Origin: Streptomyces alanosinicus
Lineage (GTDB): Bacteria; Actinomycetota; Actinomycetes; Streptomycetales; Streptomycetaceae
DNA: 64,000 nucleotides
Reading direction: 5' to 3'
Assembly (NCBI RefSeq): GCF_014650595.1
Contig: NZ_BMVG01000007.1
Span: 62,001-126,000 of the forward strand
Positions 1-64,000 of this stretch are shown here, in pieces. Under the pieces are notes generated by a model. That model saw only the letters and a program-made list of their open reading frames with translations. It searched no databases and was not told where the DNA came from. The number at the start of each line of letters is the position of its first letter. The stretch's first letter is position 1. A program made the translations under genes and the position numbers.

Positions 1-465
1 TGCGCCCGCGGTCATCCGGGTCCACCAGCGGGTGCGGACATACGCGTCGACGGCCTCCGGGATGTCCTGCCGTACCGCGCGGGACACCGTGTGCACGCCG
101 TCGGGGTCCTGGGCGAGGGCCTCGGCGACCCAGCCCGGCTCCAGCAGCGCGGTCAGCAGCTCGGTGAGCTCGGCGAGCCAGTCGCCGGCCGTGGCGGGCA
201 GTTCGACGTCCGCGAGATAGGCCCGCAGCTTCTCGAAGTCGGCCCGGATGGCGTCCAGCTGGGCCGACGGGCTCGGGAAGTCGGGCAGGGCCGGCCGCTG
301 TGGCGGGGCGACCAGCGCGCCCGCGCCGTACAGGCCCGCGACCACCACCGGCCAGTACGGTCCCGCGACCCCGGTGAACGTCAGCACCAGCCCGACGACC
401 CCCAGGGTGCCGCCGGTGAGGTTCTTCGGCGACTCCAGATAGCCGAGGACTCTACTGGTAGCCAC
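1..465 (-). CDS. Membrane protein of the VWA/TelA operon (partial, runs off left edge)
   Basis: The gene starts at a GTG (463-465) and stays open for 155 codons to the window edge, so the C-terminus is missing. Two adjacent hydrophobic stretches (about residues 17-35 and 37-52) are followed by a soluble, acidic, helix-rich part. The start lies 14 nt inside the end of the preceding VWA gene, so the two are probably translationally coupled. I do not recognise a named family. Its membership in the operon with the TelA-like and VWA proteins is its most informative property. Confidence 0.75.
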   Translation of the reverse strand, partial: MATSRVLGYLESPKNLTGGTLGVVGLVLTFTGVAGPYWPVVVAGLYGAGALVAPPQRPALPDFPSPSAQLDAIRADFEKLRAYLADVELPATAGDWLAELTELLTALLEPGWVAEALAQDPDGVHTVSRAVRQDIPEAVDAYVRTRWWTRMTAGA

Positions 466-2014
466 GGATCTCCTCGAAGGCGCCGTCCAGCGAGCCCTGC
501 TGGGCGTCGAAGAGACGGCCGCCGGTCAGGTCGGCGATGTGCTGCAGCTCCGTGCGGGAGGAGTCGCCGAAGAGGATCGGGAAGACGGGGGTGTCCCGCC
601 GGATGCCGGTCAGGGAGCGGTAGAAGCCGTCGAAGTCACCCGCGTCGACGCCGGCCGTGTTCTCACCGTCGGTCATCAGCACGATCGAGGTGAACGTGTC
701 CTTGCCGCCGCCGAGATGGTCGTACGCCTTCTCCAGCGAGGTGTAGATCGCGGTGCCGCCGTCGGCGGTGAGGCCGTCGGTGTCCTGGCGGATGGCGGCC
801 AGGCCGGCCTTCGGGTCCTTGGGGTCGACGACATGGGTGCGCACGCTCTTCACGGTCGAGCCGAACGGCATCAGTGTCACCTCCTCGCGGTCCCGGAAGT
901 CGCCGGTGAGACCGGTCAGCGCCGTCTTCAGCGCCGTCAGCCGCTCGCCCGCCATCGAGCCGGAGGTGTCGAGGACGTACACCGTGCGGGAGGGGCGGCG
1001 CAGCTCGTTCTCGTAGGAGCTGAGGAGGCCGTCGGCGACCGAGCGGCTGCCGGGGAAGGGCAGTTCGCGGCGCCGGCCGGTGTCGAGGCCGGCGGCGGGC
1101 GGCACCGAGGCGACGACCGGGCGGCGGTGGGTGGTGTCGGTGATGAGCTTCTGGACGGCGTCGGTGCGCAGGTCCTCGGTCACCCTGCGGACGTCCTCGC
1201 GGGTGCCGGCGCTCGTCGAGGCGAGCGAGGAGAGCGGGTAGTCGGCGGTGACGACGCCGTCGCCGGGGCGGATCACGGTGAGGCCCGGGACGCCCTTGAG
1301 CACGGACTCGTAGTTGAGCAGCGCGTCGACGGTGCCGCGCCGCTTGTAGGCGGTGGCCAGCCAGCCCGAGGATCCCGAGGTCAGCTTCTGGCCCTTGAAG
1401 AACTCCTTCAGCCGTGGCGTGGCCTTGGCGACATCGGCGTCGGTGAGCGCGGACTGGGCGCCGGAGAGGGCCGAGGCCACCGAGATCAGCGTGGAGAAGC
1501 CGGAGTTGGAACGGGCCGGGTCGGTCATGCCGTAGGTCAGCCTGCCGTCCTGTACGGCCTGTTCGATCTGGCCCCAGGTGACCTGCTCCGGCTTCCAGCC
1601 GAGGGCCTTGACCGTGGCCGGTCTGACGCCGATGGCGACCGGGCTGGACATCACCGGGGTCTCGGACACCACCTTCTTCGCCGCGTCGGGCCGCAGCCGC
1701 AGATAGTCGTCCGAGGACAGCCACAGCGCGTCGTACGCCCCGTCGGCCTTGCCCCTGGCCAGCAGGTCCACGGCGTCCAGGGTGCCCATGTAGGTGGGCC
1801 GGATCGTGATGCCGGTGTCCTTGCGGACGCGGTCGAAGACGGCGGTCATGTCGCTGAGTTCGCTGGAGGCGAGCACACGCAGGGTGCCGGGCTTCGGGGC
1901 CGTGGGGTCGTCCTTCTTGTGGTCGTCGGAGGTGCAGCCGCTCAGCAGGGCGGCTGTCGCGGCCGTCGCCGCCGCCGCGGCGAGCAGGGCGCGGGCGGAT
2001 CGTCGTCGTCTCAT
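452..2014 (-). CDS. Lipoprotein: substrate-binding domain fused to VWA domain
   Basis: 520 aa. The N-terminus is a lipoprotein signal (Arg-rich start, hydrophobic core, lipobox LLSGC with Cys27). Residues about 45-310 look like a periplasmic-type substrate-binding protein (the LRVLASSEL start and the DPARSNSGFSTL type of motif are typical of ABC-type binding proteins). The C-terminal part is a von Willebrand A domain with the MIDAS motif DTSGSMAGE near residue 349 and TDGEN near 447. It should therefore sit on the outer face of the membrane. The start overlaps the TelA-like stop by ATGA (2011-2014), and its 3' end overlaps the next gene by 14 nt. No permease or ATPase gene lies nearby. The role is unknown; metal-dependent protein binding by the VWA domain is inferred from the family. 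Confidence 0.85.
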   Translation of the reverse strand: MRRRRSARALLAAAAATAATAALLSGCTSDDHKKDDPTAPKPGTLRVLASSELSDMTAVFDRVRKDTGITIRPTYMGTLDAVDLLARGKADGAYDALWLSSDDYLRLRPDAAKKVVSETPVMSSPVAIGVRPATVKALGWKPEQVTWGQIEQAVQDGRLTYGMTDPARSNSGFSTLISVASALSGAQSALTDADVAKATPRLKEFFKGQKLTSGSSGWLATAYKRRGTVDALLNYESVLKGVPGLTVIRPGDGVVTADYPLSSLASTSAGTREDVRRVTEDLRTDAVQKLITDTTHRRPVVASVPPAAGLDTGRRRELPFPGSRSVADGLLSSYENELRRPSRTVYVLDTSGSMAGERLTALKTALTGLTGDFRDREEVTLMPFGSTVKSVRTHVVDPKDPKAGLAAIRQDTDGLTADGGTAIYTSLEKAYDHLGGGKDTFTSIVLMTDGENTAGVDAGDFDGFYRSLTGIRRDTPVFPILFGDSSRTELQHIADLTGGRLFDAQQGSLDGAFEEIRGYQ

Positions 2015-3201
2015 GCGAGCGGGCCCTCCAAGGCGCCCTGGGACCTGCTGCGTTCCAAGTAGGCGGTGGCGTGGTGCAGTTCGTCGGTCAGCGAGGCCAC
2101 CGTCGAGGCCATCACCTCGGTCGCCTGCACCTTGTAGCTGTCGATGGCGTCGAGGGTGCGGTAGATCTGCTGGAACGCGCCGCGCAGCGTCTCCGCGCCG
2201 ACGGCCGGGTCGGCGGCGATGCGCTGGACGTCCTCGGCCTGCGAGGAGAGCATCTCGGCGTTGCCCCGGACGAGGCCCTCGGTCGTCCGGCGCAGGGCGT
2301 CGACCTGCTCGACGACCTTCTTCTGCTTGTCCAGCGCGGAGGCCAGGATCACGGCGATGCGCAGCGCGGACACGGTGGTCGTGGCGGCCCGGTCGACGCC
2401 CTTGATCAGCTCGTTGTTGTTGCGGCGTACGACGTCCATGGCGAGGTAGCCCTGCGCGCACACCGCGAGCTGGGTGAGCAGGTCCTGGTGCTTCTGCCGG
2501 ATCGGGAAGAGCACGTCGGCGCGCAGCGCGTCGGCCTGCTCGGGGTCGCGGGACCCGGCGATGTGCTCCTCGACGGCCGCGTCCAGCGCCTCGGTGAGGA
2601 CGACGTACTCCTGGAGCTTGCCCATGGTCTCCCACAGCCGGACCCGCTCGGTCTGCAACGCGGCGTTGTCCCGGCGCAGTTCGTCCTGGCCGCCGCGCAG
2701 GGTGCCCACGATCTGGTTCAGCGTGCCCTGCGCGGAGGCGAACCCGGCGACGTGGTCGCGCAGCCGGGTGCCGCCGGGCAGCCGGGACAGGAACTTCCGG
2801 CTCCGGCTCCCGGGCAGCTCACGCGGGTCCAGATCCGCCACGACCCGGCGTAGCTCCACCAGCGAGCCGGCGACCTTCGCCGTCGCGTCCCCGCCCTTGT
2901 CGGGCAGGCTGCGCAGGGTCCGCTCCAGCATCCGGTTGGACTGTGCGGCGGCGGTCCGCAGCTCACCCGCGCCGAGCCCGGCGATCTCGCCGACCTTGCC
3001 CGTGAACTCGGGCGAGCGGGCGTCGAGCGCGGCGAGCGAGGCGACATAGGCACCGGCCTTCCTCGCCATCTCCTCCCGCACCGTGTCCTCGACGGGTACG
3101 AGCCCACCGGCCTTGTCCCGGGGCACGGCGCGCACCGGCTCGGGCGGCGAAAGGCTGAACTCACCCTCGTTGCCTGTCACGTCACTCGCCCCCCGGGTCA
3201 T
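2011..3201 (-). CDS. TelA-like toxic anion resistance family protein
   Basis: 396 aa, soluble, almost entirely helical. It contains the family-typical stretch around LRIAVILASALDKQKKV and LRRTTEGLV, which I recognise as TelA (tellurite/toxic anion resistance, PF05816-like). The first 40 residues are low complexity. The start ATG overlaps the upstream stop by ATGA (3198-3201). An internal GTG at 3180 is an alternative start. TelA proteins are linked to tellurite and membrane-stress resistance, but their biochemical activity is not established. The partners here are binding proteins, not ter genes. Confidence 0.85.
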   Translation of the reverse strand: MTRGASDVTGNEGEFSLSPPEPVRAVPRDKAGGLVPVEDTVREEMARKAGAYVASLAALDARSPEFTGKVGEIAGLGAGELRTAAAQSNRMLERTLRSLPDKGGDATAKVAGSLVELRRVVADLDPRELPGSRSRKFLSRLPGGTRLRDHVAGFASAQGTLNQIVGTLRGGQDELRRDNAALQTERVRLWETMGKLQEYVVLTEALDAAVEEHIAGSRDPEQADALRADVLFPIRQKHQDLLTQLAVCAQGYLAMDVVRRNNNELIKGVDRAATTTVSALRIAVILASALDKQKKVVEQVDALRRTTEGLVRGNAEMLSSQAEDVQRIAADPAVGAETLRGAFQQIYRTLDAIDSYKVQATEVMASTVASLTDELHHATAYLERSRSQGALEGPLA

Positions 3202-4337
3202 CCGCGCGCCCGGCGGGTCATCTCGTGCAGCACCTGGGAGGTGGGCACGGGCGCCTGCCGGACGCCGGTGAGGTTCTGGTTGAGATAGCCGGACACGCCG
3301 ACGGCAGCCGAGACGAACTCGGCGGCGTCGCCCTGCGGCCTGAATCCGTGCCGGACGGCCAGCTTGCGCAGGGCCGGGTCGGTGCCGAGGAGTTCGCCGA
3401 GCGCACGGCCGTTCGCGTCGAGCGGTACGACGGTGTGGTCGCTGTTGACCGTGGTGTCCGGGTAGAGCACCACGAGGTCGTTCGCGGTGTGCTGCTGGAT
3501 GAGCAGCGAGGCGATCTGGGACTCGTACATCAGCACCAGCGGGTTCCCGGCGCCGCTGACGAAGTCCCGGAACACCGAGTCGCTGCTGGACTGCTGGGCA
3601 CCCTGGACGCTGACCAGCTTGCGCAGCAGGGGCGCGGTGCGGCCGACGTCGGCCGTGCTCGCGACCACCTTGCCGCCGTTGGCGACGTAGGAGGCGTCGG
3701 CGAGATACAGGGCACCGGAGTTGGAGGTCTCGGGGTCGGTGCTCGTGATGTAGAGCGTGCCCGTCAACTCCCCGTGCGCGGTGGCCCCCTTGAGCTGCTG
3801 CCAGGTCCGGTCGGCCCGGACGGCGTCCAGATAGGCGCCCGTCTTCAGTGTGCCGCGGTGCTGCCCGTCCAGCACGGCCAGCCCGTTGGCCGCGAGCACG
3901 TCGGCGGCGCTGCGGTGGGCCACGACGACCAGCGGTGAGTAGAAGGGCCGGGGCAGCGGCTCCTGCGCGTGGTATTTGGCGGCCAGTTGGTCGGCGGGCG
4001 CCTGGCTTCCGGGGAAGGCGAAGTCGTAGCCCTTGAGATCCAGTCCGTCCATGGCCCAGGACCCGGAGGACTCGACCTTCACGGTGTAGCCCTTGGCGGC
4101 GAGGGCCTTCACCACATCGGGATCGGCGAAGAAGTCCGCCTTCTCCGACCCGATCACTCCACGCACGGTCTTCGTTGCCGTGCCCTTGTCCTCCCCGTGC
4201 CGCCCAGCGACGACAGCGGCCACCACGCCACCGATCAGCAGCACGGCGAGGACGATTCCAGCGATACGTCTCACGCCGGGGACTGTGCTCCCGGAACCCG
4301 ACATTCCCTGTGTCCGGGAGTGAACGGTGGGTGACAT
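3198..4337 (-). CDS. Membrane-anchored extracytoplasmic substrate-binding protein
   Basis: 379 aa if the ATG at 4335-4337 is used. A single hydrophobic anchor (IAGIVLAVLLIGGVVAAVVAG) sits near residues 25-46, followed by a binding-protein fold. Motifs such as GSEKADFFADPDV, FAFPGSQAP and TSTDPETSNSG resemble the domain of the downstream VWA protein, so the two may be paralogous. There is no lipobox Cys. The start is uncertain: the ATG at 4304 or a GTG at about 4274 (with GGGAG 13 nt upstream) would leave a shorter tail before the anchor. It is the first gene of the operon and is coupled to the TelA-like gene by ATGA. Confidence 0.8.
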   Translation of the reverse strand: MSPTVHSRTQGMSGSGSTVPGVRRIAGIVLAVLLIGGVVAAVVAGRHGEDKGTATKTVRGVIGSEKADFFADPDVVKALAAKGYTVKVESSGSWAMDGLDLKGYDFAFPGSQAPADQLAAKYHAQEPLPRPFYSPLVVVAHRSAADVLAANGLAVLDGQHRGTLKTGAYLDAVRADRTWQQLKGATAHGELTGTLYITSTDPETSNSGALYLADASYVANGGKVVASTADVGRTAPLLRKLVSVQGAQQSSSDSVFRDFVSGAGNPLVLMYESQIASLLIQQHTANDLVVLYPDTTVNSDHTVVPLDANGRALGELLGTDPALRKLAVRHGFRPQGDAAEFVSAAVGVSGYLNQNLTGVRQAPVPTSQVLHEMTRRARG

Positions 4338-4399
4338 ACCGGCCCCGGCACTGCAACGCCCCCACGACGGGACGCACCCTGGGTGGACCCGGGACGGGG

Positions 4400-4819
4400 T
4401 CAGTGGGCGGCGCTGAGTTCCTGCGGGTCGGCCAGTGCGGCGCTGTGCGCGTCCATCCGCTCGGCGGAGAGGATCGCGGCCGCGGTGTCCGCGCGCGACG
4501 CCGCGACGACGAGGGCCCGGCCGGCGAGGGTGTGTGCCCGCTGGTGCAGTGCCCCCGGATCACCGGCCGCGGCCGATGCCGCACGCGTCGGCGCGTGGCC
4601 GCCCCGGAGCCTGCCGACCTCGCGGGCCAGGCGTTCCGCGGCGTGGTCCAGCTCGGCGGACGGAGTCAGCCCACGCAGCTCGTCCGTCACCGCCAGCAAC
4701 GCGGCGAGGTGCCCCGCGAGCTGGATGTCCAGCTCCTCCTCGCGTGAGCGGTGGGGGAAGTCGGAGGTGGTGCCGGCCATCGTGCTGTGGACCGACTTGG
4801 TGCGGATCGGTTCGTACAT
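4400..4819 (-). CDS. Small conserved-looking protein of unknown function
   Basis: 139 aa, soluble, rich in Ala and Leu, helical from about residue 28 to the end. No cysteine cluster, signal peptide or membrane segment is present. A strong AGGAGG lies 8 nt before the ATG (4817-4819). I do not recognise the family. It stands alone between the binding-protein operon and alaA and has a TTAGA-N5-TCTAA inverted repeat about 40 nt upstream, which suggests regulated expression. Confidence 0.7.
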   Translation of the reverse strand: MYEPIRTKSVHSTMAGTTSDFPHRSREEELDIQLAGHLAALLAVTDELRGLTPSAELDHAAERLAREVGRLRGGHAPTRAASAAAGDPGALHQRAHTLAGRALVVAASRADTAAAILSAERMDAHSAALADPQELSAAH

Positions 4820-4860
4820 GGGGGATGGCCTCCTGTGCGCTGACAGGAAGCCATCCTAGC

Positions 4861-4875
4861 TTAGATTTCGTCTAA
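4861..4875. promoter_or_regulatory. Inverted repeat TTAGA-TTTCG-TCTAA upstream of the 4400-4819 gene
   Basis: A perfect 5-bp inverted repeat with a 5-bp spacer sits in an AT-rich island of an otherwise very GC-rich sequence, about 40 nt before the start codon. This is where an operator or promoter would be expected. The half-site resembles neither the DmdR1 iron box (TTAGG, 9-bp spacing) nor other boxes I know. Confidence 0.4.
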
Positions 4876-4908
4876 AGTTGAGCCTGGTCACGGAATGAAG
4901 CCCGTCGA

Positions 4909-6120
4909 CTACGGCTGGCTGTATCCGTCCAGGAAGTTCCCGATCCGGGTGATCGCGTCCCGGAGATCACCGACGGTCGGCAGGGTCACCACGCGGAAGT
5001 GGTCCGGCTCGGGCCAGTTGAAGCCCGTGCCCTGGACGACCATGATCTTCTCCTGGCGCAGCAGGTCCAGGACCATCTGCCGGTCGTCCTTGATCTTGAA
5101 GACCTTGGGGTCGAGGCGCGGGAAGAGATACAGCGCGCCCTTGGGCCGTACGCAGGACACGCCCGGGATCTGCGTCAGCAGCTCGTGCGCGGTCTCCAGC
5201 TGCTCCTTCAGCCGACCGCCCGGCAGCACCAGGTCGTTGATCGACTGGCGTCCGCTGAGCGCGGCGACCACACCGTGCTGCCCCGGCATGTTGGCGCACA
5301 GGCGCATGTTCGCGAGGATCGTCAGACCCTCGATGTAGGAGGCGGCGTGCGCGCGCGGTCCGGAGATGGACATCCAGCCCACCCGGTACCCGGCCACCCG
5401 GTACGCCTTCGACATGCCGTTGAAGGTGAGGGTGAGCAGATCCGGGGCGATCTTCGCGGTCGGGGTGTGCGTGGCGTCGTCGTAGAGGATCTTGTCGTAG
5501 ATCTCGTCGGAGCAGACCAGCAGGTTGTGCCGGCGGGCGATGTCGGTCAGGCCCCTGAGCATCGCCTCGTCGTACACCGCACCCGTGGGGTTGTTCGGGT
5601 TGATGATGACGAGGGCCTTGGTCCGGTCGGTGATCCGGCGCTCGACGTCGGCGAGGTCGGGCATCCAGTCGGACTGTTCGTCGCAGCGGTAGTGCACGGC
5701 CGTGCCGCCGGCGAGGGAGACGGCCGCCGTCCACAGCGGGTAGTCCGGCGCCGGTACGAGCACCTCGTCGCCGTCGTCGAGGAGGCCCTGCATCGCCATC
5801 ACGATCAGCTCGGAGACGCCGTTGCCGATGAAGACGTGCTCGACGTCCGTCTCGATGCCGAGGGTCTGGTTGTGCATGACGACCGCGCGGCGGGCGGCCA
5901 GCAGGCCCTTGGCGTCGCCGTAGCCGTGGGCGGTGGAGACGTTGCGGAGGACGTCCTCCAGGATCTCCGGGGGGCACTCGAAGCCGAACGCCGCCGGGTT
6001 GCCGGTGTTGAGCTTGAGGATGCGGTGGCCGGCCGCCTCCAGCCGCATCGCCTCCTCGAGCACCGGGCCCCGGATCTCGTAACAGACGTTGGCGAGCTTG
6101 GTCGACTGGATCACCTGCAT
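4909..6120 (-). CDS. alaA: Alanine aminotransferase AlaA (PLP-dependent, fold type I)
   Basis: 403 aa from the ATG at 6118-6120. It aligns along its whole length with my recollection of E. coli AlaA (405 aa): SSKLENVCYDIRGPVL corresponds to STKLANVCYEIRGPVL, and IINPNNPTGAVY and the C-terminal VQGTGFNWPEPDH region also match. The PLP-binding lysine is in FNGMSKAYR near residue 240. It should interconvert pyruvate and glutamate with alanine and 2-oxoglutarate. An in-frame GTG at 6171 would add 17 residues that the E. coli protein lacks and that have no ribosome binding site, so I chose the ATG. It is transcribed divergently from the gene at 6247. Confidence 0.92.
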   Translation of the reverse strand: MQVIQSTKLANVCYEIRGPVLEEAMRLEAAGHRILKLNTGNPAAFGFECPPEILEDVLRNVSTAHGYGDAKGLLAARRAVVMHNQTLGIETDVEHVFIGNGVSELIVMAMQGLLDDGDEVLVPAPDYPLWTAAVSLAGGTAVHYRCDEQSDWMPDLADVERRITDRTKALVIINPNNPTGAVYDEAMLRGLTDIARRHNLLVCSDEIYDKILYDDATHTPTAKIAPDLLTLTFNGMSKAYRVAGYRVGWMSISGPRAHAASYIEGLTILANMRLCANMPGQHGVVAALSGRQSINDLVLPGGRLKEQLETAHELLTQIPGVSCVRPKGALYLFPRLDPKVFKIKDDRQMVLDLLRQEKIMVVQGTGFNWPEPDHFRVVTLPTVGDLRDAITRIGNFLDGYSQP

Positions 6121-6246
6121 ATCCGTGAGCTTACGGCCCGGTATCGCTCCCCGGGTCGTGTTTTCCGCCACGTGAGACGCAGAGGTTTGCCCGGATATCG
6201 CCGAAGACTGTCTCAGGAGCCACTTGCGTCCCTAGAATCCGCCGTC

Positions 6247-7038
6247 ATGTCCACGGAACCGGAGTACGAGGCAGGGACGCGCGGCGCGCGGGAGCCGGGC
6301 GATGCGCCCCGGGAGCGGCGGGCCGAGCCGCAGGCCCGGCCGTCGTTCGCGGTACCGCCGAACGTGTACCTTCCCCGGACCCCGGCCCCGGTGTACGAGC
6401 GGTACACCGACCCCGCCACCGCCCACGGCTGGCAGAACGCCTACGACGACACCCGCGAGCTGCACCCACTGCCCCCACTGACCGGACCGACCGGACCGAC
6501 CGGACCGACCGGACCGACCGAGTCGGCCGAACCGACCGGGCCGGCGCTGCTGTCCGAGCAGGCGGGGCCGTCCCGGCCGGATGAGGGGCGGGCCGCGCGG
6601 CGGCGTGCCGGCCGGCGCACCGGCGGCCGCCGGCGGGTGACCGCCGTCGCCGGGGCGCTCGGGGTGGCCGGTGCGGTGGCGGTGATCGCGGCCATGGCGA
6701 GCGGCTCGGACGCCGCCGCCCCGGACCGCTCCCGGCCGGCCGGCGGCGGACGCGCCACGGTCGGCGACTCGGCCGGCGAGAGCCCCCGCACGGACACCGG
6801 CTCCCCGGCCTCCTCGACGGCCGGCGGCACATCCCGGCCGACCGCGCCGGCCCGCCCCGTTGCCCCGGTGTCCCCGCCGCAGTCGACCGCCGGCCCGACC
6901 GCTGCCCCGGCTACCGCGCCCCCCACGACATCCCGCCCGCCCGCGCCCACCGCCACGACGGCGAGCCCCACGCCCTCCGCCTCCGGGTCCCCGGGCGCAT
7001 GGCGACACGGCCACGGCCCTGGACGCCACCGCCACTGA
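6247..7038 (+). CDS. Pro/Thr-rich single-pass membrane protein
   Basis: 263 aa. The cytoplasmic N-terminal half has a GPT repeat (residues about 80-92), then an Arg-rich stretch, one transmembrane segment (VAGALGVAGAVAVIAAMA, about residues 137-155) and a long extracellular Pro/Thr/Ser tail ending HGHGPGRHRH. There is no enzymatic domain. No Shine-Dalgarno is seen, but TAGAAT at 6233-6238 is placed as a -10 for a leaderless mRNA starting at about 6247. Function unknown. The tail could be a wall-spanning or O-glycosylated linker, and the His-rich end could bind metal (inference). Confidence 0.7.
   Translation: MSTEPEYEAGTRGAREPGDAPRERRAEPQARPSFAVPPNVYLPRTPAPVYERYTDPATAHGWQNAYDDTRELHPLPPLTGPTGPTGPTGPTESAEPTGPALLSEQAGPSRPDEGRAARRRAGRRTGGRRRVTAVAGALGVAGAVAVIAAMASGSDAAAPDRSRPAGGGRATVGDSAGESPRTDTGSPASSTAGGTSRPTAPARPVAPVSPPQSTAGPTAAPATAPPTTSRPPAPTATTASPTPSASGSPGAWRHGHGPGRHRH
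6481..6520 (+). repeat. 9-bp coding minisatellite (four exact copies plus a partial)
   Basis: The unit ACCGGACCG repeats four times without change (6481-6516) and then decays. It encodes Thr-Gly-Pro units in the membrane protein at 6247-7038. Exact repetition at the DNA level points to recent slippage, so copy number may vary between strains. Confidence 0.8.
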
Positions 7039-7135
7039 TCGACGAACGGCTTCTTCGCGCCAACCGTGGGCCATTCCAGGCCACTTGGCCGGCCGGTGCG
7101 CGGTGGCCGCATGCCCGGCGGGTGAGAGTTGCCGC

Positions 7136-7732
7136 ATGACTGAGCACTTTCGACCGTCGTCCGCCGATGAGCCGGAACCCCCCTCCGGCTTGCTCGCCTC
7201 CGACGAGGACCGGGAGCGCGTCGTCGAACGAGTACGGCTCGCCGCGGCCGACGGCCGGCTGCCGCTGAGCGAGTTGGACGGCCGGCTCGGCCAGGTCCAC
7301 GGTGCCCGCACGCTCGGCGAGCTGGCGGTCGCCGCGCGCGGACTGCCCGAACCCGGGCCCAGGGACTGCCTGGTGGTGGACGAGACGCCCGCGTCCCGTT
7401 TCGCACTGGGTCTGTTCGGCGGGTTCCGGCGGTCCGGCGAGTGGGTCGTGCCGCCCAGGTTCACCGCCTGGTCGATGTGGGGCGGCGGCCGGATCGATCT
7501 GACCGAGGCCCGGTTCGCCGCCCAGGAGACCGTGGTCCGGGCCGTCGCCCTGTGGGGTGCCACCGGGATCGTCGTGCCGGACGACATCGACGTCGAGGTC
7601 CGAGGCCTTGCCCTGTTCGGTGCGCTCGGCAGGCGCGGTGCCCGCAAGGTCGGCCGGCCGGGTGTCCCGCGCGTCGTCGTCAAGGGCTTCGCCCTCTTCG
7701 GCGCCGTCGTCACCAAGCCCGGGGGGAAGTGA
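7136..7732 (+). CDS. DUF1707 domain protein
   Basis: 198 aa. Residues about 18-70 form the DUF1707 helical domain (SDEDRERVVERVRLAAADGRL, LDGRLGQVHGARTLGEL). The rest is a beta-rich part with WSMWGGGRIDLTEARF and VEVRGLALFGALG repeats, like the second DUF1707 gene in this window (54875-55609). No signal peptide is seen. DUF1707 is common in actinobacteria and has no assigned biochemistry. The start ATG at 7136 precedes the domain by the usual 15-20 residues. Confidence 0.85.
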   Translation: MTEHFRPSSADEPEPPSGLLASDEDRERVVERVRLAAADGRLPLSELDGRLGQVHGARTLGELAVAARGLPEPGPRDCLVVDETPASRFALGLFGGFRRSGEWVVPPRFTAWSMWGGGRIDLTEARFAAQETVVRAVALWGATGIVVPDDIDVEVRGLALFGALGRRGARKVGRPGVPRVVVKGFALFGAVVTKPGGK

Positions 7733-7914
7733 ACAAGGGGGGTGAGCGCGGCGGGAGCAAGGGCGGGTCATCCGGCCCGGGGCGTACAGGGAAACCCCTA
7801 TGGCCTGAGCCGGCTTCTTGTTCACACCCCTTATATGCGTCGACAATGCGCATGACAAAACGAACGGGCGGCCGGAAGACTCCGGTCGCCCAAGTCGTCA
7901 GAGGGGACCCCCAC

Positions 7915-8748
7915 ATGAACAAGCCTCTCCTTGCCGCGCTCTCCTCCCTGGCCATAGCCGGGCTGGGCGCGACTCCCGCGGTCGCCGCGCCGCACAGCGT
8001 CGCCAAGCCCAAGGCGACCGTCGACTTCGCCGGCACCGTCGCGCTCAGCAACTGCTCCGGTTCCGTCATCCGCTTCCCCAACTCGGCCGACAGCGACCCG
8101 GCGCTCGTGCTGACCAACGGCCACTGCCTGGAGACCGGCTTCCCGGAGCCCGGACAGGTCATCACCGGCCAGTCCTCCAGCCGCACCTTCGGCCTGCTCA
8201 ACTCCGCCGGCGGCAAGGTGGCCACCCTGCGCGCCGACCAGGTCGTGTACTCGACCATGACGGACACGGACGTCACGATCTACCGGCTGACCACCACCTA
8301 CGCGAAGATCAAGAGCGCGTACGGGATCAGCCCGCTGACCGTGAACGACGCCCACCCGACCGCCGGCACCGCCATCAAGGTCGTCTCCGGCTACTGGAAG
8401 CGGACCTACAGCTGCAACGTCGACGGCTTCGTGTACCGGCTGAAGGAGGGTGACTGGACCTGGAAGGACTCCCTCCGCTACACCTCGTCCTGCAACACCA
8501 TCGGCGGCACCTCCGGCTCCCCGGTGATCGACACCGCCACCGGCAAGGTCGTCGCCGTCAACAACACCGGCAACGAGGACGGCGAGCGCTGCACCGAGAA
8601 CAACCCCTGCGAGGTGGACGAGAACGGCAACGTCACCATCCACCAGGGCATCAACTACGCCGAGGAGACCTACCAGATCCCGGCCTGCTTCACCACGGGC
8701 AACAAGCTGAACCTCGACGCGTCCGGCTGCGTCCTGCCGAAGCCGTAA
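7915..8748 (+). CDS. Secreted trypsin-like serine protease
   Basis: 277 aa. A Sec signal peptide with cleavage after TPAVAA (about residue 25) is followed by a chymotrypsin-fold domain. The triad is visible: His in LTNGHC, Asp in DTDVTIY, Ser in GGTSGSPV. Paired cysteines (SNCSG/GHC, SCNV/SCNT, RCTE/NPCE, PACF/SGCV) fit disulfides of an exported enzyme. The ATG has AGAGGGGA upstream. The 180-nt leader contains a hairpin (7866-7876 with 7881-7891) just before the ribosome binding site. The substrate is unknown. Confidence 0.88.
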   Translation: MNKPLLAALSSLAIAGLGATPAVAAPHSVAKPKATVDFAGTVALSNCSGSVIRFPNSADSDPALVLTNGHCLETGFPEPGQVITGQSSSRTFGLLNSAGGKVATLRADQVVYSTMTDTDVTIYRLTTTYAKIKSAYGISPLTVNDAHPTAGTAIKVVSGYWKRTYSCNVDGFVYRLKEGDWTWKDSLRYTSSCNTIGGTSGSPVIDTATGKVVAVNNTGNEDGERCTENNPCEVDENGNVTIHQGINYAEETYQIPACFTTGNKLNLDASGCVLPKP

Positions 8749-8754
8749 CGGCCC

Positions 8755-10365
8755 TCACACCGGCGTACGGCGCACCGACCGGCCCGCGAGCACATCCGTC
8801 CGCCTCCCGTCCTCGATGACGAACCGCCCGTCGACCAGGACGTACGGGATCCCCGTGGGCGGCGTGCGGGGCGCCGCGAAGGTCGCGCCGGACGCCACCG
8901 TCTCCGGGTCGAACAGCACCAGGTCGGCCCGGTGTCCCTCGCGCACCAGCCCGCGGTCCGGCAGACGCAGCCGGGCCGCGGGCCGGGCGGTGAGATGGGC
9001 GACGCACTCCTCCAGCGAGAGCACGCCCAACTCCCGTACGTAGTGGCCGAGATAGCGCGGGAAGGTGCCGTAGGCGCGCGGGTGCGGCTTGTCGCCCCGG
9101 AGGATTCCGTCGGAGCCGCCGGTGTGGGTGCGGTGCCGCATGATCGTGCGGACGTTGTCCTCATGGCCGACGTGCTGCAGGACCGTCGTACCGAGCCGGT
9201 CCTCGACCAGCAGCCGGCGGGCGGTCTCCCAGGGGTCCTCGCCGCGCCGGTCCGCCGCCTCCCGCACGGTGCGGCCCACGAGGTCCGCGGGCGCGGGGCC
9301 GGTGACACCCGAGATCTCGACCTTCTCCCACTCCACGGGCACGCCGTGGCAGCCGTCCGAGCCGGTCACCTCCAGGTCGTGCCGGATCCGGCCAGCCGTC
9401 GCCGGGTCGGTGAGCCGGGCCAGGATCTCCCGCGGGCCGCCCTCGCTCGCCCAGCTCGGCAGCAGCGCGGCCAGGGTGGTGCAGCCGGGGGTGTAGGGAT
9501 AGGTGTCGAGCGTGATGTCCGCGCCGGCGTCCAGGGCCCGGTCCAGCAGGGCGAGCAGCTCGGGTGCCCGGCCCTCGTTCACGCCGAAGTTCATCGTCGC
9601 GTGGGCCAGATGCAGCGGACAGCCGGCCTCCCGGGCCAGGTCCACCATCTCGGCGTAGGCCTCGAGCGCGCCGGCGCCGTAGGAGCGGTGGTGCGGGCAG
9701 TAGTAGCCGCCGTACGACGCCACCACCCGGCACAGCTCGGTCAGTTCGGCGTCCGGGGCGTACATGCCGGGTGTGTAGGTGAGTCCGGAGGACAGCCCGA
9801 CCGCGCCCTGCGCCATCCCCTCCGCCACCAGCCGCCGCATCCGGTCCAGCTCTTCGGGGGTCGCCGCGCGGTCCTCCCAGCCGACGACGAGCGCGCGGAC
9901 CGTGCCCTGCGGGACGAGATAGGCCGCGTTGACGGCGATGCCCTCGTCCAGCCGGTCCAGGTACTCGCCGACCGACCGCCAGTCGAGGTCGATGTCGTCG
10001 CCGTACCCGTTCCACCCGGTGATCGCCCGGCGCACCTGCTCCAGCGTACGGTCGTCCACCGGCGCGTACGACAGCCCGTCCTGGCCGAGGACCTCCAGCG
10101 TCACCCCCTGCGCGGCCTTGGCGCTGTGGTCGGGGTCGCGCAGCAGCTCCAGGTCGGAGTGGGCGTGCATGTCGATGAAGCCGGGGGAGAGGACGAGGCC
10201 TTCGGCGTCCAACTCGCGCATGGCGCACGGCCGCCCGCAGCCGGACGCGGCGGCCTCCTTGACGATCGAGACGATCCGCCCGCCGTCGATCACCACATCG
10301 GCGCGGTACGACGGCGCGCCGCTGCCGTCGACGACGTCGGCGTCCCGGACGACCAGGTCCTCCAT
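8755..10365 (-). CDS. N-acyl-D-amino-acid deacylase (D-aminoacylase family)
   Basis: 536 aa amidohydrolase. The metal-binding HAHSDLELL motif is near residue 67, PHHRSYG and HLAHATMNFG follow, and the C-terminal YVLVDGRFVIEDGR strand is typical of D-aminoacylase/dihydroorotase-like enzymes. It removes the acyl group of N-acyl-D-amino acids to give free D-amino acids, which the enzyme encoded upstream can then deaminate. AGGAGG lies 6 nt before the ATG, and only 10 nt separate it from the preceding gene, so they form one operon. It converges with the protease gene over 6 nt. Confidence 0.87.
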   Translation of the reverse strand: MEDLVVRDADVVDGSGAPSYRADVVIDGGRIVSIVKEAAASGCGRPCAMRELDAEGLVLSPGFIDMHAHSDLELLRDPDHSAKAAQGVTLEVLGQDGLSYAPVDDRTLEQVRRAITGWNGYGDDIDLDWRSVGEYLDRLDEGIAVNAAYLVPQGTVRALVVGWEDRAATPEELDRMRRLVAEGMAQGAVGLSSGLTYTPGMYAPDAELTELCRVVASYGGYYCPHHRSYGAGALEAYAEMVDLAREAGCPLHLAHATMNFGVNEGRAPELLALLDRALDAGADITLDTYPYTPGCTTLAALLPSWASEGGPREILARLTDPATAGRIRHDLEVTGSDGCHGVPVEWEKVEISGVTGPAPADLVGRTVREAADRRGEDPWETARRLLVEDRLGTTVLQHVGHEDNVRTIMRHRTHTGGSDGILRGDKPHPRAYGTFPRYLGHYVRELGVLSLEECVAHLTARPAARLRLPDRGLVREGHRADLVLFDPETVASGATFAAPRTPPTGIPYVLVDGRFVIEDGRRTDVLAGRSVRRTPV

Positions 10366-10375
10366 GCCCCGCCTC

Positions 10376-11647
10376 CTAGAAGAACGTACGGATGTAGTCG
10401 ACGACCGTGCCGTCCGCCTCGGCCACCGGGATCAGCTGCCACTTGTCGAAGGACGTGCACGGGTGGGAGAGACCGAGGCCGATCCAATCGCCCACCTCGA
10501 TGTCCGCGCCGGGCTCGGTGCGCAGCCACAGGTGCTGGTCGGACAGGGCGCTCACCTCGATTCCGGTCGCCGGGCGCTCCGTGCCGTCCCGGCGCACCAC
10601 GTGCACCACCGGAAGGTCGAGGTCGTAGGCCGCGTCCCGCTTGCCGGCGTTGAGGAACGCCTGGTCGGGCGAGGGCCGCGAGACGACCTGGGCCCACAGC
10701 CGGAACGCGGGCTCCAGGGAGCCCTCCTCGGGCACCCGGTTGAACGGCGTCAGCCTGCTGTAGTGCACGTCGTCGTGCGAGACGTAGGCGCCGGAGCGCA
10801 GCAGCTTCAGGACGGGCAGCGAGAGGCCGGGGATCTCGGCGAAGACATCGGCGACCGCGTCGAACCACTCGCTGCCGCCGGCGCTCACCACGATCTCGTC
10901 CGCCCCGGCGAACCGCCCGGCCTTGTCGAACTCCACGGCGAGCGCGACCAGTCGCTCCAGCCACGCGCGCACCAGGGCCGGGTCGGCGCCGGGCACCTGG
11001 GCCTCGTAGCCCGCCACCCCCACGAGCCGCAGCGTCCGCGTCCGGGCCACCGCGTCGGCCACGGCACGGGCGTCGGCCTCCGTGCGCACCCCGGTACGGG
11101 CCCCCTCGCCCGCGCCCAGCTCGATGACGACGTCCAGCGGGCGCTTCGCCCCCCGCAGAGCCGCGTCCATCAGCTCGACGCCACGGACCGAGTCGGCGTA
11201 GCAGACGAACCGGAAGCCGGGGTCGGCTGCCAGCTCGCCCGCGATCCAGCGCAGGGCGGAGGCGTCGACGAGCTCGTTGGCGAGGAAGACCCGCCGCACC
11301 CCGAACTCCCGCGCGACGCGCACCTGGTGGGGGAGCGCCAGGGTGATGCCCCAGGCGCCGTGCTCGATCTGCCGCCGGAAGAGCTGAGGGGCCATGGAGG
11401 TCTTGCCGTGCGGGGCGAAGGCCAGGCCGTGCCGGACGGCGTACGTCTCCATGAGGGCCAGATTGTGTTCGAGGCGCTCGGCGGACAGGGCGAGGACCGG
11501 GGTGGTGAACCCGCCGGCCCCGGCGAAGAGGTTGCGGCGCTGGGCGGTCAGCTCGCCGACGGTGAGGCCGTCGGCGTCGGGCGGCAGGCCCTTGAAGCGG
11601 TGGTCGACACGTTCCTCGGCCAGCCCGGCGAACGCTTCGGTGCGCAT
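10376..11647 (-). CDS. D-serine dehydratase-like / D-amino acid deaminase (PLP, Zn)
   Basis: 423 aa. It has an alanine racemase-type N-terminal barrel with the PLP lysine in APHGKTSMAP (about residue 81) and a C-terminal D-serine dehydratase-like domain containing SHPCTSFDKW, the His/Cys pair that binds zinc in eukaryotic D-serine dehydratase. The expected reaction is elimination or deamination of D-serine, D-threonine or another D-amino acid to a 2-oxo acid via an enamine. The neighbouring deacylase and RidA genes fit this pathway. A D-threonine aldolase activity is an alternative. A perfect palindrome lies 15 nt upstream of the start. Confidence 0.85.
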   Translation of the reverse strand: MRTEAFAGLAEERVDHRFKGLPPDADGLTVGELTAQRRNLFAGAGGFTTPVLALSAERLEHNLALMETYAVRHGLAFAPHGKTSMAPQLFRRQIEHGAWGITLALPHQVRVAREFGVRRVFLANELVDASALRWIAGELAADPGFRFVCYADSVRGVELMDAALRGAKRPLDVVIELGAGEGARTGVRTEADARAVADAVARTRTLRLVGVAGYEAQVPGADPALVRAWLERLVALAVEFDKAGRFAGADEIVVSAGGSEWFDAVADVFAEIPGLSLPVLKLLRSGAYVSHDDVHYSRLTPFNRVPEEGSLEPAFRLWAQVVSRPSPDQAFLNAGKRDAAYDLDLPVVHVVRRDGTERPATGIEVSALSDQHLWLRTEPGADIEVGDWIGLGLSHPCTSFDKWQLIPVAEADGTVVDYIRTFF

Positions 11648-11661
11648 GGAGCCCCTCTCCC

Positions 11662-11686
11662 GACTGTTGCAGTATGTGCAACAGTC
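11662..11686. promoter_or_regulatory. Operator-like palindrome between the divergent D-amino-acid operons
   Basis: A perfect 10-bp inverted repeat, GACTGTTGCA and TGCAACAGTC, is separated by GTATG. It sits in the 175-nt region between the divergent genes, 15 nt from the minus-strand start. The IclR-family protein encoded at 12821-13570 is the obvious ligand (inference). A related half-site, ATTGCA, follows at 11687-11692. Confidence 0.7.
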
Positions 11687-11687
11687 A

Positions 11688-11717
11688 TTGCATATCGTGC
11701 TAACTGGTGTCTAGCAT
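11688..11717 (+). promoter_or_regulatory. Candidate promoter of the kinase-IclR-ridA operon
   Basis: TTGCAT (11688-11693) and TAGCAT (11712-11717) are spaced by 18 nt. They lie immediately next to the palindrome at 11662-11686, so a bound regulator could touch RNA polymerase at the -35 box. The boxes match the consensus only partly. Confidence 0.4.
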
Positions 11718-11822
11718 CTCGCGAACACCGGGTCAACGGAGCCGTCGCCCGGGTATCCGTCAGGAGTCATCATCAACGACGCTGCTTACGCCGGGATCGT
11801 TGCGCACGACCGCGTCGACGTC

Positions 11823-12824
11823 GTGGCGCTCGGCGAGTCCATGGTCACCTTTCTGCCCGGCCGGCCGGGCCGCCTCGCGGACGTGCCCTCCTTCCACCGC
11901 GCGATCGGCGGTGCCGAGTCCAACGTGGCCTGTGTGCTGGCCGCCGCCGGGCACGGCGCGCGCTGGGTGAGCCGGGTGGGGGCGGACGGCTTCGGCCAGC
12001 ACCTGGTCGAGGGGATCGCCGGGTACGGCGTCGACGTCGCGTCGGTGCGCCGCGACCCGGACCGGCCCACGGGGGTGTACTTCCGTACGGCCGCCGACCG
12101 CGGCACGGGCGCGCACGAGGTGGCGTACTACCGGGCGGGCTCGGCGGCGTCGGCGATGAGCGTGGCGAACGTGGACCTGGCGGCGGTACGGGCGGGCCGG
12201 GTGCTGCATCTGTCGGGCATCACGGCGGCACTGTCGGCCGAGTGCCGCGAACTGCTGCGCGAACTGACGGCTCCGCGCCCCGGCCGTCCCCTGCTGTCCT
12301 TCGACGTGAACCACCGGCCGGGCCTGTGGCGCGGTGCCGAGGGCCCGGCGCTGCTGCTGGACCTGGCGCGGCGGGCGGACCTGGTCTTCGTGGGCGAGGA
12401 CGAGGCGGCGCAGGCCTGGGGGATCACGGGCGGCCCGCGGGCGATCCGGCAGGCGCTGCCGGAGCCGGGGGTGCTGGTGGTCAAGCAGGGGGCGAAGGGC
12501 GCGACGGCGTTCGCGTCCGGCCGGCCCTCCACCGCCGAGCCGGCCCTGCGCGTCGACGTCGTGGCCGCCACCGGCGCGGGCGACGCCTTCGCCGCGGGCT
12601 TCCTCTCCGCCACCCTGCGCGGCCTGCCCCCGAGCGCCCGGCTGAGACACGGCCACCTCTTCGCCGCCGCGGCCCTCACCGCCCCCGGCGACCTCGCCGC
12701 ACCCCCGGCACGGGACCACGCCGACCGGCTGACCGCTCTGGACGACACCGCATGGGGGAGACTTCGACTCGCCCCCGGCTGGACGCAGGCCGAGCGGGCC
12801 ACACAGGAGGCGAACACCCCATGA
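11823..12824 (+). CDS. PfkB-family carbohydrate kinase (KDG kinase-like)
   Basis: 333 aa from the GTG at 11823. PfkB signatures are visible: GGAESNVACVLAAAG near residue 30 and the C-terminal DVVAATGAGDAFAAGF with the catalytic Asp. The closest relatives I recall are 2-keto-3-deoxygluconate and related sugar kinases. The GTG cuts off the first beta strand (VDVVALGE) and has no Shine-Dalgarno. The frame is open further upstream, and an AGGAG at 11762-11766 is ideally spaced for a start at 11772, where the codon is ATC. The true start is therefore probably upstream and unusual. It overlaps the IclR gene by ATGA. Confidence 0.85.
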   Translation: MALGESMVTFLPGRPGRLADVPSFHRAIGGAESNVACVLAAAGHGARWVSRVGADGFGQHLVEGIAGYGVDVASVRRDPDRPTGVYFRTAADRGTGAHEVAYYRAGSAASAMSVANVDLAAVRAGRVLHLSGITAALSAECRELLRELTAPRPGRPLLSFDVNHRPGLWRGAEGPALLLDLARRADLVFVGEDEAAQAWGITGGPRAIRQALPEPGVLVVKQGAKGATAFASGRPSTAEPALRVDVVAATGAGDAFAAGFLSATLRGLPPSARLRHGHLFAAAALTAPGDLAAPPARDHADRLTALDDTAWGRLRLAPGWTQAERATQEANTP

Positions 12825-13570
12825 GTCAGACCGTCGACCGCGCCCTGAGCATCCTGCCGCTGCTCGCCGAGGGCCCAGCCGACCTCGGGCAGGTCGCCGA
12901 CCGCCTCGGCGTGCACAAATCCACCGCCCTGCGGCTGCTGCGCACCCTGCACGAGCACGGCCTGGTCTACCGCCAGTCCGACCAGCGCTACCGCCTCGGC
13001 GCCCGGCTCTTCGCTCTCGCCCAGGAGGCGATGGAGAACCTCGACATCCGCGAGATCGCCCACCCCCACCTGCTGCGGCTGAACGAGGCCTGCGGCCACA
13101 CCGTGCACCTCGCCGTGTACGAGGAGGGCGAGGTCCTGTACATCGACAAGGTGGAGAGCCGTTACCCGGTCCGCATGTACTCCAGGATCGGCAAGCCCGT
13201 CGCCATCACGGTCGCCGCCGTGGCCAAGCTCCTCCTCGCCGACCTGCCCGACGCCGAGCGCCACGCCCTCGCGGACAAGCTCGACTACCCCCTGTACACG
13301 GCCCGTTCGACCCCCAACGCCCCCGCTTTCCTGCGGGAGTTGGAGCAGGTGCGCGAACAGGGCTGGGCGACCGACCTCGGTGGCCACGAGGAGTCCATCA
13401 ACTGCGTCGCCGCCCCCGTCCGCGGCACCGACGGCCGGGTGGTCGCCGCGATGTCGGTGTCCGCCCCGAACGTGGTCGTCACCGCCGAGGAACTCCTCAC
13501 CCTGCTCCCGCAGGTCCGCCGTACCGCGGACGCGATCAGCGGCGAGTACTCCGGAAGAACGCCAGCATAG
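12821..13570 (+). CDS. IclR-family transcriptional regulator
   Basis: 249 aa. The N-terminal winged helix (LGQVADRLGVHKSTALRLLRTL, about residues 24-46) is followed by an IclR effector domain (YSRIGKPVAITVAAVAKLLLA, GWATDLGGHEESINCVAAPV). It is coupled to the kinase by an ATGA overlap. It probably controls both divergent operons through the palindrome at 11662-11686. The effector may be a D-amino acid or keto acid from the pathway (inference). Confidence 0.92.
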   Translation: MSQTVDRALSILPLLAEGPADLGQVADRLGVHKSTALRLLRTLHEHGLVYRQSDQRYRLGARLFALAQEAMENLDIREIAHPHLLRLNEACGHTVHLAVYEEGEVLYIDKVESRYPVRMYSRIGKPVAITVAAVAKLLLADLPDAERHALADKLDYPLYTARSTPNAPAFLRELEQVREQGWATDLGGHEESINCVAAPVRGTDGRVVAAMSVSAPNVVVTAEELLTLLPQVRRTADAISGEYSGRTPA

Positions 13571-13578
13571 GAACCCGA

Positions 13579-13989
13579 ATGACGGAAAAGACCGCCCTCA
13601 CCCCGAAGACCCACACCACCCCGCCCGCCGCGTTCTCCCACGGTGTGCGCAAGGGCAACATCCTCCAGGTCGCCGGCCAGGTCGGCTTCCTGCCCGCCGA
13701 GGACGGCAAGCCCCCGACGCCGGCCGGTCCCACCCTCGCCGAGCAGACCCTCCAGACCCTCGCCAATGTCAAGGCGATCCTCGAAGAGGGCGGCGCGAGC
13801 TGGGACGACGCGATGATGATCCGCGTCTATCTGACGGACGTGGACCACTTCGCCGAGATGAACGAGATGTACGACGCGTACTTCGAGGAACAGGGCCTCA
13901 CCCAGCCGCCCGCCGCCCGGACCACGGTCTACGTCGGTCTCCCCAAGGGGCTGCTGATCGAGATCGATGCCCTGGCGGTACTCGACTGA
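13579..13989 (+). CDS. RidA family (YjgF/YER057c) enamine/imine deaminase
   Basis: 136 aa with the RidA pattern: KGNILQVAGQVGF, TLANVKAILEEGGASWDDAMMIRVYLTD, and the C-terminal PPARTTVYVGLPKGLLIEIDALAVL. The catalytic-type Arg is present (AARTTV). Family members hydrolyse reactive 2-aminoacrylate and related imines to keto acids. Its place 8 nt after the IclR gene, opposite a D-serine-dehydratase-like enzyme that would generate such intermediates, gives it a clear role here. Confidence 0.9.
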   Translation: MTEKTALTPKTHTTPPAAFSHGVRKGNILQVAGQVGFLPAEDGKPPTPAGPTLAEQTLQTLANVKAILEEGGASWDDAMMIRVYLTDVDHFAEMNEMYDAYFEEQGLTQPPAARTTVYVGLPKGLLIEIDALAVLD

Positions 13990-14170
13990 GGGCAGTCGTC
14001 AGCGAGCGGGACACGCTGCGGACCTGGACGGTCCTGGAATCGGTGCTGTCGGTGGCGGGCTTCGCGGTCGCGGCGGGGGTGAGCGTGTTCGTGTGAACGT
14101 GACGTGAGTGAACCTGGGGATGAGCGGGCTGACTGGTTCCGGCACAGGGAAGTCGTCCATACTGCCGCAC

Positions 14171-14779
14171 GTGGAGCAGCGCATAGGAGCGAGCAGCAAG
14201 CCGTCCGAGGCCGAGCCGGCGAAGGCCGGGCCCGTGACGGGCGCCGGGTTCGACCCGGCGTTCATCCCCGGACTCACGGCCCCGTCCCCGACGAAGCCCG
14301 GCGCGTCGGAGCCACGGGACGCGGCGGAGTCGACCGGGCCGAAGGACTCGGCGGAACCCGAGAAGACCGGGGCGGGCGAGGCGAACGAGCCCGCCGGAGC
14401 GGCCGAGGACGCCTCGGAGGCCGTGGACGAGGGCTCGGACGGCGACGGTCCGGACGACGGTGGCCCGGTCTTCGAGGCCGCCGACCGTCGCGCGAAGGTC
14501 GTGGCCGACCGCAAGGGCGTCCGGCTCCGGCTGGACGAGGAGTCCTGCGAGTTCCGCTGGGACGAGATCGCGGCGGTGGAGACGGAGTCCCCCCGCTTCG
14601 GCAAGCGCTACACGATCACCGTGCACACCCCTGAGCGCCGCTGGTACCCGATCGAGATCGAGGCGGCGGCCAGGTCCCGCTTCGCGGAGTGGGACGAGCA
14701 GCTGGACGCGGTGCTCGACGCGTACTTCGAGGACGCCGAGGACAAGCCGGAGCCGGAGGACAAGCCGGACACCGCCTGA
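14171..14779 (+). CDS. Acidic low-complexity protein with a small C-terminal domain
   Basis: 202 aa from the GTG at 14171. Residues 1-95 are Pro/Ala/Glu/Ser-rich and probably disordered. Residues about 96-190 form a compact beta-rich domain (ADRKGVRLRLDEESCEFRWDEI, YTITVHTPERRWYPIEIEA). No signal or membrane segment is seen. CATACT at 14158-14163 is placed as a -10 for a nearly leaderless transcript. A longer reading from 14108 is open but lacks support. I do not recognise the family. Confidence 0.7.
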   Translation: MEQRIGASSKPSEAEPAKAGPVTGAGFDPAFIPGLTAPSPTKPGASEPRDAAESTGPKDSAEPEKTGAGEANEPAGAAEDASEAVDEGSDGDGPDDGGPVFEAADRRAKVVADRKGVRLRLDEESCEFRWDEIAAVETESPRFGKRYTITVHTPERRWYPIEIEAAARSRFAEWDEQLDAVLDAYFEDAEDKPEPEDKPDTA

Positions 14780-14799
14780 CTCCGGGCGAGCGGGCCGTG

Positions 14800-14834
14800 C
14801 GACCGCTCCCGTCGCCGTACGACGGGAGCGGTCG
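14800..14834. terminator. Bidirectional hairpin between convergent genes
   Basis: A perfect 15-bp stem (14800-14814 with 14820-14834, loop CCGTA) lies between the ends of the 14171-14779 gene and the chitinase gene. The T-tract is weak, as is usual in Streptomyces. Confidence 0.75.
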
Positions 14835-14843
14835 TGTCACGCG

Positions 14844-16568
14844 TCACGGCAGTGCGTGCACATGCGCTCCCACCGCATTCGACCACGCGTTGCCCGCCGC
14901 CGCGTCCCAGTTCGTGGCCCAGGTCATCGCGCCCCGCAGGTCGGGGTAGGTCTTGGACGGCTTGAAGGAACCGCAGTTCGTGCCGGCCGTCAGGCAGTCC
15001 AGGGCGTTGTCCACCGCCGAAGGGGACACATAGCCGCTGCCCGCCGCGCTGGTCGAGGCCGGCAGGCCGAGGCCCACCTGGGACGGGGCCAGGCCGCCCT
15101 GGAGCTGGATGCAGGCGAGGGCCGTCAGGAAGTCCACCGAGCCCTGGCTGTAGACCTTGCCGTCACAGCCCAGCATGGAACCGCTGTTGTAGTACTGCAT
15201 GTTGACGACCGTGAGGATGTCCTTGATGTTCAGGGCCGTCTGGAAGTAGGAGTTCGACGTCGACTGCATGTCGATCGTCTGGGGTGCCATCGTGATGACC
15301 AGGGACGAGCCCGCCTTGGCCGACAGGGAGCGCAGCGCCTGTGTCATGTAGGGCGCGTTCAGGCCGTTCTCCAGGTCGATGTCGACGCCGTCGAAGCCGT
15401 ACGTCTGCATCAGCGAGTAGACGGAGTTCGCGAAGTTCGCCGCCGAGGCCGAGTCGTTGACCGACACCGTGCCGTTCTGGCCGCCGATCGAGACGACGAC
15501 CTTCTTGCCGGCCGCCTGCTTGGCCTTGATGTCCGCCTTGAACTGGTCGACGGAGTAGCCGTTCAGGCCGGCGGAGTCCAGGTTGAAGGTCACCGCTCCC
15601 GGCGTCGACGTGGCGTCCGCGAAGGCCACCGCGATGATGTCGTACGACGACGGGACGTCCGACAGCTTCTGGACCGTCGCGCCGTTGTTGAAGTTCTGCC
15701 AGTAGCCCGTCACCGCGTGCTTGGGCACCGGCCCGCCGGTTCCGCCGCCCGTGTCGGTGGCCGCCGTCGTGGCCATGACCGACGCCGACTTCGCCGACTC
15801 GCCCGCCGAGTTCGTCGCCGTGACCTGGAAGGTGTACGACGTGGCGGCGGTCAGTCCGGTCACCGTGGCCGAGGTTCCCGTCACCGCCGAGACCTTCGTG
15901 CCGTCACGGTAGACCTTGTAGCCCGTCGCGCCCGGGACCGCGGGCCAGGAGAGGGAGACCGAGGAGGAGGTCGTGGCGGAGACGGCCGGGGCCGTGGGTG
16001 CCGCCGGGACCGTGGGGGCCGGGTCGCCGCCCCCTCCGCCGTCCGGGCCGTAGACCGAGACGTCGTCGGCGTAGTAGGCCGCCTGGCCGTACCAGCCGTG
16101 GGTGTAGACGGTGACGGAGGTCGTGGACGCGCCGGTGGTGAAGGTCGTCGACAGCTGCTTCCATGACGTGGTGTCGGGGGTCCAGGCCGAGACGTCCGTC
16201 GTGCCCGTGCCCGTCACGCCCAGGTAGGAGTAGCCGCCCTGCACCCACGCGCTCAGCGTGTACGTCGAGCCCGGCCGGACCGCCACCGGCTGGGTGCACT
16301 GGGCGTCGTCCTGGCCGGCCGGGGTCGCCTTCAGCGCGGTGGAGCCGGAGTGGACCGGGGAGGTGACGGTCGTGCCGCTGCCCGCTGTACAGGTCCAGTC
16401 GGCCAACCCCGACTCGTAGCCCGCGTTCCTGACGTTGTTGACGTCCGCCGCGGCGGCCGGCCCGGCGGCCGCGGTGAGGCCGGCGACGGAGAGGGCGAGC
16501 GCGGTGGCGGCGGACCACAGGGTGATTCGCCGTCCGCGGGGTCTGGGTATGCCTGGTGCGTGGTCCAC
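14844..16568 (-). CDS. chiA: Secreted GH18 chitinase (carbohydrate-binding, FnIII, catalytic)
   Basis: 574 aa. The start is the GTG at 16566-16568, with GGAGG 5 nt upstream. A signal peptide ends in GPAAAA. Residues about 43-175 are a jelly-roll carbohydrate-binding module (NAGYESGLADWTC). A Gly/Pro linker follows, then a fibronectin type III domain (about 195-275) and a second linker. The GH18 barrel has the catalytic DGVDIDLE motif (Glu as acid), AVTGYWQNF at its start and MQYYN. It hydrolyses chitin to chito-oligosaccharides outside the cell. Length and domain order match Streptomyces ChiA as I remember it (SCO5003). Expression is probably under DasR, because two DasR-like boxes flank the -35. 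Confidence 0.92.
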   Translation of the reverse strand: MDHAPGIPRPRGRRITLWSAATALALSVAGLTAAAGPAAAADVNNVRNAGYESGLADWTCTAGSGTTVTSPVHSGSTALKATPAGQDDAQCTQPVAVRPGSTYTLSAWVQGGYSYLGVTGTGTTDVSAWTPDTTSWKQLSTTFTTGASTTSVTVYTHGWYGQAAYYADDVSVYGPDGGGGGDPAPTVPAAPTAPAVSATTSSSVSLSWPAVPGATGYKVYRDGTKVSAVTGTSATVTGLTAATSYTFQVTATNSAGESAKSASVMATTAATDTGGGTGGPVPKHAVTGYWQNFNNGATVQKLSDVPSSYDIIAVAFADATSTPGAVTFNLDSAGLNGYSVDQFKADIKAKQAAGKKVVVSIGGQNGTVSVNDSASAANFANSVYSLMQTYGFDGVDIDLENGLNAPYMTQALRSLSAKAGSSLVITMAPQTIDMQSTSNSYFQTALNIKDILTVVNMQYYNSGSMLGCDGKVYSQGSVDFLTALACIQLQGGLAPSQVGLGLPASTSAAGSGYVSPSAVDNALDCLTAGTNCGSFKPSKTYPDLRGAMTWATNWDAAAGNAWSNAVGAHVHALP

Positions 16569-16636
16569 TGGGGCCTCCGGTGGGGGACACGAGTTGCGCG
16601 GGGAGGGGTGAGAGACGGTGGCCACCGTTGGCGTAC

Positions 16637-16680
16637 AAGTTGGTCCAGACCAATCCGGCTGTCAAGAGGTCCAGACCAGA
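16637..16680 (-). promoter_or_regulatory. Chitinase promoter with two DasR-like (dre) repeats
   Basis: On the minus strand TTGACA (16660-16665) and CAACTT (16637-16642) are spaced by 17 nt. Two copies of a TGGTCTGGACC-type box lie at 16640-16653 and 16666-16680, with centres 26 bp apart. One overlaps the -10 side and one abuts the -35. This is the arrangement of the 12-bp direct repeats long known in Streptomyces chitinase promoters, and it matches the dre consensus bound by the GlcNAc-responsive repressor DasR. Confidence 0.75.
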
Positions 16681-16877
16681 TGTGTTTCCGTGCGCCCGCT
16701 CAACCTGTCCGGATTTGGCGGGACTTGTGTGCGGCGAGTTCCACGCGGGCTTCACAAACGCTGTTCTCCGGCCATTCGGCCGTGGATACAGTGCTCACGT
16801 AGTCACGCAGTGAAGTCGTCCCGGCGCACGGGAGTCACTCCGGTGGGCCGGCGGGTGGGAAGAGCGGGGAGCTGCGC

Positions 16878-17741
16878 GTGCCAACTGCGATTGCCGTGAC
16901 CAGTGCCGACATGGCACTGCCGGCGCAGGACGAACGGACCGTGCCGGCCGTCGTGCTGAGCGGCCTCGACCAGCGGCCGCTGGAGCACGCGCTCACCGAA
17001 CTCCACGCCCTGACCGAGCAGTACGGATATCTGGTGGTCATCTGCTCCCGGGCCACCCCGGAGCCCGTCGTACGGCGGCTGCACACCCTGCGCGCACTGC
17101 TGGAGAGCGACCGCATCGCCGTCTTCCGACCCGAGCTGCCGCCCCTCGGCATCGCCGTGCTCGCCCGGCAGCTGCGCCAGCTCGCCTCCTGCGATCTGAG
17201 TCCGGGCGTCCTCGCCTCCGCAGGCCGGCTGCTCACCCACTACATCCACGCCGGGGCCGTACTGGGTTCCGTGGCCCGGCTGGACCGGGTGCCGGTCGGC
17301 CTGAAGGCGCACGCCAAGTCCTGGATGCCCGGCAGCCAGTTCGCCGTGCTCGCGCATCCCGAGCCGCAGCTGGAGCGTATCGGGCCCGGTGTCACGCTCA
17401 AGGGGCCCGAGTTCACCACCTGGATGCTCGTCGCCCGGGGCCGGCAGACGCAGGGCGACTGGGTCGCCGGGCTCGCGGGGCAGTGGAGCGTGCACGGGCT
17501 GCGCGAGGTTCCGCTGCCCGCCGAGTCCCCGGTGTGGTGGGGGACCGGCCGCATGACCGAGTTCTGCGGCTATCTCGCCGACCTGTCCGTGCTGTACCAA
17601 CTGGTCACGTCCGTGCGGCAGACCAGCTGTCACTGGTGCGGCCTGGACGTCATCGGTGACAGATGTGTGTTCTGCTCCGCCACCCCACCCGTGTACGAAC
17701 CCGCTCCGCTCAGAGCCCTGGAACAGCGCACGCCCGCCTGA
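16878..17741 (+). CDS. Tad-locus protein with C-terminal zinc ribbon
   Basis: 287 aa from a GTG with GGGGAG upstream. The first 110 residues look like a Rossmann-type fold. The C-terminus carries two CxxC pairs (CHWCGLDVIGDRCVFC), a classical zinc ribbon. No signal peptide or membrane segment is present. It is the first gene of the Tad locus, 60 nt before cpaB. I do not recognise the family, and a cytoplasmic accessory role in pilus assembly is inference from position. Confidence 0.75.
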   Translation: MPTAIAVTSADMALPAQDERTVPAVVLSGLDQRPLEHALTELHALTEQYGYLVVICSRATPEPVVRRLHTLRALLESDRIAVFRPELPPLGIAVLARQLRQLASCDLSPGVLASAGRLLTHYIHAGAVLGSVARLDRVPVGLKAHAKSWMPGSQFAVLAHPEPQLERIGPGVTLKGPEFTTWMLVARGRQTQGDWVAGLAGQWSVHGLREVPLPAESPVWWGTGRMTEFCGYLADLSVLYQLVTSVRQTSCHWCGLDVIGDRCVFCSATPPVYEPAPLRALEQRTPA

Positions 17742-17801
17742 CCCGCCCGCACCTGATCCGCACCCCGCCCGACCGATTCCCCCAATGAGGTTGCACGGTT
17801 C

Positions 17802-18509
17802 ATGAACTCCCGTCAGCGCCGCGGCGTGATACTGCTGATCCTGTCGGTCCTGTGCGCTCTCGGCGCGTTCGCCGGCGTGCTCTCCGTCGTCCACAGCGTG
17901 AATTCCAAGGTCGGGCCCGAGGTCACCGCGTACCAGGTCAGGTCCGACGTCAAGCCGTACACCGCGCTGGACACCGGGCAGTTCGAGAAGATCAGGATGC
18001 CCAGGCGGTGGCTGTCCGGCAACGCGGTCACCGATCTCCGCCAGATCCAGGGCAAGATCGCCGTCACCACGCTGCGCGCCGGGTCCCTGCTGCAGACCGA
18101 CATGGTCGTCGACCAGCCCGCCCTCCAGCCCGGACAGCAGGAGGTCGCCATCATGATCGACGCGGCGACCGGCGTGGCGGGCAAGATCACTCCGGGGTCC
18201 CGGGTCAACGTCTATGCCACCTTCGCCGGGAAGAAGGACACCGACCCCGACCAGTCGAAGATCATCGTCACGGACGCCCGGGTCCTCGACGTCGGCCGGA
18301 TCACCGCCCTCGACCCCGACAGCGGCAAGAACCAGCAGCAGCCCACCGAGGCCGTCCCCATCACCTTCGCGCTGTCCACCCTCGACGCCCAGCGCCTCAC
18401 CTACGCCGAGTCCTTCGCCCAGCGCGTCCGGCTGGCGCTGGTGGCCCCCGGCGGCGAGACCAGCGTCCCCGACAAGGACCGCACCTACGAACTCGCTACG
18501 GACAAGTGA
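17802..18509 (+). CDS. cpaB: Flp pilus assembly protein CpaB/RcpC (SAF domain)
   Basis: 235 aa. One N-terminal membrane anchor (GVILLILSVLCALGAFAGVLSVV) is followed by a SAF domain (VRSDVKPYTALDTGQFEKIRMPRRWL, about residues 48-110) and a CpaB C-terminal domain (QQEVAIMIDAATGVAGKITPGSRVNVYATF). CpaB proteins sit on the outer side of the membrane and are needed for Tad pilus assembly. In a Gram-positive there is no secretin, so it may act with wall components. Confidence 0.88.
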   Translation: MNSRQRRGVILLILSVLCALGAFAGVLSVVHSVNSKVGPEVTAYQVRSDVKPYTALDTGQFEKIRMPRRWLSGNAVTDLRQIQGKIAVTTLRAGSLLQTDMVVDQPALQPGQQEVAIMIDAATGVAGKITPGSRVNVYATFAGKKDTDPDQSKIIVTDARVLDVGRITALDPDSGKNQQQPTEAVPITFALSTLDAQRLTYAESFAQRVRLALVAPGGETSVPDKDRTYELATDK

Positions 18510-18521
18510 GAGGCGGCCCGC

Positions 18522-19757
18522 ATGCCCACCAGGATCCTCCCGGCCGGCGCCGACCCCGACGCCGTCCGCTCCCTCGTCACCCTCCTCAGCCAGCTCCCCG
18601 ACGCCGAACCGCAGCCACCCGTCGGCGACTCCACCCAGCTCGTCGACACCCTCGCCCGGCTCGCCGCCGAGTCCGTGGACGAGCTTCCGGAAGTGGTCGT
18701 CGTCCATGAACGCATCGGACCCGTCCCCGCCCTGGAGCTGATCCGCGAGGTCGCGCTCCGCTTCCCCGCCGTCGGCGTCATCCTCGTCACCACCGACGCG
18801 AGCCCCGGCCTGTTCGCCGCCGCCATGGACTCCGGCGCCCGCGGCCTGGTCGCGCTCCCGCTGTCGTACGAGGAACTCGCCAGCCGGGTCCAGGCCGTCG
18901 CCCAGTGGTCGACCGGGGTACGGCGCCATCTCGGCCACACCGCCGATGTGTTCGGCGGCGTCGGCGGCACGGTCGTCACGGTCAGCGGCGCCAAGGGAGG
19001 CACCGGAGCGACGCTCGCGGCCATTCAGCTGGCCCTCGCCGCCCAGGCCTCCGGCCGGCCCACCGCCCTGGTCGACCTGGACCTCCAGACCGGCGACATC
19101 GCCTCCTACCTGGACATCCAGTTCCGCCGGTCCGTGGTCGACCTCGCCGCGATCACCGACATCTCGCCCCGCGTCCTCGCCGACGCCGTCTTCCGCCATG
19201 ACACCGGGCTCGTCCTGCTCCTCGCCCCCGCCGAGGGCGAACGCGGCGAAGAGGTCGGCGACCGCGCCGCCCGGCAGATCGTCAGTGCCCTGCGCTCCCG
19301 CTACGAGGTGGTCGTGGTGGACTGCGGCGCCCAGCTCGGCGGCGCCGGCGCGGCCGTGGTGGAGATGGCCGACACCGCGCTGCTTCTCACCACCCCGGAC
19401 GTGATCTCCGTACGCGCCGCCAAGCGCACGGTACGGATGTGGGACCGGCTGCAGATCCGCAAGGCCGAGGAGACGACGGTGGTCGTCAACCGGCTCTCGC
19501 GGCACACCGAGATCCAGCCCGCGCTGGTGCAGCGCATCACCGGCACGGCACTCGCGCGCACCGCCGTACCCGCCAACTTCAAGGAACTGCAGGCCGTCGT
19601 GGACGCGGGGCGGGTGCATGAACTGGACAGCCGCAGCTCCGTGAAGCAGGCGCTGTGGGCGCTCGCCGGGGAACTGGGCCTGGTGAAGGCCGCCGAGGGG
19701 ACCCATCGCGCGGGCGCGGCCCGGGGCCCGGCCGGATTCCGGCGGCGGAAGGAGTGA
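18522..19757 (+). CDS. tadZ: TadZ/CpaE-like MinD/ParA-superfamily ATPase
   Basis: 411 aa. The N-terminal receiver-like domain (about residues 50-130; EVVVVHERIGPVPALELI, ILVTTDASPGLFAAAMDSGARG) resembles the atypical receiver of TadZ. From about 150 comes a ParA/MinD fold (VVTVSGAKGGTGATLAAIQLA, LVDLDLQTGDIASYLD, VVVVDCGAQL). The Walker A reads KGGTGAT, so the usual second Lys is absent, as in several TadZ proteins. TadZ localises the pilus machine to a cell site. It is 12 nt after cpaB. Confidence 0.88.
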   Translation: MPTRILPAGADPDAVRSLVTLLSQLPDAEPQPPVGDSTQLVDTLARLAAESVDELPEVVVVHERIGPVPALELIREVALRFPAVGVILVTTDASPGLFAAAMDSGARGLVALPLSYEELASRVQAVAQWSTGVRRHLGHTADVFGGVGGTVVTVSGAKGGTGATLAAIQLALAAQASGRPTALVDLDLQTGDIASYLDIQFRRSVVDLAAITDISPRVLADAVFRHDTGLVLLLAPAEGERGEEVGDRAARQIVSALRSRYEVVVVDCGAQLGGAGAAVVEMADTALLLTTPDVISVRAAKRTVRMWDRLQIRKAEETTVVVNRLSRHTEIQPALVQRITGTALARTAVPANFKELQAVVDAGRVHELDSRSSVKQALWALAGELGLVKAAEGTHRAGAARGPAGFRRRKE

Positions 19758-19764
19758 GCGCGCC

Positions 19765-20145
19765 ATGAGAAGGCCGGACGGGGACCGGGGGCAGGTGAGC
19801 ATCGAGTTCCTCGGGATGACGCCGCTGATCGTCCTGACGCTGGTGCTGGTGTGGCAGGCCGTGCTCGTGGGGTACACCTTCACGCTCGCCGGGAATGCTG
19901 CCGACGAGGCGGTGCGGGCGGGGACGGCCGCGCCGCAGGGTGGCGCACGGCAGGCGGCCTGCTCGGCGGCGGGGCTGAAGCACCTGTCGGCGGCGTGGCG
20001 GGGAGACGCGACGGTGAACTGCTCTCCGTCCGGCTATGTCACGGCCGATGTCTCCCTCAGGGTCCCGGTCCTCTTCCCCGGGGTGTTCTCCGCCCCCGCC
20101 ACCGTGCACGGCCACGCCGGTGCCGTCGAGGAGGTGAAGCACTGA
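19765..20145 (+). CDS. tadE: TadE-like pseudopilin
   Basis: 126 aa. A short positive leader ends in DRG, then QVSIEFLGM with Glu at position +5 after the Gly and a hydrophobic segment: a type IV prepilin-like cleavage site. The mature part is small and has two Cys. It is 7 nt after tadZ and 1 nt before the next TadE-like gene. A prepilin peptidase should process it, but none is encoded here. Confidence 0.85.
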   Translation: MRRPDGDRGQVSIEFLGMTPLIVLTLVLVWQAVLVGYTFTLAGNAADEAVRAGTAAPQGGARQAACSAAGLKHLSAAWRGDATVNCSPSGYVTADVSLRVPVLFPGVFSAPATVHGHAGAVEEVKH

Positions 20146-20146
20146 G

Positions 20147-20494
20147 ATGCGCTACCGCGAAGGACGACGGGACGCGGGCCAAGTCGCCCTCGAATACCTC
20201 GGGTTCATCCCGGTCCTGCTGATCGTGGCCCTGGCCGGCATCCAGATCGGCGCCGTCGCCTACGCCGCCGAACAGGCCGGCACGGCGGCGCGGGCGGGGG
20301 CGCGGGCGGCCTCTCTGCGGCAGGACCCGCAGCAGGCCTGCGTCGGCGCGGTCAGCGGCCCGCTCACCGTGACGTGCGGCGAGACCGGGGGAGGGGACGA
20401 CTCGGTCACCGTCACCGCCAGAGTGAGGATCCCGAAGATCATCTGGGGCTTCGGCGATGCCACCAGGTCCGCCACCATGCCGCTCGACCACTAG
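20147..20494 (+). CDS. Second TadE-like pseudopilin
   Basis: 115 aa. The leader ends in DAG, then QVALEYLGF with Glu at +5, a hydrophobic helix and a mature domain with two Cys (QQACVG, VTCGET). It has the same architecture as the preceding gene, so the two are likely paralogues; one may correspond to TadF. The start lies directly after the stop of the previous gene. Confidence 0.83.
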   Translation: MRYREGRRDAGQVALEYLGFIPVLLIVALAGIQIGAVAYAAEQAGTAARAGARAASLRQDPQQACVGAVSGPLTVTCGETGGGDDSVTVTARVRIPKIIWGFGDATRSATMPLDH

Positions 20495-20509
20495 CGAGGA
20501 GTCGCCGAC

Positions 20510-21847
20510 ATGAGCCTGCGGGCACGCATCAGCACTCCGGAGGAGCACGGCAGCCGGGGCGAGGACGGCCATCTCGTCGCCTCCTACCGGGCCAAGCTCC
20601 TGGAGGAGATCGACCTCGCGGAGATGAGCGCGCTCGCCGCCGCCGAACGCCGGGCGCGTCTGGAGCGGGTGCTCGGGCACATCATCAGCCGCGAGGGACC
20701 GGTCCTGTCGACGGTCGAACGCTCGCAGCTGATCCGCCGGGTGGTGGACGAGGCGCTCGGCCTCGGCATCCTGGAACCGCTGCTGGAGGACGCCTCCATC
20801 ACCGAGATCATGGTCAACGGCGCCGACGCGATCTTCGTGGAACGCGGCGGCCGCGTCGAGCAGCTGCCGATCCGGTTCGCCTCCGCCGACCAGCTGATGC
20901 AGACCATCGAGCGCATCGTGTCGACGGTGAACCGGAGGGTCGACGAGTCGAACCCGATGGTGGACGCCCGGCTGCCCTCCGGCGAGCGCGTCAACGTCAT
21001 CATCCCGCCGCTGTCGCTGACCGGCCCGATCCTCACCATCCGCCGCTTCCCGCGCTCCTTCACCCTGCAGGAGCTGATCTCCTTCGGCTCGCTGGCCGAG
21101 CCCATGGTGTATCTGCTGGCAGGCCTGGTGCAGGCGAAGCTCAACATCATCGTCTCCGGGGCCACGGGCACCGGGAAGACCACCCTGCTGAACGCCCTCT
21201 CGGGGCTCATCCCGCCGCACGAACGCATCATCACCATCGAGGACTCCGCCGAACTCCAGCTCCAGCAGACCCATGTGGTCCGCCTGGAGGCACGGCCGCC
21301 GAACGTCGAGGGCAAGGGCCAGGTCACCATCCGCGACCTGGTCCGCAACTCGCTGCGGATGCGGCCCGACCGGATCGTGGTCGGTGAGGTCCGCGGCGGT
21401 GAGTCCCTGGACATGCTCCAGGCGATGTCCACCGGCCATGACGGCTCCCTCGCCACCGTGCACGCCAACAGCGCCGAGGACGCGCTGACCCGGCTGCAGA
21501 CCCTCGCCTCCATGTCCGACGTCGAGGTGCCCTTCGTGGCGCTGCACGACCAGATCAACAGCGCGGTCGACGTCATCGTCCAGCTCACCCGGTTCGCCGA
21601 CGGCGCCCGCCGGATCACCGAGATCGCGCTCCTCGACAGCCACGGCGGGGAGCCGTACCGGCTCGCGACCGTGGCCCGGTTCGACGCCCAGCCGATGACC
21701 GCCGAGGGCCGGGTGTACGGCACCTTCCAGTACTTCCCGCTGCCCCGCCGGACCGCCGACCGCCTCTACATGGCGAGTCAGCCGGTCCCGCAGGCCTTCG
21801 GCATCGCCCACACGGCGGCCCAACTCACCACCCGAGAAGCCAGGTAG
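20510..21847 (+). CDS. tadA: TadA/CpaF secretion ATPase (type II/IV family)
   Basis: 445 aa. The N-terminal CpaF domain (SREGPVLSTVERSQLIRRVVDEALGLGILEPLL) is followed by the GspE-type ATPase: Walker A GATGTGKTTLLN near residue 220, the Asp box (ITIEDSAELQL) and Walker B VVGEVRGGES, then the His box (HDGSLATVHANS). It powers assembly of the Flp pilus from the cytoplasm. Length is typical. Confidence 0.95.
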   Translation: MSLRARISTPEEHGSRGEDGHLVASYRAKLLEEIDLAEMSALAAAERRARLERVLGHIISREGPVLSTVERSQLIRRVVDEALGLGILEPLLEDASITEIMVNGADAIFVERGGRVEQLPIRFASADQLMQTIERIVSTVNRRVDESNPMVDARLPSGERVNVIIPPLSLTGPILTIRRFPRSFTLQELISFGSLAEPMVYLLAGLVQAKLNIIVSGATGTGKTTLLNALSGLIPPHERIITIEDSAELQLQQTHVVRLEARPPNVEGKGQVTIRDLVRNSLRMRPDRIVVGEVRGGESLDMLQAMSTGHDGSLATVHANSAEDALTRLQTLASMSDVEVPFVALHDQINSAVDVIVQLTRFADGARRITEIALLDSHGGEPYRLATVARFDAQPMTAEGRVYGTFQYFPLPRRTADRLYMASQPVPQAFGIAHTAAQLTTREAR

Positions 21848-21857
21848 GACCAGGACC

Positions 21858-22805
21858 ATGGAACTCCGCACCCTCGTCCAGCTCACCACCGGCGTGACGC
21901 TGCTGGCCTGCGTCCTGGCGGTGGCCGGCGTGCGCAGCTACGCCGCGGGCCGGGCCCGGCGCGCCGCCCTCGTGGACCGCCTCACCCACACCGGCCCGGT
22001 GCCCGCGACCGGCCGCAGGCGGCGCCGCTTCCGCGACCTCGACCGGCGGCTGCGCCGCACCCGCCTCGGCCGCTGGCTGGAACTGCGCCTGGCGGCGACC
22101 GGCCTGGACGTCACCCCCGGCGAGTTCCTCGTCTACATGCTCGCCGCGGTCGCCGCGCTCTGGCTGATCGGCCAGGCCACCCTGGCCCCCTTCTTCGGCC
22201 CGCTCGCCGGAGTGCTCGGCATCTGGGCGGCCGTACAGTTCCTCAACTGGCAGCGCCAGAAGCGCATCGAGCGGTTCATCGGTCAACTCCCCGAACTGGC
22301 CCGCATCCTGGCCAACGCCACCCAGGCGGGCCTCGCCCTGCGCACCGCGATCGGCATGGCCGCGGAGGAGCTGGAGGCCCCGGCCGGCGAGGAACTGGGC
22401 AAGGTCGCCGACCAGTTGGCCATCGGCCAGTCCATGGACGAGGCGCTGGGGGAGCTGGCCGACCGGCTCCCGTCCCGCGAACTGGTCGTCCTGGTCACAA
22501 CCCTGGTGCTGTCGAACCGGGCCGGCGGCCAGGTGGTCGGCGCCCTGCGCAACCTGACCGAGACGCTGGAGGAACGCAAGGAGACCCGGCGCGAGATCCG
22601 CACCCAGCTCTCCCAGGTCACCATGACCTCGTACGCCGTCCCCGTCCTGGGCGTCGGCGCGCTGTTCCTGATGAACGGCGTCAAGGACGGCGCGCTGGAG
22701 CGGATGACCGGCTCGCCGGTCGGCCAGGCCTGCGTGATCGTCGCGTTCGCGATGTACGCCGTCGGCTTTGTCCTCATCCGCCGCCTGAGCCGGATCGACG
22801 TCTGA
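21858..22805 (+). CDS. tadB: TadB inner-membrane platform protein
   Basis: 315 aa. It has an N-terminal helix (TTGVTLLACVLAVAGV), a pair near residues 90-125 (FLVYMLAAVAALWLIG), the T2SSF domain (RFIGQLPELARILANATQAGLALRTAIGMAAEEL) and C-terminal helices (AVPVLGVGALFLMNGV, ACVIVAFAMYAVGFVLI). With TadC it forms the membrane platform on which TadA acts. The start ATG follows tadA by 10 nt. Confidence 0.93.
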   Translation: MELRTLVQLTTGVTLLACVLAVAGVRSYAAGRARRAALVDRLTHTGPVPATGRRRRRFRDLDRRLRRTRLGRWLELRLAATGLDVTPGEFLVYMLAAVAALWLIGQATLAPFFGPLAGVLGIWAAVQFLNWQRQKRIERFIGQLPELARILANATQAGLALRTAIGMAAEELEAPAGEELGKVADQLAIGQSMDEALGELADRLPSRELVVLVTTLVLSNRAGGQVVGALRNLTETLEERKETRREIRTQLSQVTMTSYAVPVLGVGALFLMNGVKDGALERMTGSPVGQACVIVAFAMYAVGFVLIRRLSRIDV

Positions 22806-22819
22806 GGGGGGCGTACACC

Positions 22820-23707
22820 ATGGCATTCCTGCTCGCGCTGCTGATGGGCCTCGGTGTCTGGGGCGCCTTCACCGGCATCCGCATGTACCGCGCGGACGCC
22901 AAGCTCCCCGGCGACCTCGCCGTCGCCCTGGAGATCGGCGCCACCCGCACCGGCGCCGTCGGCTCCGTCATCGACCGCATGGGCATGCGCTACGCCCCCG
23001 CCGTGCTGCGCCTGATGGGCCCGCGCCTGGTCGCCACGTACCGTCGCAAGATCGACCTCGCCGGCAACCCCGGCGGCCTGACCATCGACCGCTACGCGGC
23101 CCGCCGGGCGGTCTACGGCGCACTGGGCGCCGTCGGCTTCCTGGTCTTCCTGCTGCGCGGCCAGTGGTTCGTGGCCGTACTCCTGCTGCTGTTCGGCGCG
23201 TTCTGGACGGAGGTCGGCATCTGGTCGGCGATCCGGGTCCGCAAGGACGTCATCGAGCGCACCCTGCCCGACTTCCTGGACGTACTGGCCGTGGTGGTCA
23301 GCGCGGGCCTCGGCTTCCGCCAGGCCCTGGACCGGGTGGCCTCCCGCTACGAGGGCCCCTGGGCCGACGAACTGCGCATCACCCTGCGCCAGATGGACCT
23401 CGGCATGAGCCGCCGCCAGGCCTTCGCGGAACTGCGCCGCAGGAACGACTCCGAACAGGTCGCCATGTTCGTGACGGCGCTGCAGCAGGGCGAGGAACTG
23501 GGCGCGCCGATCGTCGACACGCTCGTCTCCCTGGCCAAGGACATGCGCCGCACCGACGCCCAGAACGCCCGCCGCAAGGCCGCCCGCGCGGTGCCCAAGG
23601 CCACGCTGATGATCACCACGTTCATGGTCCCGGCGACGATGCTGCTGCTCGGCGCGGGCCTGATCCTGGGCTCCGGGGTGGACTTCGGCTCACTCACGGG
23701 GAAGTGA
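22820..23707 (+). CDS. tadC: TadC inner-membrane platform protein
   Basis: 295 aa with the second T2SSF domain of the locus (TLPDFLDVLAVVVSAGLGFRQALDRVA, about residues 150-175; RRTDAQNARRKAARAVPKATLMIT). There are hydrophobic segments at the N-terminus, around 95-120 and at the C-terminus (MLLLGAGLILGSG). It pairs with TadB, and the spacing of 14 nt fits one operon. Confidence 0.93.
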   Translation: MAFLLALLMGLGVWGAFTGIRMYRADAKLPGDLAVALEIGATRTGAVGSVIDRMGMRYAPAVLRLMGPRLVATYRRKIDLAGNPGGLTIDRYAARRAVYGALGAVGFLVFLLRGQWFVAVLLLLFGAFWTEVGIWSAIRVRKDVIERTLPDFLDVLAVVVSAGLGFRQALDRVASRYEGPWADELRITLRQMDLGMSRRQAFAELRRRNDSEQVAMFVTALQQGEELGAPIVDTLVSLAKDMRRTDAQNARRKAARAVPKATLMITTFMVPATMLLLGAGLILGSGVDFGSLTGK

Positions 23708-23714
23708 GGCGGGG

Positions 23715-25262
23715 ATGGCGGTGGCCGGGGTGCCGGGGCGCGGCGGCAGGCGTGGGCAGGGGCTCGGGCCGGGGCTCGGGCGGGACCTCGGGCGCAAGCG
23801 GGACCTCGGGCGTGGGCTCGGGCACGGGCACGGGCATGGCCTCGCGGCCTTCGGCGGATGGCTGAGGGGGATCCCGGCCCGGTTCCGCGACCGGTTCCCC
23901 GACTGTTTCCGCGACGGGTTCCCCGACCGATTCCGTGACAGGTTCCCCGGCCGGTTCGCACGGCGTACGAAAGCGGCGCCGGGCGCGGCGGCCACCACGA
24001 CCGAACCGTCCATGAAGATCCAGGTCAGCGCACTGCAGGCGATGTGCCGGCAGGTGTTCGGCTTCCGTCTGGCCATGATCGCCATCGCCGCTCCCGCCGC
24101 CCTGCTCCACGCGGCCCCCGGCGTGGGCGTCCGCCTGGTCGGCGCGGCCGTGGTCGTCACCTTCATGGTGTCCTACGTCCTCTTCCGCGACTGGGAGCGC
24201 TTCGGCCCCCTCCTGCTGCGCCACCCGTCCCTCCTCGCGGCGGACACCCTCTTCGGCTCCCTCCTGCTGATCTCGGCCGGCCCGGACACCACCCTCGCCT
24301 ACGTCAGCGTGTGCACCCCGCTGCTCGCGGGCCTGGCCTACAGCTGGCGGGGCGCCGCGTTCTTCGCCTCGCTCCAGTCGCTGATCCTGCTCCTGGTCCA
24401 CGCCACGCTGAAGGCCGACCGGCACGCCCCCGTCGCCGAGGCCCTTCTGCTGCCCGGCCTGTGCGTCATCTCCGGCGCCATGGGCTCGACCCTGCGCAAC
24501 CTGATGCTTCGCTTCGGCGCGGCCACCCAGGCCCTGACGGCGGTCCAGGCCCGCCTCGCGGCGGCGGAGGCGGTGAGCGCGGAACGCGCCCGGCTGGCCC
24601 GTGAGATGCACGACTCGGTGGCCAAGACCCTGTACGGCGTGGCGCTGGCGGCGGACGGCCTGGCGGCGACGGCTTCGGCACAGGCCCCCGATCCGGCCCG
24701 GATAAGGGCCCAGGCGGACCTGGTGTCGCGCTCGGCGCGCAGGGCGGCGGCGGAGTCCCGGGAGCTGCTGAGGGATCTGCGCAGGGAGCCGGCGCCGGAC
24801 GGGGCACAGGCCCCCCTGTGGCCCGAACTGCATGCATGCATCCGGGACTTCACGACCCGTACCGCGATGAAGGTCACGTACGCCGCCCCGCCGCCCCCCG
24901 GTGTCCCCGCCCTGCCGGCCCCGCTGGCCCGCCATCTGCTCTCCATCACGGCGGAGGCGCTGGAGAACGCCCACCGTCACGCGTCCGCGACCCACGTCGA
25001 CGTCCGCGCGGCGGTCCACGGCGAACTGCTGCGCCTGTCGGTCCACGACGACGGCCGGGGCCTGCCTCCCGGCACCACCCTCGAACAGCTCCGCGAGTCC
25101 GGCCACTTCGGCCTGCTCGGCATGGTGGAGCGGGCCGCGCAGATGGGCGCCCGGATCCGTATCGGCCGGGGCGGGCACGAACGGGGCACGGAGGTACGCG
25201 TGGAAATACCCCTGCGGTCCCTGACCCACCCAGACCCCGACCCCGCACCCCCGCGATCCTGA
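23715..25262 (+). CDS. Sensor histidine kinase of the Tad locus (NarL/DesK type) with repetitive N-terminus
   Basis: 515 aa. The start ATG at 23715 has GAGG upstream and lies 7 nt after tadC. Residues 1-55 are Gly-rich (GLG/GHG), and residues 56-83 are tetrapeptide repeats of the RFRD/RFPD type encoded by a 12-bp minisatellite. The ATG at 24012 (MKIQVSAL) would give a conventional start but has no ribosome binding site. Several membrane helices follow (about residues 115-265). Then comes a HisKA_3 dimerisation box (ARLAREMHDSVAKTLYG, phospho-His) and a HATPase domain (ITAEALENAHRHA, DDGRGLPPG, GHFGLLGMVERA). Its partner is encoded next. The signal is unknown. Confidence 0.88.
   Translation: MAVAGVPGRGGRRGQGLGPGLGRDLGRKRDLGRGLGHGHGHGLAAFGGWLRGIPARFRDRFPDCFRDGFPDRFRDRFPGRFARRTKAAPGAAATTTEPSMKIQVSALQAMCRQVFGFRLAMIAIAAPAALLHAAPGVGVRLVGAAVVVTFMVSYVLFRDWERFGPLLLRHPSLLAADTLFGSLLLISAGPDTTLAYVSVCTPLLAGLAYSWRGAAFFASLQSLILLLVHATLKADRHAPVAEALLLPGLCVISGAMGSTLRNLMLRFGAATQALTAVQARLAAAEAVSAERARLAREMHDSVAKTLYGVALAADGLAATASAQAPDPARIRAQADLVSRSARRAAAESRELLRDLRREPAPDGAQAPLWPELHACIRDFTTRTAMKVTYAAPPPPGVPALPAPLARHLLSITAEALENAHRHASATHVDVRAAVHGELLRLSVHDDGRGLPPGTTLEQLRESGHFGLLGMVERAAQMGARIRIGRGGHERGTEVRVEIPLRSLTHPDPDPAPPRS
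23880..23963 (+). repeat. 12-bp tandem repeat, seven units, inside the kinase gene
   Basis: Units such as CGGTTCCGCGAC and CGGTTCCCCGAC alternate in frame, giving a 24-bp higher-order period and the peptide repeat [R/C/G]-F-[R/P]-[D/G]. Point differences between units show that the array is not brand new. A Gly-rich repeat (GGCTCGGGC-like) lies just upstream (23761-23836). Confidence 0.85.
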
Positions 25263-25273
25263 GAGGAGGCACC

Positions 25274-26026
25274 ATGCAGCACGCTCACCCCTGGCCGGCG
25301 GCCCCCGCGCCGGCCCCGCCCCCGCTGCGGCTGTTGGTGGCCGACGACAACCTGGTGGTCAGGGCGGGCCTGACGGCCCTGCTCTCCGGCCGCGCGGACA
25401 CGACGGTGGTGGCGGAGGCGACGGACGGCCGCGAGGCGTACGAGGCGGCGCTACGGCACCGTCCGGACGTCATCCTCCTCGACGTCCGTATGCCCGGAGT
25501 CGACGGAATCTCGGCATTGCCGCACCTGGTGCGGCTGGCGCCGGTCATGATGCTCACCTACAGCCATGAGACGGCGACCGTGCGGGAGGCGTTGCGACTG
25601 GGGGCCGGGGGATACCTGGTGCACGGCGAGTTCACGACGGAGCAGTTGGTGCGTGCGGTGCGGGATGTCCGGGAGGGCCGGCCGCATGTGACCCCGGGGG
25701 CCGCGAAGGCATTGCTCATGGAACTGCGAGCCAATGCATCTGCACACGCGGAATCTCAAGTCCCGTATTTTTTAGGCGAAAACTCACCTCAAGTGCTTTC
25801 GCAACTGCAATCCCCTATGGGACAGTCGATCCGTTCGCGATTCCGGCTGAGTACGAGGGAGGCGGAGATCATGGACCTCATCGCGTCCGGCATGACCAAC
25901 CAGCAGATCGCCGCCGCCTGCTTCATCTCCGAGAAGACGGTCAAGAACCACATCAACCGCATCTTCGCCAAACTCCAGACCACCACCAGGTCCCAGGCGG
26001 CCGCGAAGTGGCTGGGGGTGGCGTGA
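25274..26026 (+). CDS. Response regulator, NarL/LuxR class, with TTA codon
   Basis: 250 aa, GGAGG before the ATG. The receiver (about residues 18-135) has the acidic pair in VADDN and the phospho-acceptor Asp in ILLDVRMPG, but the usual Lys of GYLxK is His (GYLVHGE). A long linker (about 148-190) is markedly AT-rich and contains a TTA leucine codon (25772-25774), the hallmark of bldA-dependent translation. The C-terminal LuxR HTH (LSTREAEIMDLIASGMTNQQIAAACFISEKTVKNHINRIFAKL) binds DNA. It probably controls the downstream flp promoter (inference). Confidence 0.92.
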   Translation: MQHAHPWPAAPAPAPPPLRLLVADDNLVVRAGLTALLSGRADTTVVAEATDGREAYEAALRHRPDVILLDVRMPGVDGISALPHLVRLAPVMMLTYSHETATVREALRLGAGGYLVHGEFTTEQLVRAVRDVREGRPHVTPGAAKALLMELRANASAHAESQVPYFLGENSPQVLSQLQSPMGQSIRSRFRLSTREAEIMDLIASGMTNQQIAAACFISEKTVKNHINRIFAKLQTTTRSQAAAKWLGVA

Positions 26027-26151
26027 GATGAGGGCGCGGGACGACGCCAAGGGCGGTGAGTGGGCCCGGTCTTGGGCCCTGGGGCCCTCTGGCGGGCGGG
26101 GCGCCCCGGCTTACGTTGTCCGGATCGGAGGCGAACCCGGAGGGGACCACC

Positions 26152-26349
26152 ATGAGCAACTGGTTCAACACCACCGTCGCGTATCTGCGGGCCCGCGCGG
26201 CTCGCGGCGACCGGGGCCAGACCGCGGTGGAGTACCTCGGCATCATCGCGGTGGTCGTGGCGATCGTGCTGGCGATCACGGGTACGAGCATCGGGCAGAC
26301 GATCTTCGATGCGATCAGGAACAAGATCACCGAGGTGACCGGCGGCTGA
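26152..26349 (+). CDS. flp: Flp-family pilin (major pilin candidate)
   Basis: 65 aa. A leader of about 21 residues ends in DRG, then QTAVEYLGIIAVVVAIVLAIT with Glu at +5 and the Flp-type TAVEYLG motif. A short hydrophilic tail follows (FDAIRNKITEVTGG). The ribosome binding site GGAGGGG is the strongest in the locus, as expected for an abundant subunit. The 125-nt gap before it may hold its own promoter. The gene ends inside the start of the next one. Confidence 0.9.
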   Translation: MSNWFNTTVAYLRARAARGDRGQTAVEYLGIIAVVVAIVLAITGTSIGQTIFDAIRNKITEVTGG

Positions 26350-26951
26350 TTCCTCCGCACCGCGACGCAGGGCAGGCCTTCCCCATCTACATCACGGTGG
26401 TGGCGGGCCTGCTCTTTCTTGCTCTCGCGTATCTCGCGGTCGGCCAAGCCGCGGTGAACAGAAGCGGTGCTCAGACGGCGGCCGATGCGGCGGCGCTGGC
26501 AGCGGCCCAGAACCGGCGTGACGACTTGGCGGGACAGTGGCTGCTGTCGTTGAAGGATCCGGCCAAGTGGCAGCAGATCTTCGACGGCAGGGTGAGCTTC
26601 GGCCCGTCGTGCTGGCGAGCTGATCAACTGGCCGGGCAGAACGACGGTCATGTGGAAGCCTGCGACGACTCCCTTGCCTTGAAGATCACGGTCTCGGTCC
26701 GGACCGACAAACGGGTCGGAGATTCCGTCGTCCCCGGCGTGCAGGACCGGCGTTCCGTCGAGCCGGCCACTGCCGTGATCGAACCGCTCTGCAAGAAGCT
26801 TCCCGGCGAGGACGCGGCAGGTGACGCGCTGCCCCGACTCACCTGCAAGGACAAGGTGTGGGACCTGAAGCCGGACGATCCGTCAGGGCTCCCGAAGCCG
26901 TACGACCTCTTCGACGTCCACCTGGCCGACTCACCGGCGAACGATCAATGA
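26346..26951 (+). CDS. TadG-like pilus assembly protein, probable CTG start
   Basis: 201 aa if started at the CTG 26346-26348, which overlaps the flp stop as CTGA. GAGGTG lies 8 nt before it. The frame contains no ATG, GTG or TTG before the conserved part. Residues 9-30 (AGQAFPIYITVVAGLLFLALAYLAVGQAAVN) are the anchor, followed by the RSGAQTAADAAALAAAQ motif typical of TadG-like proteins, then a mature domain with four Cys. Unlike the pilins it lacks Glu at +5, so it is probably not processed. Confidence 0.8.
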   Translation: MIPPHRDAGQAFPIYITVVAGLLFLALAYLAVGQAAVNRSGAQTAADAAALAAAQNRRDDLAGQWLLSLKDPAKWQQIFDGRVSFGPSCWRADQLAGQNDGHVEACDDSLALKITVSVRTDKRVGDSVVPGVQDRRSVEPATAVIEPLCKKLPGEDAAGDALPRLTCKDKVWDLKPDDPSGLPKPYDLFDVHLADSPANDQ

Positions 26952-26967
26952 CGAAGGAAGCGGAGCG

Positions 26968-27552
26968 ATGAGCATTCGGTTCACTGCGAAGGCCCGCAGG
27001 GGGATGGTCGCATTGACCGTTGCGGCTGGTCTGGCCGTCGGTGTGGCCGGCTGCGGTGGAAGTGGTGGCGGCGACGACAAGAGGCCGGCCAGTCCGGCGT
27101 CGGTTTCCCGGACAACCGGCTCCGACCCGAGCAGTCAGGAGGGGCAGTCGGACCAGCCCCTGGCTGAACTGAAGGGTACGAATGGTCTGTTGCTGGAGAT
27201 CACCTCCGCGCAACGCGATTCCGGCGGCTTCGTCACCGTGAACGGCACCCTGAAGAACGACGGGGCCAAGCAACTGCTCATCCCGTCCGCGCTCAGCGGT
27301 AGTGAAACCGAGATCACCAAGCACGGCCCGTCCCTGGGCGGAGCCACTCTGGTCGACTCCAAGGGCAAGAAGCGTTACTACGTTCTGCGTGACACCGATG
27401 GCGGCCCGCTGACCACCACAGGCTTCGACACGCTCAAGGCGGGTGAGTCACTGGCGGTCTTCATGCAGTTCCCGTCCCCACCCGCGGACGTCTCCGAGGT
27501 GGCCCTCCAGATGCCCACCCTCTCCTCCGCCACCATCAAGATCTCCGGGTGA
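26968..27552 (+). CDS. Lipoprotein of the Tad locus
   Basis: 194 aa. The signal peptide ends in a lipobox (GVAGC, Cys near residue 29), followed by a Gly/Ser/Pro-rich linker and a beta-rich domain (about 70-194; LLLEITSAQRDSGGFVTVNGTLKNDGAKQ), similar in feel to DUF4352-type immunoglobulin-like folds. It is 16 nt after the TadG-like gene and 7 nt before the OmpA gene, so it may tether the pilus base to membrane or wall (inference). Not recognised as a named protein. Confidence 0.82.
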   Translation: MSIRFTAKARRGMVALTVAAGLAVGVAGCGGSGGGDDKRPASPASVSRTTGSDPSSQEGQSDQPLAELKGTNGLLLEITSAQRDSGGFVTVNGTLKNDGAKQLLIPSALSGSETEITKHGPSLGGATLVDSKGKKRYYVLRDTDGGPLTTTGFDTLKAGESLAVFMQFPSPPADVSEVALQMPTLSSATIKISG

Positions 27553-27559
27553 GGCCGAA

Positions 27560-28174
27560 GTGACCACCACCCGTCTCGCGCTCACCCTCACCGCCGCCGC
27601 CCTCCTCCTCGCCACCACCCCGGCCCGAGCCGACGACACGGACCCCAGCCAGCCCCCCGTCACCGAGCCCTCCGCCGCGGCACCTGTGAAGATCGACCCC
27701 ACCGATCCCGACCTCAAGCTCCCGGAGGGCGCCACCCTCGCCGCGCCCAAGGTGCTGGACATCAAGTCGGTCGTCGAGGACCAGAGCGGGGACGAGCGAC
27801 GCGAGGACACCAACGCGGATGTCACCTTCGCGTTGCAGGCCGAGGTCCTCTTCGGCAAGGACAGCGCCAAGCTCGGCGACGAGGCGAAGGCCCGGATCGC
27901 CACCATCGCCGAGGAGATCAAGAAGCAGAACGCGACCCGGATCCGCGTCTTCGGCTTCACCGACGACCTCGGCTCCGCGGCCCACGGCGACATCCTGTCC
28001 AAGCAGCGTGCCAACGCCGTACAAGCCGTCCTGGACCAGGACCTCAACGACCCCGACGTCACCTTCGAAGTCCGCGGCTACGGCGAGCAGTACCCGATCG
28101 CCGACAACTCCTCCGAGGAGGGCCGCCGCAAGAACCGCCGCGTCGAGGTGTCCTTCCCCCGCACCCAGGGATAG
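27560..28174 (+). CDS. Secreted OmpA-C-like (peptidoglycan-binding) protein
   Basis: 204 aa from a GTG with GAGG upstream. A Sec signal peptide (cleavage after ARA) and a linker are followed by an OmpA/MotB C-terminal domain (about 85-200): EVLFGKDSAKLGDEAKARIATIAEEI, VFGFTDDLGSAAHGDILSKQRANAV and GEQYPIADNSSEEGRRKNRRVEVSF. These contain the Asp and Arg that contact peptidoglycan in the family. In this locus it may anchor the Tad machine to the wall, replacing the outer-membrane parts of Gram-negative systems (inference). Confidence 0.87.
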   Translation: MTTTRLALTLTAAALLLATTPARADDTDPSQPPVTEPSAAAPVKIDPTDPDLKLPEGATLAAPKVLDIKSVVEDQSGDERREDTNADVTFALQAEVLFGKDSAKLGDEAKARIATIAEEIKKQNATRIRVFGFTDDLGSAAHGDILSKQRANAVQAVLDQDLNDPDVTFEVRGYGEQYPIADNSSEEGRRKNRRVEVSFPRTQG

Positions 28175-28176
28175 GA

Positions 28177-28557
28177 CTACTCACTCCCCTCGACGCCCAC
28201 CCGCACCCCGGCCCGCAGCCCCCACCCCGCCATCGTGCCCGCCTCCGCCTCCAGCACATGCCGGGCCCGCGGCCGGGGCAGGCCCAGGCGGCCCGGTGGC
28301 ATCGTGCGGACGGCGAGCACGGTCAGACGGCGGTCGAGGTAGGCGACGTCGATCGGGATCCGCATCCCGAACGTGTGCACACCGCTCGCCGGTGACAGCA
28401 GCAGCACCCCGTCGACCGCGTCCCGGCCCAGCAGCCCCTTCGTCCGGGCCCGGTACGACGCCGCGATCTCCAGCGGGAGGACCACCCGGGGCCCTGCCTC
28501 GTCCTCTTCCCCCGGCACGACCAGCCGTCCGGTTCCGTCCCGCCAGCGTCTGCCCAT
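28177..28557 (-). CDS. DUF192 family protein
   Basis: 126 aa. It has the DUF192 core: ARTKGLLGRDAVDGVLLL, VHTFGMRIPIDVAYLDRRLTVL and the C-terminal ARHVLEAEAGTMAGWGLRAGV. No signal peptide is seen, although many family members are exported. It converges with the OmpA gene with 2 nt between stops. DUF192 genes often border Tad loci in actinobacteria as I recall, but no activity is established. Confidence 0.87.
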   Translation of the reverse strand: MGRRWRDGTGRLVVPGEEDEAGPRVVLPLEIAASYRARTKGLLGRDAVDGVLLLSPASGVHTFGMRIPIDVAYLDRRLTVLAVRTMPPGRLGLPRPRARHVLEAEAGTMAGWGLRAGVRVGVEGSE

Positions 28558-28637
28558 ATCGCCTTCCGCCCCCTCGTCCCCTGAGCTTCTCGAAACCCGG
28601 TTGCCACCCCACCATCTCCCCCACTAGGAAGGCGTCC

Positions 28638-29510
28638 ATGACTGGACTCGGTGTCGTGTTCCGCCCTCAGCTTCCGCCCGAGCGCCTGCGGGCGGTCGCC
28701 CGCGCCGCGGACGACGTGGGGCTGGAGGAACTGTGGCTGTGGGAGGACTGTTTCCGGGAGGGCGGGATCTCGACCGCCGCCGCGGCACTCGCGTGGACCG
28801 AGCGGGTGCGGGTCGGCGTCGGACTGCTGCCCGTACCCCTCAGGAACGTCGCCCTGACCGCCATGGAAGCCGCTTCCCTGCAACGGATGTTCCCCGGCCG
28901 GGCGACCCTCGTCGTCGGCCACGGTGTGCAGGACTGGATGGGCCAGGTCGGCGCCCGCGCCGCCTCCCCGCTCACCCTCCTCGGTGAGCATCTCGACGCC
29001 CTGCGCGCCCTGTTGCGCGGCGAACGGCTCTCCGTGCGCGGCCGGTACGTCACCCTGGACGACGTCGCCCTCGACTGGCCGCCCGAGCAGGCGGTGCCCG
29101 TGCTGGCCGGTGCCACCGGCCCGCGTACGCTGCGCCTGTCCGGCGCCAGGGCCGACGGCACACTCCTCACCGCCGCCACCTCCGCGGACGGCGTACGGCA
29201 GGCCCGCCGGCTCATCGAGGAGGCGGCGAAGGAGGCCGGGCGCGACGAACCGCACCGCCTGGTCGTCTATCTGCTCGCCGTCACGGGGCCCGACGCCGAT
29301 GCCCGGCTGCGCGCCGAACGCGCCGCGGAGGGGCTGGATCCGGCCTCGGACGTGGGGGTGGCGGGCGATGCGGGCGCCGTGGCCACGGCCGTACGGCGAC
29401 TGGCGGAGGCCGGCGCCGACACCGTCGTGCTGCAGCCGACCGGCGACGAGCCCGACCCGGAGGGCTTTGTACGGTTCGCCGCCGAGGAGGTCCGGCCCCT
29501 GGTGCGGTGA
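28638..29510 (+). CDS. LLM-class F420/FMN-dependent oxidoreductase
   Basis: 290 aa luciferase-like monooxygenase fold: VFRPQLPPERLRAVARAADDVGLEELWLWED at the start, VRVGVGLLPVPLRN, FPGRATLVVGHG near residue 95, and PVLAGATGPRTLRLSGARADG near 155-175. The cofactor is F420 or FMN; the sequence alone does not decide which. The substrate is unknown. It stands alone between the Tad locus and a DinB gene. Confidence 0.9.
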   Translation: MTGLGVVFRPQLPPERLRAVARAADDVGLEELWLWEDCFREGGISTAAAALAWTERVRVGVGLLPVPLRNVALTAMEAASLQRMFPGRATLVVGHGVQDWMGQVGARAASPLTLLGEHLDALRALLRGERLSVRGRYVTLDDVALDWPPEQAVPVLAGATGPRTLRLSGARADGTLLTAATSADGVRQARRLIEEAAKEAGRDEPHRLVVYLLAVTGPDADARLRAERAAEGLDPASDVGVAGDAGAVATAVRRLAEAGADTVVLQPTGDEPDPEGFVRFAAEEVRPLVR

Positions 29511-29591
29511 GGCGGCGGGGAGGCGTGGTCCGAGGAGGCCGGCCGGTGGCCGAGACGCGCTCCGTGTACGCCCTGGCCGCCCCGTTGCCGG

Positions 29592-30089
29592 TCAGGCCCG
29601 GCTCGTGAGCGGCGGGTGGTCGCCGGTGGCGCCGTCGATCAGCTCGCGCAGGATGTCCATGTGTCCGGCGTGCCGGGCGGTCTCCTCGACCATGTGGACC
29701 AGGGTCCAGCGCAGGCTCACGGTGATGTCCTGCCAGGCCGGCCGCCCCTGAGCCTGCAGGGACAGGCCGTCGATCATGGTGTCGGCGGCGGCGCGGGCCC
29801 GGCCGTAGAAGGCGAGGATCTGTTCCGTCGTCTCCTGCGGGGTGATCCGCATGTCGTCGTACGGGTCGAACCACAGGGGCTCGGCCGTGCCGCCGAAGGT
29901 CTCCACGAACCAGCCGTACTCCACACTGGCCAGATGCTTGACCAGGCCCAGCAGATTGGTGCCGGTGGGGGTCATCGGCCGGCGCAGCTGCTCGTCGTCG
30001 AGGCCCTCCAGCTTCCACAGCACGGCGTCCCGGTGCCGGTTCAGGCTCGCGTGCAGCGTCTGCTTCTCTCCGGCGGAGCAGGTCGTCAT
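29592..30089 (-). CDS. DinB/DUF664 family protein
   Basis: 165 aa four-helix-bundle protein. Metal-type His residues sit in LGLVKHLASVEYGW (about residue 50) and ETARHAGHMDILRE (about 140). Family members include mycothiol- and bacillithiol-dependent transferases. In Streptomyces many DUF664 proteins accompany detoxification genes. The partner is unknown, and it is divergent from the methyltransferase gene. Confidence 0.87.
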   Translation of the reverse strand: MTTCSAGEKQTLHASLNRHRDAVLWKLEGLDDEQLRRPMTPTGTNLLGLVKHLASVEYGWFVETFGGTAEPLWFDPYDDMRITPQETTEQILAFYGRARAAADTMIDGLSLQAQGRPAWQDITVSLRWTLVHMVEETARHAGHMDILRELIDGATGDHPPLTSRA

Positions 30090-30132
30090 GCGGATGGAAA
30101 TTAGCAGGCCGCTCCGACAGCGCCCTGCGATC

Positions 30133-30927
30133 ATGGCCCGTATGGCAGTGGACCGGTCCTTCGAGGACCTCGTGGCCGAGGGTGCCGCCGCACCGACCGA
30201 GGGATGGGACTTCTCCTGGTTCGAGGGGCGGGCGAGCGAGGAGCGGCCCTCATGGGGGTACGCCGTGTCGGCGGGGGAGCGGCTGGCCCACGCGCGGGCG
30301 GCCCTCGACATCCAGACCGGCGGCGGTGAGGTCCTGGACTTCGCGCTGAGCCGCGCCGAGCCGGCCCGGCCGCCGCTGGCCGCCGCGACGGAGGGCTGGC
30401 CGCCGAACGTGGCGAAGGCCACCGCCCTGCTCCGGCCGCGTGGTGTGGTGGTGGTCGCCGCCCCGGACGACGCGCCGCTGCCGTTCGCCGACGAGACCTT
30501 CGACCTGGTCCTCAGCCGCCATCCGGTGCGCCCCTTCTGGGACGAGATCGCCCGGGTGCTGCGGCCCGGCGGCACCTACTTCGCCCAGCATGTCGGGCCG
30601 GCCAGCGTCTTCGAGCTGGTCGAGTACTTCCTCGGGCCGCAGCCGGAGCAGGTGCGCACCGCCCGGGACCCCGAGCACGAGCGGGCCGACGCCGAGGCGG
30701 CGGGGCTTCAGGTGGCCGGGCTGCGAGCACAGCGGCTGCGGATGGAGTTCCACGACATCGCCGCCGTCGTCCATTTCCTGCGCAAGGTGGTGTGGATGGT
30801 CCCGGGCTTCACGGTGGAGGAGTACGAGCCCCGGCTCCGCACGCTGCACGAACGGATCGAGCGGGAAGGGCCGTTCGTCGCGCACAGCGCCCGGCATCTC
30901 TTCGACGTTCGCAGGCCGGCCCGCTGA
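30133..30927 (+). CDS. Class I SAM-dependent methyltransferase
   Basis: 264 aa. SAM motif I reads ALDIQTGGGEVL, later strands include GVVVVAAPDDAPLPFADETFDLVLSRHPV, and the post-motif is RVLRPGGTYFAQHVGP. The region C-terminal to it (HDIAAVVHFLRKVVWMVPGF) is shared with a group of actinobacterial methyltransferases of unknown substrate. The start could be 30133 or 30142 (MARM); neither has a clear ribosome binding site. Confidence 0.85.
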   Translation: MARMAVDRSFEDLVAEGAAAPTEGWDFSWFEGRASEERPSWGYAVSAGERLAHARAALDIQTGGGEVLDFALSRAEPARPPLAAATEGWPPNVAKATALLRPRGVVVVAAPDDAPLPFADETFDLVLSRHPVRPFWDEIARVLRPGGTYFAQHVGPASVFELVEYFLGPQPEQVRTARDPEHERADAEAAGLQVAGLRAQRLRMEFHDIAAVVHFLRKVVWMVPGFTVEEYEPRLRTLHERIEREGPFVAHSARHLFDVRRPAR

Positions 30928-30930
30928 CGA

Positions 30931-30983
30931 ACCGGGTGCGCCGGAGAAAACGGCTGAAAACAGCCGTGGTTCACCCGGAGTTT
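30931..30983 (+). terminator. Two-tier hairpin after the methyltransferase gene
   Basis: Outer arms CCGGGTG and CACCCGG enclose a perfect inner hairpin (ACGGCTG, AAAA loop, CAGCCGT), followed by a short GTTTTCC run. It lies 3-4 nt past the stop codon. Confidence 0.65.
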
Positions 30984-31384
30984 TCCATAGGTTTCCACAT
31001 CGTTATCTGCTCCGGTTCACATCCGCCTCACTGGTCACGTAAGTTCAGACCAACGTTATTCGCGACAGCAAAACTGCGCGGGCGGCACCGCGCAGTGGAG
31101 GGGGCTGTGCGGCGCCGTGACGCCCGGTGATCTCGCTGTGTACGCGTAGCGGAATCGTCAAGTCACCATTCACCGGTGGGGTAGCCCGTCGGGGGGACCC
31201 GGGGGCGACTCGTCGACACGTTCCCAAGACGGCCCAAACCATCCGGATCCATCAGGATCCCTCCGAATCACTTTGTATCCGACCGGTTTCTCCTGGGATT
31301 CCGCTGTGAATCGGCCATGCGGCACCCCTGAATCCAGTGTTCCGCGCCCACCGGGGCGTCGCCGGATGATTCCGGAGAGTAGTT
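30984..31384. other. Gene-free stretch with one strong hairpin and AT-rich patches
   Basis: No convincing gene is present. A perfect 9-bp hairpin (31073-31081 with 31088-31096, loop GCGGCA) is followed by GGAGG and a seven-codon open frame starting GTG (MRRRDAR). The stretch from 31020 to 31075 and the one from 31230 to 31320 are poorer in GC than the rest and may hold promoters. See the findings. Confidence 0.5.
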
Positions 31385-31481
31385 GTGCCCCGCCGATGCA
31401 CCCACCATCCCTTACGAAGGGTTATGGTGGAAACCCCCCCTCGGGCCGGTCCGTCTCCCCCCCACGGACCGGCCCGTTTTT
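31385..31481 (+). ncRNA. Candidate small RNA or attenuator upstream of uppS
   Basis: Hairpin 1 pairs CCACCAT with ATGGTGG and CCCTT with AAGGG. It is followed by a run of seven C. Hairpin 2 is a perfect 13-bp stem (31442-31454 with 31464-31476) whose loop contains another run of seven C, followed by TTTTT (31477-31481), a textbook intrinsic terminator. Because it lies 280 nt before uppS and 460 nt after the last gene, it more likely ends a separate short transcript than the methyltransferase mRNA. The two C-runs recall actinobacterial 6C RNA, but I cannot confirm that family. Confidence 0.55.
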
Positions 31482-31764
31482 CATGTCCGCCGCCGAGGGG
31501 ACGTTCGAGGGGACGTTCGCCGGGAACGCCGGGAACCTCTCGGCGGGGGCCGAGCGTCCCTGTTCGAGGGGCGCGGGACCGTGCTCGATGTGCGGCTCCG
31601 GCGCGTGCGCGCGACCAGCCGCAGCGGACCCGCGGCAGACGGCGAATCCGCACCCACCCCACCCCCGATCCCCAAACCCCGGGCCAGAACCAAACCTCCA
31701 GCGGGGGTAGGCTCAACGGCTCCGGCACCCACCGCACCGATCTCCCCATCCCCCGGAGGGCCAC

Positions 31765-32538
31765 GTGAACCTGCGCGAGAAGCTGCGCAGCCTGCTCGTC
31801 AGGCTCTACGCACGCCGGGTGGAGGGCCACCTGGACCACGACCAGGTGCCCAAGCACATCGGCGTCATCATGGACGGCAACCGCCGTTGGGCGAAGGCGT
31901 CCGGTTCCTCCGCCGTCCACGGCCACCGGGCCGGTGCCGACAAGATCGAGGAGTTCCTCGGCTGGTGCACCGAGACCGACGTCGAGGTCGTCACCCTCTG
32001 GCTGCTGTCCACGGACAACTTCGACCGGCCGCAGGAGGAACTCGTCCCGCTGCTCGGCATCATCGAGAACGTCGTCCGCACCCTCGCCGCCGACGGCCGC
32101 TGGCGCGTACACCACGTCGGCGCGATGGACCTGCTGCCGGCCGGCCTGCAGCATGTGCTGAAGGAGGCGGAGGAGAACACCGCCCACGTCGACGGGATAC
32201 TCGTCAACGTGGCCATCGGCTACGGCGGCCGGCAGGAGATCGCCGACGCCGTGCGCTCCATGCTGCTCGACGCCCAGGACAAGGGGGTCGCGATGGAGGA
32301 ACTCGCCGAGTCCGTCGACATCGACATGATCGGCCGTCATCTCTACACCGGTGCGCAGCCCGATCCGGACCTCGTCATCCGCACCAGCGGCGAACAGCGG
32401 CTGTCCGGATTCATGCTGTGGCAGACCGCGCACTCGGAGTACTACTTCTGCGACGTCTTCTGGCCTGCCTTCCGCAAGGTCGACTTCCTGCGCGCCCTGC
32501 GCGACTACGCCGCACGTCACCGACGTTACGGCGGCTGA
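31765..32538 (+). CDS. uppS: Isoprenyl (undecaprenyl-type) diphosphate synthase
   Basis: 257 aa cis-prenyltransferase. The P-loop region HIGVIMDGNRRWA (about residues 31-43) contains the catalytic Asp. The C-terminal signature DLVIRTSGEQRLSGFM and the WQTAHSEYYFCDVFWP region are complete. It condenses isopentenyl diphosphate units onto an allylic primer to give the polyprenyl carrier used in wall synthesis. The start GTG has GGAGG 6 nt upstream. Streptomyces usually have more than one such enzyme, so product chain length is open. Confidence 0.93.
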   Translation: MNLREKLRSLLVRLYARRVEGHLDHDQVPKHIGVIMDGNRRWAKASGSSAVHGHRAGADKIEEFLGWCTETDVEVVTLWLLSTDNFDRPQEELVPLLGIIENVVRTLAADGRWRVHHVGAMDLLPAGLQHVLKEAEENTAHVDGILVNVAIGYGGRQEIADAVRSMLLDAQDKGVAMEELAESVDIDMIGRHLYTGAQPDPDLVIRTSGEQRLSGFMLWQTAHSEYYFCDVFWPAFRKVDFLRALRDYAARHRRYGG

Positions 32539-32548
32539 GACACCCCGG

Positions 32549-32583
32549 ACGCCCCGTCGGCCCGCCCGCCGACGGGGCGTTCC
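32549..32583 (+). terminator. Terminator of uppS
   Basis: A perfect 13-bp stem (32549-32561 with 32568-32580, loop CCGCCC) is followed by TCC, 10 nt after the uppS stop. Confidence 0.8.
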
Positions 32584-32585
32584 GC

Positions 32586-32911
32586 TCACCCCGGTTCGCG
32601 TGGACGTAACGAGGAGTTCACCGGCACGCCGGTGGCCACATTTGCATGGCGGCTAGTGTTCGAGGGCATAAGGCAAACAGGCCGACACCCGAACCACGGG
32701 CGTCGGATCTCAGCGGACGGCACGGGGCCGTCCGCCCGGGAGGCCCTTTGCACCAGCCCGATCGTGCGGTCACTGCACGGAAGCAGCCGCGGAGGGCCGG
32801 TTCTCGGCCCGCCGTACGCGCGGGCCGGACACCGGCCGTGGTAGCCCCACCCTCCCGGCCCGGCTTCCACTCCGTCGCTCCCCGACCTCATCCGAGGGGG
32901 TACGTCCTTCC
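32586..32911 (+). other. Structured intergenic region / long leader upstream of phoH
   Basis: No gene is seen. An AT-richer patch (CACATTTGCATGGCGGCTAGTG, 32637-32658 region) could contain a promoter. Downstream are three consecutive hairpins: 32682-32691 with 32697-32706 (one mismatch), 32715-32721 with 32727-32733, and GGCCCGC/GCGGGCC-type pairing near 32805-32826. The RNA would be about 250 nt before the GTG of phoH, which is unusually long. No known riboswitch signature was recognised. Confidence 0.45.
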
Positions 32912-34237
32912 GTGGTGACCAGCGCAAAGCGCCACAAGTCAGACCGGCGCACTTATGTTCTCGACACCAGCGTCCTGCTGGCCGATCCGAACGCCCTGAC
33001 CCGCTTCGACGAGCACGAGGTCGTGCTCCCGATCGTGGTGGTCACGGAACTGGAGGCCAAGCGGCACCATCCCGAACTCGGTTACTTCGCCCGCCAGGCC
33101 CTGCGCCTGCTGGACGACTACCGGGTGAAGAACGGTCGCCTCGACGCCCCCATCCCGATCGGGGAACTCGGCGGGACAGTCCGTGTCGAGCTCAACCACT
33201 CGGACCCCAGCGTGCTGCCCACCGGCTACCGCCTGGGGGACAACGACTCCCGCATCCTCGCGGTGGCCCGCAATCTGCAGGCCGAGGGGTACGACGTCAC
33301 CGTCGTGTCGAAGGATCTGCCACTGCGGATCAAGGCGTCCTCGGTCGGGCTGCTCGCGGAGGAGTACCGCGCCGAACTCGCCATCACGGAGAACTCCGGC
33401 TGGACCGGTATGTCCGAACTGACCCTCTCCGGGGAGCAGGTGGACATCCTGTTCGAGGAGGGCCATCTGTATGTCCGGGAGGCCTCCGACCTCCCCGTGC
33501 ACACGGGCCTGACCATCCAGTCCGAGCGCGGCAAGGCGCTCGGCCGGGTGACGGCCGAGGGCACGGTCCGTCTGGTGCGCGGCGACCGCGAGGCGTTCGG
33601 CATCAAGGGACGCAGCGCCGAGCAGCGCATCGCGCTCGATCTGCTGCTCGACCCGGACGTCGGGATCGTCTCGATGGGCGGCCGGGCCGGCACCGGCAAG
33701 TCGGCGCTGGCGCTGTGCGCGGGCCTGGAGGCGGTCCTGGAGCGCCGCCAGCACCAGAAGGTGATGGTCTTCCGGCCGCTGTACGCGGTCGGCGGGCAGG
33801 AGTTGGGCTATCTGCCCGGCTCCGAGGCGGAGAAGATGAGCCCGTGGGCCCAGGCCGTCTTCGACACGCTCTCCGCGGTCACCAGCCGCGAGGTCATCGA
33901 GGAGGTCACCGCGCGCGGGATGCTGGAGGTGCTGCCGCTCACCCACATCCGCGGCCGCTCGCTGCACGACGCGTTCGTGATCGTGGACGAGGCGCAGTCC
34001 CTGGAACGGAATGTCCTGCTGACCGTTCTGTCCAGGATCGGCGCCAATTCACGGGTCGTTCTCACCCATGATGTGGCGCAACGGGACAATCTGCGGGTGG
34101 GTCGCTATGACGGTGTGGTCGCCGTCGTGGAGAAGCTGAAGGGGCATCCGCTCTTCGCGCATGTCACGCTGACCCGGTCCGAGAGGTCCCAGATTGCCGC
34201 GCTTGTGACCGAAATGCTGGAGGACGGCCACATCTGA
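32912..34237 (+). CDS. PhoH2-type PIN domain / PhoH ATPase
   Basis: 441 aa. The N-terminal PIN domain ([49 protein letters not shown]) carries the acidic residues of PIN nucleases. The C-terminal PhoH domain has Walker [13 protein letters not shown] near residue 255 and Walker [11 protein letters not shown] near 352. PhoH2 proteins characterised in mycobacteria are ATP-dependent RNA helicases with RNase activity. The start GTG is preceded by GAGGGGG. It has a long structured leader, so RNA-level control is possible. Confidence 0.92.
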
Positions 34238-34256
34238 CCCGTCCCGCACGCCAGTT

Positions 34257-34300
34257 GGCGCCGTCCGGCAAAGGCCAAGAGCCTAGCCGGGCGGCGCCTT
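34257..34300 (+). terminator. Terminator of phoH
   Basis: A 13-bp stem with one T-G wobble (34257-34269 with 34286-34298) and a 16-nt loop ends in TTCG, about 20 nt past the phoH stop. Confidence 0.7.
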
Positions 34301-34668
34301 CGCGCGTGGAGCTTTCCAGAAATCCCCAGCGACAAACGGGATGTGAGCTTTCACACGCAACACAGAATTGCCACGCGGCGTCCGGTTACGGCAGAGTCTC
34401 ACTCCTGTCAGGCCCCGCATACGACACACCTGTACCCCCTGGGGGCACCTCCCAGGCGTTAAGCCCTGGGGGAGGTACGGCACCACAGAGGCACCACCAA
34501 CTCCATAAAGCTCGTCGTATGCCGCCCGCGCACCATGCGGCGCTCCCCGCGAAGGGAGTTGCCCACCGGGCCCGTGCCTCCCGTGACCCCGCAGTTGGGA
34601 GGCCAGTGCCAGGGGCACGATTGCGTCCGCCAGGGTCACCGAAGCGGGCGATGCTGGAAGGAAACCGT
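34301..34668 (+). other. Long structured leader region upstream of the SLT gene
   Basis: No gene is present. A palindrome TGTGA-GCTT-TCACA lies at 34342-34355, with CAGAAT at about 34362-34367 as a possible -10. Further on, GCATACGAC (34417-34425) can pair with GTCGTATGC (34514-34522) and closes a domain of about 90 nt that contains the dispersed palindromic repeat at 34435-34478. More hairpins follow (GCGGCGC, GGAGGCC). The layout suggests a cis-acting RNA, but no ydaO or other known riboswitch core could be found. Confidence 0.5.
34435..34478. repeat. Dispersed palindromic repeat, copy 1
   Basis: The segment CTGGGGGCACCTCCCA ... AAG ... TGGGGGAGG is nearly identical to the reverse complement of 60307-60346 in this window. 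It folds as CCTCCCAGG / CCTGGGGGAGG. It sits inside the leader of the SLT gene. Confidence 0.7.
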
Positions 34669-35382
34669 GTGAGCCGGATTTCGGTCCGGGGATTCGCAGT
34701 GGCTTCGGCCACCGCGGTCACCGCCGTCGGGAGCGTCGTCGGAGTTGCCTCGGGCAGCGTCGCGCAGCAGAACAACAACGACGCCGAGGCGACGGCAGCC
34801 GACACCACGCTCCTCGCGGACATACCCACGGGTCAGCAGGCCCAGGTCCAGTCCGCGTCCCTGACGCAGCAGGCCGACTCCCAGGCCATCGCCGCGGACG
34901 CGAGTGCCAAGAAGGGCGCCGAGGAGGCAGCCCGCAGGGCAGCCGCCGAGACCGCCGTGGCGAAGAAGGCCGCCGCGGAGCAGGCGGCCAAGGACGCCAA
35001 GGAACGCGCCAAGGTCAAGGCCGAGGCCAGCCGTGACAGCGCCCGTGACTCCGGCTCCGGCTCCAGCGACTTCCCGGTCCAGAGCAGCTACACGGTGGCG
35101 CAGGTCCAGGCCATCGCACGGCAGATCGTGCCGTCCGGCCAGTTCCAGTGCTTCAGCAACATCGTGGACCACGAGTCCACCTGGAACTATCAGGCGGTCA
35201 ACGCCTCCTCCGGCGCCTACGGCCTCGTCCAGGCCCTGCCCGCCGGCAAGATGGCGTCCGCGGGCGCCGACTGGCGGACCAACCCGGCCACGCAGATCAA
35301 GTGGGGCCTGAACTACATGAACCAGCGCTACGGCAGCCCGTGTGACGCCTGGTCGTACTGGCAGGCGAACGGCAACTACTGA
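34669..35382 (+). CDS. Secreted lytic transglycosylase-like (SLT) protein
   Basis: 237 aa from the GTG at 34669, with GGAAGGA 6 nt upstream. A signal-like N-terminus (FAVASATAVTAVGSVVGVASG) is followed by a Gln/Ala/Lys-rich coiled-coil region (about residues 50-125). The C-terminal domain of about 90 residues (SNIVDHESTWNYQAVNASSGAYGLVQALP) has the catalytic Glu in DHESTW and the SLT-type GAYGLVQ motif. It should cleave peptidoglycan glycan strands during growth or spore germination. An in-frame ATG at 34651 is less likely. Confidence 0.88.
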   Translation: MSRISVRGFAVASATAVTAVGSVVGVASGSVAQQNNNDAEATAADTTLLADIPTGQQAQVQSASLTQQADSQAIAADASAKKGAEEAARRAAAETAVAKKAAAEQAAKDAKERAKVKAEASRDSARDSGSGSSDFPVQSSYTVAQVQAIARQIVPSGQFQCFSNIVDHESTWNYQAVNASSGAYGLVQALPAGKMASAGADWRTNPATQIKWGLNYMNQRYGSPCDAWSYWQANGNY

Positions 35383-35409
35383 GCCTCGCCGCCGCACTCA
35401 ACCTGGCGC

Positions 35410-35441
35410 AGCCCCTCCCCGTCCTCAGGGGAGGGGCTTTC
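35410..35441 (+). terminator. Terminator of the SLT gene
   Basis: A perfect 11-bp stem (35410-35420 with 35428-35438, loop GTCCTCA) is followed by TTCG, 28 nt past the stop codon. Confidence 0.85.
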
Positions 35442-35523
35442 GCCCTGTACGGTCGTACCCGAAAAACCTCCAGGGGGAGGAGAGGTGGCGAGCACGCGGG
35501 GACGCGGGGGAAGAGGACGGATC

Positions 35524-36900
35524 ATGTCATCGCGAGTGCCAGGGTGGCTCGGCCGGCTCGGTGCCGGTCTCACCGATATGAGCGAGCGGCTGGACCGACG
35601 CCGTGCGCAGGTGGAACGCGAGCAGACCGCACAGCCCCCGGACACCCCGCCCGAGTCCCCTGAGCCGGCCGAGCCGGACGACCCGGCCCCGGTCCCCGCC
35701 GCCGCTGTGGCCGCCAAGGCCGCCGCACGGCCCGCCGCCCGTCCCGCGCCGCCGGCCGGTGCCCGCCCCGACCCCGCCGAGGCCGTGCCCTGGGGGGTGC
35801 GGGTCGCCGCCGAGGCCAGCTGGCGGCTGCTGGTCCTCGCCGGCACCGTCTGGGTCCTGATGCGGGTCATCAGCGCGATCCAGCTGGTCGTGTTCGCCTT
35901 CGTCATCGCCCTGCTCGTCACCGCGCTGCTCCAGCCGACGGTCGCCCGGCTCACCCGCCGCGGAGTGCCGCGCGGCCTGGCCACGGCGCTCACCGCGATC
36001 AGCGGGTTCGTCGTCATAGGGCTGATGGGCTGGTTCGTGACCTGGCAGGTCATGGAGAACATCGACTCCCTCTCCACCCAGATCCAGTCCGGCATCGACG
36101 ATCTGCGCAACTGGCTGCTGAAGAGCCCCTTCCACGTCACCGACAAGCAGATCAACCAGATCGCCAAGAATCTGCGCGAGGCGATCGGTGCCAACGCCGA
36201 CCAGATAACGTCCGCCGGTCTGGAGGGCGTTCAGGTCATCGTCGAGACCCTGACCAGCATCCTGCTGGTGTTCTTCTCCACGCTGTTCCTGCTCTACGAC
36301 GGCAAGCGCATCTGGGAGTGGTTCCTGAAGCTGGTGCCCGCCGCGGCCCGCCCGGGTGTGGCCGGCGCCGGTCCGCGCGCCTGGCGCACGCTCACCGCCT
36401 ACGTCCGCGGCACGGTCCTGGTCGCCCTGATCGACGCGACCTTCATCGGTATCGGCATCTACTTCCTGAACGTGCCGATGGCCGTCCCGCTGGCCGTGTT
36501 CATCTTCCTGTTCTCGTTCATCCCGCTCGTCGGCGCGGTCGCCTCCGGCGCGCTCGCGGTGATCGTGGCCCTGGTCACCCAGGGCGTCTTCACGGCTGTC
36601 ATGACCCTGGTGGTCGTGCTGGCGGTGCAGCAGATCGAGGGCCATGTGCTGCAGCCGTTCATCCTGGGCCGCGCCGTCCGCGTCCACCCGCTGGCGGTCG
36701 TCCTCACGGTCGCGGCCGGCGGCATGGTGGCCGGCATCGGCGGCGCGGTCGTGGCCGTCCCGCTGGTGGCGGTGGCGAACACGGTGGTCGGATATCTGCG
36801 CACGTACGCCGAGGAGTTGCGGCAGCAGAAGGCGGCTCTCGCCGGGCCCGCGGACGCGGTGCTGGAGGAGAACGCGGAAGACCCCGCCCACCAGGGGTGA
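35524..36900 (+). CDS. AI-2E family transporter (TqsA/YdiK-like)
   Basis: 458 aa from the ATG at 35524. A GTG at 35485 with an even better GGGGGAGGAG is an equal alternative (471 aa). A Pro/Ala-rich cytoplasmic N-terminus of about 90 residues precedes about eight membrane helices (LLVLAGTVWVLMRVISAIQLVVFAFVIALLVTALL; FVVIGLMGWFVTWQV; ILLVFFSTLFLLYDG; FIFLFSFIPLVGAVASGALAVIVALVTQG). The family-typical VLQPFILGRAVRVHPLAVV motif is near residue 375. Substrates in this family range from AI-2 to sodium, so the name should not be taken literally. Confidence 0.88.
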   Translation: MSSRVPGWLGRLGAGLTDMSERLDRRRAQVEREQTAQPPDTPPESPEPAEPDDPAPVPAAAVAAKAAARPAARPAPPAGARPDPAEAVPWGVRVAAEASWRLLVLAGTVWVLMRVISAIQLVVFAFVIALLVTALLQPTVARLTRRGVPRGLATALTAISGFVVIGLMGWFVTWQVMENIDSLSTQIQSGIDDLRNWLLKSPFHVTDKQINQIAKNLREAIGANADQITSAGLEGVQVIVETLTSILLVFFSTLFLLYDGKRIWEWFLKLVPAAARPGVAGAGPRAWRTLTAYVRGTVLVALIDATFIGIGIYFLNVPMAVPLAVFIFLFSFIPLVGAVASGALAVIVALVTQGVFTAVMTLVVVLAVQQIEGHVLQPFILGRAVRVHPLAVVLTVAAGGMVAGIGGAVVAVPLVAVANTVVGYLRTYAEELRQQKAALAGPADAVLEENAEDPAHQG

Positions 36901-36908
36901 GCGGGGTC
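36880..36908. terminator. Hairpin overlapping the stop codon of the AI-2E gene
   Basis: GACCCCGC (36880-36887) pairs with GCGGGGTC (36901-36908) around a 13-nt loop containing the TGA. It lies between convergent genes, and only 21 nt separate the two stop codons. Confidence 0.6.
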
Positions 36909-36921
36909 CTCGACGCTGTGG

Positions 36922-37455
36922 CTACTCGGCCAGCACGGCCTCGGCGTCGAGTGTGACACCCACGGCCTGCACCACAGAGGCGATCTTGAACGCCTCCTGG
37001 ACGGTCTCGCGCTCCACACCGGCCTTGCGCAGCACCTGCTCGTGCGAGTCCAGGCACATACCGCAGCCGTTGATCGCGGAGACCGCGAACGACCACAGCT
37101 CGAAGTCGACCTTCTCCACGCCCGGGTTGCCGATGACGTTCATCCGCAGACCCGCGCGCAGCGTGCCGTACTCGTGGTCCGACAGCAGGTGACGCGTCCG
37201 GTAGAAGACGTTGTTCATCGCCATCACCGCGGCGGCGGCCTTGGCGGCGGTGTACGCCTCGGGCGTCAGGTTCGCCTTCGCCTCCGGCTCCAGCTCACGC
37301 AGCACGATCGGGGAACGCGAGGCGATGGCGGTCGCCAGCACGGTGCCCCACAGCTGCTGCGCCGGCAGCTCCGAGTTGCCGATGACGGAGCCCAGGTTGA
37401 GCTTCAGGTCCTTGGCGTAGTCCGGGACGCGGGACTTCAGCGAGTCGAGCGACAT
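36922..37455 (-). CDS. ahpD: Alkyl hydroperoxide reductase AhpD
   Basis: 177 aa carboxymuconolactone-decarboxylase fold with the catalytic CxxC and His in [11 protein letters not shown] (about residues 129-137). The upstream Glu is in ELEPEAKA. AhpD regenerates AhpC in actinobacteria, coupling it to dihydrolipoamide. It is 3 nt downstream of ahpC, so the two are co-transcribed. Confidence 0.95.
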
Positions 37456-37458
37456 GGG

Positions 37459-38013
37459 TCACTCACCGGCCAGCAGCGCGACCGGGTCCAGGGTGTCCTC
37501 GCCCTTGCTCCAGTTGCACGGGCACAGCTCGTCGGTCTGCAGGGCGTCCAGGACCCGCAGGACCTCCTTGGGGTTACGGCCCACGGAACCGGCGGTGACC
37601 ATGGTGAACTGGATCTCGCGGTTCGGGTCGACGATGAAGACGGCACGCTGCGCGAAGCCGTCCTCGCCCTCGATGCCGAGGTCGCGCATCAGCTCGTGCT
37701 TGGAGTCGGCCAGCATCGGGAACGGCAGGTCGGTCAGGTCCGGGTGGTCCTTGCGCCAGGCGTGGTGGACGAACTCGGAGTCACCGGAGAAGCCGAGGAT
37801 CTGGGCGTCACGGTCGGCGAACTCGTCGTTCAGCTTCCCGAACGCGGCGATCTCGGTCGGGCAGACGAAGGTGAAGTCCTTCGGCCATGCGAACACGACC
37901 AGCCACTTGCCCTCGTAGGACTTGTGGTGGATCTGCTCGAACTCCTTGCCCTTCTCCAGCGAGACGCAGGCGGTCAGTTCGAATTCGGGGAACTTGTCAC
38001 CGACAGTGAGCAC
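37459..38013 (-). CDS. ahpC: Alkyl hydroperoxide reductase AhpC (2-Cys peroxiredoxin)
   Basis: 184 aa from the GTG at 38011-38013 (AAGGAGA 4 nt upstream), which matches the length I recall for Streptomyces AhpC. A longer reading to 38061 adds 16 residues not expected in the family. The peroxidatic Cys is in DFTFVCPTE, and the C-terminal Cys pair is ELCPCNW. It reduces hydrogen peroxide and organic peroxides. It is divergent from oxyR and should be induced by it. Confidence 0.95.
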   Translation of the reverse strand: MLTVGDKFPEFELTACVSLEKGKEFEQIHHKSYEGKWLVVFAWPKDFTFVCPTEIAAFGKLNDEFADRDAQILGFSGDSEFVHHAWRKDHPDLTDLPFPMLADSKHELMRDLGIEGEDGFAQRAVFIVDPNREIQFTMVTAGSVGRNPKEVLRVLDALQTDELCPCNWSKGEDTLDPVALLAGE

Positions 38014-38146
38014 ACGCTCTCCTTGCAGCGAAGAAAGAGCCCTTTTGAGGATCTTTCCCATGGGTTGGACGCTGGTGATGGTGGCACAGGCTGGATTGAT
38101 TAAAGAAATAGCTATACTCGGTCATGTTGATCGGGGGTGGTTATCA
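38014..38146. promoter_or_regulatory. ahpC-oxyR divergent promoter region
   Basis: 133 nt, AT-rich around 38095-38130. It includes the palindrome ATAGCTAT (38108-38115) and TATACT (38113-38118), a good -10 for oxyR. The TTGATTAAAGAAATAGCTAT stretch is the likely OxyR binding site for both directions (inference from the conserved gene arrangement). Confidence 0.65.
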
Positions 38147-39097
38147 GTGACCAGTAGTAACGGCAAGCGGAAGCAGCCGAGCCTCGCGCAGCTGCGTGCC
38201 TTCGCCGCCGTGGCCGAGCATCTGCACTTCAGGGACGCGGCGGCCGCCATCGGGATGAGCCAGCCCGCCCTGTCGGGAGCGGTCTCGGCGCTGGAGGAGA
38301 CCCTCGGGGTGACGCTTCTTGAGCGTACGACGCGTAAGGTGCTGCTCTCGCCGGCCGGGGAGCGCCTCGCGGTGCGGGCGAAGGCGGTGCTGGCCGCGGT
38401 CGGCGCGCTGCTGGAGGAGGCCGAGGCGGTCCGGGCGCCGTTCACGGGTGTGCTGCGCCTCGGGGTGATCCCGACCGTCGCGCCGTATCTGCTGCCCACC
38501 GTGCTGCGGCTCGTCCATGAGCGCTACCCGGACCTCGACCTCCAGGTGCACGAGGAGCAGACCGGCAGCCTGCTCGACGGTCTGCACTCCGGCCGCCTCG
38601 ACCTGCTGTTGCTGGCGGTCCCGCTCGGTGTGCCCGGAGTCGTCGAACTCCCCCTGTTCGACGAGGACTTCGTGCTCGTCACCCCGCTCGACCACTGGCT
38701 CGGCGGCCGCGAGGGCATCGCCCGCGAGGCCCTGAAGGAGCTGAACCTGCTGCTTCTGGACGAGGGGCACTGCCTGCGCGACCAGGCCCTGGACATCTGC
38801 CGGGAGGCCGGCCGCGAGGACGCGCCGGTGACCACGACGGCCGCCGGCCTGTCCACGCTGGTCCAACTGGTCGCGGGCGGCCTCGGCTGCACGCTGCTGC
38901 CGCGTACGGCGCTGAAGCTGGAGACCACACGCAGCAGCCAGCTCCTCACCGGCGCGTTCGCCGAGCCGGCCCCGAGCCGCCGGGTGGCTCTCGCCATGCG
39001 GGCGGGGGCGGCGCGGGCCGCGGAGTACGAGGAGCTGGCGGCCGCGTTGCGCGAGGCGCTGTGCGCGTTGCCGGTCCGGGTACTGGAAGCGCCGTGA
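38147..39097 (+). CDS. oxyR: Peroxide sensor OxyR (LysR family)
   Basis: 316 aa from a GTG with GGGGGTGG upstream. The N-terminal LysR HTH (LAQLRAFAAVAEHLHFRDAAAAIGMSQPALSGAVSALEETLG) is followed by an effector domain containing DEGHCLRDQALDIC, the two redox Cys of OxyR. Length and the ahpC neighbourhood agree. It activates ahpCD on peroxide stress. Confidence 0.95.
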   Translation: MTSSNGKRKQPSLAQLRAFAAVAEHLHFRDAAAAIGMSQPALSGAVSALEETLGVTLLERTTRKVLLSPAGERLAVRAKAVLAAVGALLEEAEAVRAPFTGVLRLGVIPTVAPYLLPTVLRLVHERYPDLDLQVHEEQTGSLLDGLHSGRLDLLLLAVPLGVPGVVELPLFDEDFVLVTPLDHWLGGREGIAREALKELNLLLLDEGHCLRDQALDICREAGREDAPVTTTAAGLSTLVQLVAGGLGCTLLPRTALKLETTRSSQLLTGAFAEPAPSRRVALAMRAGAARAAEYEELAAALREALCALPVRVLEAP

Positions 39098-39127
39098 GGG
39101 AGCGGTCCTCCCCACGGCGCCGACCAG

Positions 39128-41521
39128 TCACTCCGTCCGCAGGCCCTCCGGACGCATCATCCGTACCAGCGGCGGCAGGCTCAGCGCGGTGACCGTGAGG
39201 ACCACCGCCGCGCCGGCGCCGGTCAGGGACAGCACGCTCGCCCAGTCCACGCCCAGCGTCACGCCCACCATCTTCAGCAGCACCGCGCCCAGCGTCAGTC
39301 CGACGGTGGAGGCGAGCAGCAGGCCGAGGGCGATCGGGACGGCCGTCTGCCACAGCACCGACAGGCTCAGGGTGCGCCGCCGGGTGCCGAAGGCGACCAG
39401 CGACGACAGCAGCTTCCTGCGCTCGCGCAACTGCTCCAGCTGGGAGACCAGCAGACTCGCGCCGATCAGTGCCAGCACACAGATGGCGCCGGCGAACGTA
39501 CCGGTGCGGATGGAGTCGAACTGCTTCGACCGCTCGGTGGCCGACCACACGATCGTGTCCGCCACCGGGTCGATCCGGGCGGCGGTGTTGCGGACGTACT
39601 CGTCCGCGTCCGGCGTCGACTCGTCCATCGAGAGATAGACGGCCCCGCGCAGCAGCGGGCTCATCCGCTCGGGCACGGCGGCCGGGGTCAGCAGCACACT
39701 GCTGTCGCTGAGTCCGTTCGGGCCGGTGATCGCGGTGGCCGGCTTCAGATGGGCCGGTACGGTCCAGGGGGCGTCCCCGCCCCGGCCCGTGCCGTTGATG
39801 GTGTCCATGTGGAGCGTGCGGCCGGGCCGGACGAGATTCGTCACGCTGCCGTCGCGGCCCCCGCCCGAGGCCACGAAGGCGTCCCCGTCGCGACAGGACG
39901 TCAGCCGGGCCATTTCGCGCAGGGACTGGCAGGTGCCGACGGTCAGGGACACCGTCTCATGGGGCCCGCTCCGCCAGTTGGTGTCGCCCAGCTCGGTGCT
40001 GCCGAGCGCGGTCACCTTGCGCACCCCCTTGGTCGCGGAGAACTTCGCGGCGGCCGGGAGGAAGTCGATGCCCTGCGACAGGTTGACCTGCAGCTGCACC
40101 CGGCTGGTGTCCTGCGCCGTGCGCTTGGTGTAGTCGCCCTGGATGCCCGCGAACAGCATCTGCATCGCGATGGCCCCGGCCACCGCGACCGCGATGCCGT
40201 TCACCATGCGCGCCGCCGAGCCGCTGCTCAACTGGAGCCTTCGTACGGCCAGTTGCCAGGCGATGCCGCCCCGGCCCAGCCGGGCCACCACCGCCTCGAC
40301 GATCCACGGCAGCAGCGTGGTGACGCCGACGAGCAGCAGCAGGACGCCGCCGATCACCAGATAGGGGTTGAAGTCGCCGTTCTCCCTGCCCTGGCCGATC
40401 ATCGGGGCGAGCGCCGCGAGACCGCCCACGGGCAGTAGCAGTCGCCACCACAGCCGACGGCGGGTGGGCTTGGCCGTACGGACCACGCCCAGCGGCTCGA
40501 TGACCACACCGCGCAGCGCGAACAGCGTCACCAGCACCGCCGCCGCCGGGACGGTGACCGCGACCAGGGCGGCCAGCGCCGGTGAGGGGTTCAGATAGCT
40601 GGGGAAGACGCTGATGCCGACGACCTGGATCGCGCCGGAGAGCTGACGGGCGATCAGGAAGAAGACGGTGCCGAAGGCCAGCCCGACCAGCGCTCCGGCG
40701 AGCGCCTCGCCCGCCGCGATCCGCCGGGTCATCCGGCTGTCGGCGCCCACCAGCCGCAGCGCGGCCAGCCGGCGGTCGCGCCGCTCGCCGCCGAACCGTA
40801 CGGCGGTGGCGATGAACACGACGACCGGCATCAGCAGGACCGCGAAGACGACCAGGATCAGCAGGATCAGAACCGGATCCATCGAGTTCGACGAGGTCGT
40901 CCCGTCCGGGTGCCCGAACTTGCTGATCCGGGCCGTGTGGTAGCCGTCGATGTGCGGGGCCAGGTTCTTCGCGCCGGCGTAGTAGGCCAGCTCCCGCGCG
41001 CCGACGAGTCCGCTCTCGCCGATCGTCCCGGTGATCCGGTACGGCAGCCGCTCGCGCAGCACTTTGCCCTCGGCGGAGCCGAGCAGGTCCTTCAGCGCGG
41101 CGGAGACGACCATGTCGCCCGGCGCGGGGTATGCCGACAGGCCCGGTGCGAGCGGCGCTCGCGGACCCTCGGGCTCCACCAGCCGGCCACGGACGGCGTC
41201 GCCGTGGTACATCGTGTCGGAGTCGGAGATCAGCAGCGTGTTCGCTGCCTTGGCCCGCTTGGGGCCGTAGGTGTAGTCCAGGCGGGCCTCGTCCCGGTCG
41301 TGCCGTACCGCCAGCGCGCTGGGGATCGCGGTCGTCAGCAGCAGCAGCGCCACGCCCATGCCGACGCCGACCGCCGTGAGCAGCATCCGGATCCAGCCCT
41401 CGCGCCCGCCGGTGAAGGCGAACCGGATCCCCATAGCGAGGTCCCTGGACCACTTGGAATTGAGAGGGGCGGCGCGAAGCGCCTCCGGCAGGGCGGTGGT
41501 GGGTGACGGGCGGGCATTCAT
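39128..41521 (-). CDS. ABC transporter permease, FtsX/MacB-like, fused duplicate
   Basis: 797 aa. The first helix near residue 45 (ILLTAVGVGMGVALLLLTTAIP) is followed by an extracellular domain, then FtsX blocks at about 215-345 (VVFAVLLMPVVVFIATAVRFGGERRDRRLAALRLVGA) and at the C-terminus (ICVLALIGASLLVSQLEQLRERRKLLSSLVAFG). A second extracytoplasmic domain lies between about 470 and 680. It works with the ATPase encoded upstream. Such exporters typically handle antibiotics, lipids or peptides; the substrate is unknown. It overlaps the ATPase gene by ATGA. Confidence 0.9.
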   Translation of the reverse strand: MNARPSPTTALPEALRAAPLNSKWSRDLAMGIRFAFTGGREGWIRMLLTAVGVGMGVALLLLTTAIPSALAVRHDRDEARLDYTYGPKRAKAANTLLISDSDTMYHGDAVRGRLVEPEGPRAPLAPGLSAYPAPGDMVVSAALKDLLGSAEGKVLRERLPYRITGTIGESGLVGARELAYYAGAKNLAPHIDGYHTARISKFGHPDGTTSSNSMDPVLILLILVVFAVLLMPVVVFIATAVRFGGERRDRRLAALRLVGADSRMTRRIAAGEALAGALVGLAFGTVFFLIARQLSGAIQVVGISVFPSYLNPSPALAALVAVTVPAAAVLVTLFALRGVVIEPLGVVRTAKPTRRRLWWRLLLPVGGLAALAPMIGQGRENGDFNPYLVIGGVLLLLVGVTTLLPWIVEAVVARLGRGGIAWQLAVRRLQLSSGSAARMVNGIAVAVAGAIAMQMLFAGIQGDYTKRTAQDTSRVQLQVNLSQGIDFLPAAAKFSATKGVRKVTALGSTELGDTNWRSGPHETVSLTVGTCQSLREMARLTSCRDGDAFVASGGGRDGSVTNLVRPGRTLHMDTINGTGRGGDAPWTVPAHLKPATAITGPNGLSDSSVLLTPAAVPERMSPLLRGAVYLSMDESTPDADEYVRNTAARIDPVADTIVWSATERSKQFDSIRTGTFAGAICVLALIGASLLVSQLEQLRERRKLLSSLVAFGTRRRTLSLSVLWQTAVPIALGLLLASTVGLTLGAVLLKMVGVTLGVDWASVLSLTGAGAAVVLTVTALSLPPLVRMMRPEGLRTE

Positions 41522-42207
41522 ATGGCGCGCTCCATGTCCCGGGACCTGCCGTCGCGTACGACGATCTCCCGGTCGGAGTAGGCCGCCACCCGGGCCTCGT
41601 GCGTGACGAGGACGACGGCCGCGTTGGCGGAGCGGGCCGCGTCGGTCAGCAGCTCCATCACGCGCTCGCCGTTGAGGGAGTCGAGCGCGCCGGTCGGCTC
41701 GTCGGCGAAGACCACCCGGGGCCCGGTGACCAGCGCCCGCGCCACCGCGACGCGCTGCCCCTGGCCGCCGGAGACCTCGCCGGGCCGCTTGCCCCCGAGG
41801 TCGTCCACCTCCAGGCGCTCCATCCAGCCGAGCGCGGCCTTCTCGGCCTGCTTGCGGGAGGTGCCGTTCAGGCGCAGCGGGAGGGCCACGTTCTCGACAC
41901 AGGTCAACTCGGGCACCAGCTGGCCGAACTGGAAGACGAACCCGAACTCGGAGCGCCGCAGCGCGCTGCGCTCGGCGTCGCTCATGCCGGCCAGCTCGCG
42001 GCCGTCGTAGACGATGGACCCGGAGTCGGGCGGCACGATGCCGGCGAGACAGTGCAGCAGGGTCGACTTGCCGGAGCCGGAGGGGCCCATGACGGCGACG
42101 ACCTCGCCGGGGTGGATGGAGAACTCGGCGCCGTCCAGTGCGACCGTGGGGCCGTAGGCCTTGCGCAGCTTCTCGGCGGTGAGCAGGGAGCCGGTGGGAG
42201 CGGTCAT
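41518..42207 (-). CDS. ABC transporter ATP-binding protein (MacB/LolD type)
   Basis: 229 aa. Walker A GPSGSGKSTLLHCLAG is near residue 40, the signature VSGGQGQRVAVARAL near 147, Walker B VVFADEPTGALDS near 167, and the H-loop VLVTHEARVAAY is present. It is coupled to both neighbours by ATGA overlaps, forming a strict PadR-ATPase-permease operon. Confidence 0.95.
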   Translation of the reverse strand: MTAPTGSLLTAEKLRKAYGPTVALDGAEFSIHPGEVVAVMGPSGSGKSTLLHCLAGIVPPDSGSIVYDGRELAGMSDAERSALRRSEFGFVFQFGQLVPELTCVENVALPLRLNGTSRKQAEKAALGWMERLEVDDLGGKRPGEVSGGQGQRVAVARALVTGPRVVFADEPTGALDSLNGERVMELLTDAARSANAAVVLVTHEARVAAYSDREIVVRDGRSRDMERAI

Positions 42208-42728
42208 CGGGACACCGCCTCCCGGAGCTTGTCCAGACGCGCGGCGGTCAGCTCCAGCCAGCGCAGATCGGCCTCCAGGTGGAACAGCGCGTGGTCGCAG
42301 ATCAGCTGGTCGGCGAGGTCGCCCTTGCGCTTGCGGTCGGTCAGGATCCGCATGCTGCGCAGATGCTCGGAGCGTTGGGTGTCGAGGATGTCGGCCGCGT
42401 CGCGGTGGGTCAGCAGCGCGAGGACGACCTTGGTGTACAGGGTCGACTGGAGGTACTCCTCGGGCTTCTCCGGGGTCGCGAGCCAGCGCTCGACGTCGGT
42501 GATACCGGCGTCGGTGATGGCGTACCGCTTCCGCTCGGGCCCGCCGCCCGCCTCGATGCCGTCGACCTCCACGAGGCCGTGCTTCAGCAGCCGGGACATC
42601 GTGGAGTAGACCTGGCCGTAGTGCAGCGGCCGGTCGTGACCGAACTTCTCGTCGAAGGCCCGCTTCAGGTCGTAACCGTGACGCGGGCCGGACTCCAGGA
42701 GCCCCAGGAGGGTGTGACCGATGGACAT
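42204..42728 (-). CDS. PadR-family transcriptional regulator
   Basis: 174 aa from the ATG at 42726-42728. The winged helix (IGHTLLGLLESGPRHGYDLKRAF, YGQVYSTMSRLLKHGLVEVDGIEAGGGPERKRYAIT) is followed by a C-terminal dimerisation helix region (about 95-174). It is expected to repress its own operon until the exporter substrate binds. Palindromes upstream cover the presumed promoter. A longer reading to 42746 adds only MCRVLR. Confidence 0.92.
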   Translation of the reverse strand: MSIGHTLLGLLESGPRHGYDLKRAFDEKFGHDRPLHYGQVYSTMSRLLKHGLVEVDGIEAGGGPERKRYAITDAGITDVERWLATPEKPEEYLQSTLYTKVVLALLTHRDAADILDTQRSEHLRSMRILTDRKRKGDLADQLICDHALFHLEADLRWLELTAARLDKLREAVSR

Positions 42729-42739
42729 GCGCAGCACTC

Positions 42740-42768
42740 TACACACGGTGTATACGCCGTATGTATAC
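42740..42768. promoter_or_regulatory. Candidate PadR operator
   Basis: TACAC-ACG-GTGTA (42740-42752) overlaps the first of two GTATAC hexamers (42750-42755 and 42763-42768, 13 bp apart). On the minus strand TAGAGT at about 42736-42741 is a plausible -10, so a bound protein would block it. Nothing else in this GC-rich region is so AT-rich or symmetrical. Confidence 0.6.
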
Positions 42769-42858
42769 GCGGAGTGTGGAGATCATGGCCTGCGGTACGA
42801 CGGTGCAGGTGGGAGGGCATTGTCTTGGTTCGGTAAAGAAATGCGAGGCCGAAGCCCT

Positions 42859-43116
42859 TCAGGCCGACGGGGGCTCGGAGGCGGAGCCCCCGGGCGGCCG
42901 CCCCCGTCGCGGCAGCGGCCCCGTGTCCTTCGGCAGCCGTCCCGTCTCCGCCAGCGCCTTCCGCAGCAGGAACTCGATCTGCGCGTTGGCCGACCGCAGT
43001 TCGTCCCCGGCCCACCGCGCCAGTGCCTCGTACACCGACGGGTCGAGCCTCAGCAGTACCTGCTTGCGCTGCTGAGGCCGTCGCTGAGGGGCCGCACCCC
43101 CGGCGGAATCCGTCAC
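42859..43116 (-). CDS. Small ribbon-helix-helix-type protein
   Basis: 85 aa from a GTG that overlaps the stop of the SPFH gene (GTGA, 43113-43116). The core KQVLLRLDPSVYEALARWAGDELRSANAQIEFLLRKAL (about residues 19-56) has the strand-helix-helix pattern of Arc/MetJ-type DNA-binding proteins. The C-terminus is Pro/Gly/Arg-rich. The strict coupling to an SPFH gene suggests a joint function. No toxin gene is adjacent. Confidence 0.8.
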   Translation of the reverse strand: MTDSAGGAAPQRRPQQRKQVLLRLDPSVYEALARWAGDELRSANAQIEFLLRKALAETGRLPKDTGPLPRRGRPPGGSASEPPSA

Positions 43117-44048
43117 TGGTAGAGGGTCCCGGTGTTGAGCACCGGCTGCGGGGCGCGGTCCCCGCACAGCACGACCATCAGGTTGGACACCATCGCCGCT
43201 TTCCGTTCCTCGTCCAGTTCCACGATGTCGGCCTCCGCGATGCGGGCGAGCGCCGCCTCGACCATGCCGACCGCGCCGTCCACGATCTGCCGCCGCGCGG
43301 CCACGACCGCCCCCGCCTGCTGCCGCTGGAGCATCGCCGAGGCGATCTCGGGAGCGTACGCGAGGTGCGTGAAGCGCGACTCGATGATCTCGACTCCGGC
43401 CGCCTGTACGCGCACCTGCAGTTCGACGGCCAGCTTCTCGGTGATCTCCTCGGCGTTCCCGCGCAGCGACAGGCCGTCCTCCTCGTGGGCGTCATAGGGG
43501 TACTCGATCGCGATGTGCCGTACGGCCGTCTCGGTCTGGGTGGCGACGAACTCGGTGAAGTCGTCGACCTCGAAGGTGGCCTGGGCGGTGTCCTGGACCT
43601 TCCAGACCACCACCGCGGCCAGCTCGATCGGGTTGCCGTAGGCGTCGTTGACCTTCAGTACGGCGGTCTCGTGGTTGCGCACCCGCGTGGAGATCCGGGT
43701 CCGCGAGGTGAAGGGGTTCACCCAGCGCAGGCCGTCCTGCCGGATCGTGCCCCGGTACCGGCCGAAGAGCTGGACGACCCGGGCCTCGCCGGGCGCGACC
43801 GTGTTCAGGCCGCGCAGCGAGATGACCGCGGCGAGGAAGACGACGATCCCGGTGACGACGAGGCCGGCCTTGGCGCCGGGGGACGGGACGGCCGAGGCGG
43901 TGGCGATCAGCGCGGCGGTGGCGCCGAGCCCGAGCAGGCCGAGCAGCAGGGCGAGCCCGCCGCCGATGCTGTGCGCGGTGGTCTCGCGCACCTGGGGTGC
44001 GGGCATCTCGGGTGCGTCGACGGTGGCGGCCGGGTCGTGTGCGGACAT
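43113..44048 (-). CDS. SPFH/Band 7 membrane protein
   Basis: 311 aa. Two N-terminal membrane helices ([45 protein letters not shown]) are followed by a stomatin-like SPFH domain ([23 protein letters not shown], about residues 90-230) and a helical part ([27 protein letters not shown]). SPFH proteins organise membrane microdomains. It is the first gene of a two-gene operon, and the divergent neighbour is a PBP gene. Confidence 0.9.
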
Positions 44049-44087
44049 GGGTGGTCCCCGTTTCTCATGAGGCCCGCCGTGCGGGCC

Positions 44088-44104
44088 TAGCTTCCTTCTA
44101 GCTA
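44088..44104 (-). promoter_or_regulatory. Inverted repeat TAGCT-N7-AGCTA upstream of the SPFH gene
   Basis: A perfect 5-bp inverted repeat about 40 nt before the SPFH start is followed by an AT-rich stretch with an ACAC-TTTTT-GTGT hairpin (about 44112-44124). It is the likely promoter/operator area of the SPFH-RHH operon. The RHH protein encoded in the operon is one possible ligand. Confidence 0.45.
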
Positions 44105-44195
44105 AGTGATAACACTTTTTGTGTCGGAGGCAACCCTGTGGCCTTCGGATTCGTCGGTTCCCATGGGGCAGGTGCTGATTGTCACGTCCGTAAAA

Positions 44196-44218
44196 GAACG
44201 GATCGGACGACCTTTGTC
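44196..44218 (+). promoter_or_regulatory. Candidate ECF-type promoter of the PBP gene
   Basis: GAAC (44196-44199) and GTC (44216-44218) are separated by 16 nt, the spacing of ECF sigma promoters such as those of Streptomyces SigE. They lie 60 nt before the PBP start. Because the boxes are short the match could be fortuitous. Confidence 0.35.
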
Positions 44219-44277
44219 ATATAGAGGGGTGTTAGCTTTCGGAGCTGACCCCGAGACGGAAGCGAGCGTAGGGACCG

Positions 44278-46650
44278 ATGGGACGAGCGGAAGAGAGACG
44301 AGCGCGACAGCGCGGTGGCCACCGCGCGGCGCCCAGGCGCCGCCGCTCCGCACCCACGGCCGGCGCCACCGGCTCGGCGGGCGCCCCGGCCGGTGCTCCG
44401 GCCGGCGGCAAACCCGCCAAGAGTTTCATACGCAGGCTCTTCACCTGGAAGAAGATCCTCGGCACGCTCTTCGGCATGTGCCTGCTGGTGATCCTCGCCT
44501 TCATCGGGCTGTATCTGTACGTGGACATCCCGGCGGGCAACGCCGCCGCCCAGTTGCAGAGCAACATCTACAAGTACAGCGACGGCACGATGCTCGCCCG
44601 CACCGGCGACCTCAACCGTGAGAGCGTCGATCTCTCCGAAGTCCCCAAGGACGTCCAGCACACCTTCGTCGCGGCCGAGAACAAGTCCTTCTACCACGAC
44701 GCCGGCGTCGACCTGAAGGGCACCGCCCGCGGCGTGCTCAACACCCTCATGGGGCGCGGCACCCAGGGCGGTTCGACGATCACCCAGCAGTACGTCAAGA
44801 ACTACTACCTGGACCAGAACCAGACCGTCTCGCGCAAGCTCAACGAACTGGTCATCTCGCTGAAGCTGGACCGCCAGAAGTCCAAGGACTACATCCTCGC
44901 GGGCTACATCAACACCAGCTACTACGGCCGCGGCGCCTACGGCATCCAGGCCGCGGCACAGGCGTATTACCACAAGGACGCCAAGGACCTCAAGGTCCAG
45001 GAGGGCGCCTACCTCGCCGCGCTGCTCCAGGCGCCGAACCAGTACGACTGGGCGCTGGCCACCGACACGGGCAAGAAGCTGGCGCAGGCCCGCTGGAACT
45101 ACGTCCTGGACAACATGGTCAAGCAGAACTGGCTGGACGCCGGCAAGCGCCAGGCCATGACCTTCCCGGTACCGAAGGCGCCCAAGGCGGCCCCCGGCAT
45201 GAAGGGGCAGACCGGCTACCTGGTGGACGCGGCCAACGTGCAGCTGGAGAAGCAGCTGGTCGCCCAGGGCAAGGCCAACACCCTCGGGGACGCCGAGGCG
45301 TTGGTGCGCAAGGGCGGCTGGACCATCACGCTCAACATCGACAAGAAGAAGCAGCGCCAGCTGGAACAGGCCGTCAGCGAGCAGCTGATCGGCAAGCTGG
45401 ACGCGAAGAAGCGCTCCGTCGACGGCAACGTCCAGCCCGGTGCCGTGTCCGTCGACCCGACGACCGGCAAGGTCCTCGCCATGTACGGCGGTCCGGACTA
45501 CTTCAAGCACTTCACCAACAACGCGACCCGGCGTGACTACCAGCCCGCCTCCACCTTCAAGCCGGTGATCCTGGCCGCCGCGCTGGCCGACGGCGCCACG
45601 ACGCAGGACGGCCAGCCCATCACGGCGAGCACGGTCTACGACGGCACCAGCGGCCGCCAGGTCGTGGGCAGCAAGGTCGGCTTCGGCCCGCCGAACGAGG
45701 ACAAGCAGGACTACGGCCCCATCACCGTCCAGACGGCGATGAACAAGTCCGTCAACTCCGTCTTCGCGCAGATGGGCGTGGACGTGGGCATGAGCAAGGT
45801 GATGGACGTGGCCGGCAAGCTCGGCATGGACACCAAGGGCATGGAGGCCGTCCCCGCGCAGACGCTGGGCTCCATGGGCGCGAGCCCGCTGGAGATGGCC
45901 GGCATCTACGCGACCCTCGACAACCACGGCAAGAAGGTCACCCCGACGATCATCAAGTCGGCCGACCACAAGGACAGCAGCATCACCCTGCCGGACCCGA
46001 TCGGCGACGAGGTGATTCCCCGGACGGCCGCCGACACGGTCACCTCGGTACTCACCGGCGTGGTCGACGACGGTACGGCCAGCAAGTCGGTGGCGGACAA
46101 CCCGGCGCGCGACGGCCAGCAGGTCGCCGGCAAGACGGGTACGTCCGACAACAACAAGTCGGCCTGGTTCACCGGCTACACGCCCGGCCTGGTCACCTCG
46201 GTCGGCCTGTTCGGCGAGGACGCCAAGACCCACGCCCAGGTGCCGATGACGGGCGCGACCGGCCTGGTCGCCCCCTCCGGCGGCCCCGGCCGTGTCGCGG
46301 GTGGCAGCTACCCGGCGAAGATCTGGGCCGCCTACACCTTCGGGGCGATGGGCGACGTCAGCAAGTTCGACCTGGACACCACGCAGGGCGCGGCCGTCCA
46401 GCCGACCTACACGCCGACGCCGTCGTCGCAGCCGACGCCGTCCAGCAAGCCGTCGCACTCGCCGTCCGGCAAGCCGTCGACCTCCACGTCGCCGTCCCAC
46501 ACGCCGACGCACTCACCGACCCAGTCGCCCACCCAGTCGCCGACGCAGACCCCCACACAGACGCCGACGCAGACACCGACGGGCACCATCACGGACAATC
46601 CGCTCGATCCCGGCGGCGGCCAGAACTTCGGCCAGAACGCCGGGCAGTAG
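44278..46650 (+). CDS. Class A penicillin-binding protein (transglycosylase/transpeptidase)
   Basis: 790 aa. A basic N-terminus precedes one membrane anchor (ILGTLFGMCLLVILAFIGLYLYV, about residues 60-82). The GT51 domain has AAENKSFYHDAGVD (catalytic Glu, about 125) and QGGSTITQQYVKN. The transpeptidase domain has PASTFKP (SxxK, about 425), KSVNSVF (SxN) and GKTGTSDNN (KTG, about 620). The tail is a Pro/Thr/Ser/Gln repeat. It polymerises and cross-links peptidoglycan outside the membrane. The start ATG follows AGGGA. Confidence 0.95.
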   Translation: MGRAEERRARQRGGHRAAPRRRRSAPTAGATGSAGAPAGAPAGGKPAKSFIRRLFTWKKILGTLFGMCLLVILAFIGLYLYVDIPAGNAAAQLQSNIYKYSDGTMLARTGDLNRESVDLSEVPKDVQHTFVAAENKSFYHDAGVDLKGTARGVLNTLMGRGTQGGSTITQQYVKNYYLDQNQTVSRKLNELVISLKLDRQKSKDYILAGYINTSYYGRGAYGIQAAAQAYYHKDAKDLKVQEGAYLAALLQAPNQYDWALATDTGKKLAQARWNYVLDNMVKQNWLDAGKRQAMTFPVPKAPKAAPGMKGQTGYLVDAANVQLEKQLVAQGKANTLGDAEALVRKGGWTITLNIDKKKQRQLEQAVSEQLIGKLDAKKRSVDGNVQPGAVSVDPTTGKVLAMYGGPDYFKHFTNNATRRDYQPASTFKPVILAAALADGATTQDGQPITASTVYDGTSGRQVVGSKVGFGPPNEDKQDYGPITVQTAMNKSVNSVFAQMGVDVGMSKVMDVAGKLGMDTKGMEAVPAQTLGSMGASPLEMAGIYATLDNHGKKVTPTIIKSADHKDSSITLPDPIGDEVIPRTAADTVTSVLTGVVDDGTASKSVADNPARDGQQVAGKTGTSDNNKSAWFTGYTPGLVTSVGLFGEDAKTHAQVPMTGATGLVAPSGGPGRVAGGSYPAKIWAAYTFGAMGDVSKFDLDTTQGAAVQPTYTPTPSSQPTPSSKPSHSPSGKPSTSTSPSHTPTHSPTQSPTQSPTQTPTQTPTQTPTGTITDNPLDPGGGQNFGQNAGQ

Positions 46651-46674
46651 GAGCACGCCGGCCGGCAGCAGCAC

Positions 46675-46714
46675 ACGCGAAGGGCGCCCGGGAAGTCCCG
46701 GGCGCCCTTCGCGT
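46675..46714. terminator. Strong bidirectional terminator
   Basis: A perfect 18-bp inverted repeat (46675-46692 with 46697-46714) with a 4-nt AAGT loop lies between the convergent PBP and phosphatase genes. It is the longest perfect stem I found in the window. Confidence 0.9.
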
Positions 46715-46745
46715 CGTGGATCCGGAAGACCCGGTCAGTACCGGC

Positions 46746-48875
46746 TCAGCCCCGGTTCAGCTCGAACCAGACCACCTTGCCGGTGCTCAGCCGGGTCGCG
46801 CCCCAGCGCCGGGCCAGCTTGTTGACCAGGTACAGGCCGCGCCCGCCCTCGTCCGTGGCCCGCGCCTGCCGCAGCCGCGGCAGCTGCGGCACATCGTCGC
46901 CGACCTCGCAGCGCAGCACATCCGTGCGCAGCAACCGCAGCGTCACCGGCCGCGACGCGTACCGTACGGCGTTCGTCACGACCTCGCTGACCAGCAGCTC
47001 CACCGAGTCCGACAGATCCTCCAGGTCCCAGCGGGCGAGCGCGCGCCGGGCCAGCCGGCGGGCCTGGCCGGGGGCCGTCTCCTCCGGCTCCAGCCGCCAG
47101 TACGCGACATCGCTCGGCGCGATCCCGTCGAAGCGGGCCGCGAGCAGCGCGATGTCGTCGTCCCGGTCGCCCGGCCCGAGCATGTCCAGCACCTCGTCGC
47201 ACAGCGCCTCCAGCGGCGGCGGATGATCGGGGCCGGTCAACCGGGCGGTCGCGGCGAGCTTCTCCCGCAGCTGCTCTATGCCGGTCCACACGTCCCGCAG
47301 CCGGGACTCCACCAGACCGTCGGTGTACAGGAGCAGCGTGGCCCCGGCGGGCGCGTCCAGCTCGACGGCCTCGAAGTCGACGCCGCCGACCCCGATGGGC
47401 GCGCCCGGCGGCACCCGCAGCACCTCGGCCCGGCCGCCCAGATGCAGCAGCACGGGCGGCGGATGGCCGGCGTTGGCGATGGTGATGCGATGGGTGACCG
47501 GGTCGTAGACGGCGTACAGACAGGTCGCCATGCGGTCCGTGCCGAGCCGCTGCGCCTGCTCGTCGAGGTGGTGCAGCACCTCCTGCGGCGGCAGGTCGAG
47601 CCCGGCCAGGGTCTGCGCGGTCGTGCGCAGCTGGCCCATGATCGCCGCCGAGGTCATGGAGTGGCCCATGACGTCGCCGACGACCAGCGCGACCCGGCTG
47701 CCGGGCAGCGGGATCGCGTCGTACCAGTCGCCGCCCACCCGCGCGGTCTCGGCGGCCGGCAGATACCGGGAGGCCAGCCGCACGCCGGTCGGGCGGGGCA
47801 GGGTCTCGGGCAGCATGGTGCGCTGCAGCTCGTCGGCGATATAGGCCTCCCGGCCGTACAGCACCGCCTTGTCGATGCCGAGCGCGCTGTGTGTGGCCAG
47901 CTGGGCCGCCACCAGAAGGTCGTCGGCCTCGAACGCGAGCCGCTCCGGGCGGCGCAGGAACAGCGCTGCGCCGATCACCCGGCGCCGGCCGCGCAGCGGC
48001 GCGAGGATCGCGTGCTGTCCGGGCGGCACCACCGACTCGCCGCCCTCGCCGAGCAGTTCGGGCAGCGCGGCCCGCGCGGCCGGCGCGTCCGCGAACACCG
48101 GCCGGACCCCGCGCAGCACCTCGTTCAGCGCGCCGCCGGGCCGGACCTCGCACAGCTCGGTGGTGAGCGAGGACAGCTCGGCCAGCGGGCTCGGTTCCGG
48201 CTCCGGCTCGAAGGCGGGCGGCAGCAGCACCCCGTCGGTGTCCCGCTCCTCCGGTATCCGGTCGGTGCGGCGCAGCCTGAGCACCACCGGCCCGGTGGGC
48301 CGCTCGTCGCCGACCGGCAGCGGGTCGCGCAGATAGACCAGGATCGCGTCCGAGAACGTCGGTACGGTCGCCCGGCACAGGCCCATCACGATCTCGTCCA
48401 GATCGAGGCCGCGCGCGATCCGCCGGGTGGCCGCGCCCACGAATCTCAGCCGGTCGCCGTCGCGTCGCATCGGCGTCGGCCGGCCCGCCGGCAGACCGCG
48501 TCCGGTACGGCGGTCCTGACCGCCCTGCGTCCGTTCCTGCTCGGCACCGGGCTGCGGCGGAATGGCCTCCGGCGCGGGGCGCGGGCGGTGAGCGCCGGGT
48601 TCCGTGGCTGCGGGCTGGGAGTGCTCGGGGACGTTGACTGGGGGCTCCTTCCCCTTGCCGACCGGGGCCTGCGTCCCCTTGCCGTCCTTTCCCTTGCCAC
48701 CGGGCGTGGCCGTGCCCGGCCCGGACGGCGTGCCCTCGGCCCGCGCCTGCGCCGGTAAGGCCGGGGCGCCGGCCGGTTTCGGGGTACGCAGGAGCGCCCC
48801 GCGGCCCTCCGCGGGGTCGGCGCCCTGGGGGCGCTCGAAGGAGGTGGGCTGCTCCGTCACGCGTGTCGCATCCAT
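46746..48875 (-). CDS. GAF-PP2C(SpoIIE/RsbU)-HATPase multidomain phosphatase
   Basis: 709 aa. Residues 1-135 are low complexity. A GAF-like region (about 140-345) is followed by an RsbU/SpoIIE phosphatase (GGDWYDAIPL, VVGDVMGHSMTSAAIMGQL, NAGHPPPVLL, YTDGLVE, DDDIALLAARF; about 365-590). At the C-terminus is an RsbW-type ATPase domain (SVELLVSEVVTNAVRYA, DEGGRGLYLVNKLA; about 595-709). Such proteins act as phosphatase, and possibly kinase, for anti-anti-sigma factors. No sigma or antagonist gene is adjacent. The start codon has no clear ribosome binding site. Confidence 0.9.
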   Translation of the reverse strand: MDATRVTEQPTSFERPQGADPAEGRGALLRTPKPAGAPALPAQARAEGTPSGPGTATPGGKGKDGKGTQAPVGKGKEPPVNVPEHSQPAATEPGAHRPRPAPEAIPPQPGAEQERTQGGQDRRTGRGLPAGRPTPMRRDGDRLRFVGAATRRIARGLDLDEIVMGLCRATVPTFSDAILVYLRDPLPVGDERPTGPVVLRLRRTDRIPEERDTDGVLLPPAFEPEPEPSPLAELSSLTTELCEVRPGGALNEVLRGVRPVFADAPAARAALPELLGEGGESVVPPGQHAILAPLRGRRRVIGAALFLRRPERLAFEADDLLVAAQLATHSALGIDKAVLYGREAYIADELQRTMLPETLPRPTGVRLASRYLPAAETARVGGDWYDAIPLPGSRVALVVGDVMGHSMTSAAIMGQLRTTAQTLAGLDLPPQEVLHHLDEQAQRLGTDRMATCLYAVYDPVTHRITIANAGHPPPVLLHLGGRAEVLRVPPGAPIGVGGVDFEAVELDAPAGATLLLYTDGLVESRLRDVWTGIEQLREKLAATARLTGPDHPPPLEALCDEVLDMLGPGDRDDDIALLAARFDGIAPSDVAYWRLEPEETAPGQARRLARRALARWDLEDLSDSVELLVSEVVTNAVRYASRPVTLRLLRTDVLRCEVGDDVPQLPRLRQARATDEGGRGLYLVNKLARRWGATRLSTGKVVWFELNRG

Positions 48876-49116
48876 CCGTACGGCGCTGCGCGCCGCGCGC
48901 GCAGTTGGTCCCGCAGAAGTCCCGATACCCGCAATAGGTGCCCCAGGAACGGAATTCCCGCGCGGTCAGAGGTTCCTGTGTCACCGGCGAGCCTGGCGCG
49001 GCCGACGTCGGTGGTGCCGTGGTGCCCGTCGCTCACGTGCTGCCGCCCCTCGGTGACGTTCGGTCAAGCCTGGCGCATGCTCCGGTAGTTGCTTGTGTGC
49101 GCCCTTGCGGAGGACG

Positions 49117-49147
49117 ATCCTACGTTTCATGCCCGGGGGCGCATCAA
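49117..49147 (-). promoter_or_regulatory. Candidate promoter of the phosphatase gene
   Basis: On the minus strand TTGATG (49142-49147) and TAGGAT (49117-49122) are spaced by 19 nt. The resulting leader would be about 235 nt. The 276-nt region between the phosphatase and DUF402 genes holds no other gene I can support. Confidence 0.4.
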
Positions 49148-49152
49148 GGGTC

Positions 49153-49842
49153 TCATGAGGACACGTGCGCGGGCGTAAGGTCCCAGCCCTCGGGGAGAGA
49201 AGGTACCGCCCAGGAGGGATCCGGGCGCCAGTGCTGCCAGCCGTCCGAGAACGGCGGCCCCCAGGCCTCGATCGCCTCGACGGCGTCCCGCCCGGCCGCC
49301 CGGACCCGCTGTGCGGTCCGCGCGTCCATCAGCCCGTCCCGCTGGGCCTGCGCGAACTCGTCCTCGTCACGCCAGTGCCAGCTGCGGTCGGGGTGGACCG
49401 AGATGTCCAGGAAGTAGTCCTCGGAGTCCACCCCGCCCGACCAACGGCTCAGCGGCTGTTCGAGGTTGACGTACCAGTTCTTGAACCGCCAGCCCGGCTC
49501 CCAGAACAGCCACACCGACCAGGGCCGGCCGGGCTGGGCCAGCTTCAGCACACCGGTGCCGAACCACCGGTCCCGCTGCACCGTGCGCGGCTTGGTGTAG
49601 CGGGAGTCGAGCGGCTCCATGTGCACCGGAGTGCCGTCGGCCAGAACCGGTTTCATGCATTCCGTGCCGGGGGCCAGCCACACCGCGAGCAGATCCTCGT
49701 CGTCGCGTACGACGGTGACGGGCCGGGCGATGTGGAAGTGCTCGCCGGCGTTCTCCCGGTAGCGCCACAGGATCCGGGTCCCGGGGATCCAGTGGGCCGC
49801 AGCTCCCGCGTCCGCGCGTGTCATCGCTCCGTCGTCCGTCAT
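49153..49842 (-). CDS. DUF402 domain protein
   Basis: 229 aa. The core is DUF402 (WLFWEPGWRFKNWYVNLEQPLSRW, DSEDYFLDISVHPDRSWHWRDEDEFAQAQRDG, about residues 105-175). Characterised members are nucleoside di- or triphosphatases, or RNA-associated. The N-terminal part (WRYRENAGEHFHIARPVTVVRDDEDLLAVWL) fits the same fold. TAATAT is placed for a leaderless transcript starting at the ATG (49840-49842). Confidence 0.85.
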   Translation of the reverse strand: MTDDGAMTRADAGAAAHWIPGTRILWRYRENAGEHFHIARPVTVVRDDEDLLAVWLAPGTECMKPVLADGTPVHMEPLDSRYTKPRTVQRDRWFGTGVLKLAQPGRPWSVWLFWEPGWRFKNWYVNLEQPLSRWSGGVDSEDYFLDISVHPDRSWHWRDEDEFAQAQRDGLMDARTAQRVRAAGRDAVEAIEAWGPPFSDGWQHWRPDPSWAVPSLPEGWDLTPAHVSS

Positions 49843-49848
49843 GGACAG

Positions 49849-49854
49849 ATATTA
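49849..49854 (-). promoter_or_regulatory. -10 box TAATAT for leaderless DUF402 mRNA
   Basis: TAATAT on the minus strand ends 6 nt before the ATG, which puts the transcript start at the start codon. No Shine-Dalgarno is present. A good -35 is not visible. Confidence 0.45.
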
Positions 49855-49924
49855 GGTGCCGTGGACATACGGCGCTGCGGCGCACATCACGGTTCCGCCG
49901 GTGGCCGGAAAGATTCGCTCAAGG

Positions 49925-51322
49925 TTACGGATGTGTCATCCGCAGGACATCCAGCGCCTCGTCGAGCTGTTCGCGCGTCAGATCGCCGCGCTCGATGTAC
50001 CCGCCGTCCAGCACGACTTCGCGGATCGTCCTGCGCTCCGCGAGGGACTTCTTGGCGACCTTCGCGGCCTCCTCGTAGCCGATGTACTTGTTGAGCGGGG
50101 TGACCACGGAGGGCGACGACTCGGCGTACTCGCGGGCCCGTTCGCGGTCGGCGGTGATGCCGTCGACGGTCCGGTCGGCCAGCAGCCGGGAGACGTTGGC
50201 GAGCAGCCGGACGGATTCGAGGACGTTCTTGGCGATGACCGGGAGCATCACGTTCAGCTCGAAGTTCCCGGCGGCTCCGGCGGTGGCGATGGTGGCGTCG
50301 TTGCCGACGACCTGCGCGGCGACCATCAACACGGCTTCCGGCACGACCGGGTTGACCTTGCCCGGCATGATCGACGAGCCCGGCTGCAGATCGGGCAGCC
50401 GGATCTCGGCGAGCCCGGTGCGCGGCCCGGAGGACATCCAGCGCAGATCGTTGGCGATCTTCGTCAGCCCGACCGCGATCGTGCGCAGCTGACCGCTGGT
50501 CTCCACGATCCCGTCCCGGGCGCCCTGCGCCTCGAAGTGGTCGCGGGCCTCGGTCAGCGGCAGCCCGGTGGCGCGGGCCACCTCCCGGATGACGGCGGCG
50601 GAGAAGCCGGACGGGGTGTTGATGCCGGTGCCGACGGCGGTCCCGCCCAGCGGCAGCTCGGCGAGGCGGGGGAGGGAGGCCCGCAGCCGTTCGACGCCGT
50701 ACCGCACCTGGGCCGCGTACCCGCCGAACTCCTGGCCCAGGGTCACCGGGGTCGCGTCCATCAGATGTGTGCGCCCGGACTTCACGACATCGGCGAACTC
50801 CTCGGACTTGCGGGTCAGGGACGCCGCCAGGTGCTCCAGAGCCGGGATCAGATCGTGGGTGACGGCGGCGGTGGCGGCGATGTGGATGGACGACGGGAAG
50901 ACGTCGTTGGACGACTGCGAGGCGTTCACATGGTCGTTGGGGTGCACGTCACGGCCGAGCCGCTCGCTCGCCAGGGTCGCGATGACCTCGTTGGCGTTCA
51001 TGTTGGAGGACGTCCCGGAACCGGTCTGGAACACATCCACCGGGAAGTGCTCGTCCCATGCGCCCGCGGCGACCTCACCGGCCGCCTGCTGGATCGCCTC
51101 GGCGACCTCCTCGTCCAGCACCCCGAGTTCGGCGTTCACCTTCGCCGCGGCCGCCTTGATCCGGGCCAGCGCCTCGATGTGGGCCCGCTCCAGCCGCTGC
51201 CCGGACACGGGGAAGTTCTCCACGGCGCGCTGGGTCTGCGCCCGCCATCTGGCATGGGCCGGGACCCGGACCTCGCCCATCGAGTCGTGCTCGATCCGGT
51301 ACTGCGGCTCTTGCGTCGTCAT
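49925..51322 (-). CDS. fumC: Fumarate hydratase class II
   Basis: 465 aa. The fumarase/aspartase signature [11 protein letters not shown] is near residue 317, along with [14 protein letters not shown] (about 98) and [11 protein letters not shown] (about 185). The ATG has GGAGG 7 nt upstream. It is the oxygen-stable enzyme of the TCA cycle. A second, unrelated fumarase is encoded at 53037-54707. Confidence 0.96.
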
Positions 51323-51345
51323 CGTCGTACCTCCGAAAAAGGCAG

Positions 51346-51363
51346 CACATGTCGGCGCATGTG
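51346..51363. promoter_or_regulatory. Inverted repeat CACATG-TCGGCG-CATGTG between divergent fumC and SGNH genes
   Basis: A perfect 6-bp inverted repeat lies 24 nt upstream of fumC in the 127-nt divergent region. It may be an operator or chance symmetry. The rest of the region holds CTTCTG direct repeats before the SGNH start. Confidence 0.35.
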
Positions 51364-51449
51364 TATTCCCTCCGCGGCTACCGGCCAGTAAAAACCCGGG
51401 GCAACACCTGCTTCTGCCGGTACTTCTGCTTCTGCTTCGGGGAGGCGTC

Positions 51450-52955
51450 ATGCATCGCTTCAGATCCAGGATCAGACCAACGGCCGTCGCTGTCGCGGCG
51501 GCCGCCACCGTGTTCGCGGGCCTCACGGCCCCCACCGCCCACGCGGCCCAGAGCGCCGCCGCCCTGCCGGCCGAGCTGGAACGCATCCGCGCCACAGAGG
51601 CCACCGCCCTGTACGGCGACCCGGCCGAGCGGCCCCTGGCCGACCGTAAGGCCGCGCTGATCTCCCTCGGCGACAGCGAGATCTCCGGCGAGGGCGTCGG
51701 CACCTACGAACCCGGCACGAACGGGCCCGACAACTGGTGCCACCGCTCGCCCGACTCCGCCATCCACCGCACCGGCATCCCCGCGGACGTCACCTACAAC
51801 GTCGCCTGTTCGGGTGCCTCCACCGGCAACATCCGCATCGGCGGCAGCAAGCAGTACGCCGACGAACTCGTCCAGAGCGACAGCCTGGCGATCAAGGCCC
51901 GCAATACCCGCGTCACGATGATCGTGCTGGTCATCGGCGCCAACGACGACCTCCAGTTCGGGCCCGTCATGACCGACTGCGTCACCCGCTACGTCACCCT
52001 CCAGGGCCCCTGCGAACCCAAGTACGCGCCCGGCTGGCAGGCCCGCGTCGACGGCCTGGTGCCGAAGGTGGAGGCGACGGTCGCCGACCTGAAGACGGTC
52101 ATGCGCGGCGCCGGCTACGGCGACGACGACTACAAACTCGTCCTCATGGGCTACCCGAGCCCCATCGGCCCCGACATCCACGACAACCCGAACTTCCCCG
52201 GCAAGCTGCCGGGCGGCTGCATGGGCTACGACTCCGACGCGGCCTGGGGCCGCGACACCGCCGTCCCGCTCTTCGAACGCGGAATGCGCACGGCGGCCGA
52301 GCAGAGCGGCGCGTACTACCTCGACGACTCCCGCCTCTTCCAGGGGCACGAGGTCTGCATGGAGGACACCTGGGCGCGCGGCCTGTACGTCGACCTCGGC
52401 AACCCCTTCCCGCCCGACTCCAACTCGGTACGGCAGTCCTTCCACCCCAACTACCGGGGCCACGGCGCCTTCGCGTCCTGCCTCACCCAGTTCTACGACT
52501 CCGGCTACCGCGAGGCGGGCTGCGCCGACCCGGCGAGCACCGGCAGCCCGAAGCTGTACCCGGGCGCCTGGGACGACGCGTTCCGTCCGCTCACCGACCA
52601 GGCCACCGGCAACTGCCTGGACGCGTCCGGGGGTTCGAGCGCGAACGGCACCGAGGTGATCGGCTGGGACTGCCACGGCGGCCGTAACCAGGGCTGGTGG
52701 TACGACCCCGCCGAGCGCTCCCTGCACCTGGAACTGACCCACGACCGCTGTCTGGACGTACCGGGCGGCTCCTACACGGCCGGCACCGGCCTGATCGTGT
52801 GGAACTGCCACGGCGGCACCAACCAGCAGTTCGTCCGGGACTCGGGGACGATCCGTCCGGCGGCGGCGGAGGGGCTGTGCCTCACGCAGGCCACCGCCAG
52901 GGACCGGATCCGGCTGCAGAACTGCGACGGCTCGGCGGCCCAGCGCATCGGCTGA
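51450..52955 (+). CDS. Secreted SGNH/GDSL esterase with ricin-type lectin domain
   Basis: 501 aa, GGAGG 4 nt before the ATG. A signal peptide (cleavage after AHA) is followed by an SGNH hydrolase with [13 protein letters not shown] (Ser), CSGAST, VIGANDD and [10 protein letters not shown] (His). The C-terminal 130 residues form a beta-trefoil lectin ([43 protein letters not shown]), the CBM13 pattern. It probably de-esterifies an extracellular polysaccharide or lipid. The substrate is unknown. Confidence 0.9.
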
Positions 52956-52973
52956 GCCGGCGGCCCGGTCCGC

Positions 52974-53026
52974 GCCCGCTTCCGCGAACGCTGCGGAAAC
53001 GCTCCGGAGGTGTCCCGGAAGCGGGC
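52974..53026. terminator. Hairpin between convergent SGNH and fumarase I genes
   Basis: Outer arms GCCCGCTTCCG (52974-52984) and CGGAAGCGGGC (53016-53026) enclose an inner TCCGC/GCGGA hairpin. It lies between the two stop codons. Confidence 0.7.
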
Positions 53027-53036
53027 AGGGAGGCGA

Positions 53037-54707
53037 TCAGGCGAGACCCGGGCCCCGTACCGGGATGCTGGTGAACGTCGGCTGCGGAGCCGGGTCCTGG
53101 AAGAAGTCGTTGCCCTTGTCGTCGACCACGATGAACGCCGGGAAGTCCTCGACCTCGATCTTCCAGACGGCCTCCATGCCCAGCTCCTCGTACTCCAGGA
53201 CCTCGACCTTCTTGATGCAGTCCTGGGCGAGGCGCGCGGCGGGGCCGCCGATGGAGCCGAGGTAGAAGCCGCCGTGGGCGTCGCACGCGTCGGTGACCTG
53301 CTTGCTGCGGTTGCCCTTGGCCAGCATCACCTTGGAGCCGCCCGCGGCCTGGAACTGCTCCACGTAGGAGTCCATGCGCCCGGCCGTCGTGGGACCGAAG
53401 GAACCGGAGGCGTAGCCCTCGGGGGTCTTCGCCGGACCCGCGTAGTACACCGGGTGGTCCTTCAGGTACTGGGGCATCTCCTCGCCCGCGTCCAGCCGCT
53501 CCTTGATCTTGGCGTGCGCGATGTCACGCGCCACGACCAGCGGGCCGGTCAGCGACAGCCGGGTCTTGACCGGGTACTTGGTCAGCTCGGCGAGGATGGT
53601 GTCCATCGGCTGGTTGAGGTCGATCCGCACCACGTCGGACGACTCGTCGAGGTGCTCGTCCGTGGTCTCGGGCAGGAAGCGCGCCGGGTCCCGCTCCAGC
53701 TGCTCCAGGAAGACACCCTCGGCGGTGATCTTCGCGACCGCCTGGCGGTCGGCCGAGCAGGAGACGGCGATGGCGACCGGGCAGGACGCGCCGTGCCGGG
53801 GCAGGCGGATCACGCGGACGTCGTGGCAGAAGTACTTGCCGCCGAACTGCGCGCCGATGCCGATCTTCTGGGTCAGCTCGAAGACCTGCTCCTCCAGCTC
53901 CTTGTCCCGGAAGCCGTGGCCGAGCGGAGAGCCCTCGGCCGGCGCGTTGTCCAGGTAGTGCGCGGAGGCGTACTTCGCGGTCTTCAGCGCGTACTCGGCG
54001 CTCGTGCCGCCGACGACGATCGCCAGGTGGTACGGCGGGCAGGCGGCCGTACCGAGCGAACGGATCTTCTCCTCCAGGAATTTCATCATGGAGGCCTCGT
54101 TCAGGACCGCCTTCGTCTCCTGGTAGAGGAAGGACTTGTTGGCGGAGCCGCCGCCCTTGGCCATGAACAGGAACTTGTAGGCGCCGCCGTCGGTGGCGTA
54201 CAGCTCGATCTGGGCCGGCAGGTTGGAGCCGGTGTTCTTCTCCTCCCACATGGTGAGCGGAGCCATCTGGGAGTACCGCAGGTTCAGCTTGGTGTAGGCG
54301 TCGTAGATGCCGTGCGACAGGTGCTTCTCGTCCGCGCCCTCGGTGAGGACGTTCTGCCCGCGCTTGCCCATCACGATCGCCGTGCCGGTGTCCTGGCACA
54401 TCGGCAGCACGCCGGCCGCCGCGATGTTCGCGTTCTTCAGCAGGTCCAGCGCGACGAACTTGTCGTTGCCCGACGCCTCGGGGTCGTCGATGATGCGCCG
54501 CAGCTGCGCGAGGTGCGCGGGCCGCAGGTAGTGCTGGATGTCGTGGATGGCCTCCTCGGCCAGCTTGCGCAGCGCCTCAGGCTCCACCGTGAGGAACGTA
54601 CGGCCGTCCGGGCCCTCGACGGTCGAGACGCCCTCGGACGTCACCAGCCGGTACGGGGTGGTGTCCTCACCTTGGGGGAGCAGATCGGTGTACGCGAACT
54701 CAGGCAT
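53037..54707 (-). CDS. Fumarate hydratase class I (4Fe-4S)
   Basis: 556 aa, the length of the single-chain class I enzymes. Candidate cluster Cys are in PMCQDTGTA (about residue 103), [12 protein letters not shown] (about 220) and CSADRQAV (about 317). The C-terminal swivel part contains [15 protein letters not shown] and KGNRSKQV. It is an oxygen-sensitive isoenzyme of FumC. The ATG at 54705-54707 is preceded by GGAATGGGCTGAG, a weak ribosome binding site. Confidence 0.93.
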
Positions 54708-54874
54708 CTCAGCCCATTCCTCACTCTGACGGACGGCCGCCCGCCGACGCTGGCGGGCCTCACCAGCCTAGAACCTGCCACCGACACGGAACCTGTGAGG
54801 TAAGGCTCAGTTCGACACGCCCCGGTTCTCCACACCCCTAGTCGCGATCTATCGCGTTTGGGTACGCTGATGCC

Positions 54875-55609
54875 GTGGACCTTCAGAAGCCCGCCCGTAC
54901 CCAGGACGCCGCACCGGGCGTCACCGAACTGCGCGCCTCGGACGCCGACCGCGACCGGGTCGCCGACATCCTGCGCGAGGCCCTCGCCGAGGGCCGGCTG
55001 ACCGCCGACGAGCACGCCGAGCGCGTCGAGGCCGTGCTGCACGCCAAGACGGTGGGCGAGCTGGACGTCTTCGTCCGGGACCTGCCCGCCGCCCACCGGG
55101 GCTCCGCCGGCCCGGCCTGCACACCGATACCGCCCCGCCCCGCCCCGGGTGAGATCCCGCCCGAGGCCGACGCCAATGTCGTCGCCGTCTTCAGCAGCGC
55201 GGTGCGCCGCGGCCGCTGGCGCGCCGGGCGCCGACTGCACGCGTACTCGGTCTTCGGCAGCGTCGAGATCGACCTCAGCGAGGCGATCTTCGAGTATCAA
55301 CAGGTCGTGATCAAGGCCGTCTCGGTCTTCGGCGACATCCAGATCCGCGTCCCGGAGAACGTGTCGCTGCGCGGCACCGGAGGCGGCGTCCTCGGCAACT
55401 TCGAGGTGGACACGCTGGACTCGGTCGAGTCCGACGCGCCGGTCGTCTACATCGACGGCTGGGCGGTGCTCGGCAATGTCGAGGCCCGTCCCAAGCGCGG
55501 CAAGCGCGTGTCGGACATCCTGGAGCGGGTGCAGGACAAGGTCGACCGGAAACTGGAGCGGGTCCAGGACAAGGTCGACCGGAAGATGCGCAAACACCTG
55601 GGCCGTTGA
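54875..55609 (+). CDS. DUF1707 protein with LiaF-like C-terminal domain
   Basis: 244 aa from a GTG. The DUF1707 domain (LRASDADRDRVADILREALAEGRLTADEHAERVEAVLHAKTVGEL, about residues 18-62) is followed by a beta-helix-like region (LHAYSVFGSVEIDLSEAIF, VSVFGDIQIRVPENV, WAVLGNVEARPK) resembling the cell-wall-active antibiotic response domain of LiaF. The C-terminus holds two tandem copies of LERVQDKVDRK, a charged amphipathic helix. It is a paralogue of 7136-7732 in domain layout. Function unknown. Confidence 0.87.
   Translation: MDLQKPARTQDAAPGVTELRASDADRDRVADILREALAEGRLTADEHAERVEAVLHAKTVGELDVFVRDLPAAHRGSAGPACTPIPPRPAPGEIPPEADANVVAVFSSAVRRGRWRAGRRLHAYSVFGSVEIDLSEAIFEYQQVVIKAVSVFGDIQIRVPENVSLRGTGGGVLGNFEVDTLDSVESDAPVVYIDGWAVLGNVEARPKRGKRVSDILERVQDKVDRKLERVQDKVDRKMRKHLGR
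55520..55585 (+). repeat. Tandem duplication of 33 bp in the DUF1707 gene
   Basis: 55520-55552 and 55553-55585 differ at only two positions. They encode two copies of an 11-residue helix heptad-like unit, so the duplication is recent. Confidence 0.85.
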
Positions 55610-55783
55610 CGGTCGCGAATCCGCCGGTGAACGGAAGGGTCCGCTCCCCCTGGACGGCCACGGCAGGGGCGTGAACCAGCCGCCGCGCGCCCGCGGCTCG
55701 GAACGCTGTGCATAGGCGCGCGCACAGCGGGTAGGGCTTGCTGCATCGTCTCTCGCTCGCGAAGCCGTCGTCAGGAGTAGACC

Positions 55784-56158
55784 GTGCTGCAACCGCCGCA
55801 TTCGTCTCTGCAGGTAGCCGCCGTTCCGGCCCAGCGGGGGCCAGTGCAGGACAGGGATCAAGACGCTCCCTGGCACACCGAGGCGGTGTGCCGGCGTGAC
55901 GAGGCTGGCTTGTTCTTCGCGCCGTCAAAAGAGCCGACCGCCGCCCGGCTGTCGCGCGAGGAGGCGGCCAAGCGTGTCTGCGCCCGCTGCCCGGTGATGG
56001 TGGAGTGCCGCGAACACGCCCTCCTCCAGCCCGAACCGTACGGCGTCTGGGGCGGCCTCACGGCGGCTGAACGCCGGGTGGTCCTGGCGCGGCGCCGCCG
56101 TCGCGAGCTGGAACTGAAGAAGGCGGCACGGGCGACGACGAACCGCATGGCCGGTTAG
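55784..56158 (+). CDS. wblI: WhiB-like iron-sulfur regulator (WblI-like)
   Basis: 124 aa from a GTG with AGGAG 6 nt upstream. The four Cys are in CRRDEAGLFF and CARCPVMVEC (C-x2-C-x5-C), followed by the GVWGG turn and a basic C-terminus (ARRRRRELELKKAAR). Wbl proteins bind a 4Fe-4S cluster and act with the principal sigma factor. The position between DUF1707/fumarase and glpX matches wblI (SCO5046) as I recall. The long leader has the AT-poor GTGCATAGG upstream. Confidence 0.92.
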   Translation: MLQPPHSSLQVAAVPAQRGPVQDRDQDAPWHTEAVCRRDEAGLFFAPSKEPTAARLSREEAAKRVCARCPVMVECREHALLQPEPYGVWGGLTAAERRVVLARRRRRELELKKAARATTNRMAG

Positions 56159-56195
56159 GGCGACAGACCCTAGGACCCCGAAGCGACCGAAGCAG

Positions 56196-56230
56196 GGGCG
56201 CCCTCTCCGCACCGAGGGCGCCCGCTTCTT
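56196..56230. terminator. Terminator between wblI and glpX
   Basis: GGGCGCCCTC (56196-56205) pairs perfectly with GAGGGCGCCC (56214-56223), followed by GCTTCTTCTTG. It serves wblI and may also serve the converging glpX. Confidence 0.8.
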
Positions 56231-56272
56231 CTTGTCTCCTGTTGTCTCCCGGTCTCCTTGGCGGCCGCGTGT

Positions 56273-57307
56273 CTACTTGGCGCGGTCGAAATCGACCGCG
56301 CTGTAGGCCCGCAGCTTGCTGAGCCGGTGCTCGGAGTAGATCTTGCGCACCGTCCCCGACTTCGACCGCATCACGATCGACTCGGTCAGTGCCTTCTCCG
56401 ACCCGTACTGAACGCCGCGCAGCAGCTCGCCGTCGGTGATCCCGGTGGCGACGAAGAACACGTTCTCGCCCGAGACCAGGTCATCGGTGGTGAGCACCCG
56501 GTCCAGATCGTGCCCGGCGTCGATGGCCCGCTGCCGCTCCTCGTCGTTCTTGGGCCACAGCTTGCCCTGGATCGTCCCGCCCAGACACTTCACGGCACAG
56601 GCCGAGATGATGCCCTCCGGTGTGCCGCCGACACCGAGCAGCAGGTCGACGCCCGTGCCCTCGCGCAGCGCGTAGATCGAGCCCGCGACATCGCCGTCGG
56701 AGATCAGCTTGATGCGCGCACCGGCCTCCCGGACCTCCTCGATCAGGCCCGTGTGGCGGGGCCGGTCGAGGATGACGACGGTGACGTCCTCCGGCGTGGC
56801 CTTCTTCGCCTTGGCGATCCGCCGGATGTTCACGGCCACGGGCGCGTCGATGTCGACGAAGTCGGCCGCTTCCGGGCCGGTGACCAGCTTGTCCATGTAG
56901 AACACGGCGGACGGGTCGAACATGCCGCCCCGCTCGGCGGCGGCGAGGACGGCGATCGCGTTCGGCATGCCCTTGGCCGTCAGCGTGGTGCCGTCGATCG
57001 GGTCGACCGCGATGTCGACCTCCGGACCGGTGCCGTCGCCCACGTGCTCCCCGTTGAAGAGCATCGGGGCCTCGTCCTTCTCGCCCTCGCCGATGACGAC
57101 GACGCCGTTCATCGACACGGTGGAGACGAGGGTCCGCATGGCGCGCACGGCGGCGCCGTCGGCGCCGTTCTTGTCACCGCGCCCCACCCAGCGCCCCGCG
57201 GCCATGGCGGCGGCTTCGGTCACCCGGACGAGTTCCAGGGCAAGGTTGCGGTCGGGAGCCTCGGCGGGAACATCGAGCTCGGACGGCAGATGATGATTTT
57301 CGGTCAT
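56273..57307 (-). CDS. glpX: Fructose-1,6-bisphosphatase class II
   Basis: 344 aa. The metal/phosphatase motifs [17 protein letters not shown] (about residues 95-110), [18 protein letters not shown] and [12 protein letters not shown] (about 225) identify GlpX. It is the gluconeogenic FBPase of actinobacteria. It is divergent from a DUF4245 gene, an arrangement common in the phylum. Confidence 0.95.
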
Positions 57308-57434
57308 CGGAGCGCACCTTTCTGATACGACGACGGCCGGATGAGGGTATTGGTCCTGACTCTATCGTTAGGCAGACAAAATGAGCAGGGGGCCCCACGG
57401 ATGAGCGCCGGGGGCACCTGCGACGATAGAGGGC

Positions 57435-57962
57435 GTGGCAGGTTCGAACGGCAAGCAGAAGACGGCCCGGGACATGGTGCTCTCCATGGCCCTGATCGGC
57501 ATCGCGGCGATGGGCATCTGGTTCTTCGCCATCCCGCACGACGATCACGCTCCGAAGCTCGAGCGGAAGGACTACCGCGTCGAGCTGCTCACGGCCCGCC
57601 GCGGGGCGAGCTACCCGGTGGCCGCCCCCGAGGGCCTGCCGAGTGCGTGGAAGGCGACCTCCGTGCGCTTCCAGCATGAGAACAGCGACCGCTGGCACCT
57701 GGGCTTCCAGACCCCGGACAGCCAGTACGTGCAGATCGAGCAGTCCACGCAGAAGCCGGCCCAGTTCATCGACGACGCCAGTCAGGGCGGGTCCGCGACG
57801 CAGCAGACCGAGACGATCGCCGGCCGTACCTGGACCCGCTACTCGGGCGGTCGCTACGACGCCCTCGTCCTGAACGGCACGCAGGGCTCCACCACGGTGG
57901 TGGCCGGCACGGCGTCCTTCACGGAACTGACGAGGATGGCGGCGGCGCTGAAGATGCAGTGA
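57435..57962 (+). CDS. DUF4245 membrane protein
   Basis: 175 aa with one N-terminal membrane segment (MVLSMALIGIAAMGIWFFAIP, about residues 14-34) and an extracellular domain (SVRFQHENSDRWHLGFQTPDSQYVQIEQS, TWTRYSGGRYDALVLNG). This is the DUF4245 pattern of proteins encoded beside glpX. The GTG start is close behind a TAGAGG box, so the mRNA may be leaderless. Function unknown. Confidence 0.88.
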   Translation: MAGSNGKQKTARDMVLSMALIGIAAMGIWFFAIPHDDHAPKLERKDYRVELLTARRGASYPVAAPEGLPSAWKATSVRFQHENSDRWHLGFQTPDSQYVQIEQSTQKPAQFIDDASQGGSATQQTETIAGRTWTRYSGGRYDALVLNGTQGSTTVVAGTASFTELTRMAAALKMQ

Positions 57963-57967
57963 GCCCC

Positions 57968-58016
57968 CGCGCACGCACCCCGCGCATACGGGACGCGCAC
58001 GCACCCCGCGCATACG
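57968..58016 (+). repeat. Direct repeat of 23 bp, two copies with 3-bp spacer
   Basis: 57968-57990 and 57994-58016 are identical. Together with the spacer they form a 26-bp period between the DUF4245 stop and the terminator. Confidence 0.85.
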
Positions 58017-58020
58017 AGAA

Positions 58021-58045
58021 AGGCCCCCGGCGGTGCTGGGGGCCT
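58021..58045. terminator. Hairpin between convergent DUF4245 and nitroreductase genes
   Basis: AGGCCCCC (58021-58028) pairs with GGGGGCCT (58038-58045) around a 9-nt loop. Confidence 0.7.
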
Positions 58046-58073
58046 ATTCGCGTCTCCGGAGAATCCGGGCGGC

Positions 58074-58664
58074 TCAGACGGTCGTGACGACGTCGACGTA
58101 CGCCAGGCGCGGCGAGCGCGGGTACCAGGCGTCCTGGCCCGGCCTGCCGATGTTGACGATCATCAGCGGGGTGTGGTCGTCGTCCAGGAACTCCTTGCGG
58201 ACGCCCTCGAAGTCGAAGCCGGTCATCGGGCCGGCGGCGAGGCCCGCGGCGCGGACGCCGACGATGAAGTAGGCGGCCTGCAGTGCGGCGTTCAGCGCGG
58301 CGGAGCCCTCGCGGGCCGGGCGCTCGGCGAAGAAGACGTCCTTGGCCTGCGGGAAGGCCGGGAACAGGGCCGGCAGCTCCTCGTGGAACTCGTTGTCCGC
58401 GGAGAGGATCGCGACCAGCGGGGCGGTGGCGGTCTTGGGCTGGTTGCCCTCGGCCATGTGCTGGACCAGGCGCTCACGGGCCTCGGGGGAGCGGACCAGG
58501 GTGATGCGCAGCGGGGTCTGGTTGAAGGCGGTGGGGCCGTACTTGACCAGGTCGTAGATCGCTTGGACCTGCTCGTCGGTAACCGGCTCGTCGGTGAAGG
58601 TGTTCGCGGTGCGGGCCTCGCGGAACAGCAGGTCCTGGGCTGCGGGGTCAAGAACGAGAGACAT
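58074..58664 (-). CDS. Nitroreductase family protein (RutE/HadB-like malonic semialdehyde reductase)
   Basis: 196 aa from the ATG at 58662-58664 (AGGAAG 8 nt upstream), the exact length of E. coli RutE. FMN-binding features are EARTANTFTDEPVTDEQVQAIYDLVKYGPTAFNQTP at the start and VGVRAAGLAAGPMTGFD near 145. It could reduce 3-oxopropanoate or related aldehydes or nitro compounds. It has its own inverted repeat upstream. Confidence 0.9.
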   Translation of the reverse strand: MSLVLDPAAQDLLFREARTANTFTDEPVTDEQVQAIYDLVKYGPTAFNQTPLRITLVRSPEARERLVQHMAEGNQPKTATAPLVAILSADNEFHEELPALFPAFPQAKDVFFAERPAREGSAALNAALQAAYFIVGVRAAGLAAGPMTGFDFEGVRKEFLDDDHTPLMIVNIGRPGQDAWYPRSPRLAYVDVVTTV

Positions 58665-58744
58665 GCGTGGACTTCCTAGGTGGCGCCTTGATCCGACGTA
58701 CCGGACCGTGGTCCGGATCGGCTGACAGGGCGACTCTACGTCAG

Positions 58745-58760
58745 TGAAGTTCAACCTTCA
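58745..58760. promoter_or_regulatory. Inverted repeat TGAAG-TTCAAC-CTTCA upstream of the nitroreductase
   Basis: A perfect 5-bp inverted repeat with a 6-bp spacer lies 81 nt before the nitroreductase start. It overlaps the direct repeat TTGAAGGTTGAA on the minus strand. It looks like a binding site for a MarR- or HxlR-type repressor (inference). No regulator gene is adjacent. Confidence 0.5.
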
Positions 58761-58807
58761 ACAAAGACGGGGGTGTGGTGACCCGCTTCACAACCCCGGG
58801 CCGACGC

Positions 58808-59032
58808 CTACTCGGCGTCCTCCTCCTCGGCCTCCTCTGCGAGCGCCGCGTCCAGCCGGGCCCGCGCGCCCTCCAGCCAGCGCCGGCACACCGTGGCCAG
58901 CTCCTCGCCGCGCTCCCACAGGGCCAGGGACTCCTCCAGCGTCGTACCGCCCGCCTCCAGGCGTCGTACGACCTCGATCAACTCGTCCCGCGCCTGCTCG
59001 TAGGAGAGCGCTTCGTCCACCTTGCTGGTCAT
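58808..59032 (-). CDS. xseB: Exodeoxyribonuclease VII small subunit
   Basis: 74 aa. The core [45 protein letters not shown] is the XseB helical pair. The start overlaps the xseA stop (ATGA). It is translated with xseA and stabilises it. Confidence 0.95.
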
Positions 59033-60237
59033 TCGCCTACCTTCACCGTGAATTCACCGTCGGCCACGCGGGCCCGCAGGCTCTCGCCGTCGCTCACCTC
59101 GTCCGGCCCGCGCACCACATGTCCGTCCGCCTTCTGCAGCACCGCGTATCCGCGTCTGAGGGTGGCCGCGGGGGAGAGCGCCACCACGCGCGCGTGGGTG
59201 TGCGTCAGCTCCGAGTCCGCGCGGTCCAGGAGATGCCCGAGGGTGCGCCGGCCGCGCTCGGCGAGCGAGGCGACCTGCTCGGCGCGCTCGTCGACCATCC
59301 GGTGCGGATCCTCTATCGAGGGACGGGCCAGCGCGTGCGCGAGCCCCCGCTCCTCGCGCTCCACGAACGCCCGCACACACCGCCGGGCCCGGTCCCGCAG
59401 CATCCGCACCCGCTCGAACTCCTCGCCCACGTCCGGTACGACCTTCTTGGCCGCGTCGGTGGGTGTGGAGGCGCGCAGGTCGGCGACGTGGTCCAGCAAC
59501 GGGTTGTCGGGCTCGTGCCCGATCGCGGAGACGACCGGCGTACGGCAGGCGGCCACGGCGCGCACGAGCTGCTCGTCGGAGAACGGCAGCAGGTCCTCCA
59601 CGCTGCCGCCGCCGCGCGCGACGATGATGACGTCCACCTCGTCGGTCTCGTCCAGCTCCTTGACGGCCTGCACGACCTGCGGGACGGCATGCACACCCTG
59701 CACCGGGACGTTGCGCACCTCGAAGCGGACGGCAGGCCAGCGATGCCGGGCGTTCTCCAGCACGTCCCGCTCCGCGGCGGAGGCCCGGCCGCAGACCAGC
59801 CCGATCAGCTGCGGCAGGAACGGCAGAGGCTTCTTCCGCTCCGGCGCGAACAGGCCCTCGGCGGCGAGCGCCTTCTTCAGCCGCTCCAGCCGGGCCAGCA
59901 GCTCGCCGACGCCGACGGGTCTGATCTCGGCGGCGCGAAGGGACAGCTGGCCGCGCGGGGCGTACCACTCCGGCTTGGCGAGTACGACGACACGGGCGCC
60001 CTCGCCGACCACGTCCGCGACGGTGTCGAAGACCTGCCGATAGCAGGTCACGCTCACGGAGATGTCGTACGACGGATCCCGCAGCGTCAGAAACACGACC
60101 CCGGCGCCGGGCCGCCGCGACAACTGCGTGATCTGCCCCTCGACCCACACCGCGCCCAGCCGGTCGATCCACCCGCCGATCAGCCGGGAGACCTCGCCTA
60201 CGGGGAGGGGCGCCTCGGGGGTCGTGTTCGCAGCCAT
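59029..60237 (-). CDS. xseA: Exodeoxyribonuclease VII large subunit
   Basis: 402 aa. The N-terminal OB-fold ([23 protein letters not shown]) is followed by the catalytic domain ([72 protein letters not shown]). With XseB it degrades single-stranded DNA in both directions. Length is normal for the family. Confidence 0.96.
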
Positions 60238-60292
60238 GCGTCGAGCCTAGCGGCGGCCACTGACAGGGCAGCGCCGTCCGCTTGCCCAGGCC

Positions 60293-60383
60293 CTGTCGTC
60301 AAACTCCCTCCCCCACTGCCTTGAGGGCGTGGGAGGTGCCCCCAGGCCCGCCCTCCGGGCGGACGACCGGAGTTTGGCGACAG
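60293..60383. mobile_element. MITE-like palindromic element with dispersed-repeat core (copy 2)
   Basis: 91 bp in the 253-nt gap between xseA and the permease gene. Terminal inverted repeats of 15 bp (60293-60307 and 60369-60383) differ at one base. The core 60307-60346 is nearly identical to the reverse complement of 34438-34477. An inner GC hairpin occupies about 60343-60362. No coding capacity and no obvious target duplication are visible. Confidence 0.55.
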
Positions 60384-60490
60384 TGCCGAGTGCCGCTGGG
60401 GCGGCACGGGTGGGCGCCGGGGCCCCTCTGGGGGAGGCACCCGGCCCGGCCCGCGCCGGTAAGCGCCCGCCCGCCACCAGCCGGCCTCGG

Positions 60491-61858
60491 CTACTCGGAA
60501 GCCGTCACCCGCCCCCGCTGCCCCACCAGCACCAGTACCCCCACGGCCAGCCACACCGCCCCCACCACCTGCGCCACACCGCTCGCCGCCACGATCACCG
60601 CGACCGTGATCACCGCCCCCGCCCCCGGCACCAGCACATGCCGCCACCAGCTCGGCCGCCCGCCCCGCCGCCGTACCGCGAAATGGCCCACCACGCTCGC
60701 GTGCAGCAGCGTGAACGCCGTCAGCGCGCCGATGTCGACGACCGAGACGAGCTTGTCCAGGCCGTCGTCCCGGCGCGCCGCCCACCCCGCCGCGACCAGC
60801 GTGATCACCGCCGAGCACAGCAGCGCGACCCGCGGCACGCCCGCATCCGTGCGGGCCAGGGCGCGCGGCAGCCGGCGGCCGCGGCCCATCGCGAACAGCA
60901 GCCGCCCCGCCGCCGCCTGACCGGCCAGCGCCGCGAACGCCGCCCCGACCGCCTTGCTCACGGCCACCAGATCGTGCAGCCAGCCCCCGACCGAGACGTC
61001 CACGGCGTCGTAGAACGCCGAGCCCTGCTTGCCGGGCTCGGCGGCCAGCCGCGCGGACGTCGTCGGCTCCAGCAGCGCCACCAGATACGTCTGCGCCACG
61101 AACAGCGCACCCGCCAGCGCAAGGCAGCACAGCAGCGCCCGCGCCACCTTCGCCGAACCCCCGGTGACCTCCTCGGCGAACGACGCGATCGCGTCGAAGC
61201 CCAGATACGACAGCACCGCCACCGACACCGCGCCGAGCACCGCCGCGAGCGCGAAGGGGCCCTGTGTGCGGTCTCCCGACAGCGGCGACCACAGTCCCCG
61301 GTGCGCCCCGTCCCGCGCCAGCACCACGAGCGCCGCCACCACGAACACCAGCAGGACGACGATCTCCATGGCCAGGACGAGGAAACCCACGAGCGCCGCC
61401 GCCCGTACGCCCCACAGGTTCAGCAGAGTCGTCACGCCGACGGCCAGCGTGGTCCACACCCACCGGGACACCTGCGGGACCAGCGCGTTCATCGCGATCC
61501 CGGAGAAGAGATAGGCCACCGCCGGGATCAGGACGTAGTCCAGCATCGCCATCCAGCCCGCGATGAACCCGGCGTCCTCGCCGAGCCCCACGCGCGCGTA
61601 GGCGAACACCGAACCGGCCTGCGGTACCACCCGCACCATCTGCGCATAACTGAATGCGGTGAACCCCATGGCGACCGTGGCCACCACGTACACCAGCGCC
61701 ACCGCGCCGTGCGACGTCGCGTCGAGCGTGCCGAAGACGCCGACCGGCGCCATGGGGGCGATGAAGAGAAGCCCGTAGACCACGAGGTCGCGGAAGCCGA
61801 GGTTGCGCCGCAGCCTCTGGTGCTCATCCGTCGAGGCCGTGGTCTCCGTGCCGGACAT
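60491..61858 (-). CDS. APC superfamily amino acid permease
   Basis: 455 aa from the ATG at 61856-61858, about 12 membrane helices. The first APC motif (FRDLVVYGLLFIAPMAPVGVFG) contains the unwound substrate helix, and the sixth (LSYLGFDAIASFAEEV) is typical of amino acid/polyamine permeases. The substrate is unknown. It is divergent from ispH. Confidence 0.9.
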   Translation of the reverse strand: MSGTETTASTDEHQRLRRNLGFRDLVVYGLLFIAPMAPVGVFGTLDATSHGAVALVYVVATVAMGFTAFSYAQMVRVVPQAGSVFAYARVGLGEDAGFIAGWMAMLDYVLIPAVAYLFSGIAMNALVPQVSRWVWTTLAVGVTTLLNLWGVRAAALVGFLVLAMEIVVLLVFVVAALVVLARDGAHRGLWSPLSGDRTQGPFALAAVLGAVSVAVLSYLGFDAIASFAEEVTGGSAKVARALLCCLALAGALFVAQTYLVALLEPTTSARLAAEPGKQGSAFYDAVDVSVGGWLHDLVAVSKAVGAAFAALAGQAAAGRLLFAMGRGRRLPRALARTDAGVPRVALLCSAVITLVAAGWAARRDDGLDKLVSVVDIGALTAFTLLHASVVGHFAVRRRGGRPSWWRHVLVPGAGAVITVAVIVAASGVAQVVGAVWLAVGVLVLVGQRGRVTASE

Positions 61859-61919
61859 GACACCCAGTGTTCCCCGCACGGCACCGGGGACGCGATCCCG
61901 GCGCCGCCGAACGCACCCT

Positions 61920-61925
61920 TACGAT
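61920..61925 (+). promoter_or_regulatory. -10 box TACGAT for leaderless ispH
   Basis: TACGAT ends 7 nt before the ATG at 61933. No ribosome binding site lies between, so the transcript probably starts at or next to the start codon. Confidence 0.5.
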
Positions 61926-61932
61926 GGGACGC

Positions 61933-62940
61933 ATGACCGCTTCGCCTGGCCGCCGTGTCCTGCTCGCCGCCCCCCGGGGCTACTGCGCCGGTGTGGACCG
62001 CGCCGTCATCGCCGTCGAGAAGGCCCTGGAACAGTACGGGGCCCCGATCTACGTCCGGCACGAGATCGTCCACAACAAGTACGTGGTGCAGACCCTGGAG
62101 AAGAAGGGCGCCGTCTTCGTCGAACGGACCGAGGAGGTGCCGCCGGGCAACATCGTCATGTTCTCGGCACACGGCGTCGCCCCGGTCGTGCACGAGGAGG
62201 CCGCGCAGGGCCGCCTCGCCACCATCGACGCCACCTGCCCCCTGGTCACCAAGGTCCACAAGGAAGCCGTCCGCTACGCCAAGGAGGACTACGACATCCT
62301 CCTGATCGGCCACGAGGGCCACGAGGAGGTCATCGGCACCTCCGGCGAGGCCCCCGAGCACATCCAGCTCGTCGACGGCCCCGAGGACGTCGCCAAGGTC
62401 GAGGTCCGCGACCCCTCGAAGGTCGTGTGGCTGTCGCAGACCACCCTGTCCGTCGACGAGACCATGGAGACCGTCGACGCCCTGAAGACGAAGTTCCCCG
62501 GTCTCGTCTCCCCGCCCAGCGACGACATCTGCTACGCCACGCAGAACCGCCAGCTCGCCGTGAAGCAGATGGGCGCCGAGGCCGAACTGGTCATCGTCGT
62601 CGGCTCGCGCAACTCCTCCAACTCCAAGCGGCTCGTCGAGGTCGCCAAGCTCGCCGGCGCCCGCGAGGCCTACCTCGTGGACTTCGCCGACGAGATCGAC
62701 GAGGCCTGGCTGGAGGGTGTGACGACCGTCGGCGTCACCTCCGGCGCCTCCGTCCCGGAGGTCCTGGTCGAGCAGGTGCTCCAGTGGCTGGGCGAGCGCG
62801 GCTACGGCGACGTGGAGATCGTCAAGGCGGCCGAGGAGTCCATCGTCTTCTCGCTGCCCAAGGAGCTGCGCCGCGATCTGCGCGACGAGGCGGCCGCCCT
62901 GGCCGCCGAGCGCGGCGGCAGCGGCCCTTCCGGGGAGTGA
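61933..62940 (+). CDS. ispH: 4-hydroxy-3-methylbut-2-enyl diphosphate reductase
   Basis: 335 aa. The three cluster Cys are visible in [11 protein letters not shown] (about residue 19), [13 protein letters not shown] (about 103) and [11 protein letters not shown] (about 200), with [14 protein letters not shown]. It makes IPP and DMAPP in the MEP pathway. An in-frame ATG at 61924 would add three residues. Confidence 0.96.
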
Positions 62941-62957
62941 CTGTCAGTCCCGCGTCG

Positions 62958-62963
62958 TAACGT
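62958..62963 (+). promoter_or_regulatory. -10 box TAACGT for leaderless ppgK
   Basis: TAACGT ends 6 nt before the ppgK ATG, with no Shine-Dalgarno in between. This is the same arrangement as ispH. Confidence 0.45.
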
Positions 62964-62969
62964 AGTGCC

Positions 62970-63716
62970 ATGCAGATCTTCGGCGTGGACATCGGCGGAT
63001 CCGGGATCAAGGGCGCCCCAGTGGACCTGGACAAGGGCGATCTGGCTCAGGAGCGCTGCAAGGTGCTCACCCCCCACCCGGCGACACCGGACGGTGTGGC
63101 CGACGGCGTGAAGCAGGTCGTGGACCACTTCGGCTGGACCGGCCCGGTCGGGCTGACCTTCCCCGGAGTGGTCACGGGCGGCGCCGTGATCCGCACAGCG
63201 GCGAACGTCGACCCGAGCTGGGTCGACACGGACGCGCGCGCGTTGTTCACCGGCCGGCTGGGCGGCCTGCCGGTGGTCGTCCTGAACGACGCGGACGCGG
63301 CGGGCGTCGCCGAGATGCAGTTCGGCGCCGGCCGGGACCGCAGGGGCACGGTCATCCTGCTCACCTTCGGCACCGGCATCGGAAGCGCCGTCTTCGTGGA
63401 CGGCGTCCTCGTCCCGAACACGGAACTGGGCCACCTGGAGCTGAACGGCCACGACGCCGAGAAGCGCGCCTCCAGCAAGGCCAAGGAGGACCACGACCTG
63501 AGCTGGGAACACTGGGCGCAGCGCGTCCAGAAGTATCTGGCGCATGTGGAGATGCTGTTCTCGCCCGAGCTGTTCATCATCGGCGGCGGCGTCAGCCGCA
63601 AGGCCGACAAGTTCCTGCACTTCCTCGACGACATCAAGGCCGAGATCGTCCCCGCGCAGCTGCAGAACAACGCGGGGATCGTGGGAGCGGCGATGAGAGC
63701 CGCCCAGCTGGCATAG
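62970..63716 (+). CDS. ppgK: Polyphosphate glucokinase (ROK fold)
   Basis: 248 aa. The phosphate loops FGVDIGGSGIKGAPVDL and LLTFGTGIGSAVFVDG, the catalytic Asp in VVLNDADAAG, and the C-terminal LFIIGGGVSRKADKFL are typical of PpgK. It phosphorylates glucose with polyphosphate or ATP. It is 29 nt after ispH. Confidence 0.95.
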   Translation: MQIFGVDIGGSGIKGAPVDLDKGDLAQERCKVLTPHPATPDGVADGVKQVVDHFGWTGPVGLTFPGVVTGGAVIRTAANVDPSWVDTDARALFTGRLGGLPVVVLNDADAAGVAEMQFGAGRDRRGTVILLTFGTGIGSAVFVDGVLVPNTELGHLELNGHDAEKRASSKAKEDHDLSWEHWAQRVQKYLAHVEMLFSPELFIIGGGVSRKADKFLHFLDDIKAEIVPAQLQNNAGIVGAAMRAAQLA

Positions 63717-63767
63717 ACCACCAGCCCTCCAGGGCGCGGCCGCCACGCGGGCGCCCGGGTCCGGCGT

Positions 63768-64000
63768 TCAGGTGCGGCGCCGGCGCGCCCGTACCCACTG
63801 CGCCCGGCGTACGAGCCCGATCACTCCGGCGAGCAGCGTCCCGAGGTACAGCCAGCCGGCCTGGGTGGCGAGCCCGGTGAACAGCCCCATCAGCCGGCCG
63901 AGCAGCCCGCCCTGGCCGTCCACGGCGGGCACCAGACCCACGGCGAACGCGATCGGTACGACGACGGGGGCGGTCAGCACGTCCCCGGCCCGCACCCACA
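63768..64000 (-). CDS. DUF6542-like membrane protein (partial, runs off right edge)
   Basis: Only the last 77 codons are in the window. Two hydrophobic segments (LTAPVVVPIAFAVGLV and LATQAGWLYLGTLLAGVIGLV) precede a basic C-terminus (RRAQWVRARRRRT). WVRAGDVLTAPVVVPIAFAVG matches what I remember of the DUF6542 proteins beside ispH/ppgK in Streptomyces. The frame continues past the edge, so the GTG at 63993-63995 should not be taken as the start. Confidence 0.7.
   Translation of the reverse strand, partial: WVRAGDVLTAPVVVPIAFAVGLVPAVDGQGGLLGRLMGLFTGLATQAGWLYLGTLLAGVIGLVRRAQWVRARRRRT

Follow-up and report, generated by a model that had tools for sequence, protein, structure and literature searches.

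The AT-rich linker between the receiver and DNA-binding domains of a response regulator (RR) in the Tad pilus locus of Streptomyces alanosinicus is, with moderate confidence, dual-use DNA, which encodes the RR linker and at the same time would hold a cis-element of the Tad locus that is read by another regulator. Support for this reading comes from sequence comparisons, which show that conservation in the linker acts at the nucleotide level, that the element occurs in a single copy per genome, that it is present without the RR gene and that a palindrome presumed to be the operator of the RR is absent from loci that lack the RR. Binding of a protein to the element, the promoter that is targeted and the direction of control are what we infer.

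Results and Discussion

The Tad Locus and Its Response Regulator

The window, by which we mean the complete stretch of 64,000 nucleotides that was analysed, includes a Tad/Flp pilus locus with T2SSE, two T2SSF, TadE and Flp pilin genes together (Pfam; the TadE score of 23.2 is barely above the cut-off of 22.9). The genes discussed below are:

20510-21847, + strand: tadA/cpaF-type ATPase gene, T2SSE (Pfam)
22820-23707, + strand: tadC-like gene, DUF5936 and T2SSF (Pfam)
23715-25262, + strand: sensor histidine kinase gene, HisKA_3 and HATPase_c, presumed partner of the RR (Pfam)
25274-26026, + strand: RR gene of the Tad locus, receiver and LuxR/GerE helix-turn-helix (HTH) domains, 250 amino acids (ORF and Pfam)
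26152-26349, + strand: flp, Flp/Fap-type pilin gene (Pfam score of 25.4 bits against a curated cut-off of 32.2, hence under it; start codon picked by eye)

On the 5' side of the RR gene are genes for a CpaF/TadA ATPase, two T2SSF proteins and a HisKA_3 kinase, while flp starts 125 bp past the RR stop codon. The Pfam matches bear out an earlier note on this DNA, which had placed the RR in a Tad locus, and the two-component pair immediately precedes flp. The RR matches Response_reg over residues 21-129 (E 8.7e-21) and GerE over residues 192-243 (E 8.5e-20) and, with a HisKA_3 kinase gene adjoining it, falls into the NarL/LuxR-type class. The best 80 RR matches among named genomes are all Streptomyces records. 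Because tadC was matched in 288 of 291 Streptomyces genomes the Tad/Flp locus seems to be nearly universal in the genus. TadE-type genes are also found on contigs C32, C54 and C13 of the genome from which the window derives (G000; 10.2 Mb, 177 contigs), and on this basis more than one Tad-like locus may be present there.

The TTA Codon: Position, Frequency and Conservation

25772-25774, + strand: TTA codon (RR codon 167), 26 nt before the core (sequence, ORF frame)

The TTA triplet that the earlier note had reported in the RR gene is indeed in frame, being codon 167 in the ORF at 25274-26026, and since the Pfam domains comprise residues 21-129 and 192-243 it sits in the inter-domain linker, as had also been stated. 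The description of that linker as AT-rich holds as well, with a mean GC3 (79 genes) of 0.58, as against 0.93 in both the receiver part and the HTH part on either side. A tRNA-Leu with anticodon TAA, which can read TTA, is encoded in the genome, and the RR gene thus combines an in-frame TTA with a tRNA-Leu(UAA), as a bldA-type gene does. A rough scan of the window, from which the RR itself was excluded as it lies below the GC3 limit of the scan, gave 3 TTA among 16,121 codons of 46 coding-like ORFs (positions 7831, 38141 and 48756).

A comparative set was assembled from 160 loci plus the window, yielding 151 distinct RR genes, of which 149 could be anchored on the linker motif; L120 and L164 were dropped as unanchored, and one anchored row, L145, is misplaced, with a copy found elsewhere in that locus. 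TTA is present in 48 of the 149 orthologues, including 37/50 of those with at least 75% identity, 9/76 at 60-75% and 2/23 below. Counted by codon, this amounts to 54 TTA in 39,569, compared with 6 in 144,952 for the pooled tadA, tadB, tadC and kinase genes at these loci (the kinase counted from residue 131). The genes with a TTA number 0/136 for tadC, 0/115 for tadB, 1/64 for tadA, 5/138 for the kinase (from residue 131) and 2/143 for flp, the two flp genes being those of L015 and L136. As TTA is this rare in the neighboring genes, it is the RR that stands out as the TTA-bearing gene here, and its TTA frequency relative to those genes is beyond chance. Inside the linker the situation is different: outside the core element TTA and TTG occur in a ratio of 40:72 (0.36), within the range of 0.11-0.55 spanned by other NNA:NNG pairs, so that in this AT-rich segment TTA is not beyond chance.

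These numbers bear on the reading of the earlier note, a bldA switch, in which TTA would have been selected so that production of the RR, and hence of flp, is limited to times at which mature tRNA-Leu(UAA) is present. The tRNA-Leu(UAA) gene is present, adpA and amfR serve as precedents in the main text of PMC4255298, and the 37/50 close orthologues with TTA stand against 0/43 tadC and 0/49 kinase genes of the same clade. Further, none of 30 genes with a linker TTA has a second one elsewhere, as opposed to 7 of 20 genes without a linker TTA (Fisher p 0.0008, with kinship ignored), a pattern that speaks for selection, although the independent pairs are too few to back compensation. When the codon is followed among relatives, a check proposed in the earlier note, it proves not to be kept. 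The closest relative found, L009 (RR 95% identical), has CTA at the position of the window's TTA; L008 and L054, next closest at 91%, have TTA there, and the L088 RR is also without TTA. Only 11 of 50 close orthologues have TTA at the position of the window's codon, and its location in the gene shifts to -29, -9, -6 and others relative to the motif. On a tree of the 50 close RR genes, made without the linker, the presence of TTA anywhere in the gene requires 12 changes, compared to 11.7 with shuffled labels, and among the orthologues below 75% identity only 11 of 99 contain TTA. A conserved TTA, kept in orthologues as it is in adpA, was therefore rejected on the basis of 48/149 orthologues, the CTA in L009 and a random-like scatter on the tree. 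Together with a linker TTA:TTG ratio that matches local base usage, these results make a bldA switch unlikely. An embedded DNA element, which is found also without the gene, accounts better for the AT-rich linker, so that the TTA is likely incidental and, so far as the sequences tell, probably a by-product of that linker. In TTA-bearing species, the window strain included, the RR may nonetheless be bldA-dependent.

A Conserved Element in the Linker

25720-25845, + strand: linker of low GC3, whose coding sequence overlaps the DNA element; approximate limits (GC3 and codon tallies)
25735-25746, no strand assigned: Box A, TGCNNNTGCA[CA]A (found in 83/149 orthologues; window position read from the sequence)
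25798-25827, no strand assigned: core element, TTCGCNNNTGCAANNNNNT[AG]TGGNACANTC, one copy in its own genome (nucleotide-level conservation)

The core element can be written as TTCGC-N3-TGCAA-N5-T[AG]TGG-N-ACA-N-TC, and codon tallies over the 149 orthologues establish conservation beyond the protein code, as expected of an intragenic cis-element. One core codon is CAA in 148/149 genes and another ends in A in all 149 (GGA 97, GCA 39, AGA 8, others). Among 229 well-filled columns of the alignment those with A or T as third base at a level of at least 85% are only 175, 179, 181 and 183, all inside the core; at column 181 the third base is T in 95% of cases and the commonest residue accounts for only 34%, with S, D, P, V, T, N or G being used. 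Measured against the 30-mer, 101 embedded copies are exact, 35 have one mismatch and 9 have two (145/149 with two or fewer), while the remaining four have 3, 4, 4 and 13, the last of these being probably the misplaced L145 row, which the lowest profile score fits as well. With regard to the two unanchored genes, a profile found the element in the L164 RR and did not find it in that of L120. In the 10.2 Mb of its own genome the core has a single match at up to 3 mismatches.

The core occurs in nearly all of the RR family and Box A in part of it only, in 54/60 genes with at least 72% identity, 28/66 at 60-72% and 1/23 below; in a control segment of the receiver Box A was found in 0/149. Where present, Box A is located upstream of the core, at a distance of exactly 63 nt in 82 of 83 orthologues.

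Two overlapping reading frames were considered and dropped by eye, one shifted, for which there is no start codon in the window, and one on the opposite strand, where the TCA that replaces TCG in 5/149 genes would be a stop. The spacing of ECF-type promoters presumably does not fit the element, and a consensus scan gave no sigma70-type promoter between 25600 and 26360, linker included.

The Element in Genomes with and without the RR

In a survey of 291 Streptomyces genomes the core was found in 205 at up to 1 mismatch (0 for a reversed-pattern control), and none is listed with more than one copy. Of the genomes that gave no RR match at E 1e-40, twenty were selected for holding the element, for which reason 20/20 is no retention rate; in these loci the element is present without the host reading frame. 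In 19 of the 20, L227 being the exception, tadC lies in the same stretch as the element. Searches with tblastn at 1e-6 gave a kinase match in 0/20 of these stretches and an RR match in 1/20, a 43%-identical remnant in L224. Translation shows decayed RR pieces next to the element in L224 and L228, and by eye such pieces are seen there in L226, L232 and L216 too. A flp-type motif follows the element in 18 of the 20 loci, at a distance that varies, and was not found in L216 and L221 (the L221 contig ends early). Box A is kept in three (L224, L226 and L232), there 75 nt upstream. On a TadC tree of 60 rows, comprising 41 RR-bearing (one in three of those with tadC) and 19 RR-less genomes, at least 4 changes of RR state are needed, 3 or more of them forced by starred branches.

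The survey leaves 86 of 291 genomes with no core copy at up to 1 mismatch, most of which still have the locus, given that tadC was matched in 288/291. A profile built from the embedded copies was applied to 18 of these 86 genomes and found diverged copies (score above zero) in 15; no score above zero was obtained for L234, at a contig end, L235, where a copy with a one-base deletion can be seen by eye, and L239. The 18 genomes are not all RR-less, since L236 has an RR and a kinase, L234 a kinase, and L235 and L245 keep RR pieces, the match in L235 covering only HTH residues 193-250. It is possible that L235, L236 and L245 represent stages in the decay of the two-component pair.

Of 8 genomes from other genera of the family, 7 gave a diverged copy with the profile, the exception being L202 (genus g6). 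Two tandem boxes, TTTGCANNYGCAA, 21 bp apart by eye, are seen in L191, L193, L194, L197, L200 and L201. Boxes of other genera, TTTGCAATCGCAAC and TTTGCAACTGCAAT, read similarly to what we take to be RamB/PrpR-type sites with TTTGC and GCAAA cores, which is a resemblance only. The 63-nt and 21-nt spacings are both multiples of three, as coding DNA requires of the 63 nt, and would correspond to about six and two helical turns, respectively.

A Presumed Operator of the RR before flp

26061-26087, no strand assigned: presumed RR operator, TGGGCCC and palindrome GGGCCC-TG-GGGCCC, the palindrome at 26074-26087 (comparison)
26112-26117, + strand: TACGTT, taken by eye as the probable -10 of the flp promoter (no promoter here in the sigma70 scan)

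The interval between RR and flp contains TGGGNCC repeats, a palindrome of the form GGGNCC-N2-GGNCC and then TACGTT (26061-26117 in the window). The palindrome is found in 142 of 149 RR loci (260 nt after the RR stop searched) and in 1 of the 20 RR-less loci (470 nt after the element searched), the sole case being L228, which keeps an RR remnant; for the looser TGGGNCC pair the corresponding numbers are 125/149 and 0/20. This distribution suggests the palindrome as the site of RR action, and also that the linker element is something other than the RR operator. With the element kept in loci without the RR and the palindrome nearly absent there, the linker is best read as code lying over an RR-independent cis-element.

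Other Readings of the Element

Since the element precedes flp in the sense orientation whether or not a locus has the RR, it might act as RNA in a tad-flp transcript, as a processing site or the target of a small RNA. We consider this improbable: there is no conserved fold in 14 sequences, with 2 invariant pairs only, no Rfam match was obtained, and the fixed box spacings of 63 nt and, by eye, 21 nt suit DNA better.

Initiation inside the gene is a second possibility, with the GTG or ATG of the core starting a short, HTH-only RR that is transcribed from a promoter within the gene. The codon in question is GTG in 116/149 and ATG in 32/149 orthologues and is in frame with the HTH, and L235, which is without a kinase or receiver match, retains a degenerate element with an open HTH-like frame behind it. 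Yet RTG is also found in copies with no RR frame behind them, though the search pattern favored RTG, no Shine-Dalgarno sequence was seen in front by eye and the consensus scan did not find a sigma70-type promoter, so that an internal start is improbable. Finally, a reading of the linker peptide SxLQxxVxQS as a protein motif with merely biased codons is hardly credible, in spite of the SxxQxx[VM] peptide that anchors 149 of 151 distinct orthologues (the L145 anchor being misplaced), as third bases are fixed where residues vary and the DNA occurs also in loci without an RR gene, which disfavor this reading strongly.

Proposed Explanation

The dual-use reading, which we prefer, can be phrased as follows. 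The AT-rich linker would encode a flexible connection between receiver and HTH and simultaneously hold a cis-regulatory element of the Tad locus, consisting of the 30-bp core and, in close relatives, also of Box A, 63 bp before it. Probably it is not the RR but another regulator that binds the core, plus Box A where it is present, and the element is most likely an operator for transcription toward flp, perhaps of the RR as well; as the element-flp distance varies, we infer control of flp from position alone. In the tadC-flp region, a control element at the DNA level would have become, or have long been, readable as an RR linker, and since flexible linkers tolerate almost any residue the RR protein can live with codons dictated by the DNA. 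For the RR itself the site of action would be a different one, the GGGNCC-N2-GGNCC palindrome at the flp promoter. The TTA would have arisen in, and be tolerated by, the AT-rich segment, with any bldA dependence of the RR a strain-by-strain side effect. More tentatively, and with less than even confidence, we suggest a genus-wide switch, in which a second regulator binds a single site inside the RR gene, the switch outlives the gene, and the AT-rich codons, TTA among them, open the RR to bldA control in some species.

Relation to Known Systems

We take amfR to encode a regulator of the RR type. According to the main text of PMC4255298, amfR bears TTA in 7 of 12 genomes, and in adpA a TTA lies between the two domain-coding segments in all streptomycetes analysed. 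The Tad RR resembles adpA and amfR/ramR in having a UUA codon in a regulator gene, that of adpA being likewise between domain-coding segments, but differs from adpA, as described there, in that its TTA comes and goes among close relatives. Table 2 of PMC4255298 contains no Tad regulator and the words Tad, Flp, pilus and pili are absent from its main text; similarly, the main text of PMC2000904 contains none of the terms SCO452x, SCO453x and pilus. With NarL/FixJ regulators, those with a LuxR-type HTH, the Tad RR shares the receiver and GerE HTH, an adjoining HisKA_3 kinase and a presumed palindromic operator near the flp promoter; the difference is an independent conserved element in the DNA that encodes its linker. 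Intragenic transcription-factor or sigma-factor sites of bacteria, such as those bound by E. coli sigma54 (PMC4591121), are alike in that a regulatory site lies inside coding sequence, whereas the Tad element stays in the same place throughout the gene family, shapes linker codons and is found without its host gene. Among the literature matches listed, subscription papers being mostly outside them, there is no paper on the control of Tad pili in Streptomyces and nothing on the linker element or a matching intragenic site.

Implications

Overlapping DNA constraint can produce AT-rich codons, including TTA, with no selection on translational control being needed, which calls for caution in inferring bldA control from a lone TTA. 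For studies of Tad control in Streptomyces two handles are now at hand, the presumed RR operator at flp and the single-copy element that persists without the RR. Should the genus-wide switch suggested above be real, a pilus locus would be controlled from within the coding sequence of its own regulator.
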